From Candidatus Planktophila lacus (GTDB taxonomy: Bacteria > Actinomycetota > Actinomycetes > Nanopelagicales > Nanopelagicaceae), in contig NZ_CP016783.1 of NCBI RefSeq assembly GCF_002288385.1, forward strand, positions 248,001-312,000: a DNA stretch of 64,000 nucleotides, given 5' to 3'. Both the position numbers and the translations under genes were made by a program. Below, one piece after another: positions 1 through 64,000 of this stretch (position 1 is its first letter; each line of letters starts with the position of its first letter). The notes under the pieces are model-generated. The model did not search any database. It was not told the origin of the DNA and saw only the letters and a list, made by a program, of their open reading frames with translations.

Positions 1-448
1 TGGCAACCCAGCCCAGAAGAAGATAGTTGGCGACGTATAACCAACGGGGCGCGCCAACCCAGAAGATGCGCAGTGCAACGCCCAATAGCGCGCCGATCCA
101 GACAACGCTGAGCAAGATTATTTGATCGTTTCCGTGAAGAAGCGTTACCGCAAAGGGCGTGTAAGAACCGGCGATCAACAAATTGATGTTGGCATGATCC
201 CAACGACGCCAAATCTTCTTCTTTGCCGGTGACCAAGGAACGCGATGGTAGATCGCCGAAACGCTAAAGAGCATAATCGCGGTGATTGAATAGAGTGCAA
301 CGGCAAATTTAAGCGAGTTCTTACTTAATATGAATAAAACTAGAGAAGCGATAATTACTACAGGGGTCGCAGCCAGGTGAAACCAGCCACGTAACTTTGG
401 TGGGGGTACTGCCGCTAACTTCTCGCGCTCGCTCGCTTCTTTACCCAT
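1..448 (-). CDS. trhA: TrhA/hemolysin III family membrane protein (PAQR fold), 3' part cut by window
   Basis: The 149 visible codons start at ATG 448 and run off the left edge of the window. The protein opens with a charged cytoplasmic tail, then several membrane segments. Family hallmarks are S62...Y67-H68-R69 after the second helix and D84-H85 before LIAGSYTP (residues 91-98). These Ser/His/Asp positions form the zinc-like site of PAQR proteins. Bacterial members are tied to membrane homeostasis rather than proven haemolysis. It lies 9 bp downstream of the MFS gene on the same strand, so the two are probably cotranscribed. The family call is firm; the physiological role is unknown. Confidence 0.85.
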   Translation of the reverse strand, partial: MGKEASEREKLAAVPPPKLRGWFHLAATPVVIIASLVLFILSKNSLKFAVALYSITAIMLFSVSAIYHRVPWSPAKKKIWRRWDHANINLLIAGSYTPFAVTLLHGNDQIILLSVVWIGALLGVALRIFWVGAPRWLYVANYLLLGWVA

Positions 449-457
449 GTATCAACA

Positions 458-1678
458 CTACGCCTTGCGGACGAGTTTTAGGTCTCGCACCGATTTAACG
501 GAGAGCGCGGCAAGAGCTGCGGTCAAAGTTAACGCTCCAGTGATGTAGAGCATTGTGCTAACTCCAAAAAGTTCCGCTAGTGGTCCAGCAGCTGCGATTC
601 CCAGGGGTGATAAACCAAAGGAGCCAAAAGCGTCGTATGCCACAACGCGTGAGTAAGACTCTTCTGGGATATGAGATTGCAGTGAAGTATTCCAAACAAC
701 CATAAAGATATCGATCGCGATTCCGGCAAGAAATGCGCAGATCAGCGAAATCCAAAGAGGCGTGCTGAGTGCAAGTGAGAAATCCCAAATTGCGGTCGCT
801 GAAATAATCAACATAGCAAAGAGCAGAGGGCGCCCGAAGTGAACTTTTAGCGAAATCACGCTCCCAATCAGCATTCCAGTTGTGAGCGCCGCGAGGTTAA
901 ATGACCAGAATTGCGGACCGTTATCGAACTTCGAGAAGTTCAGAGGTCCCAGAATTTGCAATAAAGATTCGTAGGCCAAGTTGATTATTGCAAAAGCAAC
1001 TACAACAGTCACAACCCAAGACCGAGAGATAAATTCGCGCCAGCCTGACTTTAAATCTTGGAAAACTGTATTCGCATTTTCGCGAACGATAGTTGGCAGA
1101 TCGAGATTCCAGACAATAATCCCAGCGATGAAGAAAGAGATGGCATCTACCAAGAGCGCCCAACCAGATCCAAATGCGGTAACTAAAACTCCACCTAAAA
1201 GTGCACCCGCCACATAACCAATATTTGTAGTTAGCGCGATTACTGCGTTGCCGTGCTGCAACTTCTCTTTCGGTAAAACCTCTGGAAGTACTCCTGACAT
1301 TGCTGGCCACCAGAGCGCATTTAAAATTCCAAAGAGCGCGCCCATTAACGCTAAAAGTAAAACACTGGAGCTATTAACAATTAAAGAGATAGCGCTAATT
1401 GCTGCAAATGCGCTTCCAATAACATCGGCCCCACCGACAATTCGGTTACGTTTAAAACGATCTCCAACTACTCCGCCAAATAACATCAGGGCGATCATTG
1501 GAAACATACGCGCGGCCATCACGATGCTTAGATCTTTTGCTGTCGCACCCGGCAGAGCTAAGACCCCAAAGGCCAGAGCAACTGGCGAGATGCCATTTCC
1601 CACATTCGAGATAAAGCGCGAAGCGGCCAAGGCGGTAAAGCCCGGATGGGAGTGAAGGTCTTGTAGCTCGCGGCGCAT
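458..1678 (-). CDS. MFS transporter, exporter type (MFS_3/EntS-like)
   Basis: This 406-residue protein has about 12 hydrophobic segments. The N-terminal half carries the loop 2-3 signature GGVVGDRFKRNR near residues 68-79, typical of proton-coupled drug or siderophore exporters of the MFS_3 type. The first helix begins with SRFISNVGNGISPVAL, also characteristic of that group. It would sit in the cytoplasmic membrane and export small molecules; the substrate cannot be read from sequence. It is followed at 9 bp by the TrhA-like gene and is divergent from actinorhodopsin, with a 267-bp gap between them. Confidence 0.85.
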   Translation of the reverse strand: MRRELQDLHSHPGFTALAASRFISNVGNGISPVALAFGVLALPGATAKDLSIVMAARMFPMIALMLFGGVVGDRFKRNRIVGGADVIGSAFAAISAISLIVNSSSVLLLALMGALFGILNALWWPAMSGVLPEVLPKEKLQHGNAVIALTTNIGYVAGALLGGVLVTAFGSGWALLVDAISFFIAGIIVWNLDLPTIVRENANTVFQDLKSGWREFISRSWVVTVVVAFAIINLAYESLLQILGPLNFSKFDNGPQFWSFNLAALTTGMLIGSVISLKVHFGRPLLFAMLIISATAIWDFSLALSTPLWISLICAFLAGIAIDIFMVVWNTSLQSHIPEESYSRVVAYDAFGSFGLSPLGIAAAGPLAELFGVSTMLYITGALTLTAALAALSVKSVRDLKLVRKA

Positions 1679-1945
1679 CTGGCAAGACTAACTGGGAGGG
1701 GGCTGGGGAGTAGTTGTTCGGGTGATTGCCCCAGTTAAGGTCCAAATTGAGCGTGATTTTCCGAATTTTCTAGAAAAAACCTCAAAAATACCGCCGAGTA
1801 TTGATGCAAATCGCTCGCAGCAGGTTCACACTATTACCTACCAGAGTGAGTGGATGTGGTTCCTCGAGGACTTCATCGATTTAGCACTGGCTTCTAGGGC
1901 CGAATGGTTCTTGAAGTATTAAGCACCCCATGGAGGCTTATTTAC
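1679..1945. other. Divergent intergenic region upstream of actinorhodopsin
   Basis: This 267-bp gap separates the leftward MFS gene from the rightward actinorhodopsin gene. A 66-codon open frame at 1722-1922 has no RBS and no family resemblance. No promoter or operator could be assigned with confidence. The strong Shine-Dalgarno before actinorhodopsin implies a leadered transcript starting somewhere in this gap. Confidence 0.5.
1932..1936 (+). promoter_or_regulatory. RBS fixing the actinorhodopsin start
   Basis: GGAGG lies 9 nt before ATG 1946. It decides for that start over an in-frame upstream ATG at 1904, which has no such site and would add 14 residues not expected in the family. Confidence 0.85.
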
Positions 1946-2707
1946 ATGTTAACCCTAACCGCAAATCAGTGGAACCTGGTCTATAACGTATTCTCGTTTG
2001 GACTTGTTTCAATGCTTGCTTGCACAATTTATACCCTTGTTTCACAGGCTCGCGTACTGCCTAAGTACCGCAACGCTCTCGTTATGTCATCAATGGTTAC
2101 ATTCATTGCTGGCTACCACTACTGGAGAATCTTTAACTCATTCTCAGAATCATCTGAAGGAATGGCAGTTAAGGTTTCTGGAGACCAGGGTGCATTCAAT
2201 GAGGCATACCGTTATGTTGACTGGCTACTAACTGTTCCTCTACTTCTTGTTGAAGTAATTGCAGTGCTTGCACTTGCAAAGGAAGTTTCAAAGTCACTCA
2301 TCATGCGTTTGGTTCCAGCATCAGCTGCGATGATCGCACTTGGCTACCCAGGTGAAATCTCAAACGACCAGAACACACAGATCCTTTACGGTGTTCTTTC
2401 AACACTTCCATTCCTCTACATCCTCTATGTCTTGTTCGTAGAGCTTGGTAAGTCACTTGATCGCCAGCCAGAAGGCGTTGCAGCAACCGTTGGTCGCTTG
2501 CGTCTCCTTCTTATCGCGACATGGGGCGTATACCCAGTTTCATACATTCTTGGTATGGGCGAAGGTATGGCATCAGCAGATCAGTTCGTTGGCGTACAGG
2601 TTGGTTACACAATCGCTGACGTTCTAGCTAAGTGCGTATTCGGTCTAACAATCTTGAAGATCGCTCGCATGAAGTCAATGGCTGAAGGCATGAAGGACGA
2701 TCACTAA
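1946..2707 (+). CDS. Actinorhodopsin, light-driven proton pump
   Basis: This 253-residue, seven-helix microbial rhodopsin pumps protons outward across the cytoplasmic membrane. Helix C reads RYVDWLLTVPLLLVE at residues 89-103. It supplies counterion D92, T96 and proton donor E103, equal to D97, T101 and E108 of proteorhodopsin, so it is a DTE-type H+ pump. L100 sits at the spectral tuning site (proteorhodopsin 105), and Leu there predicts green absorption. H58 in helix B matches the proteorhodopsin His that pairs with the counterion. K229 in DVLAK is the retinal Schiff-base lysine. No retinal biosynthesis gene is in the window. It is followed by a strong hairpin, so it is probably monocistronic and highly expressed. 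Confidence 0.97.
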   Translation: MLTLTANQWNLVYNVFSFGLVSMLACTIYTLVSQARVLPKYRNALVMSSMVTFIAGYHYWRIFNSFSESSEGMAVKVSGDQGAFNEAYRYVDWLLTVPLLLVEVIAVLALAKEVSKSLIMRLVPASAAMIALGYPGEISNDQNTQILYGVLSTLPFLYILYVLFVELGKSLDRQPEGVAATVGRLRLLLIATWGVYPVSYILGMGEGMASADQFVGVQVGYTIADVLAKCVFGLTILKIARMKSMAEGMKDDH

Positions 2708-2732
2708 TCGTCTGTAAATAGTTAAAATTAGA

Positions 2733-2759
2733 GGGGCGTCGGGAAACCGGCGCCCCTTT
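2733..2759 (+). terminator. Rho-independent type terminator of actinorhodopsin
   Basis: A 10-bp GC-rich stem (2733-2742 with 2747-2756, one G:U pair) is closed by a GAAA tetraloop and followed by TTT. It is the strongest GC hairpin in the window and begins 26 nt after the actinorhodopsin stop. Confidence 0.85.
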
Positions 2760-2779
2760 AATATTTGTAGGATAGATAC

Positions 2780-3046
2780 ATGACAAATGCACCCATCTCA
2801 AAGTACGCGCTCAATAATTACCGAATGGCGAGCTATCTACTCTTCGCTATCGGGCTAATTAATTTGCGCTACCAAACAGGTAAAGATGGAGTTTTGGTAA
2901 ATAGCGCAGCGGTTTTCATTCCGGGATTTATCGCGCTGGCTCTAACCTTTATAAAGGGCGCTCATGGATTTCTGGCAAAGCGCGAAGTAATGGTGGCGCT
3001 CGGCGTAATTGGTGGAGTCTTAGTTGCTTGGGCAATCACTAACTAG
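2780..3046 (+). CDS. Small membrane protein downstream of actinorhodopsin, unknown function
   Basis: This 88-residue protein is not recognised. It has three hydrophobic stretches: residues 17-28, about 42-60 and 70-87. Short basic or polar loops separate them, so a three-helix membrane protein is likely. The start ATG 2780 is preceded by a weak AGGA-type site. It lies 20 nt beyond the actinorhodopsin terminator, so it may be transcribed by read-through or separately. Whether it is functionally tied to the rhodopsin cannot be told from one genome. Confidence 0.65.
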   Translation: MTNAPISKYALNNYRMASYLLFAIGLINLRYQTGKDGVLVNSAAVFIPGFIALALTFIKGAHGFLAKREVMVALGVIGGVLVAWAITN

Positions 3047-3061
3047 TCCATAGTTTCCAAG

Positions 3062-3394
3062 TTATTTACGGAAAGAAATATCGCTCTTCTTCATCGCGGT
3101 AATCAATATCCGAATCGCATTTGGTCCCATGCCATGCAAATCCTTTATGGCATCTAGCGAGTATTTTCTTAAATCACTTACCTTGTAAAGACCCTCATCA
3201 ATTAACGCTCTGCGGGCTGGGGCGGCCAATCCAAGTTCGCGCCAAGCGCCATCAACTGCGGCGTAGGCATCTAAATCAACTTCACTCTTATTTCCAGCAG
3301 ATCGGTTCTGCGCTTTTTCAGCCTTGCGTTGGGCGGCTGCGCGCATAGCTTCGCCCCGCAGCTTCTTTATCTTTGCTGGAGATTGTTTAGCCAT
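3062..3394 (-). CDS. Small helix-hairpin-helix protein
   Basis: This 110-residue protein starts at ATG 3394; a longer open frame reads backward through the adjacent tRNA and is not credible. The first half is lysine-, arginine- and alanine-rich (about residues 1-40) and probably binds nucleic acid non-specifically. The C-terminal half, about residues 55-108, resembles the HhH-like C-terminal domain of the RNA polymerase alpha subunit, including GLAAPARRALIDEGL and DLHGMGPNAI. It likely binds DNA. The gene begins 28 bp downstream of tRNA-Leu on the same strand. Confidence 0.7.
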   Translation of the reverse strand: MAKQSPAKIKKLRGEAMRAAAQRKAEKAQNRSAGNKSEVDLDAYAAVDGAWRELGLAAPARRALIDEGLYKVSDLRKYSLDAIKDLHGMGPNAIRILITAMKKSDISFRK

Positions 3395-3421
3395 TATGAA
3401 AACAAACCCTATACATAATTC

Positions 3422-3503
3422 TGGTGCGGGAGGCGGGACTTGAACCCGCACGCCGGAGCACAAGTTCCTAAGACTTGCGTGTCTGCCATTTCACCACTCC
3501 CGC
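3422..3503 (-). tRNA. tRNA-Leu (anticodon UAG)
   Basis: Read on the minus strand, the cloverleaf has acceptor arm GCGGGAG/CTCCCGC, anticodon stem CAAGT/ACTTG around loop CTTAGGA (anticodon TAG, reads CUA/CUN), and T-arm GCGGG-TTCAAGT-CCCGC. Discriminator A is followed by an encoded CCA at 3422-3424. The variable region is only about 11 nt, short for a class II tRNA-Leu. Confidence 0.9.
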
Positions 3504-3633
3504 TGGAGCGTCATGAGAATGTTACAAAAAACTCATGTACTGGAACATAGGTTAGAGGTAAGTTCGCCTTATACAAAATTTCGGGTTTTCGCCCGTACAG
3601 CGCGCTCATGCAGCGAAGAAGTGAGGAAGTTAC

Positions 3634-4791
3634 ATGTCATTGACTCCAACCCCAGCAGATAAGTTCACCTTCGGACTCTGGACCGTCGGCTGGCAAGCGC
3701 GCGATCCATTTGGTGATGCCACGCGTGGTGCGCTCGACCCGGTTCGTACAGTAAATGAACTCGCAGCACGCGGCGCATATGGAGTTACATTCCATGATGA
3801 TGATTTGATTCCATTCGGAAGCGACGATGCATCTCGTCGTGGACATATCGATCGCTTTAAGAAGGCGCTTGCTGAAACTGGAATGCAAGTTCCAATGGCA
3901 ACAACCAACCTCTTCTCACATCCAGTATTTAAAGATGGCGCATTTACAAGTAATGATCGCGATATTCGTCGTTACGCACTTCGCAAAGCGATGCGCAATA
4001 TCGAACTCGCTGTCGAACTCGGTGCGCATACTTATGTTTGCTGGGGCGGACGCGAAGGCGCTGAATCAGATGCAGCAAAGGATGCCTATGTTGCACACGA
4101 GCGCATGCGCGAAGCATTTAACGTGCTTAGCCAATATGTTCTAGATAATGGTTACAAGATTAAATTTGCAATCGAACCAAAGCCAAACGAACCACGTGGC
4201 GATATCTTCTTGCCAACAATTGGCCACGCACTTGCATTTATCTACACTCTTGATCACCCAGAACTCGTTGGACTTAACCCAGAAGTTGGCCACGAACAAA
4301 TGGCGGGACTTAACTTCGTTCACGGAATCGCTCAGGCGCTCTGGCAGAAGAAGTTATTCCATATTGATCTAAATGGTCAGCACGGTCCAAAGTTCGATCA
4401 AGATTTGGTATTTGGCCATGGCGATCTAAAGTCAGCGTTCTTCCTTGTTGAACTGCTTGAGCGCTACAAGTACGACGGTCCAAAGCACTTTGATTACAAG
4501 CCAGGTCGCACCGAAGATGACAAGGGCGTTTGGGATTCTGCGACAGCAAATATGCGCACATATTTAGCGCTAAAAGATCGCGCAACTGCCTATCGCAACG
4601 ATCCACGCGTTATCGCTGCACAGAAAGATTCCAACATTCCAGGGCTTACTGAAAACACTATGGGCGCTGGTGAAAGTTGGAAGGATCTTTCTAAAGATTC
4701 ATTCGATGTTGAAGCAGCCGGCGCACGTGGTTATCAGTACGAAGCCCTTAATCAGCTCGCTCTTGAGCACCTAATGGGGTTCGGAAAGTAA
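3634..4791 (+). CDS. xylA: Xylose isomerase
   Basis: This cytoplasmic enzyme interconverts D-xylose and D-xylulose (also glucose and fructose). Its 385 residues fit the shorter actinobacterial class. All catalytic positions fall at the classical Streptomyces/Actinoplanes numbers: H54, E181, K183, E217, H220, D245, D255, D257 and D287. A GAGGAAG site 6-8 nt upstream supports ATG 3634. No xylulokinase or xylose transporter adjoins it. It is followed after 26 bp by argS, which has its own promoter-like box, so xylA is probably a single-gene unit. Confidence 0.97.
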
Positions 4792-4805
4792 TTCGCTGCG
4801 CAGGG

Positions 4806-4811
4806 TAACCT
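4806..4811 (+). promoter_or_regulatory. Putative -10 box for leaderless argS
   Basis: TAACCT lies 6 nt before the GTG start and no Shine-Dalgarno is present. It matches the TANNNT-(6-7 nt)-start pattern repeated across this window. Confidence 0.55.
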
Positions 4812-4817
4812 TGCCCT

Positions 4818-6482
4818 GTGAGTTCACATTCGAATCTACTAGCTGCCCAAATTCAGGCAGCGATCTCGCACGCCATTGAGCGTGGAGATTTGATCGGAAC
4901 CGTTCCTGCCAATATCCCTTTGGAGCGACCAAAGAATCGCGACCACGGTGATTACGCATCTTCTATCGCGCTGCAACTGGCAAAACCTGCCGGAAAGAAC
5001 CCGCGCGAAGTCGCAGAGTTACTTAAGAAAGATTTAGAAAAGCTACCTGAAGTTTCCTCCGTTGATATTGCAGGTCCTGGCTTTATCAACATCAAATTAA
5101 ATCGCGCCAGCCAGGCCGATTTAGTGCGCACAATTTTGAGCGCTAAAGAAAGTTATGGAAAAGGCAGCGCGCTTGCGGGCGTAAAGATCAACCTGGAATT
5201 TATCTCTGCCAATCCAACTGGCCCACTTCACTTAGGGCACACTCGTTGGGCAGCAGTTGGCGATGCACTTGGTCGCGTTCTAAGCGCTGCAGGAGCAGAA
5301 GTAGTTCGCGAATTTTATATAAATGACCGCGGAAATCAGATGGATCTCTTTGGACAATCTGTGCAAGCTGCAGCCCTTGGCCAACCAATTCCCGAAGATG
5401 GTTACCAAGGTGAATACATCGCAGATTTAGCTAAGCAAGTTCTGGCTGAGAACCCAGAGATAATTAAATTAGAGGGCGAACCACGCTTTGTTGCATTCCG
5501 GGAAGCTGCCTACAAGTTGCAGCTTAAAGATCAGCAACGAGTTCTAGATACCTTTAACACTCATTTCGATGTCTGGTTCTCAGAGCGCAGCTTGCACGAT
5601 GGTGGAAGCGTCGAACACGGTCTAGATAAGTTACGCGCCCAAGGACATGTCTTTGAATTAGATGGTGCAACCTGGCTGCGAACAACTGACTTTGGCGATG
5701 ACAAAGATCGGGTACTGCTAAAGGCCAATGGCGATCTAACTTACTTCTCATCAGATACCGCTTATTACATCAATAAGCGCGAACGCGGTTTCGATATCTG
5801 TATCTACATGCTCGGCGCAGATCACCACGGCTATATCCATCGCCTTAAGGCAACTGCAGCATGCGCTGGCGATAACCCTGAATACAACATCGATGTCCTG
5901 ATCGGTCAGTTGGTCAAGATCATGGAAGGCGGAGAGGAAGTAAAACTTTCCAAGCGCGCAGGAACAATTATTACTCTGGAAGAACTTGTTGAAAAAGTTG
6001 GCGTTGATGCAGCCCGTTACACGCTGATTCGCTACCCAGTTGATACTCCGATGGTTATGGATCTCGATATCTTGAAGCGCAACACCAATGAAAATCCGGT
6101 TTATTACGTGCAGTATGCCCACGCGCGTATTGCTGCTGTTCTGCGCAACGCTGCCGAGTTAAATATCGCAAGCGGTTTAGATAACTTTGATCCCGCACAA
6201 CTTTCCCATGATCGCGAGAACGAACTTCTTGGGTCGCTCGCCGAATTCCCACGAATCGTGGCAGGTGCTGCCGAACTCCGCGAACCACATCGCATCGCGC
6301 GATACCTAGAAGAACTTGCTGGCGTTTATCACGGCTTCTACGCCGATTGCCGTGTCTTGCCGATGGGGGATGAGCCAGCAACTGCGCTACATAGCGCCCG
6401 ACTTAATTTATGTGCGGCAACTCTGCAAGTACTGAAGAATGGTCTTCTCTTACTTGGCGTGAGCGCGCCGGAGCGGATGTAG
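4818..6482 (+). CDS. argS: Arginyl-tRNA synthetase
   Basis: This class I aminoacyl-tRNA synthetase charges tRNA-Arg. It has 554 residues with a GTG start. The N-terminal Arg-tRNA additional domain spans about residues 5-95. The HIGH motif appears as HLGH at 138-141 after ANPTGP, and the KMSKS-like loop KLSKRAG lies near residue 375. The C-terminal anticodon-binding DALR domain ends with a family-typical GVSAPERM. It is followed 2 bp later by lysA, the common actinobacterial order argS-lysA-hom-thrC-thrB. Confidence 0.97.
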   Translation: MSSHSNLLAAQIQAAISHAIERGDLIGTVPANIPLERPKNRDHGDYASSIALQLAKPAGKNPREVAELLKKDLEKLPEVSSVDIAGPGFINIKLNRASQADLVRTILSAKESYGKGSALAGVKINLEFISANPTGPLHLGHTRWAAVGDALGRVLSAAGAEVVREFYINDRGNQMDLFGQSVQAAALGQPIPEDGYQGEYIADLAKQVLAENPEIIKLEGEPRFVAFREAAYKLQLKDQQRVLDTFNTHFDVWFSERSLHDGGSVEHGLDKLRAQGHVFELDGATWLRTTDFGDDKDRVLLKANGDLTYFSSDTAYYINKRERGFDICIYMLGADHHGYIHRLKATAACAGDNPEYNIDVLIGQLVKIMEGGEEVKLSKRAGTIITLEELVEKVGVDAARYTLIRYPVDTPMVMDLDILKRNTNENPVYYVQYAHARIAAVLRNAAELNIASGLDNFDPAQLSHDRENELLGSLAEFPRIVAGAAELREPHRIARYLEELAGVYHGFYADCRVLPMGDEPATALHSARLNLCAATLQVLKNGLLLLGVSAPERM

Positions 6483-6484
6483 CT

Positions 6485-7801
6485 ATGTGGTCGAAGAATA
6501 TTTCTTTCACAAATGGTGAACTTCACCTATCGGGCATCCCTGCAACAAAGTTGGCGCAAGAATTTGGAACGCCAGCATTCTTTATCGATGAAGATGATTT
6601 TCGCACTCGTGCAATGGCTTGGAATAACGCCCTGCGCGATGAGTTTGGTTCGCACGCTGGCACTGTTTATTACGCAGCAAAGGCCTTTATCTCAACTGCT
6701 GTGGCCACTTGGGTTAAGGAGTGCGGAATCGGTATCGATGTCTGCACAGGAGGCGAACTAGCGGTTGCACTTGCTGGTGGAATCGATCCGCAGAAGATTG
6801 AAGTACATGGAAACAATAAATCGGTTTCAGAGATAGATCGCGCGGTAAGCGTGGGCGTTAAGACAATTGTTATGGATTCAATCCATGAAATTGATCGCGT
6901 AGCTACCGTTGCCCGTAGCCATAAGAAAGTACAAGGCGTCATGTTGCGTCTTACTCCAGGTATTCAGGCACATACCCACGAATCAATTTCAACTGCCCAT
7001 GAAGATGTGAAGTTTGGTTTCTCTATCGCCAGCGGCGCTGCTTGGGCGGCGGTTGAAAAAGTCTTAAGCCACCCAGAACTTGAACTCCGCGGTTTTCATT
7101 CTCATATCGGTTCACAAATCTTCGGTACAGACTCCTTCCAACTTGCCGCAGATCGTTTGATCTCGTTGCTAGCAAAGTACCGCGATGTTTACGGCAAAGA
7201 ACTTCCTGAACTAGATCTCGGTGGCGGATACGGAATTGCATATTTGCCAGGCGATGAAACTCTAGAACCTGGTGAGGTAATGCCAGCGCTGCGCAGTGCG
7301 GTTACAGCATCATGTGAAAAACATAAATTGAGTATTCCAATTATCTCTATAGAACCAGGGCGCGCCATTGTTGGCCCAACGACATTTACTTTGTATGAAG
7401 TTGGCACAACTAAAGATGTGGTTCTCGAAGATGGCAAAGTCCGTCGTTACATTTCCGTAGATGGTGGAATGAGCGACAATATTCGTCCATCACTTTATGA
7501 CGCTGAATATCACGCAGTTATTGCCCATCGCGCTTCATCTGCATCTGCAGTTAATTCACGCGTTGTTGGAAAGCATTGCGAAACTGGCGACATCGTTATC
7601 CGCGAAATTAATATGCCAAGCGATATCGCACCCGGTGACTTGATAGCGATTCCGGCTACTGGCGCATATGGCCGCAGTATGGCCAGCAATTACAACCATG
7701 TGCCGCGCCCACCTGTAGTTGCAGTAATAGATGGAAAAGCCCGCGTAATTGTCCGCCGTGAAAATGAGGAAGATCTGCTCGCACTTGATGTGAAAGAATA
7801 G
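6485..7801 (+). CDS. lysA: Diaminopimelate decarboxylase
   Basis: This is the last step of lysine biosynthesis: meso-diaminopimelate to L-lysine, PLP-dependent, fold type III. The chosen start ATG 6485 sits 2 nt after the argS stop and gives 438 residues; the longer open frame lies inside argS. The PLP lysine is in YYAAKAF (about residue 64). HSHIGSQ lies near 205 and DLGGGYG near 240, followed by EPGRA and a C-terminal ATGAYGRSMASNYN that contributes substrate binding. It is translationally close-coupled between argS and hom. Confidence 0.96.
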   Translation: MWSKNISFTNGELHLSGIPATKLAQEFGTPAFFIDEDDFRTRAMAWNNALRDEFGSHAGTVYYAAKAFISTAVATWVKECGIGIDVCTGGELAVALAGGIDPQKIEVHGNNKSVSEIDRAVSVGVKTIVMDSIHEIDRVATVARSHKKVQGVMLRLTPGIQAHTHESISTAHEDVKFGFSIASGAAWAAVEKVLSHPELELRGFHSHIGSQIFGTDSFQLAADRLISLLAKYRDVYGKELPELDLGGGYGIAYLPGDETLEPGEVMPALRSAVTASCEKHKLSIPIISIEPGRAIVGPTTFTLYEVGTTKDVVLEDGKVRRYISVDGGMSDNIRPSLYDAEYHAVIAHRASSASAVNSRVVGKHCETGDIVIREINMPSDIAPGDLIAIPATGAYGRSMASNYNHVPRPPVVAVIDGKARVIVRRENEEDLLALDVKE

Positions 7802-7805
7802 GCAG

Positions 7806-9104
7806 ATGAGCCCAGCAGATAAACCAGTACGTATCGGCATGCTCGGATGTGGCGTGGTCGGAAGTTCTGTCGCGCGCTTGTTGCTAGCCGATACCGCCGA
7901 ACTATCTACTCGCGCCGGCGTAAAGATGGAACTCTCACGCATCGCAGTTCGCACAATTAAGCCTTACGAAGGAATCAATCCGAGCCTATTTACAACTGAT
8001 CCATTTTCAATTGTTAACGATCCTGAGATCGATCTAATCATCGAAGTTATGGGCGGAATCGAACCAGCTCGCGAATTAATCATGACTGCGATCGAAAATC
8101 GTAAATCTGTTGTTACAGCGAACAAAGCGCTACTTGCTAGCCATGGCGCTGAAATGTTTACCGCCGCATATGCCAAAGGTGAAGATATCTACTATGAAGC
8201 ATCAGTTGCTGGTGCGATCCCAATTATTCGTCCAATGCGCGATTCACTTGCCGGCGATTTCGTAACTCGTTTAATGGGCATCGTAAACGGCACCACAAAT
8301 TACATCTTGACCAAGATGCATGAAGATGACCGCGAATTCGCAGATGTTTTGAAAGAAGCGCAAGCACTTGGTTATGCCGAAGCGGATCCAACTGCAGATG
8401 TTGAAGGCTTTGATGCCGCAGCAAAGGCCGCGATCTTGTCGGGCCTTGCTTTCCACACTCGCGTAACCGTTGACGATGTTTACCGCGAAGGCATTTCAAA
8501 GATCACATTGGAAGATGTGAAGATCGCAAAATCAATGGATCACGTCATTAAGTTGCTGGCTATAGCCGAGCTGACACCTGCTGATGAAATATCAGTTCGC
8601 GTTCACCCGGTTATGTTGCATAAGAGCCATCCTCTGGCTTCAGTGCGCGATGCTTACAACGCCGTATTTGTCGAAGCAGAATCTGCTGGATCTTTGATGT
8701 TCTACGGTCGTGGCGCAGGTGGCGCCCCAACAGCATCAGCAATCTTGGGAGATGTGGTTGCAGTTGCTCGCCACATCGCACTTAACTCAGTTGGCCAGCG
8801 CGAAACAGATTACGCAGACCGCGATATCGCACCTATCGAATCAACTAAAACTAAGTTCTTAATCCGCCTAGAAGTTGCGGATAAAGCAGGTGTTTTGGCT
8901 GCAATTGCTACAACTTTCGCCAACCACGGCGTATCGATTCAGACAGTTAACCAAGCAGGACGTAATGACGATGCTGAAGTCACAATCGTTACCCACTTAG
9001 CTACTGAAGGCGAACTTAAGGCAACTGTTGAGTCTTTGAAGAAGATGGACGCTGTTCAAAATATTTCAAGTGTTATCCGCGTAGAAGGAGCAACAAGCGC
9101 ATGA
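7806..9104 (+). CDS. hom: Homoserine dehydrogenase
   Basis: This enzyme reduces aspartate semialdehyde to homoserine with NAD(P)H, at the branch to threonine and methionine. It has 432 residues. The dinucleotide-binding [11 protein letters not shown] occupies residues 11-21. The catalytic domain includes [11 protein letters not shown] and the [10 protein letters not shown] region. A C-terminal ACT domain, about residues 350-425, implies feedback control by threonine, as known for the family. The stop overlaps the thrC start in an ATGA junction, so translation is coupled. Confidence 0.97.
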
Positions 9105-10186
9105 GCCTTTTCAAATCGAAGAAATCTGGCGCACATCAATGGCGTGGAGTAATCGAGGAATACCGCGATCGCTTGCCAGTTTCTGCAAAGACCCCCGTTG
9201 TCTCACTACGAGAAGGCGGCACACCACTTATCTACGCGTACTATTTATCTGAACTTCTCGGCAACGATGTCTGGTTAAAGTACGAAGGCATCAACCCAAC
9301 TGGTTCATTTAAAGATCGCGGCATGACCATGGCTATCTCAAAGGCTGCCGAAGATGGCGCAAAGGCAGTTATCTGCGCATCAACTGGAAATACTTCAGCT
9401 AGCGCTGCCGCATATGCAACAAAGGCCGGAATGATCTCTGCAGTACTTATTCCTGCCGGAAAGATTGCAACCGGAAAACTTGCCCAAGCAGTTATCCACG
9501 GTGCACAAATTTTGCAGGTTGATGGAAACTTTGATGATTGCTTAACTCTGGCGCGCGATCTCTCTGATAACTATCCAGTTGCACTTGTTAACTCAGTCAA
9601 TCCATATCGCATTGAAGGACAAAAAACTGCCGCCTTTGAAGTAATCGATATGTTGGGTTACGCGCCAGATATTCACGCACTTCCCGTAGGTAATGCAGGA
9701 AATATCACTGCTTACTGGAAGGGCTATAACGAATACCGCAAAGATGGAATCTCAAATTCCTTGCCGCAAATGTACGGCTTCCAAGCTGCTGGTTCTGCAC
9801 CTCTTGTTAAGGGAAAGCCAGTTCTTAAGCCTGAAACAATCGCTACTGCGATCCGTATCGGCAACCCTGCATCTTGGGATCAAGCAATCGAAGCGCGCGA
9901 TAAATCAGGCGGCGTAATTGATTCAGTTACAGATAAAGAGATCTTGGCGGCATACGCACTTGTTGCTGGAAAAGAAGGCGTATTTGTTGAGCCTTCATCA
10001 GCTGCCGGTATCGCAGGCTTAATTAAATATAAGAAGGCTGGCAAATTACCTAAGGGTAAGAAGATCGTAATTACTGTTACTGGCCACGGACTAAAAGATA
10101 TTTCTTGGGCGCTGGAAAAGTTTGCAAAGCCAAAGATCGTAAAGGTAAACGCTGTTGCTGCCGCAAAGGCTTTAGGACTTAAGTAA
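9101..10186 (+). CDS. thrC: Threonine synthase
   Basis: This PLP enzyme converts O-phosphohomoserine to threonine. It has 361 residues, the compact class typical of Actinobacteria. The PLP-binding lysine is K71 in GSFKDRGMT. The phosphate-binding glycine-rich loop is [12 protein letters not shown]. The start overlaps the hom stop by 4 bp. thrB begins 4 bp after its stop. Confidence 0.97.
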
Positions 10187-10190
10187 AGCC

Positions 10191-11117
10191 ATGGCTAAAC
10201 CAACTTTTAAAGCCAATCCAATTCAGGTGCAGGTTCCTGCAACTAGCGCCAACCTGGGTCCGGGATTTGATTCATTTGGTTTAGCGCTCGGCATGCACGA
10301 TCGCTACGTTGCACAAATTCTTGATGATGCTGGTCTGGATATCGATGTAACCGGTGAAGGCGCCGATGATGTTCCACGCACAGATAAGAACTTACTTGTT
10401 AAGGCGATGTATAAAGGTTTTGATTTCCTTGGCGGAAAGCCAAAGGGCGTTGCCGTTCGCGCACTTAATGTAATTCCACATGGTCGCGGCCTTGGTTCTT
10501 CTGCAAGTGCAATCGTTGGCGGACTTTCTCTTGCCCGCGCGCTAGTTCTAACTGGCTCTGACAAGATGAGCGATGAGAAGTTGTTACAGATCGCAACAGA
10601 GATGGAAGGCCATCCCGATAACGTCGCGGCTGCGCTTTATGGAAACGCAGTTGTGGCTTGGAAGGAAGAGCAACACGGGAAAGAAGTTGCGCAAGCGATT
10701 TCTTTAAGCGTTGATACCCGCATTCGTGCGATTGCATTTATTCCGGCAACTGCCGTTGCGACTTCTAAGGCGCGCAAGATGTTGCCAGAAACAATTCCTC
10801 ATCGCGATGCAACGAGAAATTCTGCAAATTCAGCGCTTTTGGTGCACGCACTTACTTTGCGCCCAGATCTGCTCTACCGCGCAACTGAAGATTTTCTGCA
10901 TCAGTCATATCGTGCAGAAGCGATGCCAGCATCGTTTGCCTTATTAACTAAGTTACGTGCTGCAGGAGTTGCGGCATTTATCTCTGGCGCAGGCCCAACA
11001 GTCCTTGCCTTGCACACTGGCACCGAGGCAGATGTTGCTGAATTAAGTAGAGCTGCAGGTTCGAAATTTGAGGCGAAATCCCTAGAGATTTCGCGTACTG
11101 GAGCAACGATCCTCTAA
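10191..11117 (+). CDS. thrB: Homoserine kinase
   Basis: This GHMP-family kinase phosphorylates homoserine to give the thrC substrate. It has 308 residues. The N-terminal motif PATSANLGPGFDSFGLAL spans residues 16-33, and the ATP-binding loop GRGLGSSAS spans 98-106. The C-terminal FISGAGPTVLAL is motif 3. It closes the hom-thrC-thrB unit. A promoter-like pair and leader for rho follow directly. Confidence 0.97.
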   Translation: MAKPTFKANPIQVQVPATSANLGPGFDSFGLALGMHDRYVAQILDDAGLDIDVTGEGADDVPRTDKNLLVKAMYKGFDFLGGKPKGVAVRALNVIPHGRGLGSSASAIVGGLSLARALVLTGSDKMSDEKLLQIATEMEGHPDNVAAALYGNAVVAWKEEQHGKEVAQAISLSVDTRIRAIAFIPATAVATSKARKMLPETIPHRDATRNSANSALLVHALTLRPDLLYRATEDFLHQSYRAEAMPASFALLTKLRAAGVAAFISGAGPTVLALHTGTEADVAELSRAAGSKFEAKSLEISRTGATIL

Positions 11118-11129
11118 GCCAAGTGAGTT

Positions 11130-11159
11130 TTGCCGCTCGTAGCCGTATGGTGCTATGGT
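11130..11159 (+). promoter_or_regulatory. Putative promoter of rho
   Basis: TTGCCG (11130-11135) and TATGGT (11154-11159) are separated by 18 nt in the thrB-rho gap. This would start transcription near 11165 and give rho a leader of about 115 nt. It is a prediction from consensus only. Confidence 0.45.
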
Positions 11160-11164
11160 TATCC

Positions 11165-11280
11165 CACTTGCTAGTGCCGGAAGTTACGGTGAAAGTCGGC
11201 AGGTAATAAATCCAAATCAACAGGCTTTTTGCTGTTACGAACTCAAACTCGTAATCGAAGCCCCAAATGAAAAGATAGAG
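11165..11280 (+). ncRNA. Structured 5' leader of rho
   Basis: About 115 nt precede the rho start. TGCCG (11175-11179) pairs with CGGCA (11197-11201) around GAAGTTACGGTGAAAGT. A second hairpin, AACAG-gctttttg-CTGTT, follows with a U-rich loop. rho is commonly autoregulated through its leader in bacteria, so an attenuation role is plausible. The region is also an open frame continuous with rho, so an N-terminal extension cannot be excluded. Confidence 0.45.
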
Positions 11281-12864
11281 ATGACAGATCAAGATCAGGA
11301 AGTAACGCCAGTACGCTCAAATTCACCAGAGCTTGCCGCGATGAGTCTTCCAAAGTTAAAAGAAGTTGCTGCACAGCTCGGTATTGATGGCGCTGCAAAG
11401 TTAAAGAAGGATGCGCTCGTAACCGCAATCGCTGATCTACAGGCAGCAAACCGCGAAGCCGCAAAGGCCGAACGCGAAGCCCGCCGTGAAGCGCGCAATG
11501 CAAAGAAGAATTCCAATCGTGAAAACGCGAACAACTCATCGAACTCAGCTAACGAGTCAGATGACGATGGCGACGGCGAAGAAAACGTGAACGATAACGG
11601 ACCACGCGATAACGACCGTGGCTTTGGTGGACGCGACCGCGGTCGTGGCCGTGATCGCAACCGTGGCCGTGATCGCAATCGCGATCGTGGACAACGCGAA
11701 GAGCGCGAGCCTGTAATTGGCGAAGATGATGTTCTAGTTCCAGTTGGCGGCCTCGTCGACATCATGGATAACTATTCATTTATCCGCACCGGTGGCTACC
11801 TACCTGGTCCAAACGATGTCTATGTTTCACAGCAGCAAGTACGCAAGTACGGACTTCGCAAGGGCGATGTTGTTACAGGCCAAGTACGTCAGGCGCGCGA
11901 AGGCGAACAACGCCAGAAGTACAACCCACTTATTACCCTCGAAACAATAAACGGCGTAACTCCTGAGGAAGCGCGCGGTCGCGTTGAATTCGGCAAGTTA
12001 GTTCCGCTTTACCCACAAGAGCGTCTGCGTCTTGAGACCGAACCAAACATTCTTACTACTCGCGTTATCGATCTGATTGCGCCGATCGGTAAAGGCCAGC
12101 GCGGACTTATCGTTTCGCCTCCAAAGGCCGGTAAGACCATGGTCTTGCAATCAATTGCAAATGCGATCACTACAAATAATCCAGAGTGTCACTTAATGGT
12201 TGTTCTAGTTGATGAGCGCCCAGAAGAAGTTACCGATATGCAGCGCTCTGTTAAGGGTGAAGTAATCGCATCAACATTCGATCGTCCAGCCGATGATCAC
12301 ACCACAATTGCAGAGCTCGCTATTGAGCGCGCCAAGCGTTTGGTTGAACTCGGCCACGATGTAGTCGTTCTCCTTGACTCTATTACTCGTCTAGGTCGCG
12401 CATACAACATCGCAGCACCTGCATCAGGCCGCATCCTTTCGGGTGGTGTTGATTCAGCTGCTCTATATCCACCAAAGAAGTTCTTCGGTGCCGCACGTAA
12501 TATCGAAGATGGCGGATCGCTAACAATTCTTGCAACAGCACTTGTCGATACCGGTTCACGTATGGATGAAGTTATCTTCGAAGAGTTCAAGGGCACCGGA
12601 AATATGGAGCTCATCCTCGATCGCAAGATGGCCGATAAGCGCATCTTCCCTGCTGTTAACGTTGTTGCATCAGGTACTCGTAAAGAAGAAATTCTTATGG
12701 GAACTGAAGAACTCAACATTGTTTGGAAATTGCGTCGCGTGCTGCATGCACTTGAACCACAGGCAGCGCTTGAGCTGTTGCTTGAGAAGATGAAGGGCAC
12801 TAAGTCCAACGTCGAGTTCTTGATGCAGATCCAGAAGACCACTTCTGGTCCAAACGAGGGCTAA
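11281..12864 (+). CDS. rho: Transcription termination factor Rho, with actinobacterial insertion
   Basis: This hexameric RNA-dependent ATPase/helicase ends transcription. It has 527 residues from ATG 11281. The N-terminal Rho_N (SAP-like) segment is MSLPKLKEVAAQLGI (21-35). An Asn/Asp-rich and then Arg/Gly/Asp-rich disordered insertion, about residues 55-150, is the extra RNA-binding region known from actinobacterial Rho. The cold-shock-like RNA-binding domain follows. Walker A is SPPKAGKT (279-286) and Walker B is VVVLLDS near residue 360. There is no good Shine-Dalgarno; the start was chosen because residues upstream are not family-like. Confidence 0.95.
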   Translation: MTDQDQEVTPVRSNSPELAAMSLPKLKEVAAQLGIDGAAKLKKDALVTAIADLQAANREAAKAEREARREARNAKKNSNRENANNSSNSANESDDDGDGEENVNDNGPRDNDRGFGGRDRGRGRDRNRGRDRNRDRGQREEREPVIGEDDVLVPVGGLVDIMDNYSFIRTGGYLPGPNDVYVSQQQVRKYGLRKGDVVTGQVRQAREGEQRQKYNPLITLETINGVTPEEARGRVEFGKLVPLYPQERLRLETEPNILTTRVIDLIAPIGKGQRGLIVSPPKAGKTMVLQSIANAITTNNPECHLMVVLVDERPEEVTDMQRSVKGEVIASTFDRPADDHTTIAELAIERAKRLVELGHDVVVLLDSITRLGRAYNIAAPASGRILSGGVDSAALYPPKKFFGAARNIEDGGSLTILATALVDTGSRMDEVIFEEFKGTGNMELILDRKMADKRIFPAVNVVASGTRKEEILMGTEELNIVWKLRRVLHALEPQAALELLLEKMKGTKSNVEFLMQIQKTTSGPNEG

Positions 12865-12967
12865 TTTCTTAACTTTCACCGCCTGACCGCAAGCCCTTCG
12901 CAAGGTCTTCACAAAGTCGGCGCGCACTATCTCCATATCAGCCAAAGCCAAACGGGCCGGCGAATAC

Positions 12968-12972
12968 GGAGG
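12968..12972 (+). promoter_or_regulatory. RBS of the small secreted protein
   Basis: GGAGG lies 6 nt before ATG 12979, a strong site that supports a real and well-translated small gene. Confidence 0.7.
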
Positions 12973-12978
12973 CAGTAA

Positions 12979-13371
12979 ATGTTGAATTCAAAGAAGATCC
13001 TCGCAGGCGCACTAGTCGCGGCTTCACTTTTTGGTGGAGTTTCATCAGCAACAGCAGCAGATACAAAAGATGCTGCAGTTGCGCGTGCGCAAGCACAAGC
13101 AACGTTTAGAGCGCAGATGGATACCTATGTAACTGCTCATCGCGCAATCATTGATGCCCGTCGTGCAGCTGGCGCAAAAGCCCTTGCAGATTTCCAAGCA
13201 GCGCTTGCAAATGTAACTACTGATGCACAACTACAAGCGGCAAAAGATGCGCGCAAGAGTGCAAACGCTGCTGCAGATGCAACAGCCAAGGCTGCAATTG
13301 CAGCTCTCGCAAAGCCAGTTAAACCTGCTAAGCCAGTGAAGGCTTCACCAACAGCGGCTCCAAAGGCCTAA
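12979..13371 (+). CDS. Small secreted alanine/lysine-rich protein, unknown function
   Basis: This 130-residue protein is not recognised. Residues 1-27 form a clear signal peptide: MLNSKK, a hydrophobic core, then a cut near SSATA-ADTK. The mature part is almost wholly alpha-helical by composition, rich in Ala with regular Arg/Lys/Gln/Asp. It ends in a Pro/Lys tail with PVKPAKPVKAS. No cysteines are present. Strong RBS and a long perfect terminator suggest high expression. A role as an envelope or surface helical protein is inference only. Confidence 0.75.
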   Translation: MLNSKKILAGALVAASLFGGVSSATAADTKDAAVARAQAQATFRAQMDTYVTAHRAIIDARRAAGAKALADFQAALANVTTDAQLQAAKDARKSANAAADATAKAAIAALAKPVKPAKPVKASPTAAPKA

Positions 13372-13395
13372 CTCTTTCCCCCGAAAGGGTGGAAG

Positions 13396-13436
13396 CCGCA
13401 AAATCCGTGCTGCGTGCGCACGGATTTTGCGGTTTT
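13396..13436 (+). terminator. Rho-independent terminator after the secreted protein
   Basis: A perfect 15-bp stem (13396-13410 with 13418-13432) and a 7-nt loop are followed by TTTTCTCTTTT. It separates this gene from rpmE. Confidence 0.93.
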
Positions 13437-13537
13437 CTCTTTTCGCGAGAGTATTAGCGCCTAGCCATACCGAATGGCATAAGTGGCCCTGGTTCACCGT
13501 TTATCGCGGACCCAGACATAGATGAAGGAATATAAAA

Positions 13538-13774
13538 ATGAAGAAAGATATTCACCCAGAATATAAAGAGACCCAAGTAACTTGTGGTTGCGGCGAAAAG
13601 TTTGTTACTCGCTCAACAGTTGCCAGCGGATCTATCTACGTTGAAGTTTGTTCAGTCTGCCACCCGTTCTACACAGGCAAGCAGCGCATCCTCGATACTG
13701 GTGGACGCGTCGCTAAGTTCGAAGAGCGTTTCGGTAATAACTCTAAATCAAAGAACGCCGCGCCTTCCAAGTAG
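13538..13774 (+). CDS. rpmE: 50S ribosomal protein L31, zinc-binding type
   Basis: This 78-residue component of the large ribosomal subunit has the zinc ligands C16, C18, C38 and C41, so it is the zinc-containing (C+) form rather than the zinc-independent paralogue. The N-terminal MKKDIHPEY and the [22 protein letters not shown] segment are diagnostic. GAAGGAA precedes the ATG. Its own terminator follows, so it is a single-gene unit, as is usual upstream of prfA in Actinobacteria. Confidence 0.97.
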
Positions 13775-13781
13775 CTTTCTT

Positions 13782-13829
13782 AAAAGACCGCATCGCAACC
13801 CAATGAGGTTGCGGCGCGGTCTTTTTATT
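13782..13829 (+). terminator. Terminator after rpmE
   Basis: Nested stems pair AAAGACCGC with GCGGTCTTT and CGCAACC with GGTTGCG, ending in a T-run (CTTTTTATTT). It lies between rpmE and prfA. Confidence 0.9.
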
Positions 13830-13896
13830 TCTTAAAGTTATTTACTACTAGCAAAACTATAAATACAACGAAGACAACGAAGAAAGGAGAAGCCAA

Positions 13897-14985
13897 ATGG
13901 CAAAAGATAAAGATCGCTTTGCATCAGCACATGAAATGGTGCGCGAGTATCAAGAGCTAGAAAAGCAGATGGCTGATCCTTCTATCCACGAAGATCAGGG
14001 CAAAGCGCGCCAACTTGGTCGCCGCTATGCGCAGCTTGGTCCCGTTGTTGCCGGCTTTAACGCTTGGAAGTCTGCCGCCGATGATTTAGAAGCGGCGCGC
14101 GATATGGCGCAAGAAGATGAATCATTTGCTTCCGAACTTCCAGCAATGGAGACCGCTGTTGAAGCAGCAGCGGATAAATTAGAAGAGCTCTTGCTGCCCC
14201 GTGATCCCAACGATGATCGCGATGTGATTATTGAAGTTAAGGCAGGAGCAGGCGGAGATGAATCAGCGCTCTTTGCAGGTGACTTGGTCCGTATGTATCA
14301 ACGCTATGCCGAAAAGCGCAATTGGAAAGTTGAGATCATCGATATGACCGAGTCCGATCTCGGCGGCTATAAAGATATTTCGATGGCGATTAAATCCAAG
14401 GGAACACCAGAACCTGGAACAACTCCTTATGCGCGTTTAAAGTTTGAAGGTGGCGTTCACCGCGTGCAACGCGTTCCAGAGACTGAAAGCCAGGGACGTA
14501 TTCATACATCTGCAGCAGGCGTACTTGTCTTGCCAGAAGCAGAAGAAGTAGATGTTGAGCTAAATATGAACGATGTGCGCGTAGATGTTTATCGTTCATC
14601 AGGCCCTGGAGGACAGTCGGTTAACACCACTGACTCTGCTGTGCGCCTGACCCACGTACCAACCGGCATTGTTGTTTCATGCCAGAACGAGAAGTCACAG
14701 TTGCAGAATAAAGAATCAGCGCTACGTATCTTGCGTGCGCGCTTGCTCGCAGATGCGCAGGAAAAGGCAGAAGCGGCTGCAATGGCAGAGCGTAAGAGCC
14801 AGGTTCGCACTGTTGATCGTTCTGAGCGAATTCGTACCTATAACTACCCAGAAAATCGCCTCAGTGATCACCGCGTAAATTACAAATCAAATAACTTAGA
14901 TTCAGTATTAAATGGCGAGTTAGATGATGTAGTTCAAGCCTTACTGGATGCCGATAAGGCAGCAAAGCTTTCTTCAACGAACTAA
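13897..14985 (+). CDS. prfA: Peptide chain release factor 1
   Basis: This factor reads UAA and UAG stops and triggers peptide release. It has 362 residues, and AAAGGAG sits 9 nt upstream. The catalytic GGQ is at residues 238-240 within [20 protein letters not shown]. The codon-recognition region precedes it and the coiled N-terminal domain covers about residues 1-100. prmC, whose product methylates this glutamine, follows after 28 bp, a conserved pairing. Confidence 0.97.
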
Positions 14986-15013
14986 TCTCAATTAATTAGA
15001 TAATCAAAAAATA

Positions 15014-15877
15014 ATGAGCGAGATCAAGAGCCTGCTTCGTTCGGCGAAAGAGAAGTTAGCGGCGGCCGATATCGCCGAAATCGATGCTGAACATTTATTT
15101 GCATACGTTCTCGGCATCTCCCGAATGGATCTCCATAATTCGGTTAAGTTGGATGCCACCCTTAAATCACTTGGCGACTTTGGCGTAATTGAAGATACCT
15201 TCGCAAAGTTGATTTCTCGCCGCGCAGGACATGAACCTCTGCAATATCTAACTGGCACCGCTTACTTCCGACATCTAGAAATTGAAGTTGGTCCGGGGGT
15301 ATTGGTGCCACGTCCGGAAAGTGAACTACTGGTTGAAGCCGTACTCACACATGTTAAAAACTTAGAAGAAAAAGTCACTGGAGAGATTTCAGTAATAGAT
15401 CTCGGATCAGGCTCTGGCGCGCTAGCACTTGCAATTGCTACTGAAGCGCCAAGAACCAGAGTCATCGCAGTAGAAAAAAGTCCTGAAGCTACTGAGTGGC
15501 TGAAGAAGAATGTGGCGAAGATTTCCGAGAACGTACGCGTTGTTGAAGGCGATGTGGCTGATGTATTGCCGGGCGTTAAATGCGACATCGTTATAGCTAA
15601 TCCACCATATATTCCTAACACTCAATCGCTTCCTCGCGATGTTGCCGAGCATGAGCCACATATCGCGCTCTTTGGCGGTGAAACTGGGATGGAACTCCCA
15701 AAACGTTTTATCGATGCCGCCGCTCGATTGTTAAAGAGCGGGGGAGTCTTAGCGATCGAACATACTGAAGAACAAGGCGCCGCGATTGATGCGGTCTTGT
15801 CTCGCGATTTCACCGAGATAGTTCTACATAAAGATTTAAATGATCGTCCCCGTTGGACTTCTGCGGTGAGAAAATAA
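15014..15877 (+). CDS. prmC: Release factor glutamine methyltransferase
   Basis: This SAM-dependent enzyme methylates the GGQ glutamine of RF1 and RF2. It has 287 residues. The N-terminal helical domain is followed by PLQYLTG. The SAM-binding motif VIDLGSGSGALALAIA lies near residues 122-137 and the catalytic NPPY near 195-198. Its stop overlaps the next gene's ATG by one base, so the two are coupled. Confidence 0.96.
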   Translation: MSEIKSLLRSAKEKLAAADIAEIDAEHLFAYVLGISRMDLHNSVKLDATLKSLGDFGVIEDTFAKLISRRAGHEPLQYLTGTAYFRHLEIEVGPGVLVPRPESELLVEAVLTHVKNLEEKVTGEISVIDLGSGSGALALAIATEAPRTRVIAVEKSPEATEWLKKNVAKISENVRVVEGDVADVLPGVKCDIVIANPPYIPNTQSLPRDVAEHEPHIALFGGETGMELPKRFIDAAARLLKSGGVLAIEHTEEQGAAIDAVLSRDFTEIVLHKDLNDRPRWTSAVRK

Positions 15878-16524
15878 TGGCTATGGCAACCATTGACATC
15901 AATTCGGGTGCGATAAGTGAGCACTTAGCCAGCGCGGCAGCGGCCCTTAAAGATGGTTATGTAATCGTGGCGCCACTTGAGAATTCATATGCACTTGTCG
16001 CTGATGCCTTCTTTCACGATGCGGTGCGCGCGCTGCATGTACTTCGTGGAGATGAACTTGGTGTATCTGCGCAAGTAATGATCGGTTCAAGCGCAGCGGT
16101 AGATGGCATTGCCCGTGAAATTAGCGAACCAGTAAGAAAATTGATTGATAATTTCTGGCCAGGACAGTTATCAATAAATTTAAAACCACAGCGCGGACTC
16201 AATTGGGATTTAGGTGATGGCCAACAATTAGATTCATTTAGTGTGCGAGTGCCAAGTGCGGATTTCATTTTGCAATTAGCCAAAGCGCACGGACCACTCG
16301 CGGTCGCCTCTGCAGCGCCTGCAGGTAATTCTCCAATTACCGATCCATTTGATTTAACATTTACCGAACTTGAAGTGGCAGCAATCTTTTCAGTTGGGTC
16401 AATCACCCAAGGACCGGCCACCACAGTTGTCGCGGGCGATAGCAAGCCAGCCCGTATCGTGCGCGTTGGGGCGATCTCGGCTGAGCAAATCACAGCGATC
16501 GCACCCGACATTTCTGCGCCATAA
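15877..16524 (+). CDS. Degenerate Sua5/YrdC/TsaC-like protein
   Basis: This 215-residue protein occupies the usual actinobacterial place of the threonylcarbamoyl-AMP synthase gene, between prmC and glyA. It has the general outline of the fold: GYVIVAPLENSYALVADAF, an FWPGQLSI segment, SVRVPS, and a late SAAPAGNSP. The family's canonical signatures are altered. PT(D/E)TxYGLG is replaced by PLENSYALVA, KxRP is absent, and the SAN-SG motif is SAAPAGNSP. It may have lost or changed its enzymatic role in tRNA t6A synthesis. The start is ATG 15877 or 15883; overlap with prmC favours the first. Confidence 0.7.
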   Translation: MAMATIDINSGAISEHLASAAAALKDGYVIVAPLENSYALVADAFFHDAVRALHVLRGDELGVSAQVMIGSSAAVDGIAREISEPVRKLIDNFWPGQLSINLKPQRGLNWDLGDGQQLDSFSVRVPSADFILQLAKAHGPLAVASAAPAGNSPITDPFDLTFTELEVAAIFSVGSITQGPATTVVAGDSKPARIVRVGAISAEQITAIAPDISAP

Positions 16525-16528
16525 GGCT

Positions 16529-16534
16529 TAGGCT
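16529..16534 (+). promoter_or_regulatory. Putative -10 box for leaderless glyA
   Basis: TAGGCT lies 7 nt before ATG 16542 with no Shine-Dalgarno between. The same hexamer precedes the cobalamin adenosyltransferase gene. Confidence 0.6.
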
Positions 16535-16541
16535 TGCCCGC

Positions 16542-17807
16542 ATGAGCGCAGAGACTTTCTATGGCCCGGATTTTGCACTGCTTAGCAAGCAGGATCCAGA
16601 TATTGCAGCAGTTCTACTTTCCGAGCTAAAGCGTCAGCAGACCAATCTGCAGTTAATCGCATCTGAAAACTTCACATCTCGCGCAGTATTAGCGGCCCTT
16701 GGTTCAACCCTCTCCAATAAATATGCAGAAGGTTATCCAGGCAAGCGTTACTACGGCGGCTGCGAAGAAGTCGATAAAGCCGAAGTAATTGCGATCGATC
16801 GCGCTAAATCTTTATTCGGTGCAGAACATGCCAACGTACAACCACACTCAGGAGCCAGCGCAAACGTCGCGGTCTATCAAGCATTTACCAAGCCAGGCGA
16901 TACCGTCCTTGCGATGTCACTTGCTCATGGTGGCCACTTAACACATGGTTCACCTGTTAACTTCTCTGGAAAGTGGTTTAACGTCGAGTCATACGGTGTG
17001 CGCCAAGATAACGAGTTAATTGATTACGACGAGCTGCGCGATATCGCGATCCGCACTAAGCCAAAGATGATCTGTTCTGGCGCAACCGCTTACCCATCAC
17101 TAGTCGACTTTGAAAAGATTCGCGCAATCTGCGATGAAGTCGGAGCGATCATGTGGGTCGATGCGGCGCACTTCATCGGACTAGTTGCCGGTAAGGCAAT
17201 TCCATCACCAGTTCCTTATGCAGATGTTGTCTCATTTACAACTCATAAAGTTCTGCGCGGACCTCGCGGCGGAATGATCTTGACTAAGGCCGAGCATGCG
17301 GCAGCGATTGATAAAGCGGTATTTCCAGGTATGCAGGGTGGACCAATCATGTCGGCGGTTGCTGGCAAAGCGATTGCGCTCGCCGAATGTGCCACACCTG
17401 CCTATCAAAAGTATGCCAAGGATGTAATTGTTAACGCCCAGGCACTTGCAGCAGCTCTTGAAAAAGAGGGAATGCGCGCTGTCTCTGGCGGAACCCAAAC
17501 CCACTTAGCGCTGATGGATATTCGCAGCACTGGCGTAACAGGAAAAGTTGCAGATGAGCGTTGCGGTTTAGCTGGAATTGTTATGAATAAGAATTCAATT
17601 CCTTTCGATCCAGAAAAGCCAGGTATCACAAGCGGTATTCGCGTTGGAACTCCTGCGACAACAACTCAAGGAATGGGCGTTGCAGAGATGCAGCAGATCG
17701 CAGCCTTTATCGCGCGCGCCATTAAGACTGATGATGAGAAGGCACATGCGGCAATCAAATCTGAAGTACACGCACTTACTGCGCGTTTTCCGATCTACAC
17801 CGCATAA
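16542..17807 (+). CDS. glyA: Serine hydroxymethyltransferase
   Basis: This PLP enzyme interconverts serine and glycine with tetrahydrofolate, feeding the one-carbon pool. It has 421 residues. Hallmarks are LIASENFTSRAVLAALGS near the N-terminus, GKRYYGGCEEVD, and the PLP-lysine motif TTHKVLRGPRGG near residue 236. ITSGIRVGTPATTTQGM near the C-terminus is also diagnostic. It is probably leaderless, and wecA follows after 16 bp. Confidence 0.97.
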   Translation: MSAETFYGPDFALLSKQDPDIAAVLLSELKRQQTNLQLIASENFTSRAVLAALGSTLSNKYAEGYPGKRYYGGCEEVDKAEVIAIDRAKSLFGAEHANVQPHSGASANVAVYQAFTKPGDTVLAMSLAHGGHLTHGSPVNFSGKWFNVESYGVRQDNELIDYDELRDIAIRTKPKMICSGATAYPSLVDFEKIRAICDEVGAIMWVDAAHFIGLVAGKAIPSPVPYADVVSFTTHKVLRGPRGGMILTKAEHAAAIDKAVFPGMQGGPIMSAVAGKAIALAECATPAYQKYAKDVIVNAQALAAALEKEGMRAVSGGTQTHLALMDIRSTGVTGKVADERCGLAGIVMNKNSIPFDPEKPGITSGIRVGTPATTTQGMGVAEMQQIAAFIARAIKTDDEKAHAAIKSEVHALTARFPIYTA

Positions 17808-17823
17808 AGGCAGCGATTAGCGC

Positions 17824-18927
17824 ATGCGTGAATATCTCGTAACGCTCTTACTTGCAGCAGCGCTCTGTTACATCATCACTCCCTTTGTAAGAAAATGGGC
17901 TTTGCACTTTGGCGCAGTGGCACAGATTCGAAAGCGCGATATTCACGTCATTCCGACTCCACGTTGGGGAGGGCTTGCGATGTGGCTTTCGATGTCAGCT
18001 ACCTTCTTAATTGTCGGAAATTTAGAACTCGTTGGAAAATCTTTCGGTAATGATGCGCAAGGAATTTTCTTAGCCGGAACCTTCTTGGTTCTACTGGGAA
18101 TGGCAGATGATCGATTTGAACTAGATGCGATTACCAAGTTGGCAGGCCAAGCACTTGCTGCCGGAATCTTGTTGTTATACGGAATTCAAATCTTATGGTT
18201 GCCGATAAATGGCGTAACCATGTTGCCACCGAGCGTTGGCCAATTGCTTACCGTGCTTATAGTTCTCGTAACAATCAACGCCGTTAACTTTATCGATGGC
18301 CTAGATGGCTTAGCCGCTGGAATAGTTGCAATTGCGGGCTCTGCCTTCTTCGCCTTCGCATATTTATTGGCAGTTGTTTACGGCTTTAACCGCGCAGGTG
18401 CACCATCGCTTATTACCGCGATCGCAATCGGTGTTTGCTTAGGTTTCCTGCCACACAACTCGCATCCCGCCCGCATCTTTATGGGGGATTCGGGGTCAAT
18501 GTTCCTTGGCTTAATGCTGGCAGCCTCTGCAATCACTTTAACTGGCCAGGTAGATCCAAATGCAATTAGCGAAGAGAAACTTGGGCCTGCCCTATTGCCG
18601 CTACTTCTTCCTTTTGCAGTTCTTGCAATTCCACTTGCTGATTTAACTCTGGCGATCTTTCGCCGTATTCGCGCCGGCAAATCTCCGTTTTCATCCGATA
18701 AAGAACATCTACATCACCGCATTATGCGCGCTGGCAATACGCAAATCCGCACGGCTGCGATTATGTATTTGTGGACCGCAACGATTGCCTTTCCTGTCAC
18801 CGTTTCAGCATTTGCTCCACTTTGGGTGGCGGCGATATTTGCAGGGGCTATGTTGGCGTTCACGATCTTCTTTAGCCGCGGTAAATCTAAGTCGTTACGA
18901 ATTACAGAAAGTGTGAGCCATGTCTGA
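17824..18927 (+). CDS. wecA: Undecaprenyl-phosphate sugar-1-phosphate transferase, WecA/Rfe type
   Basis: This polytopic membrane enzyme transfers a sugar-1-phosphate, usually GlcNAc-1-P, to the lipid carrier. In Actinobacteria it starts cell-wall linkage or surface polysaccharide synthesis. Its 367 residues hold about 10-11 helices. Diagnostic cytosolic loops are DDRFELDAITK, NFIDGLDGLAAG, ARIFMGDSGSMFLG and DKEHLHHRIM. It precedes the atp operon, the same order as Rv1302-Rv1303-atpB in mycobacteria, and overlaps the next gene by 8 bp. Confidence 0.94.
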   Translation: MREYLVTLLLAAALCYIITPFVRKWALHFGAVAQIRKRDIHVIPTPRWGGLAMWLSMSATFLIVGNLELVGKSFGNDAQGIFLAGTFLVLLGMADDRFELDAITKLAGQALAAGILLLYGIQILWLPINGVTMLPPSVGQLLTVLIVLVTINAVNFIDGLDGLAAGIVAIAGSAFFAFAYLLAVVYGFNRAGAPSLITAIAIGVCLGFLPHNSHPARIFMGDSGSMFLGLMLAASAITLTGQVDPNAISEEKLGPALLPLLLPFAVLAIPLADLTLAIFRRIRAGKSPFSSDKEHLHHRIMRAGNTQIRTAAIMYLWTATIAFPVTVSAFAPLWVAAIFAGAMLAFTIFFSRGKSKSLRITESVSHV

Positions 18928-19345
18928 TACGCAATCAAATGAATCACAACTTCTGCGAGGTGCGGTAAAGCCAACTCTGATTGTTGGCGCAATCGCGATA
19001 GTGCTATTTACTTTAACTCGCGGTCTTGCTGGTTTCTATGGCGCCTTGCTTGCGCAATTTATAGTCGCTATTTACTTCATCGTGCATATCTTGGTATCGC
19101 GCCTAACTAGAAATCTTGATCCGATAAGCACCATGGCTATGGCGCTATTTTCTTACTTTGCAAAACTTTTCTTCCTCGGCCTCTTCTTATGGGCGCTAGC
19201 CAAATACACCGATCGCGATGTAATCGATCGTTTGAGCTTCGGAGTCGCAGCCTGTGCGCTTACGGTCGCCTGGCTCGGGGGAGAGATCGCTAGTTACCTC
19301 AAGCTCAAAACTCATCTACCATTACCCCCTCAAGCAAAACAGTAA
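18920..19345 (+). CDS. AtpI-like membrane protein of the atp operon
   Basis: This 141-residue protein has four hydrophobic segments (about residues 19-33, 38-59, 70-94 and 106-125) and charged ends. It occupies the place of Rv1303, an AtpI-type protein, directly before the ATP synthase genes. AtpI proteins help assemble the c-ring or deliver Mg2+ in other bacteria. Sequence identity to classical AtpI is weak, so the call rests on topology and position. Confidence 0.7.
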   Translation: MSDTQSNESQLLRGAVKPTLIVGAIAIVLFTLTRGLAGFYGALLAQFIVAIYFIVHILVSRLTRNLDPISTMAMALFSYFAKLFFLGLFLWALAKYTDRDVIDRLSFGVAACALTVAWLGGEIASYLKLKTHLPLPPQAKQ

Positions 19346-19365
19346 TTACGGCCACGGAGGTCCCA

Positions 19366-19569
19366 GTGAGTAACAGCAGTCAGAACAAGCGCGATGAAAA
19401 CGCAATGTGGACCATCTTCGGTTACCTCCTTTCTGGACTACTTTTCTGGGGCGGGGTTGGCTATGCCGCAGATAAGTGGTTCGACACCAGTTACCTAACC
19501 TTGGCCGGTCTGCTCGTGGGTATGGGCGGGGCCATTTATTTGGTCTGGCTACGATTCGGCCGCGAATAA
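19366..19569 (+). CDS. AtpZ-like small membrane protein
   Basis: This 67-residue protein starts at GTG 19366 with GGAGG 5 nt upstream. It has two transmembrane helices, about residues 17-35 and 42-60. The pattern W.FGYLLSGLLFWGGVGYAADKWFDT followed by a Gly-rich second helix is typical of AtpZ (F0F1-ATPase-associated gene 1). AtpZ acts with AtpI in ATP synthase assembly or cation supply. It stands between the AtpI-like gene and atpB. Confidence 0.8.
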   Translation: MSNSSQNKRDENAMWTIFGYLLSGLLFWGGVGYAADKWFDTSYLTLAGLLVGMGGAIYLVWLRFGRE

Positions 19570-19697
19570 CGCCTAGATAAGTGACCAGCCCCACCCCTGG
19601 AGATCGGTTTTTGGATTTCACAGGTAGAGCCTTTTACCCATAAGGTTGCCCCGTTACAGGCAATTCCCTTATCTCGTCTAAGTAAATTGGAGTTCGT

Positions 19698-20486
19698 GTG
19701 CTCGCGTTAGTTCGTTCAAGCGCTGAAGGCGAAGGCTTTGTCCCGCCAAGTACCAAAGACTTCGAACTTCCTCCCATTTTTGGCGATAACCCTTATACGA
19801 CTAAACCGATTTTCTTAGTTCTACTCTCTGTAGTTTTGATCTCAGTCTTCTTTATCGCCGCATCACGTAAAGCGGCAGTCGTGCCTTCCAAGCTCCAGTT
19901 CGCCGGCGAAAGTGTTTACGCCTTTGTGCGAAATGACCTTGCAAAAGATGTAATCGGCCACGAATTCCTTCGCTTTGTTCCGTACCTATTTACACTCTTT
20001 ACCTTTATCTTGGTCAATAACTGGTTCGGAATTATTCCGCTTCTCCAGTTCCCAACGATGTCGCACGTTGGCTTCGCATATGTCTTAGCTGCATTTACAT
20101 TCTTCGTCTTCCACTACATCGGAATTAAAAAGCACGGCGTTTTCAAATACCTCAAGGACATCATGTTCATGCCTGGCGTTCCAAAGGCTGCATACATCTT
20201 GATTACCCCGCTTGAAATTCTTACCTTCTTCTTAGTTCGTCCATTGACGCTCTCACTGCGTCTCTTTGCAAATATGTTTGCGGGCCACTTACTGTTGCTC
20301 GTATTTATCTTGGGCGGAGAACACCTTGCCCAGGGTGCACTTGCTTTGAAGTTGGTTAGCCCGTTTGCCTTCGGTATCGGCATCGTGTTGACCTTCTTCG
20401 AGTTCATGGTTCAATGTCTTCAGGCGTACATCTTTACCCTGTTGACCGCTCTCTACATCGCCGGCGCCCTTGCCGACGAGCACTAA
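19698..20486 (+). CDS. atpB: ATP synthase Fo subunit a
   Basis: The stator a-subunit forms the two proton half-channels. It has 262 residues from GTG 19698, with TTGGAG just upstream. The essential arginine is in LSLRLFANMFAGHLLL, near residue 187. The C-terminal helix carries the conserved Gln-rich QCLQAYIFTLLTALYI. It is the first structural gene of atpBEFHAGDC. Confidence 0.97.
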   Translation: MLALVRSSAEGEGFVPPSTKDFELPPIFGDNPYTTKPIFLVLLSVVLISVFFIAASRKAAVVPSKLQFAGESVYAFVRNDLAKDVIGHEFLRFVPYLFTLFTFILVNNWFGIIPLLQFPTMSHVGFAYVLAAFTFFVFHYIGIKKHGVFKYLKDIMFMPGVPKAAYILITPLEILTFFLVRPLTLSLRLFANMFAGHLLLLVFILGGEHLAQGALALKLVSPFAFGIGIVLTFFEFMVQCLQAYIFTLLTALYIAGALADEH

Positions 20487-20509
20487 CACCTAACGAAAGG
20501 CAGTAAAAA

Positions 20510-20713
20510 ATGGAAGGCACACTCAACCTGGTCGGTTTTGGCCTCGCAGCAATCGGTCCTGGTATTGCAACCGGACTTATCTTCGCCGCATATATCAACG
20601 GCGTTGCACGTCAGCCTGAAGCACGTAGCGTTCTACAGCCAATCGCGTTCCTTGGATTCGCGCTCGCTGAAGCTCTCGCACTCTTCGGTCTCGTTCTAGC
20701 TTTCGTTCTCTAA
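20510..20713 (+). CDS. atpE: ATP synthase Fo subunit c
   Basis: This 67-residue hairpin forms the rotor ring. Helix 1 carries [10 protein letters not shown] and the polar loop is ARQPEAR. Ion-carrying E54 is in helix 2 ([10 protein letters not shown]). The residue after E54 is Ala, and helix 1 has no Gln of the Na+ signature, so the ring is H+-type. This fits coupling to actinorhodopsin. AAAGGCAG precedes the ATG. Confidence 0.97.
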
Positions 20714-20729
20714 TTAGCCCAGAAAATAA

Positions 20730-21275
<546 letters not shown>

Positions 21276-21280
21276 GGAAA

Positions 21281-22117
21281 ATGAGAATTCACCTCGGAGG
21301 CAGTAGCCGTCAGTCACTCGTGGCTGCACGTGCTGCACTCGATGTTGCAGTCAAGGGCGCAAGCGCGGCATCGGCTTCAGAGTTGTCTTCTCACCTCTTC
21401 GCAGCAGCAGATCTCTTTGCCGATAACACTTCTGTGCGTCGCGCAATTACAGATCCAGCACGCGATAAGGCAGCAAAGGCTGCACTTGTTAAAGATCTAT
21501 TTACAAAATCAACCGGAACGCTCGCTGTATCACTTCTCAGCGAACTCTCTGGTCTTCGTTGGTCAGCAACTAAGGATCTGGTCTATGCAACAGAGCAGTT
21601 AGCAATTGAGGCAGAAGCATCTGCAGCAAATATTGCTGGCGAACTCGATCGCGTAGAAGATGAGTTCTTCGAAACTTCACGCCTGGTTGCCGATAATTTC
21701 GAGCTCCGCAAGGCGCTCGTAAGTGTTGGTTCAACTGAGGCCAAGTCAGCGTTAATCGCTGAAGTACTTGGCAAGAAGGCATCTGCCTCAACAATCAAGA
21801 TCGCTAGCGCACTTGTTGCCTCCCTTCGCGGACGCAGCATCGAAGCAGCCTTCGCTGATTACCTCTTTGGTTTGGCAAATCGTCGCAACCGCTTAATCGC
21901 AGTTGTGCGTACAGCAACTGCTCTAACTGATGCACAGTCAAAGCGACTTGCAACAGTTCTTGAGAAGAACGTCGGTCAGCCAATCCGCATTAACGTACAA
22001 ATCGACCCAACAATTCTGGGTGGAGTTTCAATCAAGTTCGCAGATGAGTTAGTCGATGGAAGCGTTGTAAACCGCCTGGCAAATGCTGGGCGTGCACTAG
22101 TTGGTCAGTCAGCGTAA
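21281..22117 (+). CDS. atpH: ATP synthase F1 subunit delta
   Basis: This 278-residue subunit is about 100 residues longer than the E. coli protein, as is usual in Actinobacteria. The C-terminal part NRLIAVVRTATALTDAQSKRL and IDPTILGGVSIKFADELVDGSV match the OSCP/delta consensus. It joins the peripheral stalk to the alpha3beta3 head. It starts 5 bp after atpF. Confidence 0.95.
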   Translation: MRIHLGGSSRQSLVAARAALDVAVKGASAASASELSSHLFAAADLFADNTSVRRAITDPARDKAAKAALVKDLFTKSTGTLAVSLLSELSGLRWSATKDLVYATEQLAIEAEASAANIAGELDRVEDEFFETSRLVADNFELRKALVSVGSTEAKSALIAEVLGKKASASTIKIASALVASLRGRSIEAAFADYLFGLANRRNRLIAVVRTATALTDAQSKRLATVLEKNVGQPIRINVQIDPTILGGVSIKFADELVDGSVVNRLANAGRALVGQSA

Positions 22118-22179
22118 GAAAAAAAGTAACAAATCAGTAATAGAGAAGATTTAAGAAGAAACGAAAAAGGGAGAACGAC

Positions 22180-23820
22180 ATGGCAGAGCTCAAGATCCAA
22201 CCGAATGAAATTCGGGATGCCTTAGCGAATTTCGTTAAGTCATACGATCCAGGCGCCGCAGCTCGCGACGAAGTAGGAACAGTTAGCCAGGCAGGCGATG
22301 GAATCGCTCGCGTTGAGGGACTTCCTTCAACAATGGCAAACGAACTTCTACAGTTCGAGAACGGAACACTAGGTCTTGCACTTAACCTCGATGTGCGCGA
22401 GATCGGTGTTGTTATTCTCGGAAGTTACGCAGGAATTGAAGAAGGAACATCAGTACGCGGTACTGGTGAAATTCTTTCTGTACCAGTTGGTGATGGCTTC
22501 TTGGGTCGCGTTGTTGATCCACTTGGTCGCCCAATTGATGGCAAGGGTGAAATCAAACCTGACGCACGCCGTGCACTTGAACTACAGGCTCCCTCTGTAG
22601 TTGAGCGCCAGCCAGTTAAGGAACCACTTGCAACAGGTATTAAGGCGATCGATGCGATGACAGCGATTGGTCGCGGACAGCGCCAGTTGATCATCGGTGA
22701 TCGTCAGACCGGAAAGACTGCAGTTGCGGTAGATACGATCATTAACCAGCGCGAAAACTGGCTAACTGGCGATAAGAAGAAGCAAGTTAAATGTATCTAC
22801 GTTGCAATTGGTCAAAAGGGTTCAACGATCGCATCTGTTAAGGGCGCACTCGAAGAAGCTGGCGCAATGGAGTACACAACAATCGTCGCGTCCCCTGCAT
22901 CAGACCCAGCGGGCTTCAAGTACCTCGCTCCTTACACCGGTTCTGCAATTGGTCAGCACTGGATGTACAAGGGCGAGCACGTTCTAATTGTTTTCGATGA
23001 TTTATCAAAGCAAGCTGAGGCTTATCGTTCAGTCTCACTTCTACTTCGTCGTCCACCAGGCCGCGAAGCGTACCCAGGAGATGTTTTCTACTTACACTCA
23101 CGTTTGCTAGAACGTTGCGCAAAGCTTTCTGATGAACTCGGTGGCGGTTCAATGACTGGCCTTCCAATCATTGAAACAAAGGGAAATGACGTTTCTGCGT
23201 TCATTCCTACCAACGTTATTTCTATTACAGATGGTCAGTGCTTCCTTGAAACAGATCTCTTCAACGCAGGCGTTCGCCCAGCGATCAACGTAGGTGTATC
23301 TGTTTCTCGCGTTGGTGGTTCTGCACAGACAAAGGCGATGAAGAAGATCGCTGGTCGTCTGCGTCTTGATCTCGCACAGTTCCGTGAACTCGAAGCCTTC
23401 GCTGCTTTCGGTTCTGACCTAGATGCGGCATCAAAGGCTCAACTCGAGCGCGGTGCACGTATGGTTGAACTTCTAAAGCAAGGTCAGTACTCACCTTATT
23501 CACTAGAGCGTCAGATTGTTTCAATCTGGGCCGGAACTTCAGGAGAACTTGATTCTGTTGCAGTTGCTGATATCCGTCGCTTTGAATCTGAACTTCTCGA
23601 CTTCATCGGTCGCGAACGTAAAGATATCTTCACCGTAATTTCAGAGACCAAGATGCTCGAAGATGACACCGTTGCCAAGATGAAGACAGCAGTTGCTGAC
23701 TTCAAGAAGCAATTCAAATCTTCTGCTGCAGGAATCGTTAACGATGCACCTGCTGAAGCACTTGATTCAGAAGGCGCTGAAGCGATCACAAAGTTTGTGC
23801 CACCGGCGGTGAAGAAGTAA
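22180..23820 (+). CDS. atpA: ATP synthase F1 subunit alpha
   Basis: This non-catalytic nucleotide-binding subunit has 546 residues. Walker A is GDRQTGKT (173-180). The alpha signature [17 protein letters not shown] lies near residue 370. A C-terminal extension after about residue 510 is Ala/Glu-rich, as in mycobacterial alpha, where the extension restrains ATP hydrolysis. AAAGGGAGAACG precedes the ATG. The 62-bp gap before it is the longest in the structural part of the operon. Confidence 0.97.
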
Positions 23821-23823
23821 CCC

Positions 23824-26156
<2,333 letters not shown>

Positions 26157-26160
26157 TCAC

Positions 26161-26412
26161 ATGGCACTTAACGTCGAACTAGTATCGCCAACACAACAGG
26201 TGTGGTCCGGGCAGGCAACTTTCGTTTCTGCTCGCACAACTGAAGGAGACCTCGGTGTCCTTCCAGATCACGCACCTTTGTTTGGCGTACTAGTCGACGG
26301 TGCCGTGAGCATCAAAGCAGTCGATGGAACGACGAAGGAATTCAACGTACAGGGCGGCTTCTTATCTGTCGCTAACAATCGCGTTTCGATACTTACAGAA
26401 ACGGTCGGTTAG
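26161..26412 (+). CDS. atpC: ATP synthase F1 subunit epsilon, beta-barrel domain only
   Basis: This 83-residue subunit holds only the N-terminal ten-stranded barrel, including GDLGVLPDHAPLFGVL and FNVQGGFLSVANNRVSILTE. The C-terminal two-helix inhibitory domain, which brings most epsilon subunits to about 120-135 residues, is missing. The next 60 nt are a terminator hairpin, so no frameshifted remnant is present. The barrel suffices for gamma and c-ring contact. Loss of the helices should remove epsilon-type inhibition of ATP hydrolysis. Confidence 0.93.
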   Translation: MALNVELVSPTQQVWSGQATFVSARTTEGDLGVLPDHAPLFGVLVDGAVSIKAVDGTTKEFNVQGGFLSVANNRVSILTETVG

Positions 26413-26416
26413 TTTC

Positions 26417-26477
26417 AAAAATTTCAGCTTCAGAAACATGAAAAGCAAAGGCACAGTTTCTTACACTGAAATTTTTT
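26417..26477. terminator. Bidirectional terminator between atpC and murA
   Basis: An 11-bp outer stem (26417-26427 with 26466-26476), an inner GAAAC/GTTTC pairing and T-runs on both strands end the rightward atp operon and the leftward murA gene. Confidence 0.9.
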
Positions 26478-26490
26478 ACTAAGTCCTCGG

Positions 26491-27765
26491 TTATTCGCGG
26501 GTGACGTTGGCGCCAAGTGCGCGAAGATCTTCAGCGAAATTTGGATAGCCGCGATCGATGTGGAATGCGCCATCGACGGTGGTTTCACCTTCGGAGACAA
26601 GAGCCGCAAGAACTAGTCCGGCGCCGGCGCGGATATCAGTCGCTTCAACGGGTGCACCAGATAGCTGTGGAATACCAGTTATGGAGGCGTGTTTTCCGTC
26701 AACGGTTACGTGTGCGCCAAGGCGTGCGAGTTCGTTTACAAACATAAAGCGTGATTCAAAGACATTTTCGGTGACCATGGAATGGCCGTCGGCGATTGCG
26801 TTCATTGCGATGATAAATGGCAAGAGATCGGTGGCAAATCCTGGATAGGGAAGTGTTGCAACATCTGTTGCACGTGGACGTTGGTTCATCTGCACACGAA
26901 TGCCGTCGGCAGTTGAGGTAATGATTGCGCCAGCATGCGCTAACTTTTCGAGCATAACTTCCATATGGTCAGCGCGACCACCATGAATTGTGATGTCGCC
27001 TTGGGTCATCGCAGCGGCAAATGCCCATGTGCCGGCGATGATGCGATCAGTAATTGTGGTGTGATCAGTTGGGTTTAACTTAGAAACACCAGTGATCTTA
27101 ATTAGCGGTGAACCAAGTCCTTCAATCTTTGCGCCCATTGAGATTAAGAATTCACCCAGATCAACTAAATCAGGTTCGCGCGCTGCGTTATCGATCGTTG
27201 TTATGCCCTTTGCCAGAACGGCAGCGGTCATTAAGTTTTCAGTAGCGCCAACGCTTGGGAAATCTAATTCGATAGTGGCGCCAGTTAAACCGTTAGGTGC
27301 TTCGGCGATTACATAACCATGTTCGACGTGAGCGGTTGCACCGAGTGATTCGAGGCCTTTAATGTGAAAATCTAAACCGCGTGAACCAATCGCATCACCG
27401 CCAGGAAGTGCGACTTCGGCTTTGCCGACGCGAGCAACCAGTGGGCCAAGTACATTGATAGATGCGCGCATCTTGCGCACGAGATCGTAATCGGCGCGAT
27501 GTGCTGGCGCTTCGGGAACGGTAATTGAGAGATTAGAACCATCGCGTGAAACTTCACATCCCAGGCGCTTTAGTAAATCGGCCATGATGTCTACGTCGGC
27601 GATATCCGGAACGTTGCGGATCGTTGATGTGCCAACGGCCAATAGCGAGGCCGCCATCAGCTTTAGGACAGAATTCTTAGCGCCAGTGACCGTTACTTCG
27701 CCCTTTAGGCTGCATCCGCCGACGATGCGAAAGCGATCGTTGGTCGAACCTTGCGAAGATGCCAT
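26491..27765 (-). CDS. murA: UDP-GlcNAc 1-carboxyvinyltransferase, Asp-type (fosfomycin-insensitive form)
   Basis: This enzyme performs the first committed step of peptidoglycan precursor synthesis, transferring enolpyruvyl from PEP to UDP-GlcNAc in the cytoplasm. It has 424 residues. K30-N31 match the conserved Lys-Asn pair. The active-site loop reads [10 protein letters not shown], with D124 replacing the Cys (E. coli C115) that fosfomycin alkylates. The same Asp is known in mycobacteria and chlamydiae and confers intrinsic fosfomycin resistance. It is divergent from the cobalamin adenosyltransferase gene with a 28-bp gap and a TAGACT box. Confidence 0.96.
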
Positions 27766-27771
27766 ATCCGA

Positions 27772-27777
27772 AGTCTA
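27772..27777 (-). promoter_or_regulatory. Putative -10 box for leaderless murA
   Basis: On the minus strand TAGACT lies 6 nt before ATG 27765. It shares the 28-bp divergent gap with the TAGGCT box of the opposite gene. Confidence 0.5.
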
Positions 27778-27781
27778 CTTA

Positions 27782-27787
27782 TAGGCT
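27782..27787 (+). promoter_or_regulatory. Putative -10 box for leaderless cobalamin adenosyltransferase gene
   Basis: TAGGCT lies 6 nt before ATG 27794, matching the window-wide pattern. Confidence 0.55.
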
Positions 27788-27793
27788 AGGGCC

Positions 27794-28366
27794 ATGGTTA
27801 ATTTAACGCGTATTTACACCAAGACAGGCGATGACGGATCTACCTCCCTCGGAGATATGAGCCGAACTTCCAAGAACGATTCACGCCTTGAGGCATATGC
27901 CACCGTTGATGAAGCAAATTCAACAATCGGAGTTGTTATTGCAACCGACGAACTCAGCGATGATATTCGCGCGCTTTTAGTTCGTATCCAAAACGATCTC
28001 TTCGATGTCGGAGCTGACCTCTGTACGCCAGTTGTAGATTCACCAGCATTTGAACCGTTGCGTGTTCTGGAATCTCAGATTACATTTCTGGAAGAGCAGA
28101 TCGATAAGTACAACGCAGATCTGCAACCACTTCGTTCTTTCGTATTGCCATCAGGAACTCCTGCAGCCGCACATTTGCATGTAGCGCGCACTGTTGTTCG
28201 CCGTGCAGAGCGTCGCACCTGGGCAGCAATCCATGGTTTCGGTACAGGTGTGAATCCACTGACTGCTAAATATTTAAATCGTTGCTCTGATCTTCTCTTC
28301 GTTTTGGCGCGCGTTGCCAATAAGGAAATCGGCGATCAACTTTGGGTACCCGGAGCAAACCGCTAA
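27794..28366 (+). CDS. pduO: Cob(I)alamin adenosyltransferase, PduO type
   Basis: This trimeric helical-bundle enzyme makes adenosylcobalamin from cob(I)alamin and ATP. It has 190 residues. The ATP-binding N-terminus reads RIYTKTGDDGSTSLGDMSRTSK. The conserved VRRAERRTW and the C-terminal LNRCSDLLFVLARVAN match the family. The neighbourhood atpC-murA-adenosyltransferase is conserved in Actinobacteria. It implies at least one B12-dependent enzyme in this organism. Confidence 0.95.
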   Translation: MVNLTRIYTKTGDDGSTSLGDMSRTSKNDSRLEAYATVDEANSTIGVVIATDELSDDIRALLVRIQNDLFDVGADLCTPVVDSPAFEPLRVLESQITFLEEQIDKYNADLQPLRSFVLPSGTPAAAHLHVARTVVRRAERRTWAAIHGFGTGVNPLTAKYLNRCSDLLFVLARVANKEIGDQLWVPGANR

Positions 28367-28683
28367 CTTTTTAGAACTGCGCGCGCTATCTTTTCATCGC
28401 GTTCAAAGACATATAAACGAGGTCCATCTTTAGTTTGGGCCAAGTTTGCCTTTATCTCTGCGGTGGCAAGCTTTAAGCGCAGCAGCTCGCCTTCGATGTA
28501 GTTATTTGGTGATGCGATAACAACTAGCGCGCCGTAATCATCTTCACCGCCAACTTTTGGTGTGCGCTCGACAACAGATTTTCCACGCTTAAATGCCCAA
28601 CGCAGAATTAGCGAGAGAATTGCTACGGCAAAGAAACCGCCGAAACTAGATAGAAAGAGCCCGTTATTGATTCCGCCGAGCAT
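28363..28683 (-). CDS. Membrane-anchored DUF2007-like small protein
   Basis: This 106-residue protein has one N-terminal membrane helix (about residues 10-30) and then a soluble domain. The pattern VVIASPNNYIEGELLRLKL...LYVFERDEKIARAVL resembles the DUF2007 putative signal-transducing fold (beta-alpha-beta, then a late helix). Resemblance is by eye and moderate. It overlaps the end of the adenosyltransferase gene by 4 bp, convergent, and follows the secreted-protein gene by 2 bp on its own strand. Confidence 0.6.
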   Translation of the reverse strand: MLGGINNGLFLSSFGGFFAVAILSLILRWAFKRGKSVVERTPKVGGEDDYGALVVIASPNNYIEGELLRLKLATAEIKANLAQTKDGPRLYVFERDEKIARAVLKS

Positions 28684-28685
28684 CG

Positions 28686-29312
28686 CTAATTTGCGCTTAC
28701 TTGGTAATCAGTATTTGGAAGCGGTCCTGATGGATCGCCTTGGTTGCAATCCACATTGATATTGGAAACTATCTGGCCGGCACCAATTGGTTCAGTTGTA
28801 ACCAAGAGAACGGTCACCACTTGCTGAGGGGCGCTACGTCCCACATCTGCAATGATTTTTCCGAAGGTTTTAGTAGTGCGATTCTCAGGTGAAGTTGCAC
28901 CAACCACATCGGCGGTAACTCTCCACCAACGACAACCTGTTTCGGCTGCTACTAAGACAGCTCCACAAGTGAATTGTGTACAGGATTTAACCTGCGAAGC
29001 CAGCGCTGATTTGGCCGAGAGAAGCCCCACCAACTCTTTTGCATTTGGAACCTTTAGATACAACTTAGTTTCACCCAATGGATCGGTCTTAAAGCCAACT
29101 GGCGGCCACTTCGGTGATGGAGAAGGTAACTTCTTAGCAACTTTCTTTTTCTTCTTTACCGGGGCTTTCTTTACTGGAGCCTTCTTTACCGGCGCTTTCT
29201 GAGTGGCACTCGCCTTCGGTGTTGGCGTAGGGCTTTTAGTTGCCGCAATAGTGGAAGTCAGCGAGAGCGATAGAAAGAGCACTGAGAAGATTGCAACTAA
29301 CTTAATTCTCAT
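28686..29312 (-). CDS. Secreted or lipid-free exported protein with Lys/Pro linker
   Basis: This 208-residue protein starts at ATG 29312, which overlaps the ABC permease stop in an ATGA junction. A signal peptide covers residues 1-24. A Pro/Thr/Ser stretch and three APVKK repeats with a KKKKK run follow, typical of a wall-spanning linker. The C-terminal domain, about residues 75-208, has four cysteines that could form disulfides (SCTQFTC, TGCRWW, VDCNQ). It has no recognised family. Coupling to an ABC exporter suggests it works at the envelope with it. Confidence 0.65.
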   Translation of the reverse strand: MRIKLVAIFSVLFLSLSLTSTIAATKSPTPTPKASATQKAPVKKAPVKKAPVKKKKKVAKKLPSPSPKWPPVGFKTDPLGETKLYLKVPNAKELVGLLSAKSALASQVKSCTQFTCGAVLVAAETGCRWWRVTADVVGATSPENRTTKTFGKIIADVGRSAPQQVVTVLLVTTEPIGAGQIVSNINVDCNQGDPSGPLPNTDYQVSAN

Positions 29313-30127
29313 CGCTCTTGCTCCCATTTAAAGGTTTTGATCGAAATCACTAAACCGGCGATTAACCACGCCAGAATAATCCAGAAAGTACGGCCGGTCT
29401 CCCAAGTACCGGCAACTTCTTGCGCAGCAAATGAATCTGGCAGGAATACCGAACGCATACCTTGGGTCATCCACTTAAGTGGGAAGATCGCAGCGACTTG
29501 CTGCATCCAGCCTGGCAAATCTGTGAAGACAAAGAAGACTCCGCTAAAGAATTGCAGAATGATTACTACAGGTGAGACAACTGCAGATGCGCCGCGACCG
29601 CTCTTAGGAATGACAGAGAAGGCAATGCCGAGCGCAGTTGATGCGGCGCTTCCCAAGATGATCAACCAAGTAAAGGTCAACCACTTTGCCGGATCAGTTG
29701 GAAGATTTACCCCGAAGAATAAGACACCTGCAATAAGAAGCAGTGCTACTTGAATAACCATAGTTACAAATACAACGATTGATTTACCTATGAAATAACT
29801 TGATGCTGGCATCGGAGTGCCACGCAAGCGTTTTAGCGTTCCAAAATCACGTTCTACGGGAATCATGATTGCAAGCTGTTGGAAGCCAGTGTTAACAAGG
29901 CCCGATGCGATCATTCCGGCAACAAAGTACTGACTAAAAGTTACGCCATCAGTAAGTTCGTTGGTAAAGACTGAACCAAAGATAGCGAGCAACATAATTG
30001 GAAATGCCAGGGTAAAGACCACGGATTCGCGCTGGCGCATAAATTGTTTAACTTCCAGGCCACCGCGCGCAATACCAATTGCTAAGGCGCTGGGTACTTT
30101 ATTGGTCTGCACTTTATTCGCTGACAT
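29309..30127 (-). CDS. ABC-2 type exporter permease
   Basis: This 272-residue protein has six membrane segments of the ABC2_membrane family. It contains VVFTLAFPIMLLAIFGSVF, then FGTLKRLRGTPMP in the cytosolic loop, a marker of DrrB/NodJ-type permeases. ATG 30127 is preferred because GGAGG lies 5 nt upstream; an alternative ATG at 30139 has no site. It overlaps the ATPase gene by 14 bp. Such pairs export drugs, lipids or glycans; the substrate is unknown. Confidence 0.88.
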   Translation of the reverse strand: MSANKVQTNKVPSALAIGIARGGLEVKQFMRQRESVVFTLAFPIMLLAIFGSVFTNELTDGVTFSQYFVAGMIASGLVNTGFQQLAIMIPVERDFGTLKRLRGTPMPASSYFIGKSIVVFVTMVIQVALLLIAGVLFFGVNLPTDPAKWLTFTWLIILGSAASTALGIAFSVIPKSGRGASAVVSPVVIILQFFSGVFFVFTDLPGWMQQVAAIFPLKWMTQGMRSVFLPDSFAAQEVAGTWETGRTFWIILAWLIAGLVISIKTFKWEQER

Positions 30128-30974
30128 CGGCGCCTCCAATCATTTCTAGGTATATATCTTCAAGTGAAGCGCGCTTGACGGTGAGTTCAGGGATCTCATC
30201 TTTATAAGTCTCGGTGAGTTTACGAATGAGTGCGGTTGGATTATCGGTGCGCTCAGTTTGAATACCGTTGGCACCCTTCCAAGAAACTGTGGCAAGTGAT
30301 GTAGCACGGCCACCCAACAGAGCAGGGGTTGCAACTTCGATGATCTTGCCTTGATTAATCACGGCAACTCGATCAGCTAGCGCTTCAGCCTCATCTAGAT
30401 AATGGGTAGTAAGCAAGATTGTTGCGCCAGACTTTCGCAGATCTTGAATCAGCGCCCAGAATGCGCGACGCGCTTCAGGATCAAAGCCGGTTGTCGGTTC
30501 ATCTAGAAAGAGAAGTTCGGGGGATCCGATAAATCCGAGCGCTACATCAAGGCGGCGGCGTTGTCCGCCAGAGAGCGTTCTGATTAGCTCGCTAGATTTA
30601 TCAGTTAATCCAACTGCGTTGATTACCTCATCAACACCGCGTGGATTTGAGTAGTACTTTGCAAAGTGTGCGACAGTTTCATAAACAGATAGGTCACCAG
30701 CATCGTTAGTTGATTGCAGAACTATGCCGATGCGGTTACGCCATTTACGGGCCTGCTCGCCTTTAACTCCGGGATCGGTGCCGAGCACTGAAACTTCACC
30801 ACGGTCGCGATCGCGGAAGCCTTCTAGGATTTCCACGGTGGTCGTCTTACCTGCGCCATTTGGACCAAGAAGGGCAAATATCTCGCCGGGTTCGATAGTT
30901 AGATCGATACCGGCTACCGCCTTATTGGCGCCATAACTTTTTTCCAGGCCACGGACGGTAATCACGCTGCTCAT
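30114..30974 (-). CDS. ABC exporter ATP-binding protein (DrrA/CcmA type)
   Basis: This 286-residue ATPase starts at MSSVITV (30974). Walker A GPNGAGKT is at 37-44, followed by the signature LSGGQRRR and Walker B LLFLDEPTTGFD. The C-terminal DrrA-like extension includes the final SLEDIYLEMIGG. It forms an exporter with the downstream permease, and the secreted protein gene completes the three-gene unit. Confidence 0.93.
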   Translation of the reverse strand: MSSVITVRGLEKSYGANKAVAGIDLTIEPGEIFALLGPNGAGKTTTVEILEGFRDRDRGEVSVLGTDPGVKGEQARKWRNRIGIVLQSTNDAGDLSVYETVAHFAKYYSNPRGVDEVINAVGLTDKSSELIRTLSGGQRRRLDVALGFIGSPELLFLDEPTTGFDPEARRAFWALIQDLRKSGATILLTTHYLDEAEALADRVAVINQGKIIEVATPALLGGRATSLATVSWKGANGIQTERTDNPTALIRKLTETYKDEIPELTVKRASLEDIYLEMIGGADVSE

Positions 30975-31021
30975 ATGGCAACCATGCCACATTCAGGGCA
31001 AAAGTGCGAGAAAATGAATCC

Positions 31022-31333
31022 ATGAGCCCACGACGCAACTATCCAAAGGGGCGTCGCCCAAAGGATGAAGAGCGCGATATCGCGACCTCTAATCAAACTA
31101 TCGAAGAACATACAGATGGCGATTTTATTGTTCGAAAGATCACCGGATCCAGTTCAAATAAACCTTATCGCTGTCCTGGTTGTGATCAAGTAATTCCAAT
31201 GGCAACTCCGCACACTGTTGCATGGATGATCGGTGATGAAGATGGTCGTCGCCATTGGCACAATGCATGTTGGGCAAAGCGCAATAATCGCAAGCCAAAT
31301 ACAGAGCGCACACGTAATGCGCCGCGCTTCTAA
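31022..31333 (+). CDS. Actinobacterial zinc-finger-like protein
   Basis: This 103-residue protein starts at MSPRRNYPKG. It has a basic N-terminus, then CPGCDQVI and a HWHNACW segment that could bind one zinc ion through two Cys, His and Cys. A short basic tail ends it. Proteins of this architecture are widespread in Actinobacteria and often misnamed ATP/GTP-binding. It is divergent from the ABC ATPase. The likely role is nucleic acid or protein binding, not known. Confidence 0.75.
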   Translation: MSPRRNYPKGRRPKDEERDIATSNQTIEEHTDGDFIVRKITGSSSNKPYRCPGCDQVIPMATPHTVAWMIGDEDGRRHWHNACWAKRNNRKPNTERTRNAPRF

Positions 31334-31346
31334 TTGACTTTAGAAA

Positions 31347-32837
31347 TTAGCCCAAGCGGCCGTTAAGTAAGCGCGTCAAGGTAACAATCAACTTATCGTT
31401 TCCTTTAGTGCGTTTAAAGCTAGTGAATGCAATTGGTAATTGGAATCGCGCGCGAACAACGGTGCGCGGGTAGGTAAATTCAAGAATTCCTTCTGGGCCA
31501 TGGATACGTCCGTAACCACTATCTTTCACGCCACCAAATGGCACTGAAGCAATTGCTGCAAATGAAATAGTTGAGTTAATGGCAACCATTCCGCAATGCA
31601 ATTGGCGGGCAATCTTCTTGCCTTGACGTTTAGACCAGATAGATGAGCCAAGCCCGTATCTAGAGGCGTTAGATAACGCGATCGCTTCAGCCATTGATTT
31701 CACGCGATTGATCGCGATAGTTGGCCCAAAGGTTTCTTCCAACATCGCTGTGGAATTTTCAGGAACATCGAGCAAGATAACTGGTTCAACGAACGGCGCT
31801 TTAACTGAATCTGAGCCACCGAGTGCAACCTTGGCACCCTTAGCGATCGCATCATCGATATGTCCTTGAATAACGTTTATCTGCGAAGGCATTGTTGCAG
31901 GCCCGTAGTTGCCAACTCCGGGAGCGCCCGGGTGAATTGATTTAGCAACCTTGATCGCTTCTTCAATAAATTTATCGGCCACCTTTTCATGAACATATAC
32001 GCGCTCTGCACCGATACATGTTTGCCCAGCGTTAGACATGGAAGACCAGATAGTGGCATCAGCTGCGCGCTTGATATCGGCATCTTCAGCAACGATTACT
32101 GGATCTTTGCCACCACATTCGAGAACAACTGGTGTCATATTTGCAGCACATGCTGCAGCAACTAACTTGGCGGTGCGAGTAGAACCAGTGAACGCCAATT
32201 TATCGACGCCACTTTCGCATAAATCTTTTCCGGTAGCGCCAAGACCTGTAACGCAGGTGAAGATGTCGGCAAATGGTGCAACTTCTGCAAAAGTCTTAGC
32301 CAGTATCGCGCCAACACCTGGTGTGTATTCACTTGGCTTAAAGACAACGGTATTTCCAGCAGCGAGTGCGTAGGAAATAGATCCCATTGGCGTAAAGATT
32401 GGATAGTTCCAAGGGCCAATCACACCGACTACTCCAACTGGAGAACGTTCCACAGTTGCTGACATATTTGCCATAAGTGCGCCAGGAGAACGATGTGATG
32501 TGCGCATTGCATCTTCAGCATGACGCGCTGCCCAACCTAAGTGGCCAACTGCAAGGGATGCCTCAAGTTTGGCATCGCTAACTGGCTTTCCAGTCTCTCT
32601 CGATACAAGTTCGGCAATTTCATCAAGTTGTGAAATAAGTAAGTTGCTCCACTTAAGCAATACTTTACGGCGACCCTTGAATCCCAAATCCTGCCAAGCG
32701 CTCGATGCGCTGCGAGCTGCAGCAACCGCGCTAAAGACAGTCTCGCGATCTGCGATTGGATAATTGGCGATTACCTCACCAGTAACTGGATAGTGCGAGG
32801 CAAATGTATTGGCAGATGCGTTTGTAGAAGTGGACAT
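31347..32837 (-). CDS. Aldehyde dehydrogenase, succinate-semialdehyde type
   Basis: This NAD(P)-dependent enzyme of 496 residues oxidises an aldehyde to an acid. Active-site residues are N144, K167, E240 (LECGGKDP) and C274 (GQTCIGAERV), with the cofactor loop FTGSTRTAK at 216-224. Overall pattern matches actinobacterial succinic-semialdehyde or broad-range dehydrogenases (GabD2-like). The C-terminal FKRTKGNDKLIVTLTRLLNGRLG is a typical extension. It is divergent from the hydrolase gene with overlapping -10 boxes. Confidence 0.9.
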   Translation of the reverse strand: MSTSTNASANTFASHYPVTGEVIANYPIADRETVFSAVAAARSASSAWQDLGFKGRRKVLLKWSNLLISQLDEIAELVSRETGKPVSDAKLEASLAVGHLGWAARHAEDAMRTSHRSPGALMANMSATVERSPVGVVGVIGPWNYPIFTPMGSISYALAAGNTVVFKPSEYTPGVGAILAKTFAEVAPFADIFTCVTGLGATGKDLCESGVDKLAFTGSTRTAKLVAAACAANMTPVVLECGGKDPVIVAEDADIKRAADATIWSSMSNAGQTCIGAERVYVHEKVADKFIEEAIKVAKSIHPGAPGVGNYGPATMPSQINVIQGHIDDAIAKGAKVALGGSDSVKAPFVEPVILLDVPENSTAMLEETFGPTIAINRVKSMAEAIALSNASRYGLGSSIWSKRQGKKIARQLHCGMVAINSTISFAAIASVPFGGVKDSGYGRIHGPEGILEFTYPRTVVRARFQLPIAFTSFKRTKGNDKLIVTLTRLLNGRLG

Positions 32838-32843
32838 AGGGAA

Positions 32844-32853
32844 AGACTAGACT
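32844..32853. promoter_or_regulatory. Overlapping divergent -10 boxes (aldehyde dehydrogenase and hydrolase)
   Basis: AGACTAGACT holds TAGACT on the plus strand (32848-32853, 7 nt before ATG 32861) and TAGTCT on the minus strand (32844-32849, 6 nt before ATG 32837). Only 23 bp separate the two starts, so RNA polymerase can serve only one direction at a time. Confidence 0.6.
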
Positions 32854-32860
32854 CTCCTGC

Positions 32861-33571
32861 ATGTTGCAGCCAGTACGTCCAAGCACAGTTCTACCGGCGC
32901 TGCGCACTCCATTTATCGTTACAACAAGCGATGGCCAAACGCTGATTGGCGAAAGCGCGGCACCACTTGATGGATACACCGGCGCAATCCTTTGCTTACA
33001 TCCCTTGCCGACAGCAGGCGGCATGATGGACAGCCATGTTTATAAGAAGGCTGCTAATCGCTTGCCAGATATGGCTGGCATAGCAGTTGTTCGTTTCAAT
33101 ACTCGCGGAACAATAAGTGAAGCAGGTAGCAGCACCGGAACATTTGATAACGGTGGCTTAGAAAAATTCGATGTCGAAGCGATGATGACCTACTGCTTAG
33201 ATACTTTGAAGTTAGAGAATGTCTGGGTAGTCGGATGGTCGTTTGGAACTGATTTAGCGCTTCGACATGCAAAAGACCCACGAATCACGGGTTTAATTCT
33301 TTTATCACCGCCACTTCGCACATCTGAAGTTAGCGATCTTGAGTATTGGGCAAAAGATGGACGTCGCGTTATTGCACTGGTTCCCGAATTTGATGATTAC
33401 CTGCAACCACCAGAAGCGATTGAAAGATTCAAACCGTTGACTCAAATAGAAATAATTCCTGTTGCTGGTGCGAAACATCTCTGGGTAGGAGAGCCTGCTG
33501 TCCACACCGTTTTGAGTGAGATAACTAAAGTGATTGCGCCAGAGCGCTTGCCGCTGCCTACTGAGATTTAA
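32861..33571 (+). CDS. Alpha/beta hydrolase
   Basis: This 236-residue protein carries the nucleophile elbow GWSFG with S127, an oxyanion loop LHPLPTAGG, and a late His in AGAKHLW near residue 208. The early HPLP and VVRFNTRG motifs match the small dienelactone-hydrolase-like or esterase group found across Actinobacteria. The substrate is unknown. It probably has a leaderless transcript. Its end overlaps the AI-2E-type gene by 4 bp, convergent. Confidence 0.85.
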   Translation: MLQPVRPSTVLPALRTPFIVTTSDGQTLIGESAAPLDGYTGAILCLHPLPTAGGMMDSHVYKKAANRLPDMAGIAVVRFNTRGTISEAGSSTGTFDNGGLEKFDVEAMMTYCLDTLKLENVWVVGWSFGTDLALRHAKDPRITGLILLSPPLRTSEVSDLEYWAKDGRRVIALVPEFDDYLQPPEAIERFKPLTQIEIIPVAGAKHLWVGEPAVHTVLSEITKVIAPERLPLPTEI

Positions 33572-34683
33572 GAGTTATCTGCGCGCGGGAAGACGACTTC
33601 ATCAAGGATCAAGATCACTGATGCAGCAATTGGCACAGCAAGTAATCCGCCGATTAGGCCAAGAAGTGATGAACCAATTAGCGCGGAGATGATGGTTACT
33701 GCGCCAGGAAGAGCAAGAGTGCGCTTCATGATTCGTGGTGTCACTACGTAATTTTCAACTTGTACATAAACAACGTATGCCAGAAATGCTATTAAGCCAA
33801 TTGATACCGATTGGGTTAGGGCAATGATTGTCACGACGGAGCAACCTATGAAATGGCCAATGAGTGGAATCAAACCACAGACCAAAACAATCATCGCAAT
33901 TGCAATTGGTGATGGAAGTGCCAAAACAAGCGAAAGGGCAAAGACAAATGTTGCAGCCATAAATGCAATTGCAATTTGGCTTCCAACGAATGATCCCACT
34001 CTAGAAATAACTGCATTAACAAGAAGCGTTAATCGTTCTCTGCGGCTAGCAGGTGCGAAGCGCACTCCGAGTTCAACCATTTGTGGAAGGGAGGTAATGA
34101 AGTAGAGGGTCAGAATTAGAATTGTTAGAGCAGAGAAAGCACCTGAGAGGACAGACTTTCCAACACCAATCACGCCACCGAATGCAGAGATAATCAACGA
34201 TCCATCCGCGGTGACTTCTTTTAATTGAGCCTGCAAAGTATCAATAATTCCGAATTGGTCATTTAAGTCTGCGATCGTCGCATTGTTTTCTAGATCAGCC
34301 AGTAAGGTCGGCGCCGAATTAATTAAGTTTGTGCCTTGTGAAAGTACGGGCGGAACGACCACGGCGATAAAGAAACCCGTGAAAAGAATTACTGAAACGA
34401 AAATAATGGCTACAGAATTAGTTCTAGAAAGACCACGCCGTTGAATCGCTACAACTGCCGGATTTAACCCTGTTGCTAAAAAGAGGGCTACGACAATCAA
34501 GACAAATATCTGGCTGGTACTGGCAAGTGCGCGCATCAAGACGATTGCGACTAAGGCTCCGAGCGTTGCGACAAATCCAAAATAGAACGGATGTGATCTA
34601 TCTATCGGATTTCCTTGAGTACCAAAATCTGTTGGTGCAGTGTTTGCCTTAGGTTTACGTTTGATGCGATCTGCTATTGCCAT
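33568..34683 (-). CDS. AI-2E transporter family (PF01594) membrane protein
   Basis: This 371-residue protein has about eight helices, with a large extracytoplasmic segment around residues 120-180. The conserved C-terminal part includes GLIPLIGHFIGC and VENYVVTPRIMKRTL. Family members include AI-2 exporters, Na+(Li+)/H+ antiporters and peptidoglycan-linked permeases, so a substrate call is not possible. ATG 34683 was chosen over an open frame 60 codons longer that reads through the opposite gene. Confidence 0.9.
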   Translation of the reverse strand: MAIADRIKRKPKANTAPTDFGTQGNPIDRSHPFYFGFVATLGALVAIVLMRALASTSQIFVLIVVALFLATGLNPAVVAIQRRGLSRTNSVAIIFVSVILFTGFFIAVVVPPVLSQGTNLINSAPTLLADLENNATIADLNDQFGIIDTLQAQLKEVTADGSLIISAFGGVIGVGKSVLSGAFSALTILILTLYFITSLPQMVELGVRFAPASRRERLTLLVNAVISRVGSFVGSQIAIAFMAATFVFALSLVLALPSPIAIAMIVLVCGLIPLIGHFIGCSVVTIIALTQSVSIGLIAFLAYVVYVQVENYVVTPRIMKRTLALPGAVTIISALIGSSLLGLIGGLLAVPIAASVILILDEVVFPRADNS

Positions 34684-34690
34684 GTGACCT

Positions 34691-34696
34691 ATTCTA
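34691..34696 (-). promoter_or_regulatory. Putative -10 box for leaderless AI-2E family gene
   Basis: On the minus strand TAGAAT lies 7 nt before ATG 34683. It faces the TATCCT box of the divergent DUF4032 gene 6 bp away. Confidence 0.55.
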
Positions 34697-34702
34697 AAGC
34701 GA

Positions 34703-34708
34703 TATCCT
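34703..34708 (+). promoter_or_regulatory. Putative -10 box for leaderless DUF4032 gene
   Basis: TATCCT lies 6 nt before ATG 34715, in a 31-bp divergent gap. Confidence 0.5.
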
Positions 34709-34714
34709 TCATAC

Positions 34715-35947
34715 ATGGCGTTACGCATTACGGGATTAGGCGAAGAAATCGCCGCCGTTACTGGCTTGCCTTGGCATATTAATTTGGAGGAGTGGCCGGA
34801 AGATCCAGCGCTGACCGAAAAGCGCGGTATTTCCAGACATATCGTTCGCTTGGTTCGATCCACCGATGATCCGGATGCGGAAGTCTATGCAGTTAAAGAG
34901 ACGGTCTCTGAATTCGCAAACCGCGAATATAAAGCGCTGCGCGAACTGGCACACCTCGGAGCACCAAGCGTTCAGCCGATCGCTGTTATTGAAGGCCGTA
35001 CTGACGAAGCAAGCGAAGAACTTCCTTGTGCGCTGGTAACTCGCTTCTTGCCATACTCATTGCCATATCGCGTTCTGCTTAGCGGTAAAGATGTGACTGC
35101 AAATGACATCACGATGATGGCCAACGCTTTAGCTCTATTGCTGGTGCAGTTGCACTTACTTGGCTTCTGGTGGGGCGATTGCTCGCTTTCCAATACTTTA
35201 TTCCGCCGCGATGCGGAAGCCTTTGCCGCTTACTTAGTTGATGCTGAAACTGGCGAATTTCAAAAGACATTAAGCGATGGACAGCGCGAACATGATTTAG
35301 AGATCGCGCACTTTAACGTTGCCGCTGAACTTGAAGATTTAGCTCTCTCTGGCGTTCTATATCCTGGCATGGATCCGATCCGCGCTAGCGAGGCGGTAAT
35401 CAAGCGTTATCACCGAATCTGGAAAGCGCTTAAGGAGCGTCAGGTTCTAGATCCAAAAGATCGTCACGCCGTCGAACGCGCGATGCGTCAGCTACATGAT
35501 CTCGGGTTTGCGGTAGATGAAGTCTCGGTTTCTCTAGATGGTGAGTCACAAAAACTTTACTTCCAGCCAAAACTTGTGGCACCTGGATATCACCGCAATC
35601 GTTTGCGCGAGTTAACTGGACTCGAAACTGAAGCGCTGCAAGCAAAGCGCTTGTTGGCATCTCTTGATCGCTTCCGGGGCCGTGAAGAAAGTCCGAAACC
35701 ACCTATGCAAGATTCCGCACGTCGTTGGCTAAATGAAACTTATATGCCGATCGTTGTGATGATTCCTGATAATTTAAAGGGCCGAATCGAAGAAGCACAG
35801 TTCTTCCATGAAGTTTTAGAGCATCGCTGGTATTTAAGTGAGCGTGAAGGCCATGATGTTGGGCTAACCTTTGCAGCACAGTCATATATTGAAGATGTAC
35901 TGCCATTTCGTCGTGATTCTGGAGTAGAAGCGGAGGCGCAAGCATGA
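34715..35947 (+). CDS. DUF4032 protein with kinase-like fold
   Basis: This 410-residue protein has an N-terminal lipopolysaccharide-kinase-like module. It shows AVKET (Lys), a catalytic-loop-like GDCSLSNTLF (Asp and Asn), and LVDAETGEF in the DFG position. The DUF4032 domain follows, with a long helical C-terminal part. Known members are actinobacterial and uncharacterised; phosphotransfer is inference from these residues. The stop overlaps the start of the CnoX-like gene by 4 bp, so translation is coupled. Confidence 0.85.
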   Translation: MALRITGLGEEIAAVTGLPWHINLEEWPEDPALTEKRGISRHIVRLVRSTDDPDAEVYAVKETVSEFANREYKALRELAHLGAPSVQPIAVIEGRTDEASEELPCALVTRFLPYSLPYRVLLSGKDVTANDITMMANALALLLVQLHLLGFWWGDCSLSNTLFRRDAEAFAAYLVDAETGEFQKTLSDGQREHDLEIAHFNVAAELEDLALSGVLYPGMDPIRASEAVIKRYHRIWKALKERQVLDPKDRHAVERAMRQLHDLGFAVDEVSVSLDGESQKLYFQPKLVAPGYHRNRLRELTGLETEALQAKRLLASLDRFRGREESPKPPMQDSARRWLNETYMPIVVMIPDNLKGRIEEAQFFHEVLEHRWYLSEREGHDVGLTFAAQSYIEDVLPFRRDSGVEAEAQA

Positions 35948-36804
35948 CGCTTCCTCCTAACTTTGGACGCGCAGTTGATCTGAGTTCACTCGGAAAACCA
36001 AAGCCTGAGGCTGCAGGGCCTATGCCCGGCATTGAGATAACCCCTGAGAATTTAACTAATGAATTCCTCTCACTATCAAAAGCCAAACCCGTTGTACTAA
36101 TTTGTTGGTCACCTCGTTCACCTGAATCACAAGAGGTCGTAGCAATCCTTGGAAAGTTAGCGTTAGCAGATCAGGGCAGTTGGGTACTTGGTCGCGTTGA
36201 TGTCGATGCTCAACCACAAGTTGCACAAGCTTTGCAGACGCGTGCGGTGCCCTTTGCTGTTGCAATCATCAATGAGCAAATGGTTCCGCTCTTTGAGCAG
36301 CCTTATCCAGAAGAACAGATCCGGATGGTTATCGATAAAGTCTTGGCGTTAGCTACTGAGCAAGGCGTGGGTGGCGCACCTGCTGAAAAGATTGAACCCG
36401 AAGAGGAAGAAGCAATTGCTGCTCTAGATGCCGGTGATTACGCCAAGGCAGAAGCGGCATATAAGAAGTTATTAGCGCGCAAACCAAATGATAACTTTGC
36501 CATTCTGGGCCTTGCGCAGACGCAGTTGATGGCGCGTACTGATGGAATTGATGGCGCCAAAGTAATGAAGGATGCTTCGGCTCAGCCAGACGATATCGCC
36601 ATTCAATTGCAATGTGCCGATATTGAAATAGTTAGCGGATATCTGGAGCCAGCCTTTGCGCGGTTGCTACGTTTGATTCCACTCTTTGATGGCGCTGAGA
36701 AGAAGTTAGTTAAGGATCGCCTCATCGAGTTATTCGCTCTAGTAGATCCAGCTGATCCACGAGTCATCAAGGCGCGCGCTGCGTTAGCGAATGCGCTTTT
36801 CTGA
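35944..36804 (+). CDS. cnoX: CnoX/YbbN-like thioredoxin-fold and TPR protein
   Basis: This 286-residue protein has the same length and layout as E. coli CnoX (YbbN). A thioredoxin domain spans about residues 30-125, a linker follows, and a TPR region from about 155 includes GDYAKAEAAYKKLLARKPND. The active site, Cys-Gly-Pro-Cys in thioredoxin, is S59-P-E-S62 within WSPRSPES. E. coli CnoX has SxxC there, so neither redox Cys is present here. It likely acts as a holdase chaperone rather than a reductase. It sits between DUF4032 and an MFS gene, overlapping both. Confidence 0.88.
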   Translation: MTLPPNFGRAVDLSSLGKPKPEAAGPMPGIEITPENLTNEFLSLSKAKPVVLICWSPRSPESQEVVAILGKLALADQGSWVLGRVDVDAQPQVAQALQTRAVPFAVAIINEQMVPLFEQPYPEEQIRMVIDKVLALATEQGVGGAPAEKIEPEEEEAIAALDAGDYAKAEAAYKKLLARKPNDNFAILGLAQTQLMARTDGIDGAKVMKDASAQPDDIAIQLQCADIEIVSGYLEPAFARLLRLIPLFDGAEKKLVKDRLIELFALVDPADPRVIKARAALANALF

Positions 36805-37991
36805 TGCGCACTATTTCTCCTAAATCTGAAACTTTTCAACTTCAACTTCTCTTCTTCGTCTTTGCCATCTTCATCATGGCTTGGGTTCCTAGATTTCCTG
36901 AAGTTAAAGCCAATCTTGGGCTAAGTAATGGGCAATTCGGAACGCTGATTAGTACAGGCACTTTAGGCGCACTTGCCAGCCTTTTCTTAACCGGCCATAT
37001 CGTGCACAAGTTTGGTACCAAGATTGTGATTCTGGCCAACACTTTCTTGATGTCTGCGGCGCTAATTTCAATTGTGCAGACTAAATCTCCAACGCTATTT
37101 TTGATCTTTAATGTGATTTTAGGCTGGGGTATTTCGGGATATCACATCGCCGTAAATGCTCAAGCCTTCAATTCCATTGAGCGCGTTAAGGGACTCACGA
37201 TCGCTCGACTGCATGGCATGTGGGCCCTTGGAGCACTCACCACCGCTGTTCTATCTGGACTTATCGTTAGCTATGTTGGTTTAGCGCTTCATATTGGTGG
37301 AGTCGCTGTGATCATGGCGGTGTTGATTTTTATTTCGGTTAATAAGTTAAATCCCGTGTTAGTGAAACCAAATGAGGATAGTGAAGAACATTTACCTATT
37401 CGCACCTTGTTCACATCATTTAGAGTCGACTGGCTCGTTAGCGGTGGCCTGCTATGCGCAGTCTTCTTAGAGTTTGCCACTGGTGACTGGTCTGCAATTT
37501 TCACAAAAGAACGTATCGGCGTGAGCGCAGGGCTTGCAGCGCTGCCTTATATCTTCTTTATGATTGCGATGATCGCCGGACGACTCGGTGCAAATCGCCT
37601 AAGCCAGATATTTCATATCCATCACACCGTGAGATTTTTATCTTTCGCCGGTGGAACTGGTTTTATCGTCTTCTTAGCGCTTGCTGTAAATATTCCAAGT
37701 GAACATAAATACTGGGCGCTGCTGGCAACTTGTCTGGCTTTCACATTTGCTGGCGCCGGATCTTCGCTGCTTGCTCCAACTTTTTATACCGCTGGCAATC
37801 GACGCTCAGCGCTACCGAGCGCAGTAGTTGTTGGACAGATGGGCGTTGTAAACAATACGGCGGTTTTTATCCTCAAAGCCTGCGTGGCTTGGACAGCAGA
37901 GTTTTCAGGATCTCTGGCAATTGCTTTGGTAATCCCTGCGCTGATGTTGATTGCAACTGCCTTTTTCGCAAAAGTACTTAAAGTAGATTAA
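36804..37991 (+). CDS. MFS transporter, sugar-facilitator or FucP-like
   Basis: This 395-residue, 12-helix protein has the loop [10 protein letters not shown] after helix 2 and a helix 4-5 region [21 protein letters not shown]. It resembles YbjJ-like MFS proteins, a group that includes putative sugar and metabolite carriers. The ATG shares one base with the previous stop, so it is cotranscribed with DUF4032 and the CnoX-like gene. The substrate is unknown. Confidence 0.85.
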
Positions 37992-39925
37992 ACGCGCTCG
38001 AGCCAGACTGTAGAAAGTGGCGGGACTCGGAAAGTCCGCTTTAAATCTGTATCTACATCAACGGCAAATGAGTCATTCGCGATTCCACTACCTCCAAAGG
38101 CAATGGCATCGGTATTTAGAATTTCACGCCACACACCGGCAGTTGGTAGCGGCAGTTGGTAGCTCTCATGCGGTACTGGTGAGAAGTTAGTTATACAAAC
38201 AAGTGGCTTTCCATCATCAGACCAGCGGGTAAAGGCCAAGACATTGCTTGCACCATCATCGCCAACCAGCCAGGAGAAACCTTCCGGGCTTGTATCTTTC
38301 TGCCAAAGCGCAGGTTGTGATTTATAGATGGCATTTAACTCGGCAACAACTTTCTGCACCCCGTTATGTTCGGCAAATTCAGTTAAATACCACTGCAGAC
38401 CAGCGCTCTCACTCCACTCGTCATTTTGTGCAAATTCAGATCCCATAAAGAGCAACTTCTTACCTGGGTGGGCCCACATAAATCCATAGAGAGCACGAAG
38501 CGTTGCTAGCTTCTGCCAGCGATCACCCGGAAACTTATTTACTAATTGGCCCTTACCGTGAACAACTTCATCGTGGGAAAGCGGAAGCATAAAGTTTTCA
38601 GACCACGCATAAAGAATTGAGAAAGTAATCTCGTTATGGTGATAGACGCGGTGAATTGGATCGTGCTGCAAATATTCCAAGGTGTCGTGCATCCAACCCA
38701 TATTCCATTTAAAACCAAAGCCCAGACCGTTTGAAGAAGTCTCCTTGGTGACACCCGGCCACGCCGTTGATTCTTCAGCGATCATCATGATGCCGGGATG
38801 AGTTTTATATGCAGTCGATGTTGCTTCCTGCAAAAGCTGAACTGCTTCGAGGTTTTCGCGACCCCCAAATTTATTCGGCAGCCATTCGCCCTCTTTACGC
38901 GAGTAATCAAGGTAGAGCATTGAAGCAACGGCATCCACACGAAGGCCATCGATGTGGAACTCGGTAAGCCAATAAAGAGCGCTAGCAACTAAGAAATTAC
39001 GCACTTCATTGCGACCGAAGTTGAAGATCAAGGTGCCCCAGTCAGGGTGTTCACCTAGACGCGGATCGGCATGCTCATAAAGTGCTGTGCCATCGAATTT
39101 CGCAAGCGCCCATTCATCTTTGGGGAAGTGCGCAGGAACCCAATCCAGGATTAGGCCAATACCCGCAGCATGAAGCGCATCTACTAAGAATTTAAATTCA
39201 TCAGGGGATCCAAAGCGCGAAGTCGGTGCAAAGAAGGAAGTTACTTGGTAACCCCAAGAAGGTCCATATGGATGCTCGGTAACTGGCAAGAATTCCACGT
39301 GGGTAAAGCCTTGTTCTGTTACATAGCTAACGAGTTCGGTCGCTAGTTCGCGATAGGAAAGCCCTAACTTCCAAGAGCCTAAGTGGACTTCGTAGACTGC
39401 TACTGGGCTGCGCCAAGGTTCAAATTTAGAACGCTCAGCAATCCATTTTGAATCTTGCCATTGATAATTTGATTCGTTAACAATCGATGCGGTGTGTGGG
39501 GGAGTCTCAGTTTGGCGGGCAAGTGGATCAGCATGATCTACCCAGCGACCGTCGATGCCGCAGATGGCAAACTTGTATTTAACTCCTGCACCGATATCTG
39601 CAATAAAGATCTCCCAGATACCAGATGAACCTAAGCGAATCATGGGATGGGTGTTCTTATCCCAGTAATTTAAATCGCTAATCAAACTAACTGCGTGGGC
39701 ATTTGGCGCCCAAACGGTAAAGGCGGTTCCAAGTAGTTCACCATTTTGATCGCGCCTTACATGCGCGCCAAGGACTTCCCATAACTTCTCATGGCGACCT
39801 TCTGCAAGTAGATGAAAATCTAGCTCGCCGAGTGTGGAGTTAGGATTTAAAAATGTGGCGGGCGCTATGTAGATCTCTTCCTTTGCGTCTTTACTCTTAC
39901 CGAAGAGCTTCTGGAAGAAAGACAT
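37988..39925 (-). CDS. glgB: 1,4-alpha-glucan branching enzyme
   Basis: This GH13 enzyme introduces alpha-1,6 branches. It has 645 residues: an N-terminal CBM48-type domain ([19 protein letters not shown]), the TIM barrel and a C-terminal beta domain. Catalytic motifs are [13 protein letters not shown] (nucleophile Asp), MMIAEES (acid Glu) and [11 protein letters not shown] (transition-state Asp). It is convergent with the MFS gene (4-bp overlap) and lies 9 bp downstream of glgE. A TAACCT box inside the glgE end could give it its own promoter. Confidence 0.97.
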
Positions 39926-39931
39926 GATCTG

Positions 39932-39937
39932 AGGTTA
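39932..39937 (-). promoter_or_regulatory. Putative internal -10 box for leaderless glgB
   Basis: On the minus strand TAACCT lies 6 nt before ATG 39925, overlapping the last codons of glgE. Confidence 0.4.
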
Positions 39938-41899
39938 GAGCCTTACCTGGCAAATGTGTGCAACTTTGCCAGTTGGTCTTGCTGGATCAAGGCGGATAAA
40001 GGTATCTGGGCTCCATGTAAAGCTCCGGTTATCCAGTAAATCTTTGACCTCGAATGAATGTGCCGCAATTCCGAGCGCCTTCATATCCCAATGAACTGTG
40101 GTCTCTTGGGCATATGTTGGATCAAGATTTACGACCACCAAAATCAAATCATCACCGGTGCGCTTGGAATAAGCGATGATCGAATCAGAATCGGTGTGAT
40201 GAAAGCGCAGATTGCGAAGTTGCAGCAACGTCGGGTGCGCGCGACGGATCTGGTTTAACTGAGTAATAAAGGGTGCCAGGGTTATGCCTTTTTTAGCCGC
40301 TCCATCCCAGTCACGTACCTTAATCTCGTACTTCTCGGAATCTAAATACTCTTCGCCACCTTCTTTAAAGCGGCGGTGCTCATAGAGTTCATAGCCGGCA
40401 TACATTCCCCAAGATGGCGTAAGCGTTGCCGCCAGCACTGCACGAAGTGCAAACATTGCAGGGTTTCCAGATTGCAAATGGAAAGGCAAGATATCTGGAG
40501 TGTTCACCCAGAAGTTTGGTCTAAAGAATGCGCTGGTCTCTTGCGAAACTTCACGTCCATATTCCATAAGTTCAGCCTTGCTAGTGCGCCATGTGAAATA
40601 TGTATATGACTGATGGAAACCAGCTTTGCCAAGTGCGTGCATCATCGCTGGTTTGGTAAATGCTTCCGCGAGAAATACAACGTCTGGGCTTTCCTTGTAA
40701 ATAACCGACATAACTTCTTGCCAGAAGTGAACCGGTTTGGTGTGGGGATTATCAACGCGGAAGATAGTTACACCTTTAGAAACCCATAAACGGATAATGC
40801 GCAGAACTTCAGCAAGAATTCCTGAGTAATCATTATCAAAGTTAATTGGATAGATATCTTGGTATTTCTTTGGGGGATTCTCGGCATAAGCGATCGTGCC
40901 GTCAGGGCGAGTTGTAAACCATTCAGGGTTTGATTTAACCCAAGGATGATCAGGTGATGCTTGTAGTGCTAGATCTAAAGCAATTTCCACGTTGTTCTTC
41001 TTGGCTATCGATACAAAGGTTTCAAAATCGGCCATAGTGCCAAGTGCTGGATTAATGGCATCGTGGCCACCTTCCACGTTTCCAATCGCCCAAGGCACAC
41101 CTGGGTCGGTATCGCTGGGAGTTAAAGTGTTATTGCGCCCCTTGCGATGAGCGGTACCGATTGGATGAATCGGTGGCAGATAGAGAACATCAAAGCCCAT
41201 TGCAGCAACGGCTGGAATTCGTTTTGCCGCAGTTGCGAAATTGCCGCTTGTGATTCGCCCATGCGCATCAACAATCGCGCCTTCGCTGCGAGGAAAGAAT
41301 TCATACCAAGCACCGACAAGTGCGCGATCACGATCTGCGCGAACTGGGATTAGCTCAGAACGGCTTACTAAACGGCGCAGTGGGTTTGCGGCAAAGTAGG
41401 CGCGAATTTCAGTGGTTGTTGCCTGAGAGAAACGATTGGCTGGTGCAAGTGAGGTATCGGTTAGCGCTTTGATTGCGGGAGAGAGCAACTTCTTTGCAGA
41501 TGGATCTTCGTTTAGCTTCTCTTCGAATATTAACTTGCCGATGGTGCAGCAAAGTTCGGCATCGATATCGGCTGCGATCTTGATTTCAGAGTCATGTTCC
41601 CAAGTTGCGAAGGGATCATCAAAAGCTTCGATCGCATAATTGAATTCACCGCGCGCCGGAATTGTGATCGTTCCTTCAAAGCGATCGCCACCACGCCAGA
41701 TTTCACGCATCGCATTGCGGGCAATCTCTTTACCTTTGTCATCAAATAACAGAGCATGCGCACCAAGTGCATCATGGCCTTCGCGAAAGATCGTTGCAGT
41801 AACTGCAATTACCTCACCCGCAACCGCCTTTACAGGAACTAACTCGCCTCCGAAATTAACCGCAGGAGAGATATCTGTAATGGGGATGCGAGTAATCAA
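39935..41899 (-). CDS. glgE: Alpha-1,4-glucan:maltose-1-phosphate maltosyltransferase
   Basis: This GH13_3 enzyme extends alpha-glucan with maltosyl units from maltose-1-phosphate. It has 654 residues. The diagnostic stretch is VLYLPPIHPIGTAHRKGRNN. The nucleophile Asp is in IFRVDNPHTKP and the acid Glu in VVFLAEAFTKP. The glgE-glgB pair is the core of the GlgE glucan pathway known in mycobacteria and streptomycetes. The partner that makes maltose-1-phosphate (TreS-Pep2 or GlgM) is not in this window. Confidence 0.97.
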   Translation of the reverse strand: MITRIPITDISPAVNFGGELVPVKAVAGEVIAVTATIFREGHDALGAHALLFDDKGKEIARNAMREIWRGGDRFEGTITIPARGEFNYAIEAFDDPFATWEHDSEIKIAADIDAELCCTIGKLIFEEKLNEDPSAKKLLSPAIKALTDTSLAPANRFSQATTTEIRAYFAANPLRRLVSRSELIPVRADRDRALVGAWYEFFPRSEGAIVDAHGRITSGNFATAAKRIPAVAAMGFDVLYLPPIHPIGTAHRKGRNNTLTPSDTDPGVPWAIGNVEGGHDAINPALGTMADFETFVSIAKKNNVEIALDLALQASPDHPWVKSNPEWFTTRPDGTIAYAENPPKKYQDIYPINFDNDYSGILAEVLRIIRLWVSKGVTIFRVDNPHTKPVHFWQEVMSVIYKESPDVVFLAEAFTKPAMMHALGKAGFHQSYTYFTWRTSKAELMEYGREVSQETSAFFRPNFWVNTPDILPFHLQSGNPAMFALRAVLAATLTPSWGMYAGYELYEHRRFKEGGEEYLDSEKYEIKVRDWDGAAKKGITLAPFITQLNQIRRAHPTLLQLRNLRFHHTDSDSIIAYSKRTGDDLILVVVNLDPTYAQETTVHWDMKALGIAAHSFEVKDLLDNRSFTWSPDTFIRLDPARPTGKVAHICQVRL

Positions 41900-41907
41900 G
41901 AGTTACC

Positions 41908-44628
41908 TCAGCCAGAGCCTTCGGTATTTCCCGGATCTGCAGCGTTGATGTCGTTGATCTGATACTTATTGATCGCTTCCTGAACCATGCTTGCCTTTAC
42001 ATCTCCGCTCTTAGCAAGAGCGGCAAGCGTTGCGATAACGATTGATTCGGCATCGACCTTGAAGTGGCGACGAAGTGCGCCGCGTGTATCGGATAGACCA
42101 AAGCCATCTGTGCCAAGTGAAGTGAAATCTTGGCTAACCCATGGTGCGATCTGATCTTGAACTGCGCGCATGTAATCACTAACTGCGATGACCGGACCTT
42201 CTGCGTTGGCAAGTTTCTTGGCAACGTATGCGGTGCGTTGATCAGATGGATTTAAGAAGTTGTGGCGATCTACCGCTAAACCATCGCGGCGTAGTTCGTT
42301 CCATGAAGTAACTGACCAAACTGAAGCAGATACGCCCCAATCAGATTCCAGAAGTTTCGCTGCCTTTAGCGCCCAGTTCATACCAACGCCAGATGCCAAG
42401 ATCTGCGCAACTTTCTTACGCTGCTTTGGACCTTGCTGGAAGAGATAAATTCCCTTGAGCAAACCTTCAGTATCAAGATTTTCAGGTTCTGCTGGTTGAA
42501 CATATGGCTCGTTATAAACAGTTAGGTAGTAGTAAACATTCTCGCTATTTTCGCCATACATACGACGTAGACCATCTTTAACGATATGACCGAGTTCGTA
42601 AGCAAATGCTGGGTCATATGCGACAACTGCCGGGTTAGTTGAAACGAGAAGTGGTGAGTGACCATCTTCGTGTTGCAGACCTTCACCGTTAAGAGTTGTG
42701 CGCCCCGCCGTTGCACCAACTACGAATCCACGTACCAACTGATCGGCAGCAGCCCAGAAAGCATCTCCGGTGCGTTGGAATCCGAACATTGAGTAGAAGA
42801 TGTAGATCGGAATCATAGGTTCATCGTGCGTTGAATATGAAGATCCAACTGCAGTAAATGAAGCAACTGATCCAGCTTCGTTAATACCTTCGTGAAGGAT
42901 TACGCCCGCAGTTGATTCTTTATAGGAAAGCATTAGCTCGCGGTCGACTGCGGTGTACTGCTGACCATGTGGTGAGTAAATCTTTAGCGTTGGGAACAAC
43001 GAATCCATACCGAAGGTACGAGCTTCATCAGGAATAATCGGTACTAAACGAGCACCAAGTCCTGGATCCTTAACGAGATCTTTCAACATACGAACAAATG
43101 CCATCGTGGTTGCAACTTCTTGCTGACCAGAACCGCGCTTAACAGATTCGTATGCTTCATCGGCAGGCTGTGCCAAAGGACGAGAAACGCTGCGGCGGCG
43201 TGGAATTGATCCACCAAGTGCGGCGCGACGTTCTTCAAGATATTTCGCCTCAGCAGAATCTGCAGCCGGCTTGTAATAAGGAGGTGTGTACTTATCCAAC
43301 TTCTCATCTGCAATTGGAATACCCAAACGATCGCGGAATTCGACGATATCTTCAAGTGACATCTTCTTCATCTGGTGCGTTGAGTTGCGCGCTTCGAAGT
43401 GCGAACCAAGTGTCCAACCCTTAACGGTCTTCGCCAAGATAACTGTTGGGCGACCATTTGGTTGTGATGCAGCAGCGTAAGCGGCATAAAGCTTGCGGTA
43501 ATCATGTCCACCGCGCTTTAGGTTCCAGATCTGATCATCTGACCAGTTTGCAACCATTGCTGCAGTGCGTGGATCGCGACCGAAGAACTTCTCGCGAACG
43601 TATGCGCCGCTCTCGCCCTTAAAAGTTTGGTAATCACCATCGAGTGTGGTGTTCATAATGTTTACAAGTGCGCCTTCGCGATCTTGGGCAAGCAGTGGAT
43701 CCCACTCGCGGCCCCAGACAACCTTGATTACATTCCAGCCAGCGCCACCGAAGATGGATTCGAGCTCTTGAATAATCTTGCCGTTGCCGCGCACAGGTCC
43801 ATCAAGGCGCTGCAAGTTACAGTTAACAACGAAAGTTAAGTTATCTAGATTTTCACGTGATGCCAGTCCAATCGCACCCAAGGTATCGACTTCATCGACT
43901 TCACCATCGCCAAGGAATGCCCAAACGCTTTGCTGGCTCGTATCTTTAATTCCGCGGTTATGTAGGTAACGGTTAAAGCGCGCTTGGTAAATTGCATTGA
44001 TCGGACCGATACCCATCGAAACCGTTGGGAACTGCCAGAACTCAGGCATCAAACGTGGGTGCGGATAAGAAGAGAGTCCGCCACCTTGATGTGAAAGTTC
44101 CTGACGGAAACCATCTAATTGGTGTTCGCTTAAGCGACCTTCCATAAATGCGCGCGCATACATTCCGGGAGATGCGTGGCCCTGGAAGAAGATCTGATCT
44201 CCGCCGCCTGGGTGATCTTGTCCGCGGAAGAAGTGGTTAAAACCAACTTCGTAAAGTGCGGCAGATGATGCGTAAGTAGAAATGTGTCCACCGACTCCGA
44301 TGCCGGGGCGTTGTGCGCGGTGAACCAACATCGCAGCGTTCCAGCGGATGTAAGCGCGGATGCGACGTTCGATCGCTTCGTCGCCCGGAAATGCTGGTTC
44401 GTTTTCAGGAGTAATGGTGTTGATGTAATCGGTATTGCGAAGAGCGGCAACGCCAATATTTTTTTCATGTGCGCGCTGCAGCAACTTCAAGATTAGGTAA
44501 CGCGCGCGGACCGGTCCTGCGCCATTGAGTGCGGCATCGAAGGAGGCTTGCCATTCGGCGGTCTCACTTGGATCGATATCTACTAGCTGGTCGATGATCT
44601 GGTCTGGGACGCCGAAGTTCTCGCTCAT
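41908..44628 (-). CDS. aceE: Pyruvate dehydrogenase E1 component, homodimeric type
   Basis: This TPP enzyme decarboxylates pyruvate and acetylates the lipoyl E2, linking glycolysis to the TCA cycle. It has 906 residues. The TPP motif runs from [14 protein letters not shown] to [18 protein letters not shown] and HEDGHSPLL lie in the second half. The C-terminal region with [15 protein letters not shown] is typical. No E2 gene adjoins, as in other Actinobacteria. It is divergent from DUF3052; a GAGAAT box lies 6 nt before the ATG. Confidence 0.97.
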
Positions 44629-44753
44629 GGGCTTATTCTCGCGCTTACGCGGTAGTAGAGCAAAATCCGACCACTTTCTGTCTCAGAAAGGCGCGCAGAA
44701 ATGGGCCACCCGAAACTCTTGTCAAAGCGCTCGCAATTCGGTGGACTTATCCC

Positions 44754-45146
44754 GTGGCAAAGGGGATGGGATTTGCTCAAGGAGAGATAGTCCTTGAAGT
44801 CGGCTATGACTCTGATTGCGATGACGCACTTCGCAAAGAGATCGCGGCCACAGTTGGAACCAAGTTTCTAGAAGGATCTGCAACTGAAGTTGTCGATGCA
44901 GTACTTCTCTGGTGGCGCGATGGCGATGGCGATCTCGTTGATGAATTAATGGATGCCCTCACATATTTAAGTGAGACCGGACCGATCTGGGTATTGACTC
45001 CAAAAGTTGGTCGCGATGGACATGTTGAACCAAGTGACATTCAGGATGCGGCACCAATTGCAGGGATGAGCCAAACATCAACCCTTGTCGTAGCAAATGA
45101 TTGGACGGCAACACGTCTAGTGGCGCGTAAGGCTGGCAAGCGATAA
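44754..45146 (+). CDS. DUF3052 protein
   Basis: This 130-residue protein starts at GTG 44754. The sequence FAQGEIVLEVGYDSDCDDALR...WWRDGDGDLVDELMDAL matches DUF3052 (Rv2239c-like), actinobacterial and uncharacterised. Position between aceE and ahpE mirrors mycobacteria (Rv2238c ahpE, Rv2239c, Rv2241 aceE). Function unknown. Confidence 0.9.
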   Translation: MAKGMGFAQGEIVLEVGYDSDCDDALRKEIAATVGTKFLEGSATEVVDAVLLWWRDGDGDLVDELMDALTYLSETGPIWVLTPKVGRDGHVEPSDIQDAAPIAGMSQTSTLVVANDWTATRLVARKAGKR

Positions 45147-45149
45147 GTT
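45144..45149 (+). promoter_or_regulatory. Putative -10 box for leaderless ahpE
   Basis: TAAGTT lies 7 nt before ATG 45157, straddling the end of the DUF3052 gene. Confidence 0.45.
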
Positions 45150-45156
45150 TGGCGGT

Positions 45157-45630
45157 ATGAGCCAAACACTTACTGGAATTTCTGTTGGATCGGTTGCACC
45201 TGACTTTGAATTAAAAGATCAGCATGGCGCCAAAGTTTCACTTTCATCTTTTAAGGGAAACAAGAACGTAGTCGTTCTCTTTATTCCCTTTGCATTCACC
45301 GGAACCTGCACTGGCGAACTATGTGCAATTCGTGATGACTTAGCCGCATTCCAAAACGACAACGTTCAGGTAATTGCTGTCTCATGCGATTCGCCTTACA
45401 CACAAAAAGTTTTTGCAGAACAAGAGGGTTACAAGTTCCCAGTGCTTGCGGATTTCTGGCCACATGGCGCAGCAGCAAAAGCTTTCGGGGTATTTAACGA
45501 AGATATTGGTTGCGCAATGCGCGGCACATTTATCATCGATAAAGTAGGCGTAGTTCGCTGGTCAGTCGTAAATGGCCTCGGCGATGCGCGTAATAACGGG
45601 GATTACAAGGCCGCAATCGCTGCCCTGTAG
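45157..45630 (+). CDS. ahpE: Peroxiredoxin, AhpE type
   Basis: This 157-residue thiol peroxidase reduces peroxides and peroxynitrite in the cytoplasm. The peroxidatic cysteine is C51 in AFTGTCTGEL (TxxC), preceded by the active-site Pro in IPFAF. C56 follows closely and could serve as a second thiol, which the one-Cys mycobacterial AhpE lacks at that position. The DUF3052-ahpE-aceE neighbourhood supports the subfamily. Confidence 0.93.
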   Translation: MSQTLTGISVGSVAPDFELKDQHGAKVSLSSFKGNKNVVVLFIPFAFTGTCTGELCAIRDDLAAFQNDNVQVIAVSCDSPYTQKVFAEQEGYKFPVLADFWPHGAAAKAFGVFNEDIGCAMRGTFIIDKVGVVRWSVVNGLGDARNNGDYKAAIAAL

Positions 45631-45658
45631 TTGAGGTAGTATTTGCCTCGCAACAATC

Positions 45659-45730
45659 GGGTGCTTAGCTCAGTGGTAGAGCGTCTCGTTTACACCGAGA
45701 ATGTCGGGGGTTCGAAACCCTCAGCGCCCA
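45659..45730 (+). tRNA. tRNA-Val (anticodon UAC)
   Basis: The 72-nt cloverleaf has acceptor GGGTGCT/AGCGCCC, D-arm with AGCTCAGTGGTAGAGC, anticodon loop TTTACAC (TAC) and T-loop TTCGAAA. Discriminator A; CCA is not encoded, unlike tRNA-Leu in this window. Confidence 0.95.
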
Positions 45731-45769
45731 CGCAGGTAATTTAGATCCGAGATTAAAGCGGAGTTTTCA

Positions 45770-46045
45770 ATGAAGCCTCATGAGATTCAATTTTCCTTAA
45801 ACCTAGAAGCTTTATCCGCGCCGCAATGCCGGCGAATAATTGAGGCGCTGATTGATGAGCCAATGGCGATCACGCAATTATCTAAGACCTGCAAACTCAC
45901 ACCGGCTTCAATAAATAAACACTTAGAAATTCTTAAAAAATCTGGTTTGGTGAAGGTTCGCGCGGTTGATGGGGACCAGGTCGCCCAAATTCAGAAATCT
46001 AAATTCAAGCCAACGCTGGATTGGTTCTTGAATCTATCCAATTAA
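45770..46045 (+). CDS. Small ArsR-type winged-helix regulator
   Basis: This 91-residue protein is almost only a winged helix-turn-helix domain: RRIIEALIDEPMAITQLSKTCKLTPASINKHLEILKKSGLV, then a wing with VRAVDGDQVAQIQ. It has no cysteine pair of the classical metal site in the recognition helix. It likely dimerises and represses a nearby gene; the target is unknown. It follows tRNA-Val and converges with the TMEM175-like gene. Confidence 0.85.
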   Translation: MKPHEIQFSLNLEALSAPQCRRIIEALIDEPMAITQLSKTCKLTPASINKHLEILKKSGLVKVRAVDGDQVAQIQKSKFKPTLDWFLNLSN

Positions 46046-46061
46046 AGAGAACGCCAGTTAA

Positions 46062-46721
46062 TCAAACTCTCTTTATTAGCGTTGGAATAATTCTCTCGTA
46101 AGACTTAATCGGATTGGCCTGCAAAAGAACAAAAATTGCAAAACCGATAAGCGCAACCCAAGAATTAATGAGCGCCAGTGGTACTAAGACGATGCCCCAT
46201 AGAGCTCCTATACCCCACAGAATTGGTAGGACCTTTCGGAGTTTCTTCGCTGGATAGGGACAATCTTCGGTGAAATTAATTTTGAATTTAAATCCTATAA
46301 ATGGAAAAGCGATTACATTCGTCCAGAATTGACCAAATAGGCAAACGCCAAAGTAAAACACTCCCCATTTTTGATTTGGAGTATTTAAATTTTCAGCAAG
46401 TAGCGCTACACCAAATGGAATTAAGGCCACCCATGCCATTGTGATTCCATGGTTCCAAACAATGTGAGCATTTGTTCCTTCTACGTATTGGCCCAATGCG
46501 TGATAGCCGTACCACATGGAGAAAAGAACCAGGAATCCAAGGGCGTAGGACAGAAATGTTGGCCAATGATCTAAGAGCGCGGCGTTGAGGTTATCGCTAT
46601 GGCTAACCTCTGAAACAACTCCAACCACGTCTAAACCTAGAAGTGTAAGAGCAATTGAAAAAACACCATCGCTAAGGGAATCAATTAATTTGTGGCTTAT
46701 ATGCTTAATTTGCGCGGCCAT
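46062..46721 (-). CDS. TMEM175/DUF1211 family membrane protein
   Basis: This 219-residue protein starts at MAAQIKHI (46721), supported by GGAG 6 nt upstream; an ATG 4 codons earlier is possible. It has six helices. The first carries LSDGVFSIALTLLGLD, the family's FSD-like motif that lines the pore of TMEM175 K+ channels. Bacterial members are weakly selective K+ channels. The family is clear; channel activity is inference. Confidence 0.83.
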   Translation of the reverse strand: MAAQIKHISHKLIDSLSDGVFSIALTLLGLDVVGVVSEVSHSDNLNAALLDHWPTFLSYALGFLVLFSMWYGYHALGQYVEGTNAHIVWNHGITMAWVALIPFGVALLAENLNTPNQKWGVFYFGVCLFGQFWTNVIAFPFIGFKFKINFTEDCPYPAKKLRKVLPILWGIGALWGIVLVPLALINSWVALIGFAIFVLLQANPIKSYERIIPTLIKRV

Positions 46722-46835
46722 CCGAATCTCCATTCGCCTTTAAATTTGAGTTTAAGGTAATGGAAAGTCCAAAAGGAACCGGAAAACACGCCCAATGAAC
46801 GAATGAACTTTCTTTAAACGCACATTACGAAGAGA

Positions 46836-47312
46836 TTATCTTCCTAAATACGCGCTCTTCATGGCAGATAAATCAATCTTCTTCATCTCCAGCATCGCTT
46901 TAGTGGCGCGCTGAGAACCTTCAGCATCTGGCCCACCCAAGTAGTTCATCATCTCAGGTGAAGTTACCTGCCAAGAGATTCCAAATTTATCTTTAAGCCA
47001 ACCACATTGGCTTTCTTGCCCGCCATCTGCCGTAAGTAGATCCCAGAACTTATCTATCTCTGCTTGATCGGCGCATGGAATCTGAAATGAAATTGCCTCT
47101 GAATGTGGGAACTGCGGACCGCCATTTAGTCCGATGAAGTTCTGCCCGAACATTTTGAAGTTAACAACAATCTCTTCACCCTGTTGGTTGCCAGGAGTAT
47201 CAGTTGGAGCGATCCAGTTATCGGAAACTGAGCTATTTGGGAAAATTGATGAGTAAAAGTTTGCGGCTTCGCGCGCGCGGCCGTTAAACCAGAGGCAGGT
47301 AGTCATTTCCAT
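46836..47312 (-). CDS. VOC/PhnB-like glyoxalase-fold protein
   Basis: This protein of about 158 residues matches the 3-demethylubiquinone-9 3-methyltransferase-like (PhnB) domain: CLWFNGRAREAANFYSSIFPNS, then FMGLNGGP-like FIGLNGGPQF and the C-terminal WQVTSPEMM. Despite the family name, these are metal- or ligand-binding VOC proteins of uncertain function. Starts at 47312 and 47306 are both possible; the frame opens at TTG 47330. It directly follows the DUF1801 gene. Confidence 0.85.
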   Translation of the reverse strand: MEMTTCLWFNGRAREAANFYSSIFPNSSVSDNWIAPTDTPGNQQGEEIVVNFKMFGQNFIGLNGGPQFPHSEAISFQIPCADQAEIDKFWDLLTADGGQESQCGWLKDKFGISWQVTSPEMMNYLGGPDAEGSQRATKAMLEMKKIDLSAMKSAYLGR

Positions 47313-47330
47313 TTGGAAAAGGTAAGGCAA

Positions 47331-47702
47331 CTACTTGGCTTGAGTCAATTTCGCTTTGATTAACTTCTTCAATAGAGTTTTAGTAAGTGGCTTATCAACC
47401 GGAACATGAATTGCGCTAATTGTCTTTGAAAAGCCAGCTAATTCGACCGGGAACAACTTCAAAATTGAACCGCTAAAAGGGTAGTAACCAACATGCTTCT
47501 TATTGGCCAGCAATCCGGCAACAATCGTTTCATCCACTTTGAATGCCGGCATTCCATAGCTCACTACTTCTTGCGCATCTGGAACTATTTCCAAAATTCG
47601 CTTGCGCATCTCAAGCATTGTTTCTTTATGTGGCGACGGGGCCGATTGATAATGTGCGCGAACTGCGACAGGTAACTGTTTTTCCACGGAGAAATAGTAC
47701 AA
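47331..47702 (-). CDS. DUF1801 (YdhG-like) protein
   Basis: This 123-residue protein has ILEIVPDAQEVVSYGMPAF and KKHVGYYPFSGSILKLF, the DUF1801 core (frataxin-like fold). Function is unknown. It is cotranscribed with the VOC gene, which begins at the next base of the open frame. PhnB-type and DUF1801 proteins often occur in the same small operons in soil and water bacteria. Confidence 0.85.
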   Translation of the reverse strand: MYYFSVEKQLPVAVRAHYQSAPSPHKETMLEMRKRILEIVPDAQEVVSYGMPAFKVDETIVAGLLANKKHVGYYPFSGSILKLFPVELAGFSKTISAIHVPVDKPLTKTLLKKLIKAKLTQAK

Positions 47703-47782
47703 CTGGCCCTAATCAAGTAAGGTTCTCCATAGAATTCAATATCCGGTGCGCGACGAAGAAGTGCAGTTATAAGGAGTGAGTT

Positions 47783-48511
47783 GTGAAGGCTAGCGTTAGC
47801 GATCAGCGCTCCATTCTCGACATTCAGAACTTCGATTTCACTACAACTTCCCTAAACGCCAAAGCCGCTGGCCTTCCAGAGATACCGGCGATTAATTCAC
47901 TCACAATCAAGCAGAACAATGCTCGCGATCTACGTATCGCCGCTGAAACAGAGTTAAACGATGTAAAGCGCGAGTTAAATCGGGCCGAGACAGATGTTGA
48001 ACAAGTTGTCTCACGAATCAATCGCGATGAAGCCCGCCTTGCTTCAGGCACAGGCACTGCTAAAGAGTTAGAACAACTGCAACACGAACTTGTTTCCCTT
48101 GCTGCACGCCGTACAGAACTCGAAGAAGTTGAGCTCGAGATCATGATGCGCGTTGATGGCATTAAGGAGCGCATCGCAGAACTTGGCGCCGAAGAAAGTG
48201 CTCATGCAGCAGAGATTGCCAACTTGGAAATTTCGAAAGAGAACGCTCTAACAGTTATCTTTGCAGATCTCAAAGCAGCGGCTGATGATCGCGTAAAGAC
48301 AGCAGCAAGTGTTAACCCAGAGCTAATGGCGCTCTACGAGAAAATTCGCACCAGCAATAACGGAACAGGGGCAGCAGCCTTGGTTGGAAACCAATGCAAA
48401 GGTTGTCACTTAACTTTAAACACCATCGAACTACAGCGCATTGCCGGTTTGCCTGAAGACGAACTAGTGCGCTGTGAAGAATGTCGGTGCATTTTGGTGC
48501 GTGGTCTATAA
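47783..48511 (+). CDS. Zinc-ribbon coiled-coil protein (zf-RING_7/DUF164)
   Basis: This 242-residue protein starts at GTG 47783 with AAGGAG upstream. A long coiled coil covers about residues 35-180. A C4 zinc ribbon follows with CKGCH and CEECR. It is the conserved actinobacterial partner gene of the RNase H/phosphatase fusion (Rv2229c-Rv2228c). It is likely to bind nucleic acid. Its stop abuts the next ATG. Confidence 0.92.
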   Translation: MKASVSDQRSILDIQNFDFTTTSLNAKAAGLPEIPAINSLTIKQNNARDLRIAAETELNDVKRELNRAETDVEQVVSRINRDEARLASGTGTAKELEQLQHELVSLAARRTELEEVELEIMMRVDGIKERIAELGAEESAHAAEIANLEISKENALTVIFADLKAAADDRVKTAASVNPELMALYEKIRTSNNGTGAAALVGNQCKGCHLTLNTIELQRIAGLPEDELVRCEECRCILVRGL

Positions 48512-49597
48512 ATGGCGCGCAATTTTAAGTTAACTGCCGATGGTGGTTCTCGTGGAAATCCAGGCCCTGCTGGTTACGGCGCAGTGGTTACTGAAAACGG
48601 GAAGATTGTTGCTGAACTTTTCGATGTCATTGGAATTGCAACTAATAACGTTGCTGAATACAGCGGACTTCTCGCCGGGTTAAGCCATATAAATAAATTG
48701 GATTCCGCAGCAACCGTAGAAGTAGCAATGGATTCAAAGTTAGTTGTTGAGCAGATGTCGGGTCGTTGGCAGATCAAACATGCGGATATGCGCGATTTGG
48801 CAAAGCAGTGCCGTGCAGCCCATGATCCTTCGCTCGTTAAATACTCTTGGATTCCACGCGATGAAAATTCACATGCCGATCGCTTAGCTAATAAGGCTTT
48901 AGATGGTGGCTCTGCACACAAGCCTGAACCGCAAGTGCAACAGAACTATTTATCTGAGCGACTTCGCAGTAGCGAAGTTCCGACCATGCTCTACCTGGTC
49001 CGCCACGGCGAAACCGTTTTAACTCCAATGCGTAAATTCTCAGGCACAGGTGCACTTAATCCAGAGCTAACCGATAAAGGTTTATCTCAGGCTGCCGCTG
49101 TTGCCAAAGAGATAGCCAAGTTAAAGCCAGAAGTTTTAATAGCTTCTCCTCTAATGCGCACCACCCAAACAGCGCAAGCAATTGCAAATGCCACAGGACT
49201 TGAAATCAACTTTGATGAAATTTGGTTCGAACTTTCTTTCGGCGATTGGGATGGCCTCTCATTTGAGGAAGTAAAAGAGAAGTTCCCCGATGAATATCAA
49301 GCCTGGCTAAATTCATCTTCCTACGCACCTGCTGGTGGCGAGTCTTACGATCAGGCAGGGATTCGCGTTGAGGAAGCGTTAGAAAAAGTAGCTGCTGAAT
49401 ATCCTGGTCAGCGAGTCGTCGTAGTAACTCACAACGGAGTCATTAAATTAGCGGCACAGATCGCAACCGGGGCACCCACCGAAGCGGTCTTTCATATAGA
49501 TGCAGCACCATGTTCAATAACATCAATATCAATTTGGCCATCAGATGGACTGCGCGCCCTGCGTAGCCTTAACGAGACAGGACACTTTCGCCCATGA
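48512..49597 (+). CDS. Bifunctional RNase HI / acid phosphatase (CobC-like)
   Basis: This 361-residue fusion has an RNase HI domain at residues 1-140 and a histidine phosphatase domain from about 155. The RNase H part begins FKLTADGGSRGNPGPAGYGA, with D10 as first catalytic residue. The phosphatase part has LVRHGET, with the phospho-His in RHG. The known homologue Rv2228c removes RNA from RNA/DNA hybrids and has phosphatase activity similar to alpha-ribazole phosphatase. It overlaps the TerC gene by 4 bp. Confidence 0.95.
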   Translation: MARNFKLTADGGSRGNPGPAGYGAVVTENGKIVAELFDVIGIATNNVAEYSGLLAGLSHINKLDSAATVEVAMDSKLVVEQMSGRWQIKHADMRDLAKQCRAAHDPSLVKYSWIPRDENSHADRLANKALDGGSAHKPEPQVQQNYLSERLRSSEVPTMLYLVRHGETVLTPMRKFSGTGALNPELTDKGLSQAAAVAKEIAKLKPEVLIASPLMRTTQTAQAIANATGLEINFDEIWFELSFGDWDGLSFEEVKEKFPDEYQAWLNSSSYAPAGGESYDQAGIRVEEALEKVAAEYPGQRVVVVTHNGVIKLAAQIATGAPTEAVFHIDAAPCSITSISIWPSDGLRALRSLNETGHFRP

Positions 49598-50481
49598 TTA
49601 GCTCAACTGAATGGCTTTTAACCGTTGGAGTTCTTGCAGCAGTTATTGTCTTTGATCTAGCGCTAGCAATCATCCGCCGCAACAAAGAGACCACTACAAA
49701 AGAAGCGCTCTCTTGGACCCTCTTTTACATCGCTGCAGCGATCGCCTTTGGTTTGCTCTTGCCACGCTGGGGATCAGATCAACTCCGGACTGAATTCTTT
49801 GCAGGCTGGCTAACGGAGTACGCCCTATCAGTAGATAACATCTTCGTCTTTATTATTTTGATTTCAACGCTCAAGGTTAAGAAAGAATCACAACAGTTAG
49901 TTCTTCTCTTTGGAATTTTGGTCGCGATTGTTCTACGAGTAATCCTTATCTTTGCCGGCGTCGCGCTGGTTTCACGATTCACATCAGCCTTCTACGTCTT
50001 TGGCGCCTTCCTAATCTTCACAGCATGGAAGCTGATCAACGAAAAAGAAGAAGTAGAAGAAGATGAAGGAAAGCTCATCACCTTCTTGCGCAACCGCGGT
50101 CTTAGCACTTTCGCAATTGCGCTAATCGCTTTGGGCGTTACCGACTTGGTCTTCGCACTCGATTCGATTCCGGCAATCCTTGGCTTAACAACAAGCAGTT
50201 ACGTTGTTATCACCGCAAATATCTTCGCTCTAATGGGTCTTCGTCAGCTCTATTTCTTACTTCAAGGTGCAATGGATCGACTAGTTCACCTTGGACGCGG
50301 GCTCTCATTTATCTTGGCATTTATCGGTGTGAAGATGATCTTGCATGCGTTACACGAAAATGGCGTTCACGTTGTTGATATTTCACTTGAGGTTAGCTTG
50401 ACCGTAATCGTCTCCACCTTGGCGATTACAGCCCTTACAAGTCTCTACGCAACTCGTAACAAAGCAATCTCAAAGGAGTAG
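49594..50481 (+). CDS. TerC/Alx family membrane protein, copy 1
   Basis: This 295-residue protein has about eight helices. Acidic intramembrane motifs ALSVDNIFVFIIL and ALDSIPAILG carry the Asp residues of the metal path. TerC/Alx proteins export Mn2+ or metallate exported proteins. It is translationally coupled to the RNase H/phosphatase gene. No manganese riboswitch precedes it, unlike copy 2 at 61.5 kb. Its end overlaps the opposing oxidoreductase gene by 12 bp. Confidence 0.92.
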   Translation: MISSTEWLLTVGVLAAVIVFDLALAIIRRNKETTTKEALSWTLFYIAAAIAFGLLLPRWGSDQLRTEFFAGWLTEYALSVDNIFVFIILISTLKVKKESQQLVLLFGILVAIVLRVILIFAGVALVSRFTSAFYVFGAFLIFTAWKLINEKEEVEEDEGKLITFLRNRGLSTFAIALIALGVTDLVFALDSIPAILGLTTSSYVVITANIFALMGLRQLYFLLQGAMDRLVHLGRGLSFILAFIGVKMILHALHENGVHVVDISLEVSLTVIVSTLAITALTSLYATRNKAISKE

Positions 50482-51591
50482 TTCGCCCCCCAAAGCGATA
50501 TCTTCATTTTCTGCAATCTTCTTGGCGATATTCTGCGCCAAAGCTAAATCTTCGAGACCATCAGCAATTGGATCTGCGTCCTGCTTGCCAGTCTTAACTA
50601 GTTGATAGAACGCCTCTAATTCAACTTCAAAGGCTGGCTTATAAGATTCAAATTTATTTGATTGGTGGTCAATACCTTTGCGATAAGTTGAAATAAGCTG
50701 CGTTGGCACGCGCAAGATATATGGGCTCGGGAAGATAATGTGATGGCCTTCTTCATCGCTTACCCAGCGAATTTCCTCTTGATACATTGGGTATTGATCG
50801 AGATAGAACCAACGCACCGTTACGCGAACTCCATCTGCAGTGCGACCAAAGATGATGATCGAATCACTCGCTGAACCTGCTGGCCAGCGGTCTACGTGAT
50901 CGACTTCAGTTATATGGATATCAAGTGCGCGAAGCACTGAGAATTCATGGATAACGCTTCCGAGAACCATTTCCGAATACAGATTTCCAAATGAAGCTGC
51001 ACCCGCTTTACCGAGAGCTTCCTCCTGAACTGCTGTGCGAGATTTTGTAAACAATTCAATTAACTCAGCAGATGGTTTAGGCATATTCAGCGATTCATCT
51101 GATGTGACCAACTGGCTATCTCCACTTGGGTGTAAAACCAAGACATCGACCGTCCGCGGACGTGTCTTAATAGCTTTCTGCGCTTCAACAACTGCTGGAT
51201 CAAAGGTCTTCATATAACCGATCATTAAAGCCGAACCTGATTCCGATTTGGCTTTTTCAATTACCTTTAACTCGGCACGTGAGTATGCAAGTGGCTTTTC
51301 GCAAAATACCGTCTTGCCGGCTCGAAGTGCCATCTCCACGATGTCAGCATGTGATCCTGAATTCAAGATTAGAACCGCATCAACTTCTTTTGACTCGATC
51401 ATTTTCCTTGGATCGGCAAAACAAACATCTCTTGAAATACCAAAGCGATCAGCTAAGGCATGTGCAGCATTAACATTGATGTCAGTCAAAGCCACGATCT
51501 CGAATAGATCAGTGCGGCGAGTTAGTATCGGTAGATGAACTGAAGATGCAACTGATCCAGTTCCAACAATTCCAACCTTGATCGCGCTCAT
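50470..51591 (-). CDS. Gfo/Idh/MocA family oxidoreductase
   Basis: This 373-residue NAD(P)-dependent sugar or inositol dehydrogenase-like protein starts at MSAIKVGIVGTG (51591). The Rossmann loop is GTGSVASS. EKPLAYS is the EKP motif with the catalytic Lys. The C-terminal alpha/beta domain covers about residues 130-340. It is divergent from the GH63-like gene (42 bp) and probably part of the same sugar pathway. The substrate is unknown. Confidence 0.9.
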   Translation of the reverse strand: MSAIKVGIVGTGSVASSVHLPILTRRTDLFEIVALTDINVNAAHALADRFGISRDVCFADPRKMIESKEVDAVLILNSGSHADIVEMALRAGKTVFCEKPLAYSRAELKVIEKAKSESGSALMIGYMKTFDPAVVEAQKAIKTRPRTVDVLVLHPSGDSQLVTSDESLNMPKPSAELIELFTKSRTAVQEEALGKAGAASFGNLYSEMVLGSVIHEFSVLRALDIHITEVDHVDRWPAGSASDSIIIFGRTADGVRVTVRWFYLDQYPMYQEEIRWVSDEEGHHIIFPSPYILRVPTQLISTYRKGIDHQSNKFESYKPAFEVELEAFYQLVKTGKQDADPIADGLEDLALAQNIAKKIAENEDIALGGELLL

Positions 51592-51633
51592 TGCATTCCT
51601 ATTCTTAGACGTGGCTGATATCGTAGCGAAATA

Positions 51634-52917
51634 ATGCAGATTAACGACTACACCCCAACTCCGGATGATATTTCTTGGGTGAGCGATGAAGTCGCAGCGA
51701 TACATGAACGCAATCGCCAACGCGGCCGCGCCGAATGGTGCGAACATGACTTCGATTTCACTTGTCCTTCTTCCGTTACCTATCCATTTCAGTGGTTCTG
51801 GGATTCTTGCTTCCACGCAATTGCGCTGAGCCACGTAGACCTTCAAAAAGCTGAAGCCGAACTAAAGAGTCTGCTTAAGAATCAGCACTCGGATGGCTTT
51901 GTCTCGCACGTAACTTTTTGGCAGCGCGATGCCTACGAAGAGATGGTTTCGACTTATGCGATTGCATTCCGCAGTCGATACCTATCAGATGAGATGCAAC
52001 CACCTCTTTTGGCTGAAGCGGTAAGCGCAGTTGCAAAGCGTGGTCGCGGGGTTGAATTCATCAACGAAGTGTTGCCAGCTGTAAAGCGGTTCTACGAATG
52101 GCTTCACACTGTGCGCAATCCATATGGTGATGGCTTGGTTCGTGTAGTTCAACCAGATGAGACCGGTATTGATCACTCTCCAGTCTGGGATGAAATCATG
52201 AATATCCAGGATGAAGAACACGAATCTTGGGATCGCGGCTGGCATTCAATCTGCGATCCTTACGACAAGTTTGATCGCGATCCAAAGAAGATGATCGAGC
52301 TAAACCACTTTGTTGTAGCCGATGTAATGACAAATACGATCTACATCGAAAATCTCTGCGTCCTTGCCGATCTCTGCCAGCAAGTTGGAGATCAAGCCGG
52401 TCACGACGAATACCAGGCCAGAGCAGTGAAAGCTCGCAAATCACTTGATGAACTCTGCTGGAACGAAGAAGACGGTCTTTATTACGGTGTGAACGGTAAA
52501 GAGAATAAGCAACTGCGTATAAACACCTTTATGAGTTTGATGCCACTGCTTTTGCCTGATCTAGATAAGCGCAAAGCAGATTCATTGATCGCACGAATCT
52601 TGAATCCTGAAGAGTATTGGGCCGAATATCCAATACCGAGCACGGCTATGAACCATCCGACTTATCGCCCAGATACGGTGGGTGGGAATTTAGTATGGCG
52701 CGGTCCTTCGTGGATCAATAGCAATTGGTATATCGCTCGTGGATTAAAGCGCCACGGTCGCAATGATTTAGCGCGCCACATAACCAACCAGAGCATCGCA
52801 ATGGTACGTAAGAGTGGATTCCGCGAGTACTACAACCCGCAAACTGCACATGGTCGCGGGGCGCCTGACTTTAGCTGGTCAACTATTCTTTTAGATCTAA
52901 TCCACGAGGTGAAATAA
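51634..52917 (+). CDS. GH63-like glycoside hydrolase (MGH1-like (alpha/alpha)6 barrel)
   Basis: This 427-residue cytoplasmic protein lacks a signal peptide. Motifs are FQWFWDSCFHAIALSHVD, DETGIDHSPVWD and GPSWINSNWYIARGLKRHG, which match the mannosylglycerate/glucosylglycerate hydrolase-like group of clan GH-G/GH63. The Asp in FWDSCF and a late Glu or Asp would be catalytic. Possible substrates are glycosylated compatible solutes or small glucosides. An isomerase gene follows after 3 bp. Confidence 0.85.
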   Translation: MQINDYTPTPDDISWVSDEVAAIHERNRQRGRAEWCEHDFDFTCPSSVTYPFQWFWDSCFHAIALSHVDLQKAEAELKSLLKNQHSDGFVSHVTFWQRDAYEEMVSTYAIAFRSRYLSDEMQPPLLAEAVSAVAKRGRGVEFINEVLPAVKRFYEWLHTVRNPYGDGLVRVVQPDETGIDHSPVWDEIMNIQDEEHESWDRGWHSICDPYDKFDRDPKKMIELNHFVVADVMTNTIYIENLCVLADLCQQVGDQAGHDEYQARAVKARKSLDELCWNEEDGLYYGVNGKENKQLRINTFMSLMPLLLPDLDKRKADSLIARILNPEEYWAEYPIPSTAMNHPTYRPDTVGGNLVWRGPSWINSNWYIARGLKRHGRNDLARHITNQSIAMVRKSGFREYYNPQTAHGRGAPDFSWSTILLDLIHEVK

Positions 52918-52920
52918 AAA

Positions 52921-53796
52921 ATGAGCAAACTCTTAAAAAGTGCCAAAGTTGGAATCGTTGCTCTTAACTGGAAATTTGAGATGGCAAAGTCCGAAGATTT
53001 TCTAAAGCGCATTGCGGCCTACGGTTTCAAAGGAATCCAGATCTCAGTTGAGCAAGCCAATTCCGACAACTTCTTATCTCAAATGAAGCAGAATGGTTTG
53101 GCGACTGCCGAACAGTATCTAGATATTGCCTGCGATGAGAACGGCCCACTTGCAACCGCAGATGCGCACTCGCAAGAGATTGTTGATGCCGCTATTCGTG
53201 CCAAAGTTGAAATGTTGGTTTTTGCAGTAGATGGAACGCTAGAGCGAGATATCTACGCAGGTCGCACACATCTTGGACCACGCTTAAATGAAAATGGCTA
53301 TCAGCGTCTTGCTGAGCACATTACTAAGTACGCACTTCTCGCCAAGGCCGCTGGCGTTCGTTCTTCATTCCATCCACATGCAGCCACATATATTGAAACG
53401 CCTGAAGAGACTAGAAAGCTAATGGCGCTTCTTGATTATGACTTGGTCGGCATGTGTCTTGATGTTGGACATTGGTTGGTTGGTGGGGGAGATCCCGTTG
53501 CTGGTGTAGTCGAATACGGAAAACGTGTTACACATGTTCACATTAAAGATGTTGATCCAGCAATTCTTAAAAAGTTAGTTGCTGGTGAATATGAAGGTAT
53601 GAACGTTGCAGTTGAAGATCACTATCTCTTTGTACCAGCCGGTGAAGGCGCACTTGATCTAGTTGGGCTATTTGCAGAACTTGAAAAGTTTGGCTTCTCG
53701 GATTGGATGATGAGCGAACAAGATAAAGCGCGCGAGCCGGCTGAAGAAAAATCAGGGGTTTCTATGCGCAATATCGAGGTGGCCCTTAAGGGTTAG
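52921..53796 (+). CDS. Sugar phosphate isomerase/epimerase-like TIM barrel
   Basis: This 291-residue AP-endonuclease-2-type barrel resembles IolE/IolI proteins. Metal-binding segments are FHPHAATYIET, CLDVGHWLVGGGDP and HVHIKDVD. With the oxidoreductase and glycosidase next to it, a sugar-oxidising route through keto-sugar intermediates is likely. The substrate cannot be named. It begins 3 bp after the glycosidase gene. Confidence 0.87.
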   Translation: MSKLLKSAKVGIVALNWKFEMAKSEDFLKRIAAYGFKGIQISVEQANSDNFLSQMKQNGLATAEQYLDIACDENGPLATADAHSQEIVDAAIRAKVEMLVFAVDGTLERDIYAGRTHLGPRLNENGYQRLAEHITKYALLAKAAGVRSSFHPHAATYIETPEETRKLMALLDYDLVGMCLDVGHWLVGGGDPVAGVVEYGKRVTHVHIKDVDPAILKKLVAGEYEGMNVAVEDHYLFVPAGEGALDLVGLFAELEKFGFSDWMMSEQDKAREPAEEKSGVSMRNIEVALKG

Positions 53797-53825
53797 CAGC
53801 CCCTGTCCATTTCCCGTACGCCCGA

Positions 53826-53831
53826 TATTGT
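53826..53831 (+). promoter_or_regulatory. Putative -10 box for leaderless hutU
   Basis: TATTGT lies 7 nt before ATG 53839; no Shine-Dalgarno is visible. It would drive hutU-hutI-hutH. Confidence 0.55.
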
Positions 53832-53838
53832 TCACCCC

Positions 53839-55500
53839 ATGACTAGCACTCCGCGTATTTTGCATGCCGCAACCGGTTCAACTCTGACCGCTAAAGGCTG
53901 GGGACAAGAGGCCGCCCTGCGCATGCTTCATAACAACTTAGATCCAGCTGTTGCAGAACATCCCGAGAACTTAGTTGTATATGGCGGAACCGGAAAAGCT
54001 GCACGTAACTGGCCATCTTTTGATGCAATAGTAAAAAGTCTTACCAATTTAAAAGATGATGAAACGCTTCTAGTTCAATCAGGTAAACCAGTTGGAGTCT
54101 TTGCAACTCACGAATGGGCGCCACGCGTTCTTATCGCAAACTCAAATTTGGTTGGCGATTGGGCGAATTGGCCAGAGTTTCGTCGCCTTGAACAACTTGG
54201 CTTGACTATGTACGGGCAGATGACTGCCGGTTCTTGGATTTACATTGGAACGCAAGGAATCTTGCAAGGAACTTACGAAACCTTTGCTGCAGTTGCACAG
54301 AAAAGATTTAACGGAACGCTGCAAGGAACTCTAACTCTGACCGGCGGTTGCGGCGGCATGGGTGGCGCACAACCACTTGCTGTGACCATGAACGGTGGCG
54401 TCTGCCTAATTATCGATATCGATAAGACTCGTTTGGAAAAACGTATTCAGACTCGCTACCTAGATGAAATTGCCGACAACATCGACGATGCGATCGAGCG
54501 AGTTCTCAAAGCGAAGAATGCGCGAGTTCCGCTATCTGTTGGGCTTGAAGGTAACGCTGCCGAGTTATTCCCGCTCTTGCTCAGCATGGATGTACCAATT
54601 GATATCGTCACAGATCAAACTTCTGCACACGATCCTTTCTCATATATACCTGCTGGCATTGATGTTCACGCCGCAGCACAGATGGCGAAAGATAACCCAG
54701 AAGATTTCACTAAACGCTCACAAGCATCCATGGCAAAACACGTTGAAGCGATGGTTGGCTTTATGGATAAAGGCGCAGAGGTTTTTGATTACGGTAACTC
54801 GATCCGCGATGAAGCCCGCCAAGGTGGCTATTCACGGGCTTTTGCCTTTCCGGGCTTTGTTCCTGCCTATATCCGTCCACTTTTCTGCGAAGGAAAAGGT
54901 CCATTTCGTTGGGTAGCGCTGTCAGGAGATCCAAAAGATATATATCGCACAGATAAGGCTGTACTGGATTTGTTTCCAGAAAATGAAGGGCTGCATCGCT
55001 GGATCACAATGGCGCAAGAGAAAGTCGCCTTCCAAGGTTTGCCTGCACGTATCTGCTGGTTGGGTTATGGCGAAAGAGATAAAGCCGGCCTTGCCTTCAA
55101 TGATTTAGTTGCACGTGGTGAAGTCTCTGCACCGATTGTTATTGGTCGCGACCATTTAGATTGCGGTTCGGTTGCATCGCCATATCGCGAAACCGAAGCG
55201 ATGTTAGATGGTTCAGATGCAATCGCAGATTGGCCGCTGCTAAATGCGATGGTCAACATTTCATCTGGCGCTTCATGGGTTTCACTTCACCATGGTGGTG
55301 GCGTTGGCATGGGACGTTCAATACATTCCGGACAAGTCTCTGTTGCAGATGGTACAAAACTTGCAGCTCAGAAGTTAGAGCGCGTATTAACAAATGATCC
55401 AGGTATGGGAGTCATTCGCCATGCAGATGCTGGTTATGACATCGCCATTGATACTGCCAAGGAACGCCATGTTCATGTACCGATGCTGGATATTGAATGA
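53839..55500 (+). CDS. hutU: Urocanate hydratase
   Basis: This NAD+-dependent enzyme converts urocanate to imidazolonepropionate, step 2 of histidine degradation. It has 553 residues. The NAD-binding stretch is [15 protein letters not shown]. The catalytic region [15 protein letters not shown] includes the conserved Cys. [15 protein letters not shown] is also diagnostic. Its stop overlaps the hutI start by 4 bp. Confidence 0.97.
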
Positions 55501-56672
55501 CCAGCACGCTCCTTTTCAATATCGGGCAACTAGTTACAAATGATCCGCAGCACGATGGCACCAAGCTCGGAGTAATTAACGATGCCGCGCTATTGATTGA
55601 AGATGGCGTTGTTGCTTGGGCCGGGCCCAACGCCGATGCACCAACGCATCACATCAAACGTAAGATGGATGCTCACGGCAAGGCGGTTATCCCTGGTTTT
55701 GTAGATAGCCACACACATATGATCTTTGCGGGAGATCGCAGTAAAGAATTTCGCGCACGGATGCTGGGGGAGAGCTACACAGCAGGCGGCATCGCCCACA
55801 CCGTTGAACAAACTCGCGGCGCTAGTGATGAGGCGCTCACAAACAATGCGAAATCACTATTACATGAGGCTTATTCATCAGGCACCACAACTATCGAATG
55901 TAAATCAGGCTACGGATTAACTGTTGAAGATGAGCGGCGCTCTCTTGAAATTGCCCAGAGTTTTACCGAAGAGACAACTTTCCTGGGCGCACATGTTGTG
56001 CCAGTCGAATATAAGAAGAACCCAAAAGATTATGTGGATCTAGTAACCGGTCCGATGTTGGATGCAGTGCATCCATACTCAAAGTGGATCGATGTATTTT
56101 GCGACAAAGGCGCATTTTCAGTAGATGATGCCCGCACGATTCTTAAGGCAGGAATGGCGAAAGGTTTGCAACCTCGGCTACATGCCAACCAACTTCAAGA
56201 AGGTCAGGGCGTCCGCCTCGGCGTCGAACTAGATGTTGCATCCGTTGATCATGTCTCGCACCTAAGCGAGAAAGATATCGAAGCGCTCTCAACTTCTAAT
56301 ACTGTGGCAACGCTCTTGCCTGGCGCAGAATTTTCAACTCGTTCGGCTTATCCAGATGTTCGCCCACTGTTAGAAGCAAGCATCACCGTGGCACTTGCCT
56401 CTGATTGCAATCCCGGAAGTTCTTACACAACCAACATTCCGTTCATTATCGCGATCGCAGTTCGCGAGATGCATTTCTCACCAGAACAAGCTTTATGGTC
56501 GGCAACTATGGGAGGCGCAAAAGCGCTTCGCCGCGACGATATCGGACATCTCTTTGAAGGTGCACGCGCTAATTTTTCAATTCTTTCTGCAGATTCGTAC
56601 ATTCACTTGGCATATCGCCCAGGTGCTAACTTAATAGAACAGGTGTGGCGCGATGGCCTCCAAATCAAATAG
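55497..56672 (+). CDS. hutI: Imidazolonepropionase
   Basis: This amidohydrolase opens the imidazolone ring to N-formimino-glutamate, step 3 of histidine degradation. It has 391 residues. The metal site HTH is in [14 protein letters not shown], followed by LGAHVVP and LHANQL, and the late SDCNPGSS carries the final Asp. It overlaps hutU by 4 bp and hutH by 20 bp. Confidence 0.96.
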
Positions 56673-58206
56673 AACTGTAACTCTTTCAACCTCAGGCGTA
56701 ACTTTCGCTGATGTAATTGATGTTGCCAGATACGGCGCCAAAGTTGAGCTTTCAAAGCAATCAATCGATGCCATAAACGTTTCGAGAAAATACATTGAAG
56801 AGTATGCAGCCGGTGGAATTCCGGTTTATGGCGTATCTACTGGCTTTGGCGCCCTAGCAAACCGTCATATTGACGTGGCAGATCGCGCACAACTGCAGAA
56901 ATCACTGATTCGCTCACACGCCGCTGGCGTTGGCCCAGCAGTGGAGCGTGAAGTCGTTCGCGCTCTTATGTTCTTGCGACTTCGAACAATGGCCTCCGGT
57001 CGCACCGGCGTTCGCGTTGCACTGGCGCAGAGTTATATCGATTTCTTAAATCACGGAATCACGCCAGTTGTTCCAGAGTTTGGATCACTTGGATGCAGTG
57101 GCGATTTAGCGCCGCTATCTCATTGCGCACTTGCGCTAATGGGTGAAGGAAAAGTCCATGACGCAAACGGTGTTGAAATGCCAACTATGCAAGCCTTGGA
57201 TGCTGCAGGAATTAAGCCGATTGAACTTGAGGCTAAAGAAGGTCTTGCGTTAATCAACGGCACCGATGGAATGCTCGGAATGTTGATCATGGCATGCGCC
57301 GATCTCGAACAACTCTGCGCTGTCGCAGATATAACAACTGCGATGAGCATTGAAGGCTTACTCGGCACTGATCGAGTATTTGCCCCCGATCTACATGCAC
57401 CGCTGCGCCCACAAATTGGCCAAGCGGTTAGCGCCGCCAACATTTTTGCAATGCTCAAGGGCTCGGGAATTGTTGCCTCACACCGCGAAAATGATTCACG
57501 CGTACAAGATGCTTATTCATTACGTTGTGCGCCTCAGGTTGCCGGCGCTGTCCGTGACACAATTTCTTACGCCTCAACTATCGCCGAGCGCGAACTCGCA
57601 TCGGCGATTGATAATCCCGTCGTACTTCCTGACGGACGCGTTGAATCCAATGGAAACTTCCACGGGGCACCTGTTGCCTACGTATTAGATTTCCTTGCAA
57701 TCGCTGCAACAGATTTGGGCTCAATTGCCGAACGTCGCACCGACCGCGCACTAGATCAACATCGTTCTGCCGGTTTGCCACCATTCTTAGCGCACGATCC
57801 TGGTGTTGATTCAGGGCTAATGATTGCGCAATACACACAAGCCGGATTAGTCAGCGAGAATAAACGCCTTGCAACCCCTGCCAGCGTTGATTCGATTCCA
57901 TCATCTGCAATGCAAGAAGATCATGTATCTATGGGTTGGTCGGCAGCGCGTAAATTGCGCAAAGTTGTCGAAAATCTTGCACGCATCCTGGCTATCGAAC
58001 TCGTTACCGCGGCGCGTGCCATTGAACTCCGCGAAGGTTTGAGCCCATCACCTGCAACAGGTCGAGTTGTTAAAGAGTTGCGAAAAGTAGTTCCGGGAGT
58101 TGGGCCAGATCGTTTCTTATCTCCAGAACTTGAAGCGGCGACAACGTTGGTTAATTCAGGATCAATCGTTTCTGCTGCAAGAGAAGTAGTTAAAGAACTT
58201 ATCTAG
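56653..58206 (+). CDS. hutH: Histidine ammonia-lyase with Cys-Ser-Gly MIO triad
   Basis: This enzyme deaminates histidine to urocanate, step 1 of the pathway. It has 517 residues. YGVSTGFGALAN (59-70) carries the catalytic Tyr. The MIO cofactor forms from the triad C148-S149-G150 within GSLGCSGDLAPLSH, where most family members have Ala-Ser-Gly. The serine essential for cyclisation is kept, so activity is expected. The C-terminal SSAMQEDHVSMG loop is standard. The gene order hutU-hutI-hutH on one strand converges with hutG. Confidence 0.96.
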   Translation: MASKSNRTVTLSTSGVTFADVIDVARYGAKVELSKQSIDAINVSRKYIEEYAAGGIPVYGVSTGFGALANRHIDVADRAQLQKSLIRSHAAGVGPAVEREVVRALMFLRLRTMASGRTGVRVALAQSYIDFLNHGITPVVPEFGSLGCSGDLAPLSHCALALMGEGKVHDANGVEMPTMQALDAAGIKPIELEAKEGLALINGTDGMLGMLIMACADLEQLCAVADITTAMSIEGLLGTDRVFAPDLHAPLRPQIGQAVSAANIFAMLKGSGIVASHRENDSRVQDAYSLRCAPQVAGAVRDTISYASTIAERELASAIDNPVVLPDGRVESNGNFHGAPVAYVLDFLAIAATDLGSIAERRTDRALDQHRSAGLPPFLAHDPGVDSGLMIAQYTQAGLVSENKRLATPASVDSIPSSAMQEDHVSMGWSAARKLRKVVENLARILAIELVTAARAIELREGLSPSPATGRVVKELRKVVPGVGPDRFLSPELEAATTLVNSGSIVSAAREVVKELI

Positions 58207-59098
58207 TTGCAAATCCAGCGGCTGTTTCAAGAATCAAGAGAGCTGCTAAGCGCACAGTACGTTGATCATCTGAATCAGCGGCAGCATCGATTTCCGTAAT
58301 GTCGATGGCACGAACTCGCTTATCAGCACCCAGTAGAAGCGCTGCTTGGCGCAGTTCATCTGCAGATATTCCACCAGGCATTGCCGCTGGGCATGCCGGA
58401 ACGACGCTGCGATCACAGACATCGACATCTAGATCAACATAAATCTCACGTCCATCAGCGCCAGCGATTTCTAGCGCTTTCTTTAAGACTTCAGTAATTG
58501 TCATCTCACGCAACTGCGCGCGGGAAAACACAGTGATGCCATTTTCTTTCGCACGTTGGCTGTACTCGGCGCTATTAGCAAAGTCGGCAATACCAATCTG
58601 CACAATGTTTTGTCCTGGCAAACCAGCCTGGATCAATTGCCAAACTGGGGAACCATTTGATTGGCCATCACGAAGATCATGGTGTGCATCAAAAGTGATC
58701 AAGCCGATCTTTGATAAATCTGGCCACAGACCTGATGCCACTGAGTAGGTAATTGAGTTATCGCCACCAAGTGCGATTATCAATTTATGTTTTGCTAACA
58801 AACCGCTTGCAAAAGCACCAACTCGTGCGATGCCTTCAGGACCATCGGGTGAATCGATATTTCCTAAATCGATAAATGATTGACCGCTTAAATCAACGCC
58901 TTGCGAAGTTGAATAAGTTGAATAACGAGCTAGCGCACTTCTAATTGCATGTGGAGTTTGATCTGCGTTAGTCGGTGAAATGGAACCTTTATGTGCTGGT
59001 ACTCCGACTAATGCGATGTCAGCACTTTGATCGGTGGAGGCAAATAAAGTATTGGCGCGCTTCCACTTTGGATCATGCGGCAGATTTGCGCTCATCAT
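58199..59098 (-). CDS. hutG: Arginase-superfamily formimidoylglutamase-like protein
   Basis: This 299-residue ureohydrolase fold would hydrolyse N-formimino-glutamate to glutamate and formamide, ending the hut pathway. Metal motifs are GGDNS (111-115), FDAHHDLRD (136-144) and DLDVDVCD. The first metal ligand, usually His in GGDHS, is N114. The late EIDAAAD keeps the substrate-side Glu. The role is inferred mainly from its place beside hutUIH. Start is ATG 59098 or 59095; a TACGAT box 6 nt before 59098 favours the first. Confidence 0.85.
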   Translation of the reverse strand: MMSANLPHDPKWKRANTLFASTDQSADIALVGVPAHKGSISPTNADQTPHAIRSALARYSTYSTSQGVDLSGQSFIDLGNIDSPDGPEGIARVGAFASGLLAKHKLIIALGGDNSITYSVASGLWPDLSKIGLITFDAHHDLRDGQSNGSPVWQLIQAGLPGQNIVQIGIADFANSAEYSQRAKENGITVFSRAQLREMTITEVLKKALEIAGADGREIYVDLDVDVCDRSVVPACPAAMPGGISADELRQAALLLGADKRVRAIDITEIDAAADSDDQRTVRLAALLILETAAGFATR

Positions 59099-59104
59099 TT
59101 GCTA

Positions 59105-59110
59105 ATCGTA
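59105..59110 (-). promoter_or_regulatory. Putative -10 box for leaderless hutG
   Basis: On the minus strand TACGAT lies 6 nt before ATG 59098. Confidence 0.5.
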
Positions 59111-59127
59111 AGGCTTAATTCTTGGAC

Positions 59128-59133
59128 TACAAT
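59128..59133 (+). promoter_or_regulatory. Putative -10 box of rnpB
   Basis: TACAAT lies 6-7 nt before the 5' end of the RNase P RNA. A clear -35 box was not found. Confidence 0.5.
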
Positions 59134-59139
59134 CAGCAC

Positions 59140-59507
59140 GAAGAGTCGCCCGGATCACCGCGTTGCGCCCAGATTAATTTCTGAGTGGACCGAGGAAAGT
59201 CCGGACTTCGCAGAGCAAGGTGGTGGGTAACGCCCACCCGGAGAAATCCGCGGGATTAGTGCCACAGAAAATAGACCGCACATGCAAATGTGTAAGGGTG
59301 AAACGGTGGTGTAAGAGACCACCAGTATTTGTAGTGATGCAGATAGCTTGGTAAACCCCACCTGAAGCAAGACCACGCAGATGGCGTTTGAGAACTGCTC
59401 GTTCGAGCCATCGGGTAGGTTGCTTGAATCTGTAAGCAATTACAGATCTAGATGGATGGTGATCCGTTCGCAAGAACGACAGGATCCGGCTTATAGGGCG
59501 ACTCTTC
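59140..59507 (+). ncRNA. rnpB: RNase P RNA, bacterial type A
   Basis: This catalytic RNA matures tRNA 5' ends. The terminal helix pairs GAAGAGTCGCCC (59140-59151) with GGGCGACTCTTC (59496-59507). Core signatures are GAGGAAAGTCCGGAC near the 5' end, the CACAGAAAATAGACC-type loop, GTAAGGGTGAAACGGT and the 3' universal segment before CCGGCTTATAGGG. A T-run follows the 3' end. The 3'-terminal segment recurs twice downstream (59869 and 60297). Confidence 0.96.
59485..59507 (+). repeat. rnpB 3'-end repeat, copy 1 (within rnpB)
   Basis: This 23-nt segment, beginning TCCGGCTTATAGGGCGAC, is the native 3' terminus of RNase P RNA and the reference for the two downstream copies. Confidence 0.85.
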
Positions 59508-59517
59508 TTTTCATCAT

Positions 59518-59534
59518 AGTTACTGCGAGTAACT
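59518..59534. repeat. Short perfect hairpin after rnpB
   Basis: AGTTACT and AGTAACT form a 7-bp stem with loop GCG, followed by an A/T stretch. It may back up termination of rnpB or protect a 3' end. Confidence 0.45.
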
Positions 59535-59564
59535 AAATATTTGTGTCATAATTTTCTTGCACTA

Positions 59565-59575
59565 CGGGTTTGGTA
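59565..59575 (+). repeat. 11-nt inverted repeat arm facing the tRNA-like anticodon arm
   Basis: CGGGTTTGGTA here is the exact reverse complement of TACCAAACCCG at 59726-59736, which covers the anticodon and 3' anticodon stem of the tRNA-like gene. Confidence 0.5.
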
Positions 59576-59581
59576 GTAATC

Positions 59582-59610
59582 GGGGCTTGGTTAATTTCCA
59601 AGTCCCTTTT
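59582..59610 (+). terminator. Terminator-like hairpin between rnpB and the tRNA-like gene
   Basis: GGGGCTTGG (59582-59590) pairs with CCAAGTCCC (59598-59606, one G:U) around TTAATTT, followed by TTTT. It implies a short transcript ends here on the plus strand. Confidence 0.75.
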
Positions 59611-59693
59611 GCTTTTCAAGTTAGTTTTTATGCACATGTAGCCCGATTTAGAAATTTCGTTAGCTAGTAATTGCATAACTTCGCTTCCGTGTT

Positions 59694-59768
59694 GGGGGCG
59701 TGTTGTAATTGGCAGCAATCGTGTTTACCAAACCCGAAGTGCGGGTTCAAATCCCGTCGCCTCCACCA
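59694..59768 (+). tRNA. tRNA-like gene with apparent ACC anticodon and encoded CCA
   Basis: A 75-nt cloverleaf can be drawn: acceptor GGGGGCG/CGCCTCC with one G:U, D-stem TTGT/GCAA, T-arm GCGGG-TTCAAAT-CCCGT, discriminator A and encoded CCA. The anticodon stem CGTGT/ACCCG has a T:C mismatch at 29-41; the loop TTACCAA gives anticodon ACC. ACC would read Gly codons, but bacteria normally use GCC, and A73 is not the usual bacterial tRNA-Gly discriminator. The D-loop AATTGGCA is reminiscent of tRNA-Gln. It could be a mobile-element tRNA, a pseudogene or a regulatory tRNA mimic. Confidence 0.6.
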
Positions 59769-59834
59769 CAGTCTTAGCTGTCTCAGCTCGATCTATTGGT
59801 AATGATCAAAAGAGTTGCAGCAGATATGCATGGG

Positions 59835-59861
59835 AGGGCCTCGAGAGATCGAGGCCCTTTC
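59835..59861 (+). terminator. Terminator after the tRNA-like gene
   Basis: A perfect 10-bp stem, AGGGCCTCGA with TCGAGGCCCT, closes a GAGA loop and is followed by TTT. It would end the tRNA-like transcript. Confidence 0.85.
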
Positions 59862-59868
59862 CAATTGT

Positions 59869-59891
59869 TCCGGCTTATAAGGCGGATCTAC
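59869..59891 (+). repeat. rnpB 3'-end repeat, copy 2
   Basis: TCCGGCTTATAAGGCGGATC is followed by TAC; it matches rnpB copy 1 at 19 of 23 positions. It bounds the tRNA-like segment on the right and the phnA segment on the left. Confidence 0.65.
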
Positions 59892-59925
59892 ATTAAGTCT
59901 CGATAAAATCACTTAGAATCAAGTT

Positions 59926-60270
59926 ATGAGTGATCAACTACCCCCGTGTCCTGAATGTAAATCTGAATTCTCATACGAAATGGGCGAGCTACTCATCTGC
60001 CCCGAATGTGCTCACGAGTGGAACCCAACTGAAGTTGAAATTGAGACTGTTCGCGTAATTAAAGACGCTTCGGGAAACGTCCTTGTCGATGGTGATGATG
60101 TAACCATCGTGAAGGATATGAAGGTCAAGGGAAGCTCGAATACTCTGAAAGTTGGAACGAAAGTACGAGGGATTCGACTCGTCGATGGGCCTGGTGATCA
60201 CGACATAGAGGCGAAGGTAGATGGTTTCGGACCAATGAATTTGAAATCTAGCATTGTGAGAAAGGCTTAA
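59926..60270 (+). CDS. phnA: PhnA/YjdM zinc-ribbon protein
   Basis: This 114-residue protein has an N-terminal zinc ribbon with C8, C11, C25 and C28 (CPEC and CPEC) and a C-terminal SH3-like PhnA domain, [37 protein letters not shown]. Despite the old phosphonate label, its function is not established. It lies alone between rnpB-end copies 2 and 3, which suggests it arrived as a cassette. Confidence 0.93.
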
Positions 60271-60296
60271 ATTTTGGCTGAAGATAATCGAGGCAT

Positions 60297-60320
60297 TCCG
60301 GCTTATAGGTCGACTCTTCA
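60297..60320 (+). repeat. rnpB 3'-end repeat, copy 3
   Basis: TCCGGCTTATAGGTCGACTC then TTCA matches copy 1 at all but one of the first 22 positions. A T/A-rich flank like that of native rnpB follows. It is closer to the native end than copy 2. Confidence 0.75.
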
Positions 60321-60340
60321 TTTTAAATTAGGATTTTATA

Positions 60341-60712
60341 ATGTCTAAGCAGCTAATGATTCTGATCTCTGGGCCATACATGTCAGGAACTAATGGCGAT
60401 GAAGCGGCAATCGCTAAGAATCTCAAGGCGATGGAAGATTACGCGCTCCCAATTTTTGCCAAGGGACATCTTGCCGTCGTGGGTGAATGGCTTGCCTGGC
60501 CGGTGATTAGACAAGCGGGCGGTGATTCTCATTCATCAGATCAATTCTCCGAATACCAATACCCGGTTGCTCATAGGCTTTTAGAAAAGTGTGATGCAGT
60601 GCTGCGCATCCCCGGTGAATCTCGGGGCGCTGATCTTGAGATGGCAAAGGCAAAAGAATTAGGAAAACTCATATTTATGAGCCTTGAAGAAATCCCTGAT
60701 CTGGCTTCCTGA
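60341..60712 (+). CDS. DUF4406-like nucleotide-deoxyribosyltransferase-fold protein
   Basis: This 123-residue protein has LMILISGPYMSGTNGD at the N-terminus, AVVGEWLAWPV in the middle and DAVLRIPGESRGADLEMAKAKELGKLI, the pattern of DUF4406 and 2-deoxyribosyltransferase-like Rossmann proteins. Such proteins are frequent in phages and islands. Function is unknown. It begins just right of rnpB-end copy 3. Confidence 0.75.
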   Translation: MSKQLMILISGPYMSGTNGDEAAIAKNLKAMEDYALPIFAKGHLAVVGEWLAWPVIRQAGGDSHSSDQFSEYQYPVAHRLLEKCDAVLRIPGESRGADLEMAKAKELGKLIFMSLEEIPDLAS

Positions 60713-60743
60713 TTTAAAATAGATTTTTCAATACAATTACGAT

Positions 60744-60968
60744 ATGAAATCAATGACATGCAATCAGCTTGGTGGCGCCTGCGAGCAGGTTTTTTCTGGT
60801 GAGACTTTTGATGAACTAGCAGCTCAAAGCCAACAGCATGGCAAGGAAATGTTCGGTGCAAACGATGGGCCACATATGGCTGCAATGGGCAAGATGATGG
60901 AGCTCATGAAGACAGGTGGAATGGATTCATGGATGGCCGAACGTAAAGCTGAGTTCGAAGCACTTTAA
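60744..60968 (+). CDS. DUF1059-like small protein
   Basis: This 74-residue protein matches the DUF1059 pattern MTCNQLGGACEQVF...HGKEMF, with C6 and C13. The last 25 residues are Met-rich (MGKMMELMKTGGMDSWM). Function is unknown. A 6-bp hairpin, GGCCGT/ACGGCC at 60973-60998, follows and may end its transcript. Confidence 0.8.
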   Translation: MKSMTCNQLGGACEQVFSGETFDELAAQSQQHGKEMFGANDGPHMAAMGKMMELMKTGGMDSWMAERKAEFEAL

Positions 60969-61007
60969 CCGTGGCCGTATTTCGACAAAAGAACGGCCTG
61001 TAATTAA

Positions 61008-61358
61008 TTGACTCACAAGATCTACGAGATGCCAGTGGCGTCGGTTTATGTTCACTATGTAAACAAGGTAGTCCGAAAAGATCGGACTGAGGATGAGCTA
61101 ATTGAGGTTATCAAGTGGCTGACGGGGTTCGACAAAAGAACTCTGAGAAAGCATCTTAAGGATGAAATCACATTTAGAGAGTTCTTCAAAGCGGCCAAGA
61201 TTAATCCGAAAGCCAAACTGATCACAGGAAGTATTTGTGGCGTAAAGATTGCTGAAATTGAAGACCCACTGATGAAGAAGATTCGCTACATGGATAAGTT
61301 GGTCGATGAACTAGCCAAGGGCCGACCAATGGAGAAGGTTCTTCGCCAAGATTTATAG
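61008..61358 (+). CDS. DUF2200 protein
   Basis: This 116-residue protein appears to start at TTG 61008 (or further in at an ATG at codon 8). MPVASVYVHYVNKVVRKDRTEDELIEVIKWLTG and SICGVKIAEIEDPLMKKIRYMDKLVDELAKG are the DUF2200 consensus. Function is unknown; the family is scattered among bacteria and often near stress genes. Confidence 0.88.
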   Translation: MTHKIYEMPVASVYVHYVNKVVRKDRTEDELIEVIKWLTGFDKRTLRKHLKDEITFREFFKAAKINPKAKLITGSICGVKIAEIEDPLMKKIRYMDKLVDELAKGRPMEKVLRQDL

Positions 61359-61408
61359 CCGAGTGTTTAATTTGCGCAGCGTAAAATCTCAACATAGACT
61401 TTCGCAAA

Positions 61409-61518
61409 GTTAAGGGGAGTACCTCGCTAACGCACCTTCGTCAATACGGATAGAAATTATCCCGGGGTTGCGACCACTTTGTGGTGAGGGAGACCTTGGC
61501 AACACTGGCCCCTTTAAC
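61409..61518 (+). promoter_or_regulatory. yybP-ykoY manganese riboswitch
   Basis: The P1 helix pairs GTTAAGGGG (61409-61417) with CCCCTTTAAC (61509-61518, one bulge). The two conserved internal-loop strands are GGGGAGTACC just inside P1 and GGGAGACCTT near 61488. These dock to bind Mn2+ in the known family. It sits directly before a TerC gene, a classic target, and would raise expression at high manganese. Confidence 0.88.
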
Positions 61519-61535
61519 GAATAGGTTTGATAATC

Positions 61536-62537
61536 ATGAATGTAACCCTTTTAACTTGGACTGTAGTTATTGGCGTGATCACCGCGCTGATCGTTATTGA
61601 TCTACTCACCGTAAGCCGTAAACCCCACGATGTAATGTTTAAAGAAGCGGCCATTTGGTCAATCTTCTACATCGGCGTCGCCATTGCTTTTGGAGTCTGG
61701 GTCTGGCAAAGCGCGGGTTCGCAATTTGGAACCGAATACTTCGCCGCTTATCTCGTGGAGAAATCTTTATCTGTTGACAACTTATTTGTATTCATAATCA
61801 TCTTGGCTCAATTCAAGGTGCCATCAATATTCCACCAAAGAGTGTTGATGTTTGGCGTCATTCTTGCGCTCGTTCTCCGCGCAATCTTTATCGCAGTTGG
61901 TGCAGCAGCGCTAGCCGCCTTTAGCTTCACATTCGTGATCTTCGGTGCAATTCTTATCTGGACCGGCGTTGGCTTATTCAAGCACTGGGATGAAGACCCT
62001 TCACCTGAAGATAACGCGATGGTGCGCACCATCAGAAAACGTATTGCTATGACTGATGAATACGATGGTTCGAAGATCTTTACACGGCAAAATGGCAAGC
62101 GCATCGCCACACCTATGTTCTTGGTGATGATCGCTATCGCATCAACCGATCTACTTTTTGCGCTGGATTCAATCCCAGCGACTTTCGGTGTTACACAAGA
62201 GCCATTCTTGGTCTTTGCAGCCAATGCATTCGCGCTTTTGGGCTTACGCGCCTTGTACTTCTTGCTCAAGGGGCTGCTAGATAAGTTGGTTTACCTATCT
62301 CTTGGTCTGTCAGTAATTCTGATGTTTATCGGAATTAAGTTGATCCTGACTTACTTGCACGAAACCTGGACTGAGATTCCTAAGATCCCAACAGTTGGCA
62401 GTTTGGCTGTGATCGGATTGATTCTGCTGGTTTCAACGGTGGCGAGCTTTATAAAGGTAAAGCGAGATCCAAAGGCGCAGGCTCATGCTGGTCGCGTTAC
62501 CTCTGGAAAGCATCCTGAGGCTAATAGCCAAGACTAA
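61536..62537 (+). CDS. TerC family manganese exporter-like protein, riboswitch-controlled (copy 2)
   Basis: This 333-residue membrane protein has SLSVDNLFVFIII and FALDSIPATFG, the acidic metal-path motifs. A cytosolic insertion with a long charged loop spans about residues 150-190 (HWDEDPSPEDN to RKRIAMTDEYDG). Control by the Mn riboswitch supports a role in Mn2+ efflux. ATG 61536 is preferred; a TTG three codons earlier is in frame. It is longer than and distinct from copy 1. Confidence 0.93.
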   Translation: MNVTLLTWTVVIGVITALIVIDLLTVSRKPHDVMFKEAAIWSIFYIGVAIAFGVWVWQSAGSQFGTEYFAAYLVEKSLSVDNLFVFIIILAQFKVPSIFHQRVLMFGVILALVLRAIFIAVGAAALAAFSFTFVIFGAILIWTGVGLFKHWDEDPSPEDNAMVRTIRKRIAMTDEYDGSKIFTRQNGKRIATPMFLVMIAIASTDLLFALDSIPATFGVTQEPFLVFAANAFALLGLRALYFLLKGLLDKLVYLSLGLSVILMFIGIKLILTYLHETWTEIPKIPTVGSLAVIGLILLVSTVASFIKVKRDPKAQAHAGRVTSGKHPEANSQD

Positions 62538-62553
62538 TTTCGAATGAGTGAAT

Positions 62554-62916
62554 TTATTGAGCCATTATGGCGTCGTGAACGTATTGCGCTAACCCGCGCA
62601 CGCGGCCGTCGTAATACTCTTTGAATCGCCTATCCTCGATATACATAACAGCCAGATTCTTTTGCATTTCAGGAGAGCAGTCGTAGAACCACTTAGAAAT
62701 CGCATCCCTATGGGCGATAACTGCAGCTTGTGTTTTTTCGGAATGAATATCTAGCCCATTGCCAAAGGCATATACAAAGAGTTCGGTGGCAGCCTCTTGG
62801 TCTACCTTGGCTTTTCTAAAATCTTCTTTGGAGTATTTCGAAGTCTTTGCTTGTGACTGCTCATATGCGGCGGTATTTCCCCAGCGCGCTTGAACCTCAT
62901 CGTCGTATTTGGACAT
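62554..62916 (-). CDS. Stand-alone TipAS-like domain protein
   Basis: This 120-residue protein starts at MSKYDDEVQARWG. It carries AYEQSQAKTSKYSKEDF, FYDCSPEMQKNLAVMYIEDRRFKEYYD and the end GLAQYVHDAI, the TipAS antibiotic-recognition pattern. The MerR DNA-binding domain that normally precedes it is absent. A 12-residue longer start (62952) is possible. It may bind small ligands or haem-like molecules; function is unknown. Confidence 0.85.
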   Translation of the reverse strand: MSKYDDEVQARWGNTAAYEQSQAKTSKYSKEDFRKAKVDQEAATELFVYAFGNGLDIHSEKTQAAVIAHRDAISKWFYDCSPEMQKNLAVMYIEDRRFKEYYDGRVRGLAQYVHDAIMAQ

Positions 62917-62980
62917 GCTTAATTCTAACCTCAACTCGTTTTTCGTAGCCATTCACTTGGGGTGTATGTAAACTCGCGCC

Positions 62981-63304
62981 ATGAAATTTATCATTTTTGT
63001 AATTGATGATTTAACTAATTCTGGAACTCCGGCTGAGATGGTCGAAATCAATGCGTTCAACGACAGTCTGCGCGCCAATGGTCAATGGATTTTTGCTGGG
63101 GGATTAAGCGCACCTTCAAATGCGAGCGTGATTGATAATCGAGGAGATGCAGGAATCGAAACTGGCAAGCCGTTATTTGATGCAAAGGAAAACTTCAGCG
63201 GATTCTGGTTGATTGAGGCAGCAAGTGCTGAAGTTGCAAAAGAGCTAGCACTTGCGGGTTCTAAAGCATGTAATCGCAAAGTCGAACTTCGCCCACTTCT
63301 TTAA
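62981..63304 (+). CDS. YCII-related protein
   Basis: This 107-residue protein matches the YCII/DGPF-like family: MKFIIFVIDD, then FNDSLRANGQWIFAGGL and NFSGFWLIEAASAEVAKELA. These are small ferredoxin-like dimers often linked to sigma factors or stress. It overlaps the next ATG by one base. Confidence 0.87.
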   Translation: MKFIIFVIDDLTNSGTPAEMVEINAFNDSLRANGQWIFAGGLSAPSNASVIDNRGDAGIETGKPLFDAKENFSGFWLIEAASAEVAKELALAGSKACNRKVELRPLL

Positions 63305-63486
63305 TGCAACGAACACTCATGAACTTGATTAGAAAAATTCTTCCAATACTTGGATTGGTAATTGGAGCGCTAGCGCTAGTTTCTGGCGAAGCCGATGATT
63401 CACCTGGACTACAGGGTCTGGGTTTGGCGCTGATACTTTGGATTAACTATCGATTTTGGAAGAAACGCCAGCAATCAAAGGGGTGA
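63304..63486 (+). CDS. Small membrane protein, unknown
   Basis: This 60-residue protein has one or two hydrophobic stretches (about residues 13-26 and 36-48) and a basic tail KKRQQSKG. Its ATG shares one base with the stop of the YCII gene. A short hairpin GGGTG-aaaa-CACCC spans its stop. No family was recognised. Confidence 0.5.
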   Translation: MQRTLMNLIRKILPILGLVIGALALVSGEADDSPGLQGLGLALILWINYRFWKKRQQSKG

Positions 63487-63571
63487 AAACACCCATTCTC
63501 GTATCAGTTGCTGAGACTCAAGGATCTGGCCTGGTAGAAGTTTTGATAGAGTCCAAATCATTAAGCGTTAG

Positions 63572-64000
<429 letters not shown>

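Follow-up and report, generated by a model that had tools for sequence, protein, structure and literature searches.

The canonical bacterial epsilon subunit of ATP synthase combines a barrel domain (PF02823) with a C-terminal inhibitory helical hairpin. Natural truncation of this subunit is already known elsewhere: in alpha-proteobacteria, epsilon is C-terminally truncated, and zeta is the substitute inhibitor proposed to take over (PMC9317440). A comparable form has been engineered in Bacillus PS3, where epsilon-deltaC carries a stop after Asp87 (PMC3170711). A second type of brake has been described in Mycobacterium smegmatis, in which a hook formed by alpha residues 520–548 catches gamma residues 212–220 and thereby stops the rotor from turning in the hydrolysis direction (PMC8617483). 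That paper draws the gamma loop at 205–227, names 212–220 as the contact, and regards these hook and loop features as unique to mycobacterial enzymes.

Here, we describe the ATP synthase of Candidatus Planktophila lacus, a member of the Nanopelagicaceae. Its epsilon subunit resembles the canonical one in its barrel fold, its position after beta and its single copy, but it lacks the hairpin, and the barrel residues that would face the hairpin have changed. It ends at nearly the same point as Bacillus PS3 epsilon-deltaC (PMC3170711), on whose barrel it superposes, although the latter is a laboratory deletion. Compared with M. smegmatis (PMC8617483), the enzyme aligns in its alpha extension and in the gamma stretch where the loop begins; M. 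smegmatis differs in retaining a short epsilon hairpin and in having a longer gamma 168–175 insert and a b-delta fusion. In contrast to zeta (PMC9317440), the candidate substitute here is an older alpha/gamma tether, common to relatives that keep the hairpin. A literature search, which covered mainly papers outside subscription, found no report of epsilon hairpin loss in freshwater Actinobacteria. With truncation as such already known, the interesting part is the double loss of hairpin and hook described below.

Results

A barrel-only epsilon subunit in an otherwise ordinary operon

We analyzed a 64,000-nucleotide stretch of the Ca. P. lacus genome (hereafter, the window), the relevant features of which are collected in Table 1. 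The ATP synthase operon is intact, F-type and otherwise ordinary: the genes for a, c, b, delta, alpha, gamma and beta each carry their own Pfam domains, and b and delta are separate open reading frames (ORFs) with no b-delta fusion. The c subunit corresponds to PF00137 (Pfam), and, judged against the Na+ signature, it is probably of the H+ type. The delta subunit (278 aa, window 21281–22117) has an OSCP domain match that begins only at residue 113; the residues ahead of this match form an N-terminal extension, and b is encoded separately.

The single epsilon gene of the genome is the last in the operon, beginning four bases past the beta stop with an ATG and ending with a TAG. PF02823 covers residues 3–81 (profile positions 1–79 of 80, 92 bits), and no second Pfam domain was found in the protein. 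The AlphaFold model (mean pLDDT 94.3) consists of strands only and contains no helix; the C-terminal inhibitory hairpin is therefore absent. Foldseek aligned the model over its length with the barrels of solved epsilon subunits, namely those of M. smegmatis (7jg5_H, TM 0.91) and of Bacillus PS3 (8yh8_H, TM 0.89), the latter from an entry titled 'epsilon C-terminal domain deleted'. The protein is thus a truncated F-type ATP synthase epsilon that keeps only the rotor half of the family, as an earlier note made from the DNA alone had proposed. The same note had the operon terminator following atpC at once. A hairpin at that place folds better than shuffled sequences (z −2.6), but a consensus terminator scan past atpC called none, so that this statement is only partly supported.

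Table 1. Features of the window discussed in the text, with window positions
Feature	Position	Strand	Basis
Rhodopsin gene, putative light-driven pump, outside the epsilon mechanism	1988..2665	+	PF01036, E 3.6e-39 (contig 249988-250665)
atpA: alpha subunit, 546 aa, C-terminal extension	22180..23820	+	PF02874/PF00006/PF00306; C-terminus alignment
Alpha residues 527-546, conserved end of the C-terminal extension ('hook')	23758..23817	+	Class-wide alignment; pN/pS 0.26
atpG: gamma subunit, 304 aa	23824..24738	+	PF00231; M. smegmatis gamma 6foc_G, E 1.1e-95
Gamma residues 193-202 (M. smegmatis gamma 201-210), start of the hook-receiving loop	24400..24429	+	Conserved with the alpha extension; drifted in the hookless clade
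atpD: beta subunit, 473 aa	24735..26156	+	Pfam
atpC: epsilon subunit, 83 aa, barrel domain only	26161..26412	+	PF02823; AlphaFold model; Foldseek
Hairpin after atpC, between convergent genes	about 26417..26476	+	Folding z -2.6 vs shuffles

The hairpin was lost once within Nanopelagicaceae and about eight times in the class sample

We next considered how widely the short epsilon is distributed. Among 296 genomes of the order, 242 gave an epsilon match at E 0.001, all of them in the family coded f1. The remaining 54 were mostly incomplete, though G034 (genus g5) is 99% complete, and re-searching 30 of the 54 at E 1 produced no convincing match. Among the matches listed at E 0.001, open frames did not exceed 115 in length, except in G033 and G035 (g5, 125), G041 (g7, 126) and a divergent second copy in G258 (143); some of the short matches are fragments (for example, those in G073, G172, G225, G244, G251, G267 and G283). 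At the ORF level, epsilon measured 80–88 aa in 72 of 75 family genomes, a count made without G107, where the gene is cut by the end, and without the divergent extra copy of G258. The other three (G033, G035 and G041) have 122–123 aa with the hairpin present; two genera, g5 and g7, keep the long form outside the short clade. A search with the window protein, which keeps close relatives only, gave 82–87 aa in all 80 titled loci (the best 80 of 159 relatives), including a Ca. P. lacus locus whose epsilon is 98% identical to that of the window; L299 and L300 come from one genome, and some loci are the same contigs as genomes of our set. Short open frames were also scattered elsewhere in the phylum, with G530, G550 and G467 read at 85–88 aa.

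Several side observations concern these searches. Loci L325–L328 and L330 carry a short epsilon (85–106 aa) in G530, G550, G467 and G492, and in G477 with a partial tail. In G258, the normal short epsilon is accompanied by part of a second, divergent ATP synthase whose epsilon has 140 residues (L148, contig C13), which may reflect contamination or transfer. Divergent epsilons of 135–140 aa also occur at L146 (G434, contig C211) and at L109 and L117 (G346 and G376). Seven metagenome-assembled records (L241, L251, L258, L260, L274, L305 and L307) have an epsilon 71–92% identical to that of the window and are titled Bifidobacterium breve or Streptomyces griseus; these titles look wrong. Finally, no epsilon match was found in four f14 genomes (G347, G362, G417 and G426) or in the family genome G034, yet these are 86–99% complete; the genes may lie in contig gaps, or the enzyme may be divergent.

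We built a family tree from alpha (minus its extension), gamma and beta of 54 family genomes and 12 outgroups. The short-epsilon genomes formed one clade of 51 rows (bootstrap/SH-aLRT 100/100), and the long-epsilon G041, G033 and G035 fell outside it, with a grouping of their own at 85/38. The hairpin was therefore lost once within Nanopelagicaceae, in the ancestor of almost all members. The class sample comprised 132 rows (84 short, 47 long, one unread); its tree drops the f13 genomes G346 and G376, whose enzyme is divergent, together with 27 loci in which at most one long subunit was readable, including the divergent second copies of G258 and G434. The alpha, gamma and beta subunits of G346 and G376 stand apart, on a long branch, from all others of the class.

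Across the class sample, epsilon length changed at least seven times (Fitch minimum). Read as losses only, the tree holds eight all-short clades: Nanopelagicaceae, part of f14, f7, f18, f3 with f36, f30, f33 and f37. Three of them (f7, f30 and f37) are single genomes, and the f7 epsilon (103 aa) retains some unalignable tail. Mapping on the tree, as the earlier note had suggested, thus gives one origin in the family and about eight separate losses in the class sample; loss of the epsilon C-terminal domain is real, inherited and repeated. Because genomes of f18, f36, f33, f3, f30 and f37 measure about 3–10 Mb, neither a reduced genome nor streamlining is required for hairpin loss.

Repeated change at barrel residues that face the hairpin in mycobacteria

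Among 67 long-epsilon rows, 37 barrel positions were at least 75% conserved (a count of 38 includes one gap column). Only five of these, the equivalents of mycobacterial positions 64, 66, 84, 85 and 86, were lost in at least five of the eight loss clades (8/8, 7/8, 5/8, 6/8 and 6/8, respectively). In M. tuberculosis epsilon, barrel residue E85 hydrogen-bonds hairpin residue R113, and a change of R113 shifts K59–L70 and S83–88 (PMC6856130); R113 is present in 65 of the 67 long-epsilon rows. The epsilon contacts D47–A49 named in the same paper showed no convergent loss: position 48 was lost in three of eight clades, and 47 and 49 are not conserved. Loss at 84–86 is partly trivial since these positions adjoin the cut, which does not apply to 64 and 66. 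Thus, barrel residues that face the hairpin in mycobacteria changed repeatedly in the loss clades. In the other subunits, the sites lost alongside epsilon in at least four loss clades, some of which are tree neighbors, numbered seven in alpha, ten in beta and eight in gamma.

The alpha hook and the gamma loop as a candidate second brake

The earlier note had pointed out that alpha keeps a C-terminal extension, and the C-terminus alignment confirmed this: almost every family sampled in the class carries the extension, as does the window, where it aligns with the hook region of M. smegmatis. This distribution contrasts with the uniqueness claimed for mycobacterial hook features in PMC8617483. 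Over 239 overlapping pairs from 42 family genomes with a short epsilon, pN/pS came to 0.26 at the hook end and 0.36 in the preceding linker, compared with 0.12 in the C-terminal domain and 0.05 in the core. The hook is therefore under purifying selection in short-epsilon relatives and constrained, though loosely.

Both traits were read in 130 genomes. With a short epsilon, 60 had the hook and 15 lacked it; with a long epsilon, these numbers were 46 and nine. The counts are not independent of descent, and they score the hook by a length cut-off, under which G350 of f19 counts as having one even though its C-terminus lacks the motif. Two further alpha fragments from short-epsilon genomes also lack the extension. 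Since the extension is equally regular in long-epsilon genomes (46/55), it did not arise to replace epsilon. The earlier suggestion that it could take over control of hydrolysis is therefore only partly borne out: alignment with the hook region, constraint on the hook end and retention in 60 of 75 short-epsilon genomes speak for it, whereas the equal regularity in long-epsilon genomes and one clade that lost both elements do not. The Bacillus PS3 enzyme is not known to have an alpha hook.

On the gamma side, the stretch at the start of the loop (M. smegmatis 201–210) is conserved, the window included, and the residues aligned with 212–220 show no sequence conservation in any group; M. smegmatis gamma numbering was fixed by EGDDAGAD at 168 in G298, as in PMC8617483. 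Wherever alpha was read and carries the extension, gamma keeps R194 (105 of 105 rows). The 'fail-safe' insert of mycobacteria (gamma 168–175, which goes with b' Arg72) is shorter in Nanopelagicaceae.

On balance, we lean toward the following account. The hairpin was lost in the ancestor of nearly all Nanopelagicaceae, and hydrolysis would be held back by an alpha-hook/gamma-loop tether as in M. smegmatis. Epsilon in the window enzyme would then only transmit torque from the c-ring to gamma, while the tether would restrain wasteful ATP hydrolysis, acting in the hydrolysis direction only. With the alpha extension so widespread among the families sampled, the epsilon hairpin would have been a spare brake, open to repeated loss. 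Against the tether stand at least 17 short-epsilon genomes without the hook, so that some lineages live without both brakes, as well as the shorter gamma 168–175 insert and the separate b and delta genes; the missing sequence conservation in the docking loop itself also weakens the case.

A clade lacking both hairpin and hook

In genus g11, 17 of 19 genomes with a readable alpha C-terminus lack the hook (15 with full-length alpha; G114 and G116 as fragments), and G105 and G123 retain it. The hookless g11 genomes form one clade of 14 rows (99/98) that sits beside the lineage of the window. In 18 rows of this clade, 15 of 214 gamma sites conserved elsewhere in the family have changed, and seven of the 15 fall in gamma 193–202, a clustering reached in one of 20000 permutations. 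Elsewhere in the same clade, the changed sites amount to 1/421 in the alpha core, 4/425 in beta and 1/43 in epsilon. Twelve nested control clades of the family showed zero or one changed site in gamma 193–202, and total changed gamma sites numbered 12–18 in the hookless clade vs 0–7 in the control clades. R194 is kept in only one of 18 hookless-clade gamma rows, which include G106 by its place on the tree, its alpha C-terminus lying outside the locus. The stretch is near-identical in nine hook-bearing near relatives and varies among the hookless ones.

The strength of this cluster depends on the conservation cut-off and the reference. It was reached in zero to four of 5000 permutations at 80–90%, and in 55 and 73 of 5000 at 95%; with a whole-class reference, it was reached in 68 of 5000 at 75%, and at 90% there were two changed sites and no cluster. 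The changed stretch adjoins the published loop and overlaps it only in part. Another lineage without the hook, f19 (ten genomes; L087 and L316–L324), keeps the long epsilon and lacks the hook motif, and there the gamma change was not significantly repeated (2/7 conserved sites, P 0.17; R194 kept in 9/10). The co-decay of hook and gamma stretch is thus one event, a suggestive single case.

A tentative reading of the g11 clade is that, having neither epsilon hairpin nor alpha hook and with its gamma stretch drifting, its enzyme may turn both ways, limited only by MgADP inhibition, after changes in the order epsilon, hook, gamma decay. We infer that g11 enzymes run without a built-in brake. In terms of the account that we favor, this side clade would have lost the hook on top of the hairpin, and the gamma stretch beside the docking site would then have begun to drift.

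The same clade bears on a different and less likely explanation, in which the hairpin was simply dispensable and lost neutrally, perhaps through genome streamlining, MgADP inhibition or a steady proton-motive force limits hydrolysis, and the alpha extension has no part in braking here. In its favor, the 14-row clade has lost the hook as well as the epsilon hairpin, and the hook is under looser constraint than the core (0.26 vs 0.05). However, conservation of the hook goes with conservation of the neighboring gamma stretch, and in one clade the two decay jointly; moreover, the same epsilon loss took place in the 3–10-Mb genomes noted above.

Epsilon length does not track rhodopsin

The earlier note had credited the organism with a light-driven proton pump, and a rhodopsin gene, encoding a putative pump, is indeed present in the window (Table 1). 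Loss of the epsilon brake, it had further suggested, might ease reversible or fast synthesis at a low proton-motive force; in full, the idea is an adaptation to light-driven pumping in which rhodopsin supplies that force. Rhodopsin is frequent in the order (231 of 296 genomes; 86 of 108 of good quality), and in Bacillus PS3 and Escherichia coli, enzymes deprived of the epsilon C-domain synthesize more ATP, with the inhibited epsilon form possibly needing extra proton-motive force (PMC3170711). Easier synthesis at low proton-motive force would be carried over to the window enzyme by analogy with this Bacillus PS3 and E. coli work. The physiological effect is unreadable from sequence, because hairpin deletion raises synthesis in those two enzymes yet lowers ATPase in B. 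subtilis (PMC6692558).

The distribution of the two traits speaks against rhodopsin as the driver. Across the class sample, 19 of 148 genomes carry rhodopsin, one of them (G378) by a marginal match below the cut-off. Both traits were coded for 131 tree rows, in which the absence of rhodopsin is uncertain where genomes are incomplete. Among rows with a short epsilon, rhodopsin was present in 51 from the family (Nanopelagicaceae) and absent from 12 of the family and 21 others; a long epsilon occurred with rhodopsin in eight rows (two family rows of g5 and six others) and without it in one family and 38 other rows. G414, which is not on the tree, has both rhodopsin and a long epsilon; G434 gave no rhodopsin match, in a search whose controls also hold no rhodopsin. 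Only one of the eight loss lineages includes a rhodopsin carrier in the sample. A phylogenetic pair test of epsilon against rhodopsin yielded five pairs and had no power. Comparing epsilon length with and without rhodopsin, as the earlier note had advised, thus showed that length does not follow rhodopsin; a tie between the two is not supported, and an adaptation to light-driven pumping is very improbable.

Least probable by far is an artefact or split gene (a frameshift, which the earlier note had already denied, a wrong stop or a hairpin encoded elsewhere), for which we found no supporting evidence: the window genome is a single contig and 99.98% complete, an actinobacterial epsilon C-domain profile gives a single match in it, at E 0.19, and independent genomes agree on the short frame (72/75 at the ORF level and 80/80 titled loci), which also rules out a sequencing error.

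Discussion

The braking of hydrolysis in ATP synthase is known in detail for only a few model enzymes. The epsilon hairpin was lost about eight times, and in nearly all of these cases a likely second brake was there already, so that swapping natural variants can directly test which brake matters. The hook and the gamma loop are discussed as mycobacterial drug targets; in our sample, the alpha extension is nearly class-wide and comes with natural knock-outs. If the order of loss proposed for g11 (epsilon, then hook, then gamma decay) is true, this clade would amount to a natural dissection of the tether.

Follow-up and report, generated by a model that had tools for sequence, protein, structure and literature searches.

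The window analysed here is a 64,000-nt stretch of the complete, 1.41-Mb genome of Candidatus Planktophila lacus (contig NZ_CP016783.1, positions 248,001 to 312,000); coordinates below are those of the window, and features lie on the forward (+) strand unless stated otherwise. It contains the RNase P RNA gene, rnpB (59142-59509; Rfam RF00010, 303 bits), whose 3' end is a repeated insertion site. The last 25 bases of rnpB (59485-59509, direct repeat D1) are found again at 59869-59893 and at 60297-60321. These att-like repeats thus delimit a 384-bp unit with two RNA genes, which has the first and second repeats as its left and right borders, and a 428-bp unit with a YjdM/PhnA-like gene (59926-60270; Pfam YjdM, 1.8e-29) as its cargo. 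In many relatives of the module the right-hand repeat lies at +174 to +178. The single open reading frame of at least 60 aa inside the 384-bp unit (59533-59718, reverse strand) runs antisense across both RNA genes and was taken as a chance occurrence. Judged by structure and conservation, both partners of the module are RNA genes.

Anatomy of the two RNA genes

The downstream partner was called by ARAGORN as a 75-nt tRNA with anticodon ACC (59694-59768; anticodon at 59727-59729) and an encoded CCA, and it scores 50.8 bits with the Rfam tRNA model (gathering threshold 29). This agrees with the cloverleaf described in the initial annotation; the mismatch at 29-41 (U29-C41) and A73, also listed there, can be read directly in the sequence. 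The acceptor end (G1-C72, G2-C71, G3-U70, A73) is of the tRNA-Ala type and the same as that of the native tRNA-Ala, combined with a glycine anticodon. The canonical features of bacterial tRNA-Gly (C2-G71, U73 and a complete anticodon stem) are absent: the native tRNA-Gly has GCGGACG..CGUCCGC-U73, whereas the tRNA-like gene has GGGGGCG..CGCCUCC-A73 together with the 29-41 mismatch. The original view that this combination does not fit a bacterial tRNA-Gly is therefore borne out. A possible -10 box of the tRNA-like gene, CATAAC, lies at 59674-59679, its conservation being judged by eye. Downstream, the putative transcript continues into a 3' trailer made of a hairpin (59784-59817) with compensatory changes in its stem, followed by a terminator (59836-59862; trailer fold z = -4.0). 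The loop of the trailer hairpin, TTGGTAA (59796-59802), complements the anticodon loop.

The upstream partner was noticed through an 11-nt match: CGGGTTTGGTA (59565-59575) is the exact reverse complement of TACCAAACCCG (59726-59736), a target that spans the anticodon loop and the 3' strand of the anticodon stem, so that the perfect complement covering the anticodon is as first described. The terminator-like hairpin reported between the two complementary arms is also present (59582-59606; 9 pairs, then TTTTGCTTTT), and a 58-nt stretch at the upstream arm folds with z = -3.4. We interpret the upstream arm as the 5' end of a distinct sRNA gene of about 50 nt, with its own probable -10 box and terminator (predicted sRNA 59560-59614, supported by its fold and by seed-tRNA covariation; seed 59560-59575, terminator stem 59582-59606). 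Its predicted start, about 59559-59560, follows a likely -10 box, CATAAT after TGTG (59547-59552), which is conserved in an alignment of 13 sRNA copies; a generic sigma-70 scan for two-hexamer promoters gave none at the sRNA locus. The tRNA-like RNA begins about 120 nt downstream of the seed. Comparative data thus favour the earlier suggestion that the upstream arm belongs to a short, separately terminated RNA predicted to pair with the tRNA-like molecule.

Two further motifs flank the sRNA. The palindrome GTTACTGCGAGTAAC (59519-59533) precedes its -10 box, is the only one of its kind within the window, and recurs ahead of many related modules, with examples from each of the three types described below. 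A near match of this palindrome (GTTACTNNGAGTAAC, window 59519-59533, before the sRNA promoter) is found elsewhere in the genome (L271:1501-1515) upstream of a DUF2256 gene, and the sRNA may consequently be under a host regulator. On the other side, a DnaA-box-like motif, TTATGCACA (59628-59636), lies at -66 from the tRNA-like start. The corresponding motif has at most one mismatch to TTATCCACA in 62 of 91 related loci (shuffled motifs, 1.3%). Most loci conserve such motifs (TTWTNCACA) in the interval from the sRNA terminator to the tRNA-like gene, often as a pair at positions -82 and -66 relative to the start of that gene.

Rfam contains no family other than tRNA that matches the module, and the T-box model gave no match at E up to 1 within 59510-59880, so that a T-box or another Rfam family was rejected. 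A T-arm pattern search of the host genome gave no lead. Native tRNAs were also considered as targets of the sRNA and rejected on a comparison of about 30 of the 40 tRNA genes of the host genome: the adjacent tRNA-like RNA forms the strongest duplex, the next best native duplexes being shorter and weaker.

A family of modules with matched specificity

A blast search with the region gave matches in genomes of the same genus at differing chromosomal places, several of them with a tandem second copy of the upstream part. In the alignment of 13 sRNA copies, the -10-like box is followed by 10-14 variable nucleotides at the predicted 5' end, a constant TTGGTAGTAAT-YGGGACTTGG and the terminator. Of 296 genomes from the same family (Nanopelagicaceae), 79 have matches to a covariance model of the sRNA and 73 to a model of the tRNA with about 100 nt of trailer (E <= 1e-12 for the latter). 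Close relatives of the locus are found in Candidatus Planktophila and in further Nanopelagicaceae, which are freshwater Actinobacteria; the cultured strains P. versatilis MMS-IA-79 and P. lacus MMS-21-148 are among the carriers of the module. An order-level search yielded the family genome set again, and the single clear match outside the family in a class-wide search of 394 genomes was G632 (116 bits, against up to about 63 for ordinary tRNAs). The latter module (L282, G632:C4) sits on a 3.2-kb MAG contig assigned to another family, which may reflect transfer or possibly a binning error. Several freshwater MAG contigs with the module, among L228, L236-L238, L242, L248, L251, L254, L259 and L265, are titled Bifidobacterium breve or Streptomycetaceae; these names are probably wrong. 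Neither phage and plasmid collections nor, in an exact-pattern search, viral contigs matched the module, and a phage or plasmid origin was accordingly rejected. The locus in the window belongs to a large two-RNA family that has so far gone undescribed, and no account of such a system was found in the open-licence literature searched.

The modules fall into three types. Type I has a 7-nt anticodon loop, anticodon ACC and an acceptor end like that of the native tRNA-Ala (G3-U70, A73), with ...CUCC-A in nearly all of 60 copies according to the listed acceptor strings; this places it in the tRNA-Ala acceptor class, and charging with alanine is a prediction from that class. Type II has mostly a 9-nt loop, anticodon GCC and varied acceptor stems. 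In type III the loop is 9 nt long, position 73 is U and the end is mostly UCCG. The tRNA-Ala acceptor feature is lost in types II and III. Their 9-nt loops, often lacking U33, make decoding by these two types doubtful. Across the tRNA-like RNAs, the bases C35 C36 A37 A38 and the tRNA fold are kept.

At the window locus alone the 11-nt match is weak, since a run of equal length (12 nt with G-U) appeared in 19 of 300 shuffled upstream regions; it becomes compelling only because both arms change together in relatives. The seeds of types I and II are complementary first to the invariant CCAA in the loop and, beyond it, to the 3' strand of the anticodon stem, which varies. As related genomes are not independent, we used distinct seed/tRNA pairs, which lessens the effect of kinship. 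Over the 7 variable nucleotides, 26 of 32 distinct type I pairs are fully matched, with a mean of 6.72 of 7 paired (shuffled 4.74 +/- 0.17), a mean that none of 20,000 shuffles of the 32 pairs reached. For type II, 10 of 14 distinct pairs are fully matched (mean 6.71 versus 4.50; 0 of 20,000 shuffles). Type III differs in its target: here the upstream RNA has 12-13 nt complementary to the 3' acceptor strand of its own tRNA-like RNA, CC end included (diagonal mean 12.2, off-diagonal 8.4). Such a stretch necessarily resembles the 5' end of the tRNA itself, and its origin by copying is therefore possible.

Matching appears to take precedence over the anticodon stem in type I. Seed pairing at 39-43 is found in 32 of 32 tRNAs, a figure favoured by preselection, since the loci chosen had 6 or more of the 7 seed positions paired, and a complete anticodon stem in only 2 of 32; type I tRNAs thus seem to preserve the sRNA match over their own anticodon stem. 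The trailer follows the anticodon as well: its loop covaries with position 34 (A-U 72, G-C 15, G-U 2, A-C 0). Taken together, anatomy and matched pairing have strong comparative evidence, and they point to an antitoxin-like RNA that recognizes the tRNA-like RNA by base pairing.

The initial annotation gave equal weight to a pseudogene. A chance match beside a decaying tRNA pseudogene, which the borderline statistics of the single locus (19 of 300 shuffles) might suggest, is practically eliminated by the seed-tRNA covariation: matched changes recur in dozens of loci (0 of 20,000 shuffles), stems change in a compensatory manner, and more than 80 loci retain the cloverleaf, the match and their covariation. 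Conservation and compensatory changes are thus both seen in relatives, and decay of the cloverleaf and the repeat is not the pattern. Folding of the upstream arm and the tRNA together, as in a cis-folding leader, is unlikely to be the main mode, because the matching sRNA can be the distal of two copies and solitary sRNAs exist. Beyond what was first noted, the comparison adds G3-U70, the trailer hairpin complementing the anticodon loop, the flanking repeats of the rnpB 3' end and the family as a whole.

Partner loss and mobile context

The distribution of the two partners is asymmetric. We considered 89 loci with at least 260 nt of upstream DNA. A matching antisense RNA accompanies all 85 intact tRNA-like RNAs (76 by an automatic rule and 9, with one interruption, by inspection). 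The four loci without a match are all damaged or deleted: L170 has anticodon ACA and a damaged T-loop, in L145:1552 the 5' part is replaced, L187 has a broken acceptor and an sRNA that does not match, and in L193 the tRNA is deleted and the sRNA retained. The asymmetry, as far as it suggests toxicity, depends on these four loci. Loci with an sRNA and no tRNA-like RNA are common. Where two sRNAs are present, usually one matches the local tRNA, and in several loci the matching copy is the distal one of a tandem pair. Moreover, 14 of 27 distinct non-matching or solitary seeds exactly match tRNA-like RNAs elsewhere (expected 4.15 +/- 1.9). This pattern is the trace that would be expected of a poison and an antidote with immunity to foreign variants, and it falls short of proof of toxicity.

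The word 'cargo', used of the RNA at first sight, proved apt in that the module sits in mobile DNA. Of 94 related modules, 54 have the repeat of the rnpB 3' end on their upstream side and 39 on their downstream side (shuffled motifs, 0.05). In arrays at L123, L135 and L165, modules or lone sRNAs stand behind rnpB repeats and are followed by cargo genes (Rieske, DUF305, NlpC/P60, enolase-like, glycoside hydrolase 31 and alpha/beta hydrolase). The complete genomes G126, G187 and G278 have a single copy of the repeat, as expected for an unoccupied site. Most type II and III modules lack the rnpB repeat. Two type II modules (L195, L198) stand directly behind an apparent tRNA-Arg 3' end, which suggests a second insertion site. 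No recombinase was recognized in the units of L123, L135 and L165, whose open reading frames were read by eye and in part run against Pfam. The host genome shows no more than two tyrosine recombinases. Both are located well away from the array, and their size suggests that they are XerC and XerD.

The arrays resemble tycheposons and the flexible islands of streamlined plankton, in which structural RNA genes likewise have cargo units at their 3' ends (PMC10872708). Tycheposons, however, use a tRNA gene as their site and have their own tyrosine recombinase, whereas the units described here use rnpB, can be shorter than 400 bp, have no recombinase found with them and carry an RNA module at their border.

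Proposed function and its alternatives

On balance, we consider it rather probable that the locus is an RNA-only addiction/immunity module, carried on small mobile units behind rnpB, in which the tRNA-like RNA is the toxin, the antisense RNA the antitoxin and the trailer a fold-back inhibitor. Expression, toxicity and the mechanism of toxicity are what we infer from sequence comparison, and the module is likened to a toxin-antitoxin system rather than assigned to that class, its toxicity being presumed. The locus would give two transcripts, the tRNA-like RNA with its 3' trailer and an antisense sRNA of about 50 nt from its own promoter. The tRNA-like RNA, presumably harmful when free, would be neutralized by the sRNA through opening of the anticodon arm or, alternatively, capping of the acceptor end. 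In the precursor, the trailer hairpin may mask the anticodon loop until 3' processing, in the manner of fold-back inhibition of type I toxin mRNAs, many of which have inhibitory folds and two-step control (PMC11228461). Upon loss of the unit, a stable tRNA-like RNA would persist while the sRNA vanishes, the cell would be harmed, and units would thereby be held in place. Copies with the sRNA only would confer immunity against other variants. In type I the harm could come from charging with alanine, owing to the tRNA-Ala acceptor end, while ACC reads glycine codons; alanine at glycine codons is tentatively the most likely route for this type. Types II and III, lacking that acceptor end, would need another route, such as competition in the Gly-tRNA pathway, which makes the cause of harm the weakest link of the proposal.

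The strongest competing explanation is that, much as in plasmid incompatibility, the antisense RNA controls the mobile unit that carries it. The tRNA-like RNA would then be needed for replication, excision or integration, and the sRNA would set copy number or exclude units of the same type. The diversified matching specificities do resemble antisense incompatibility groups, the module borders units that have att-like repeats, and sRNA-only loci could mean exclusion; the conserved DnaA-box-like pair between the two RNA genes, for which the addiction/immunity reading does not account, keeps this explanation alive. Nevertheless, we regard it as unlikely: the units have no replication or recombinase gene, the tRNA-like transcript is predicted to stop at its own terminator, and neither the tRNA fold nor C35 C36 A37 A38 would have to be kept for such a role.

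The tRNA-like RNA might instead be a useful accessory tRNA, charged (with alanine in type I) for controlled mistranslation or amino-acid donation and tuned by the sRNA. It would fit that the full tRNA fold is retained and that nearly all type I copies have an acceptor end of the tRNA-Ala type. However, the distribution is patchy (73 of 296 genomes), the alanine feature is missing in types II and III, and the diversified specificities, the sRNA-only seeds against foreign variants and the decay of copies without an sRNA would be left unexplained. We consider such a role quite unlikely. In another alternative, which we hold to be very improbable, the sRNA would be the active partner and regulate other targets, with the tRNA-like RNA serving as its sponge. 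Common sRNA-only loci would agree with it, but the seeds vary freely and match tRNA-like RNAs, which argues against a constant cellular target; in addition, the best sRNA duplex among the tRNAs compared is with the tRNA-like RNA, and intact sponge-only loci, expected to be harmless, were not found.

Among known systems, the module comes closest to RNA-RNA toxin-antitoxin pairs, CreTA for example, and to antisense incompatibility systems. SdsR/RyeA is, besides CreTA, another example of a type VIII (RNA-RNA) toxin-antitoxin. In CreTA, CreT acts on tRNA supply and carries a mini-ORF, and CreA works via CRISPR-Cas on the creT promoter (PMC8501985). As in that type, both partners here are RNA and a genetic element would be held in place, if the presumed toxicity is real; unlike CreTA, the module has a direct antisense seed on a tRNA-like RNA, many matched specificities and no protein. 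The type I toxin-antitoxin system hok/Sok shares an antisense sRNA adjoining its target, a precursor fold suspected to be inhibitory and a likely role in holding mobile DNA; in contrast to it, a toxin ORF is absent here and the target is a tRNA-like RNA. In ColE1-type RNA I/RNA II, antisense loops diversify into specificity groups and a tRNA-like shape is involved. The present module shares both traits but consists of two separately terminated transcripts in a chromosomal cassette, and its region has the DnaA-box-like pair but no origin, primer or rep gene that we could see. With tRNA-Gly and tRNA-Ala the downstream partner has in common the fold, the Gly-type anticodon (NCC) and, in type I, the acceptor end of the native tRNA-Ala; it differs from them in the imperfect anticodon stem, the matched antisense gene, the trailer hairpin and the patchy distribution.

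What is new lies in the anatomy, a tRNA-like RNA paired with a diversifying, matched antisense RNA. The wider claim would be a new class of RNA-only selfish/immunity module, in which tRNA-derived toxins with diversified anticodon arms, each restrained by its matched antisense RNA, spread as mini-cassettes at rnpB of abundant freshwater Actinobacteria, solitary antisense RNAs provide immunity to foreign variants and type I puts alanine at glycine codons; we hold it to be quite possible, if just short of probable. The many natural matched and mismatched pairs allow direct tests of specificity. If the proposal is true, a tRNA gene itself would be the toxin of a mobile element, countered by an antidote of about 50 nt, with lock-and-key evolution of both. 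It would account for odd, 'extra' tRNA genes in genome annotations and provide an addiction device of very small size. Conflict among mobile units could also be followed in bacteria that rank with the most abundant of fresh water.
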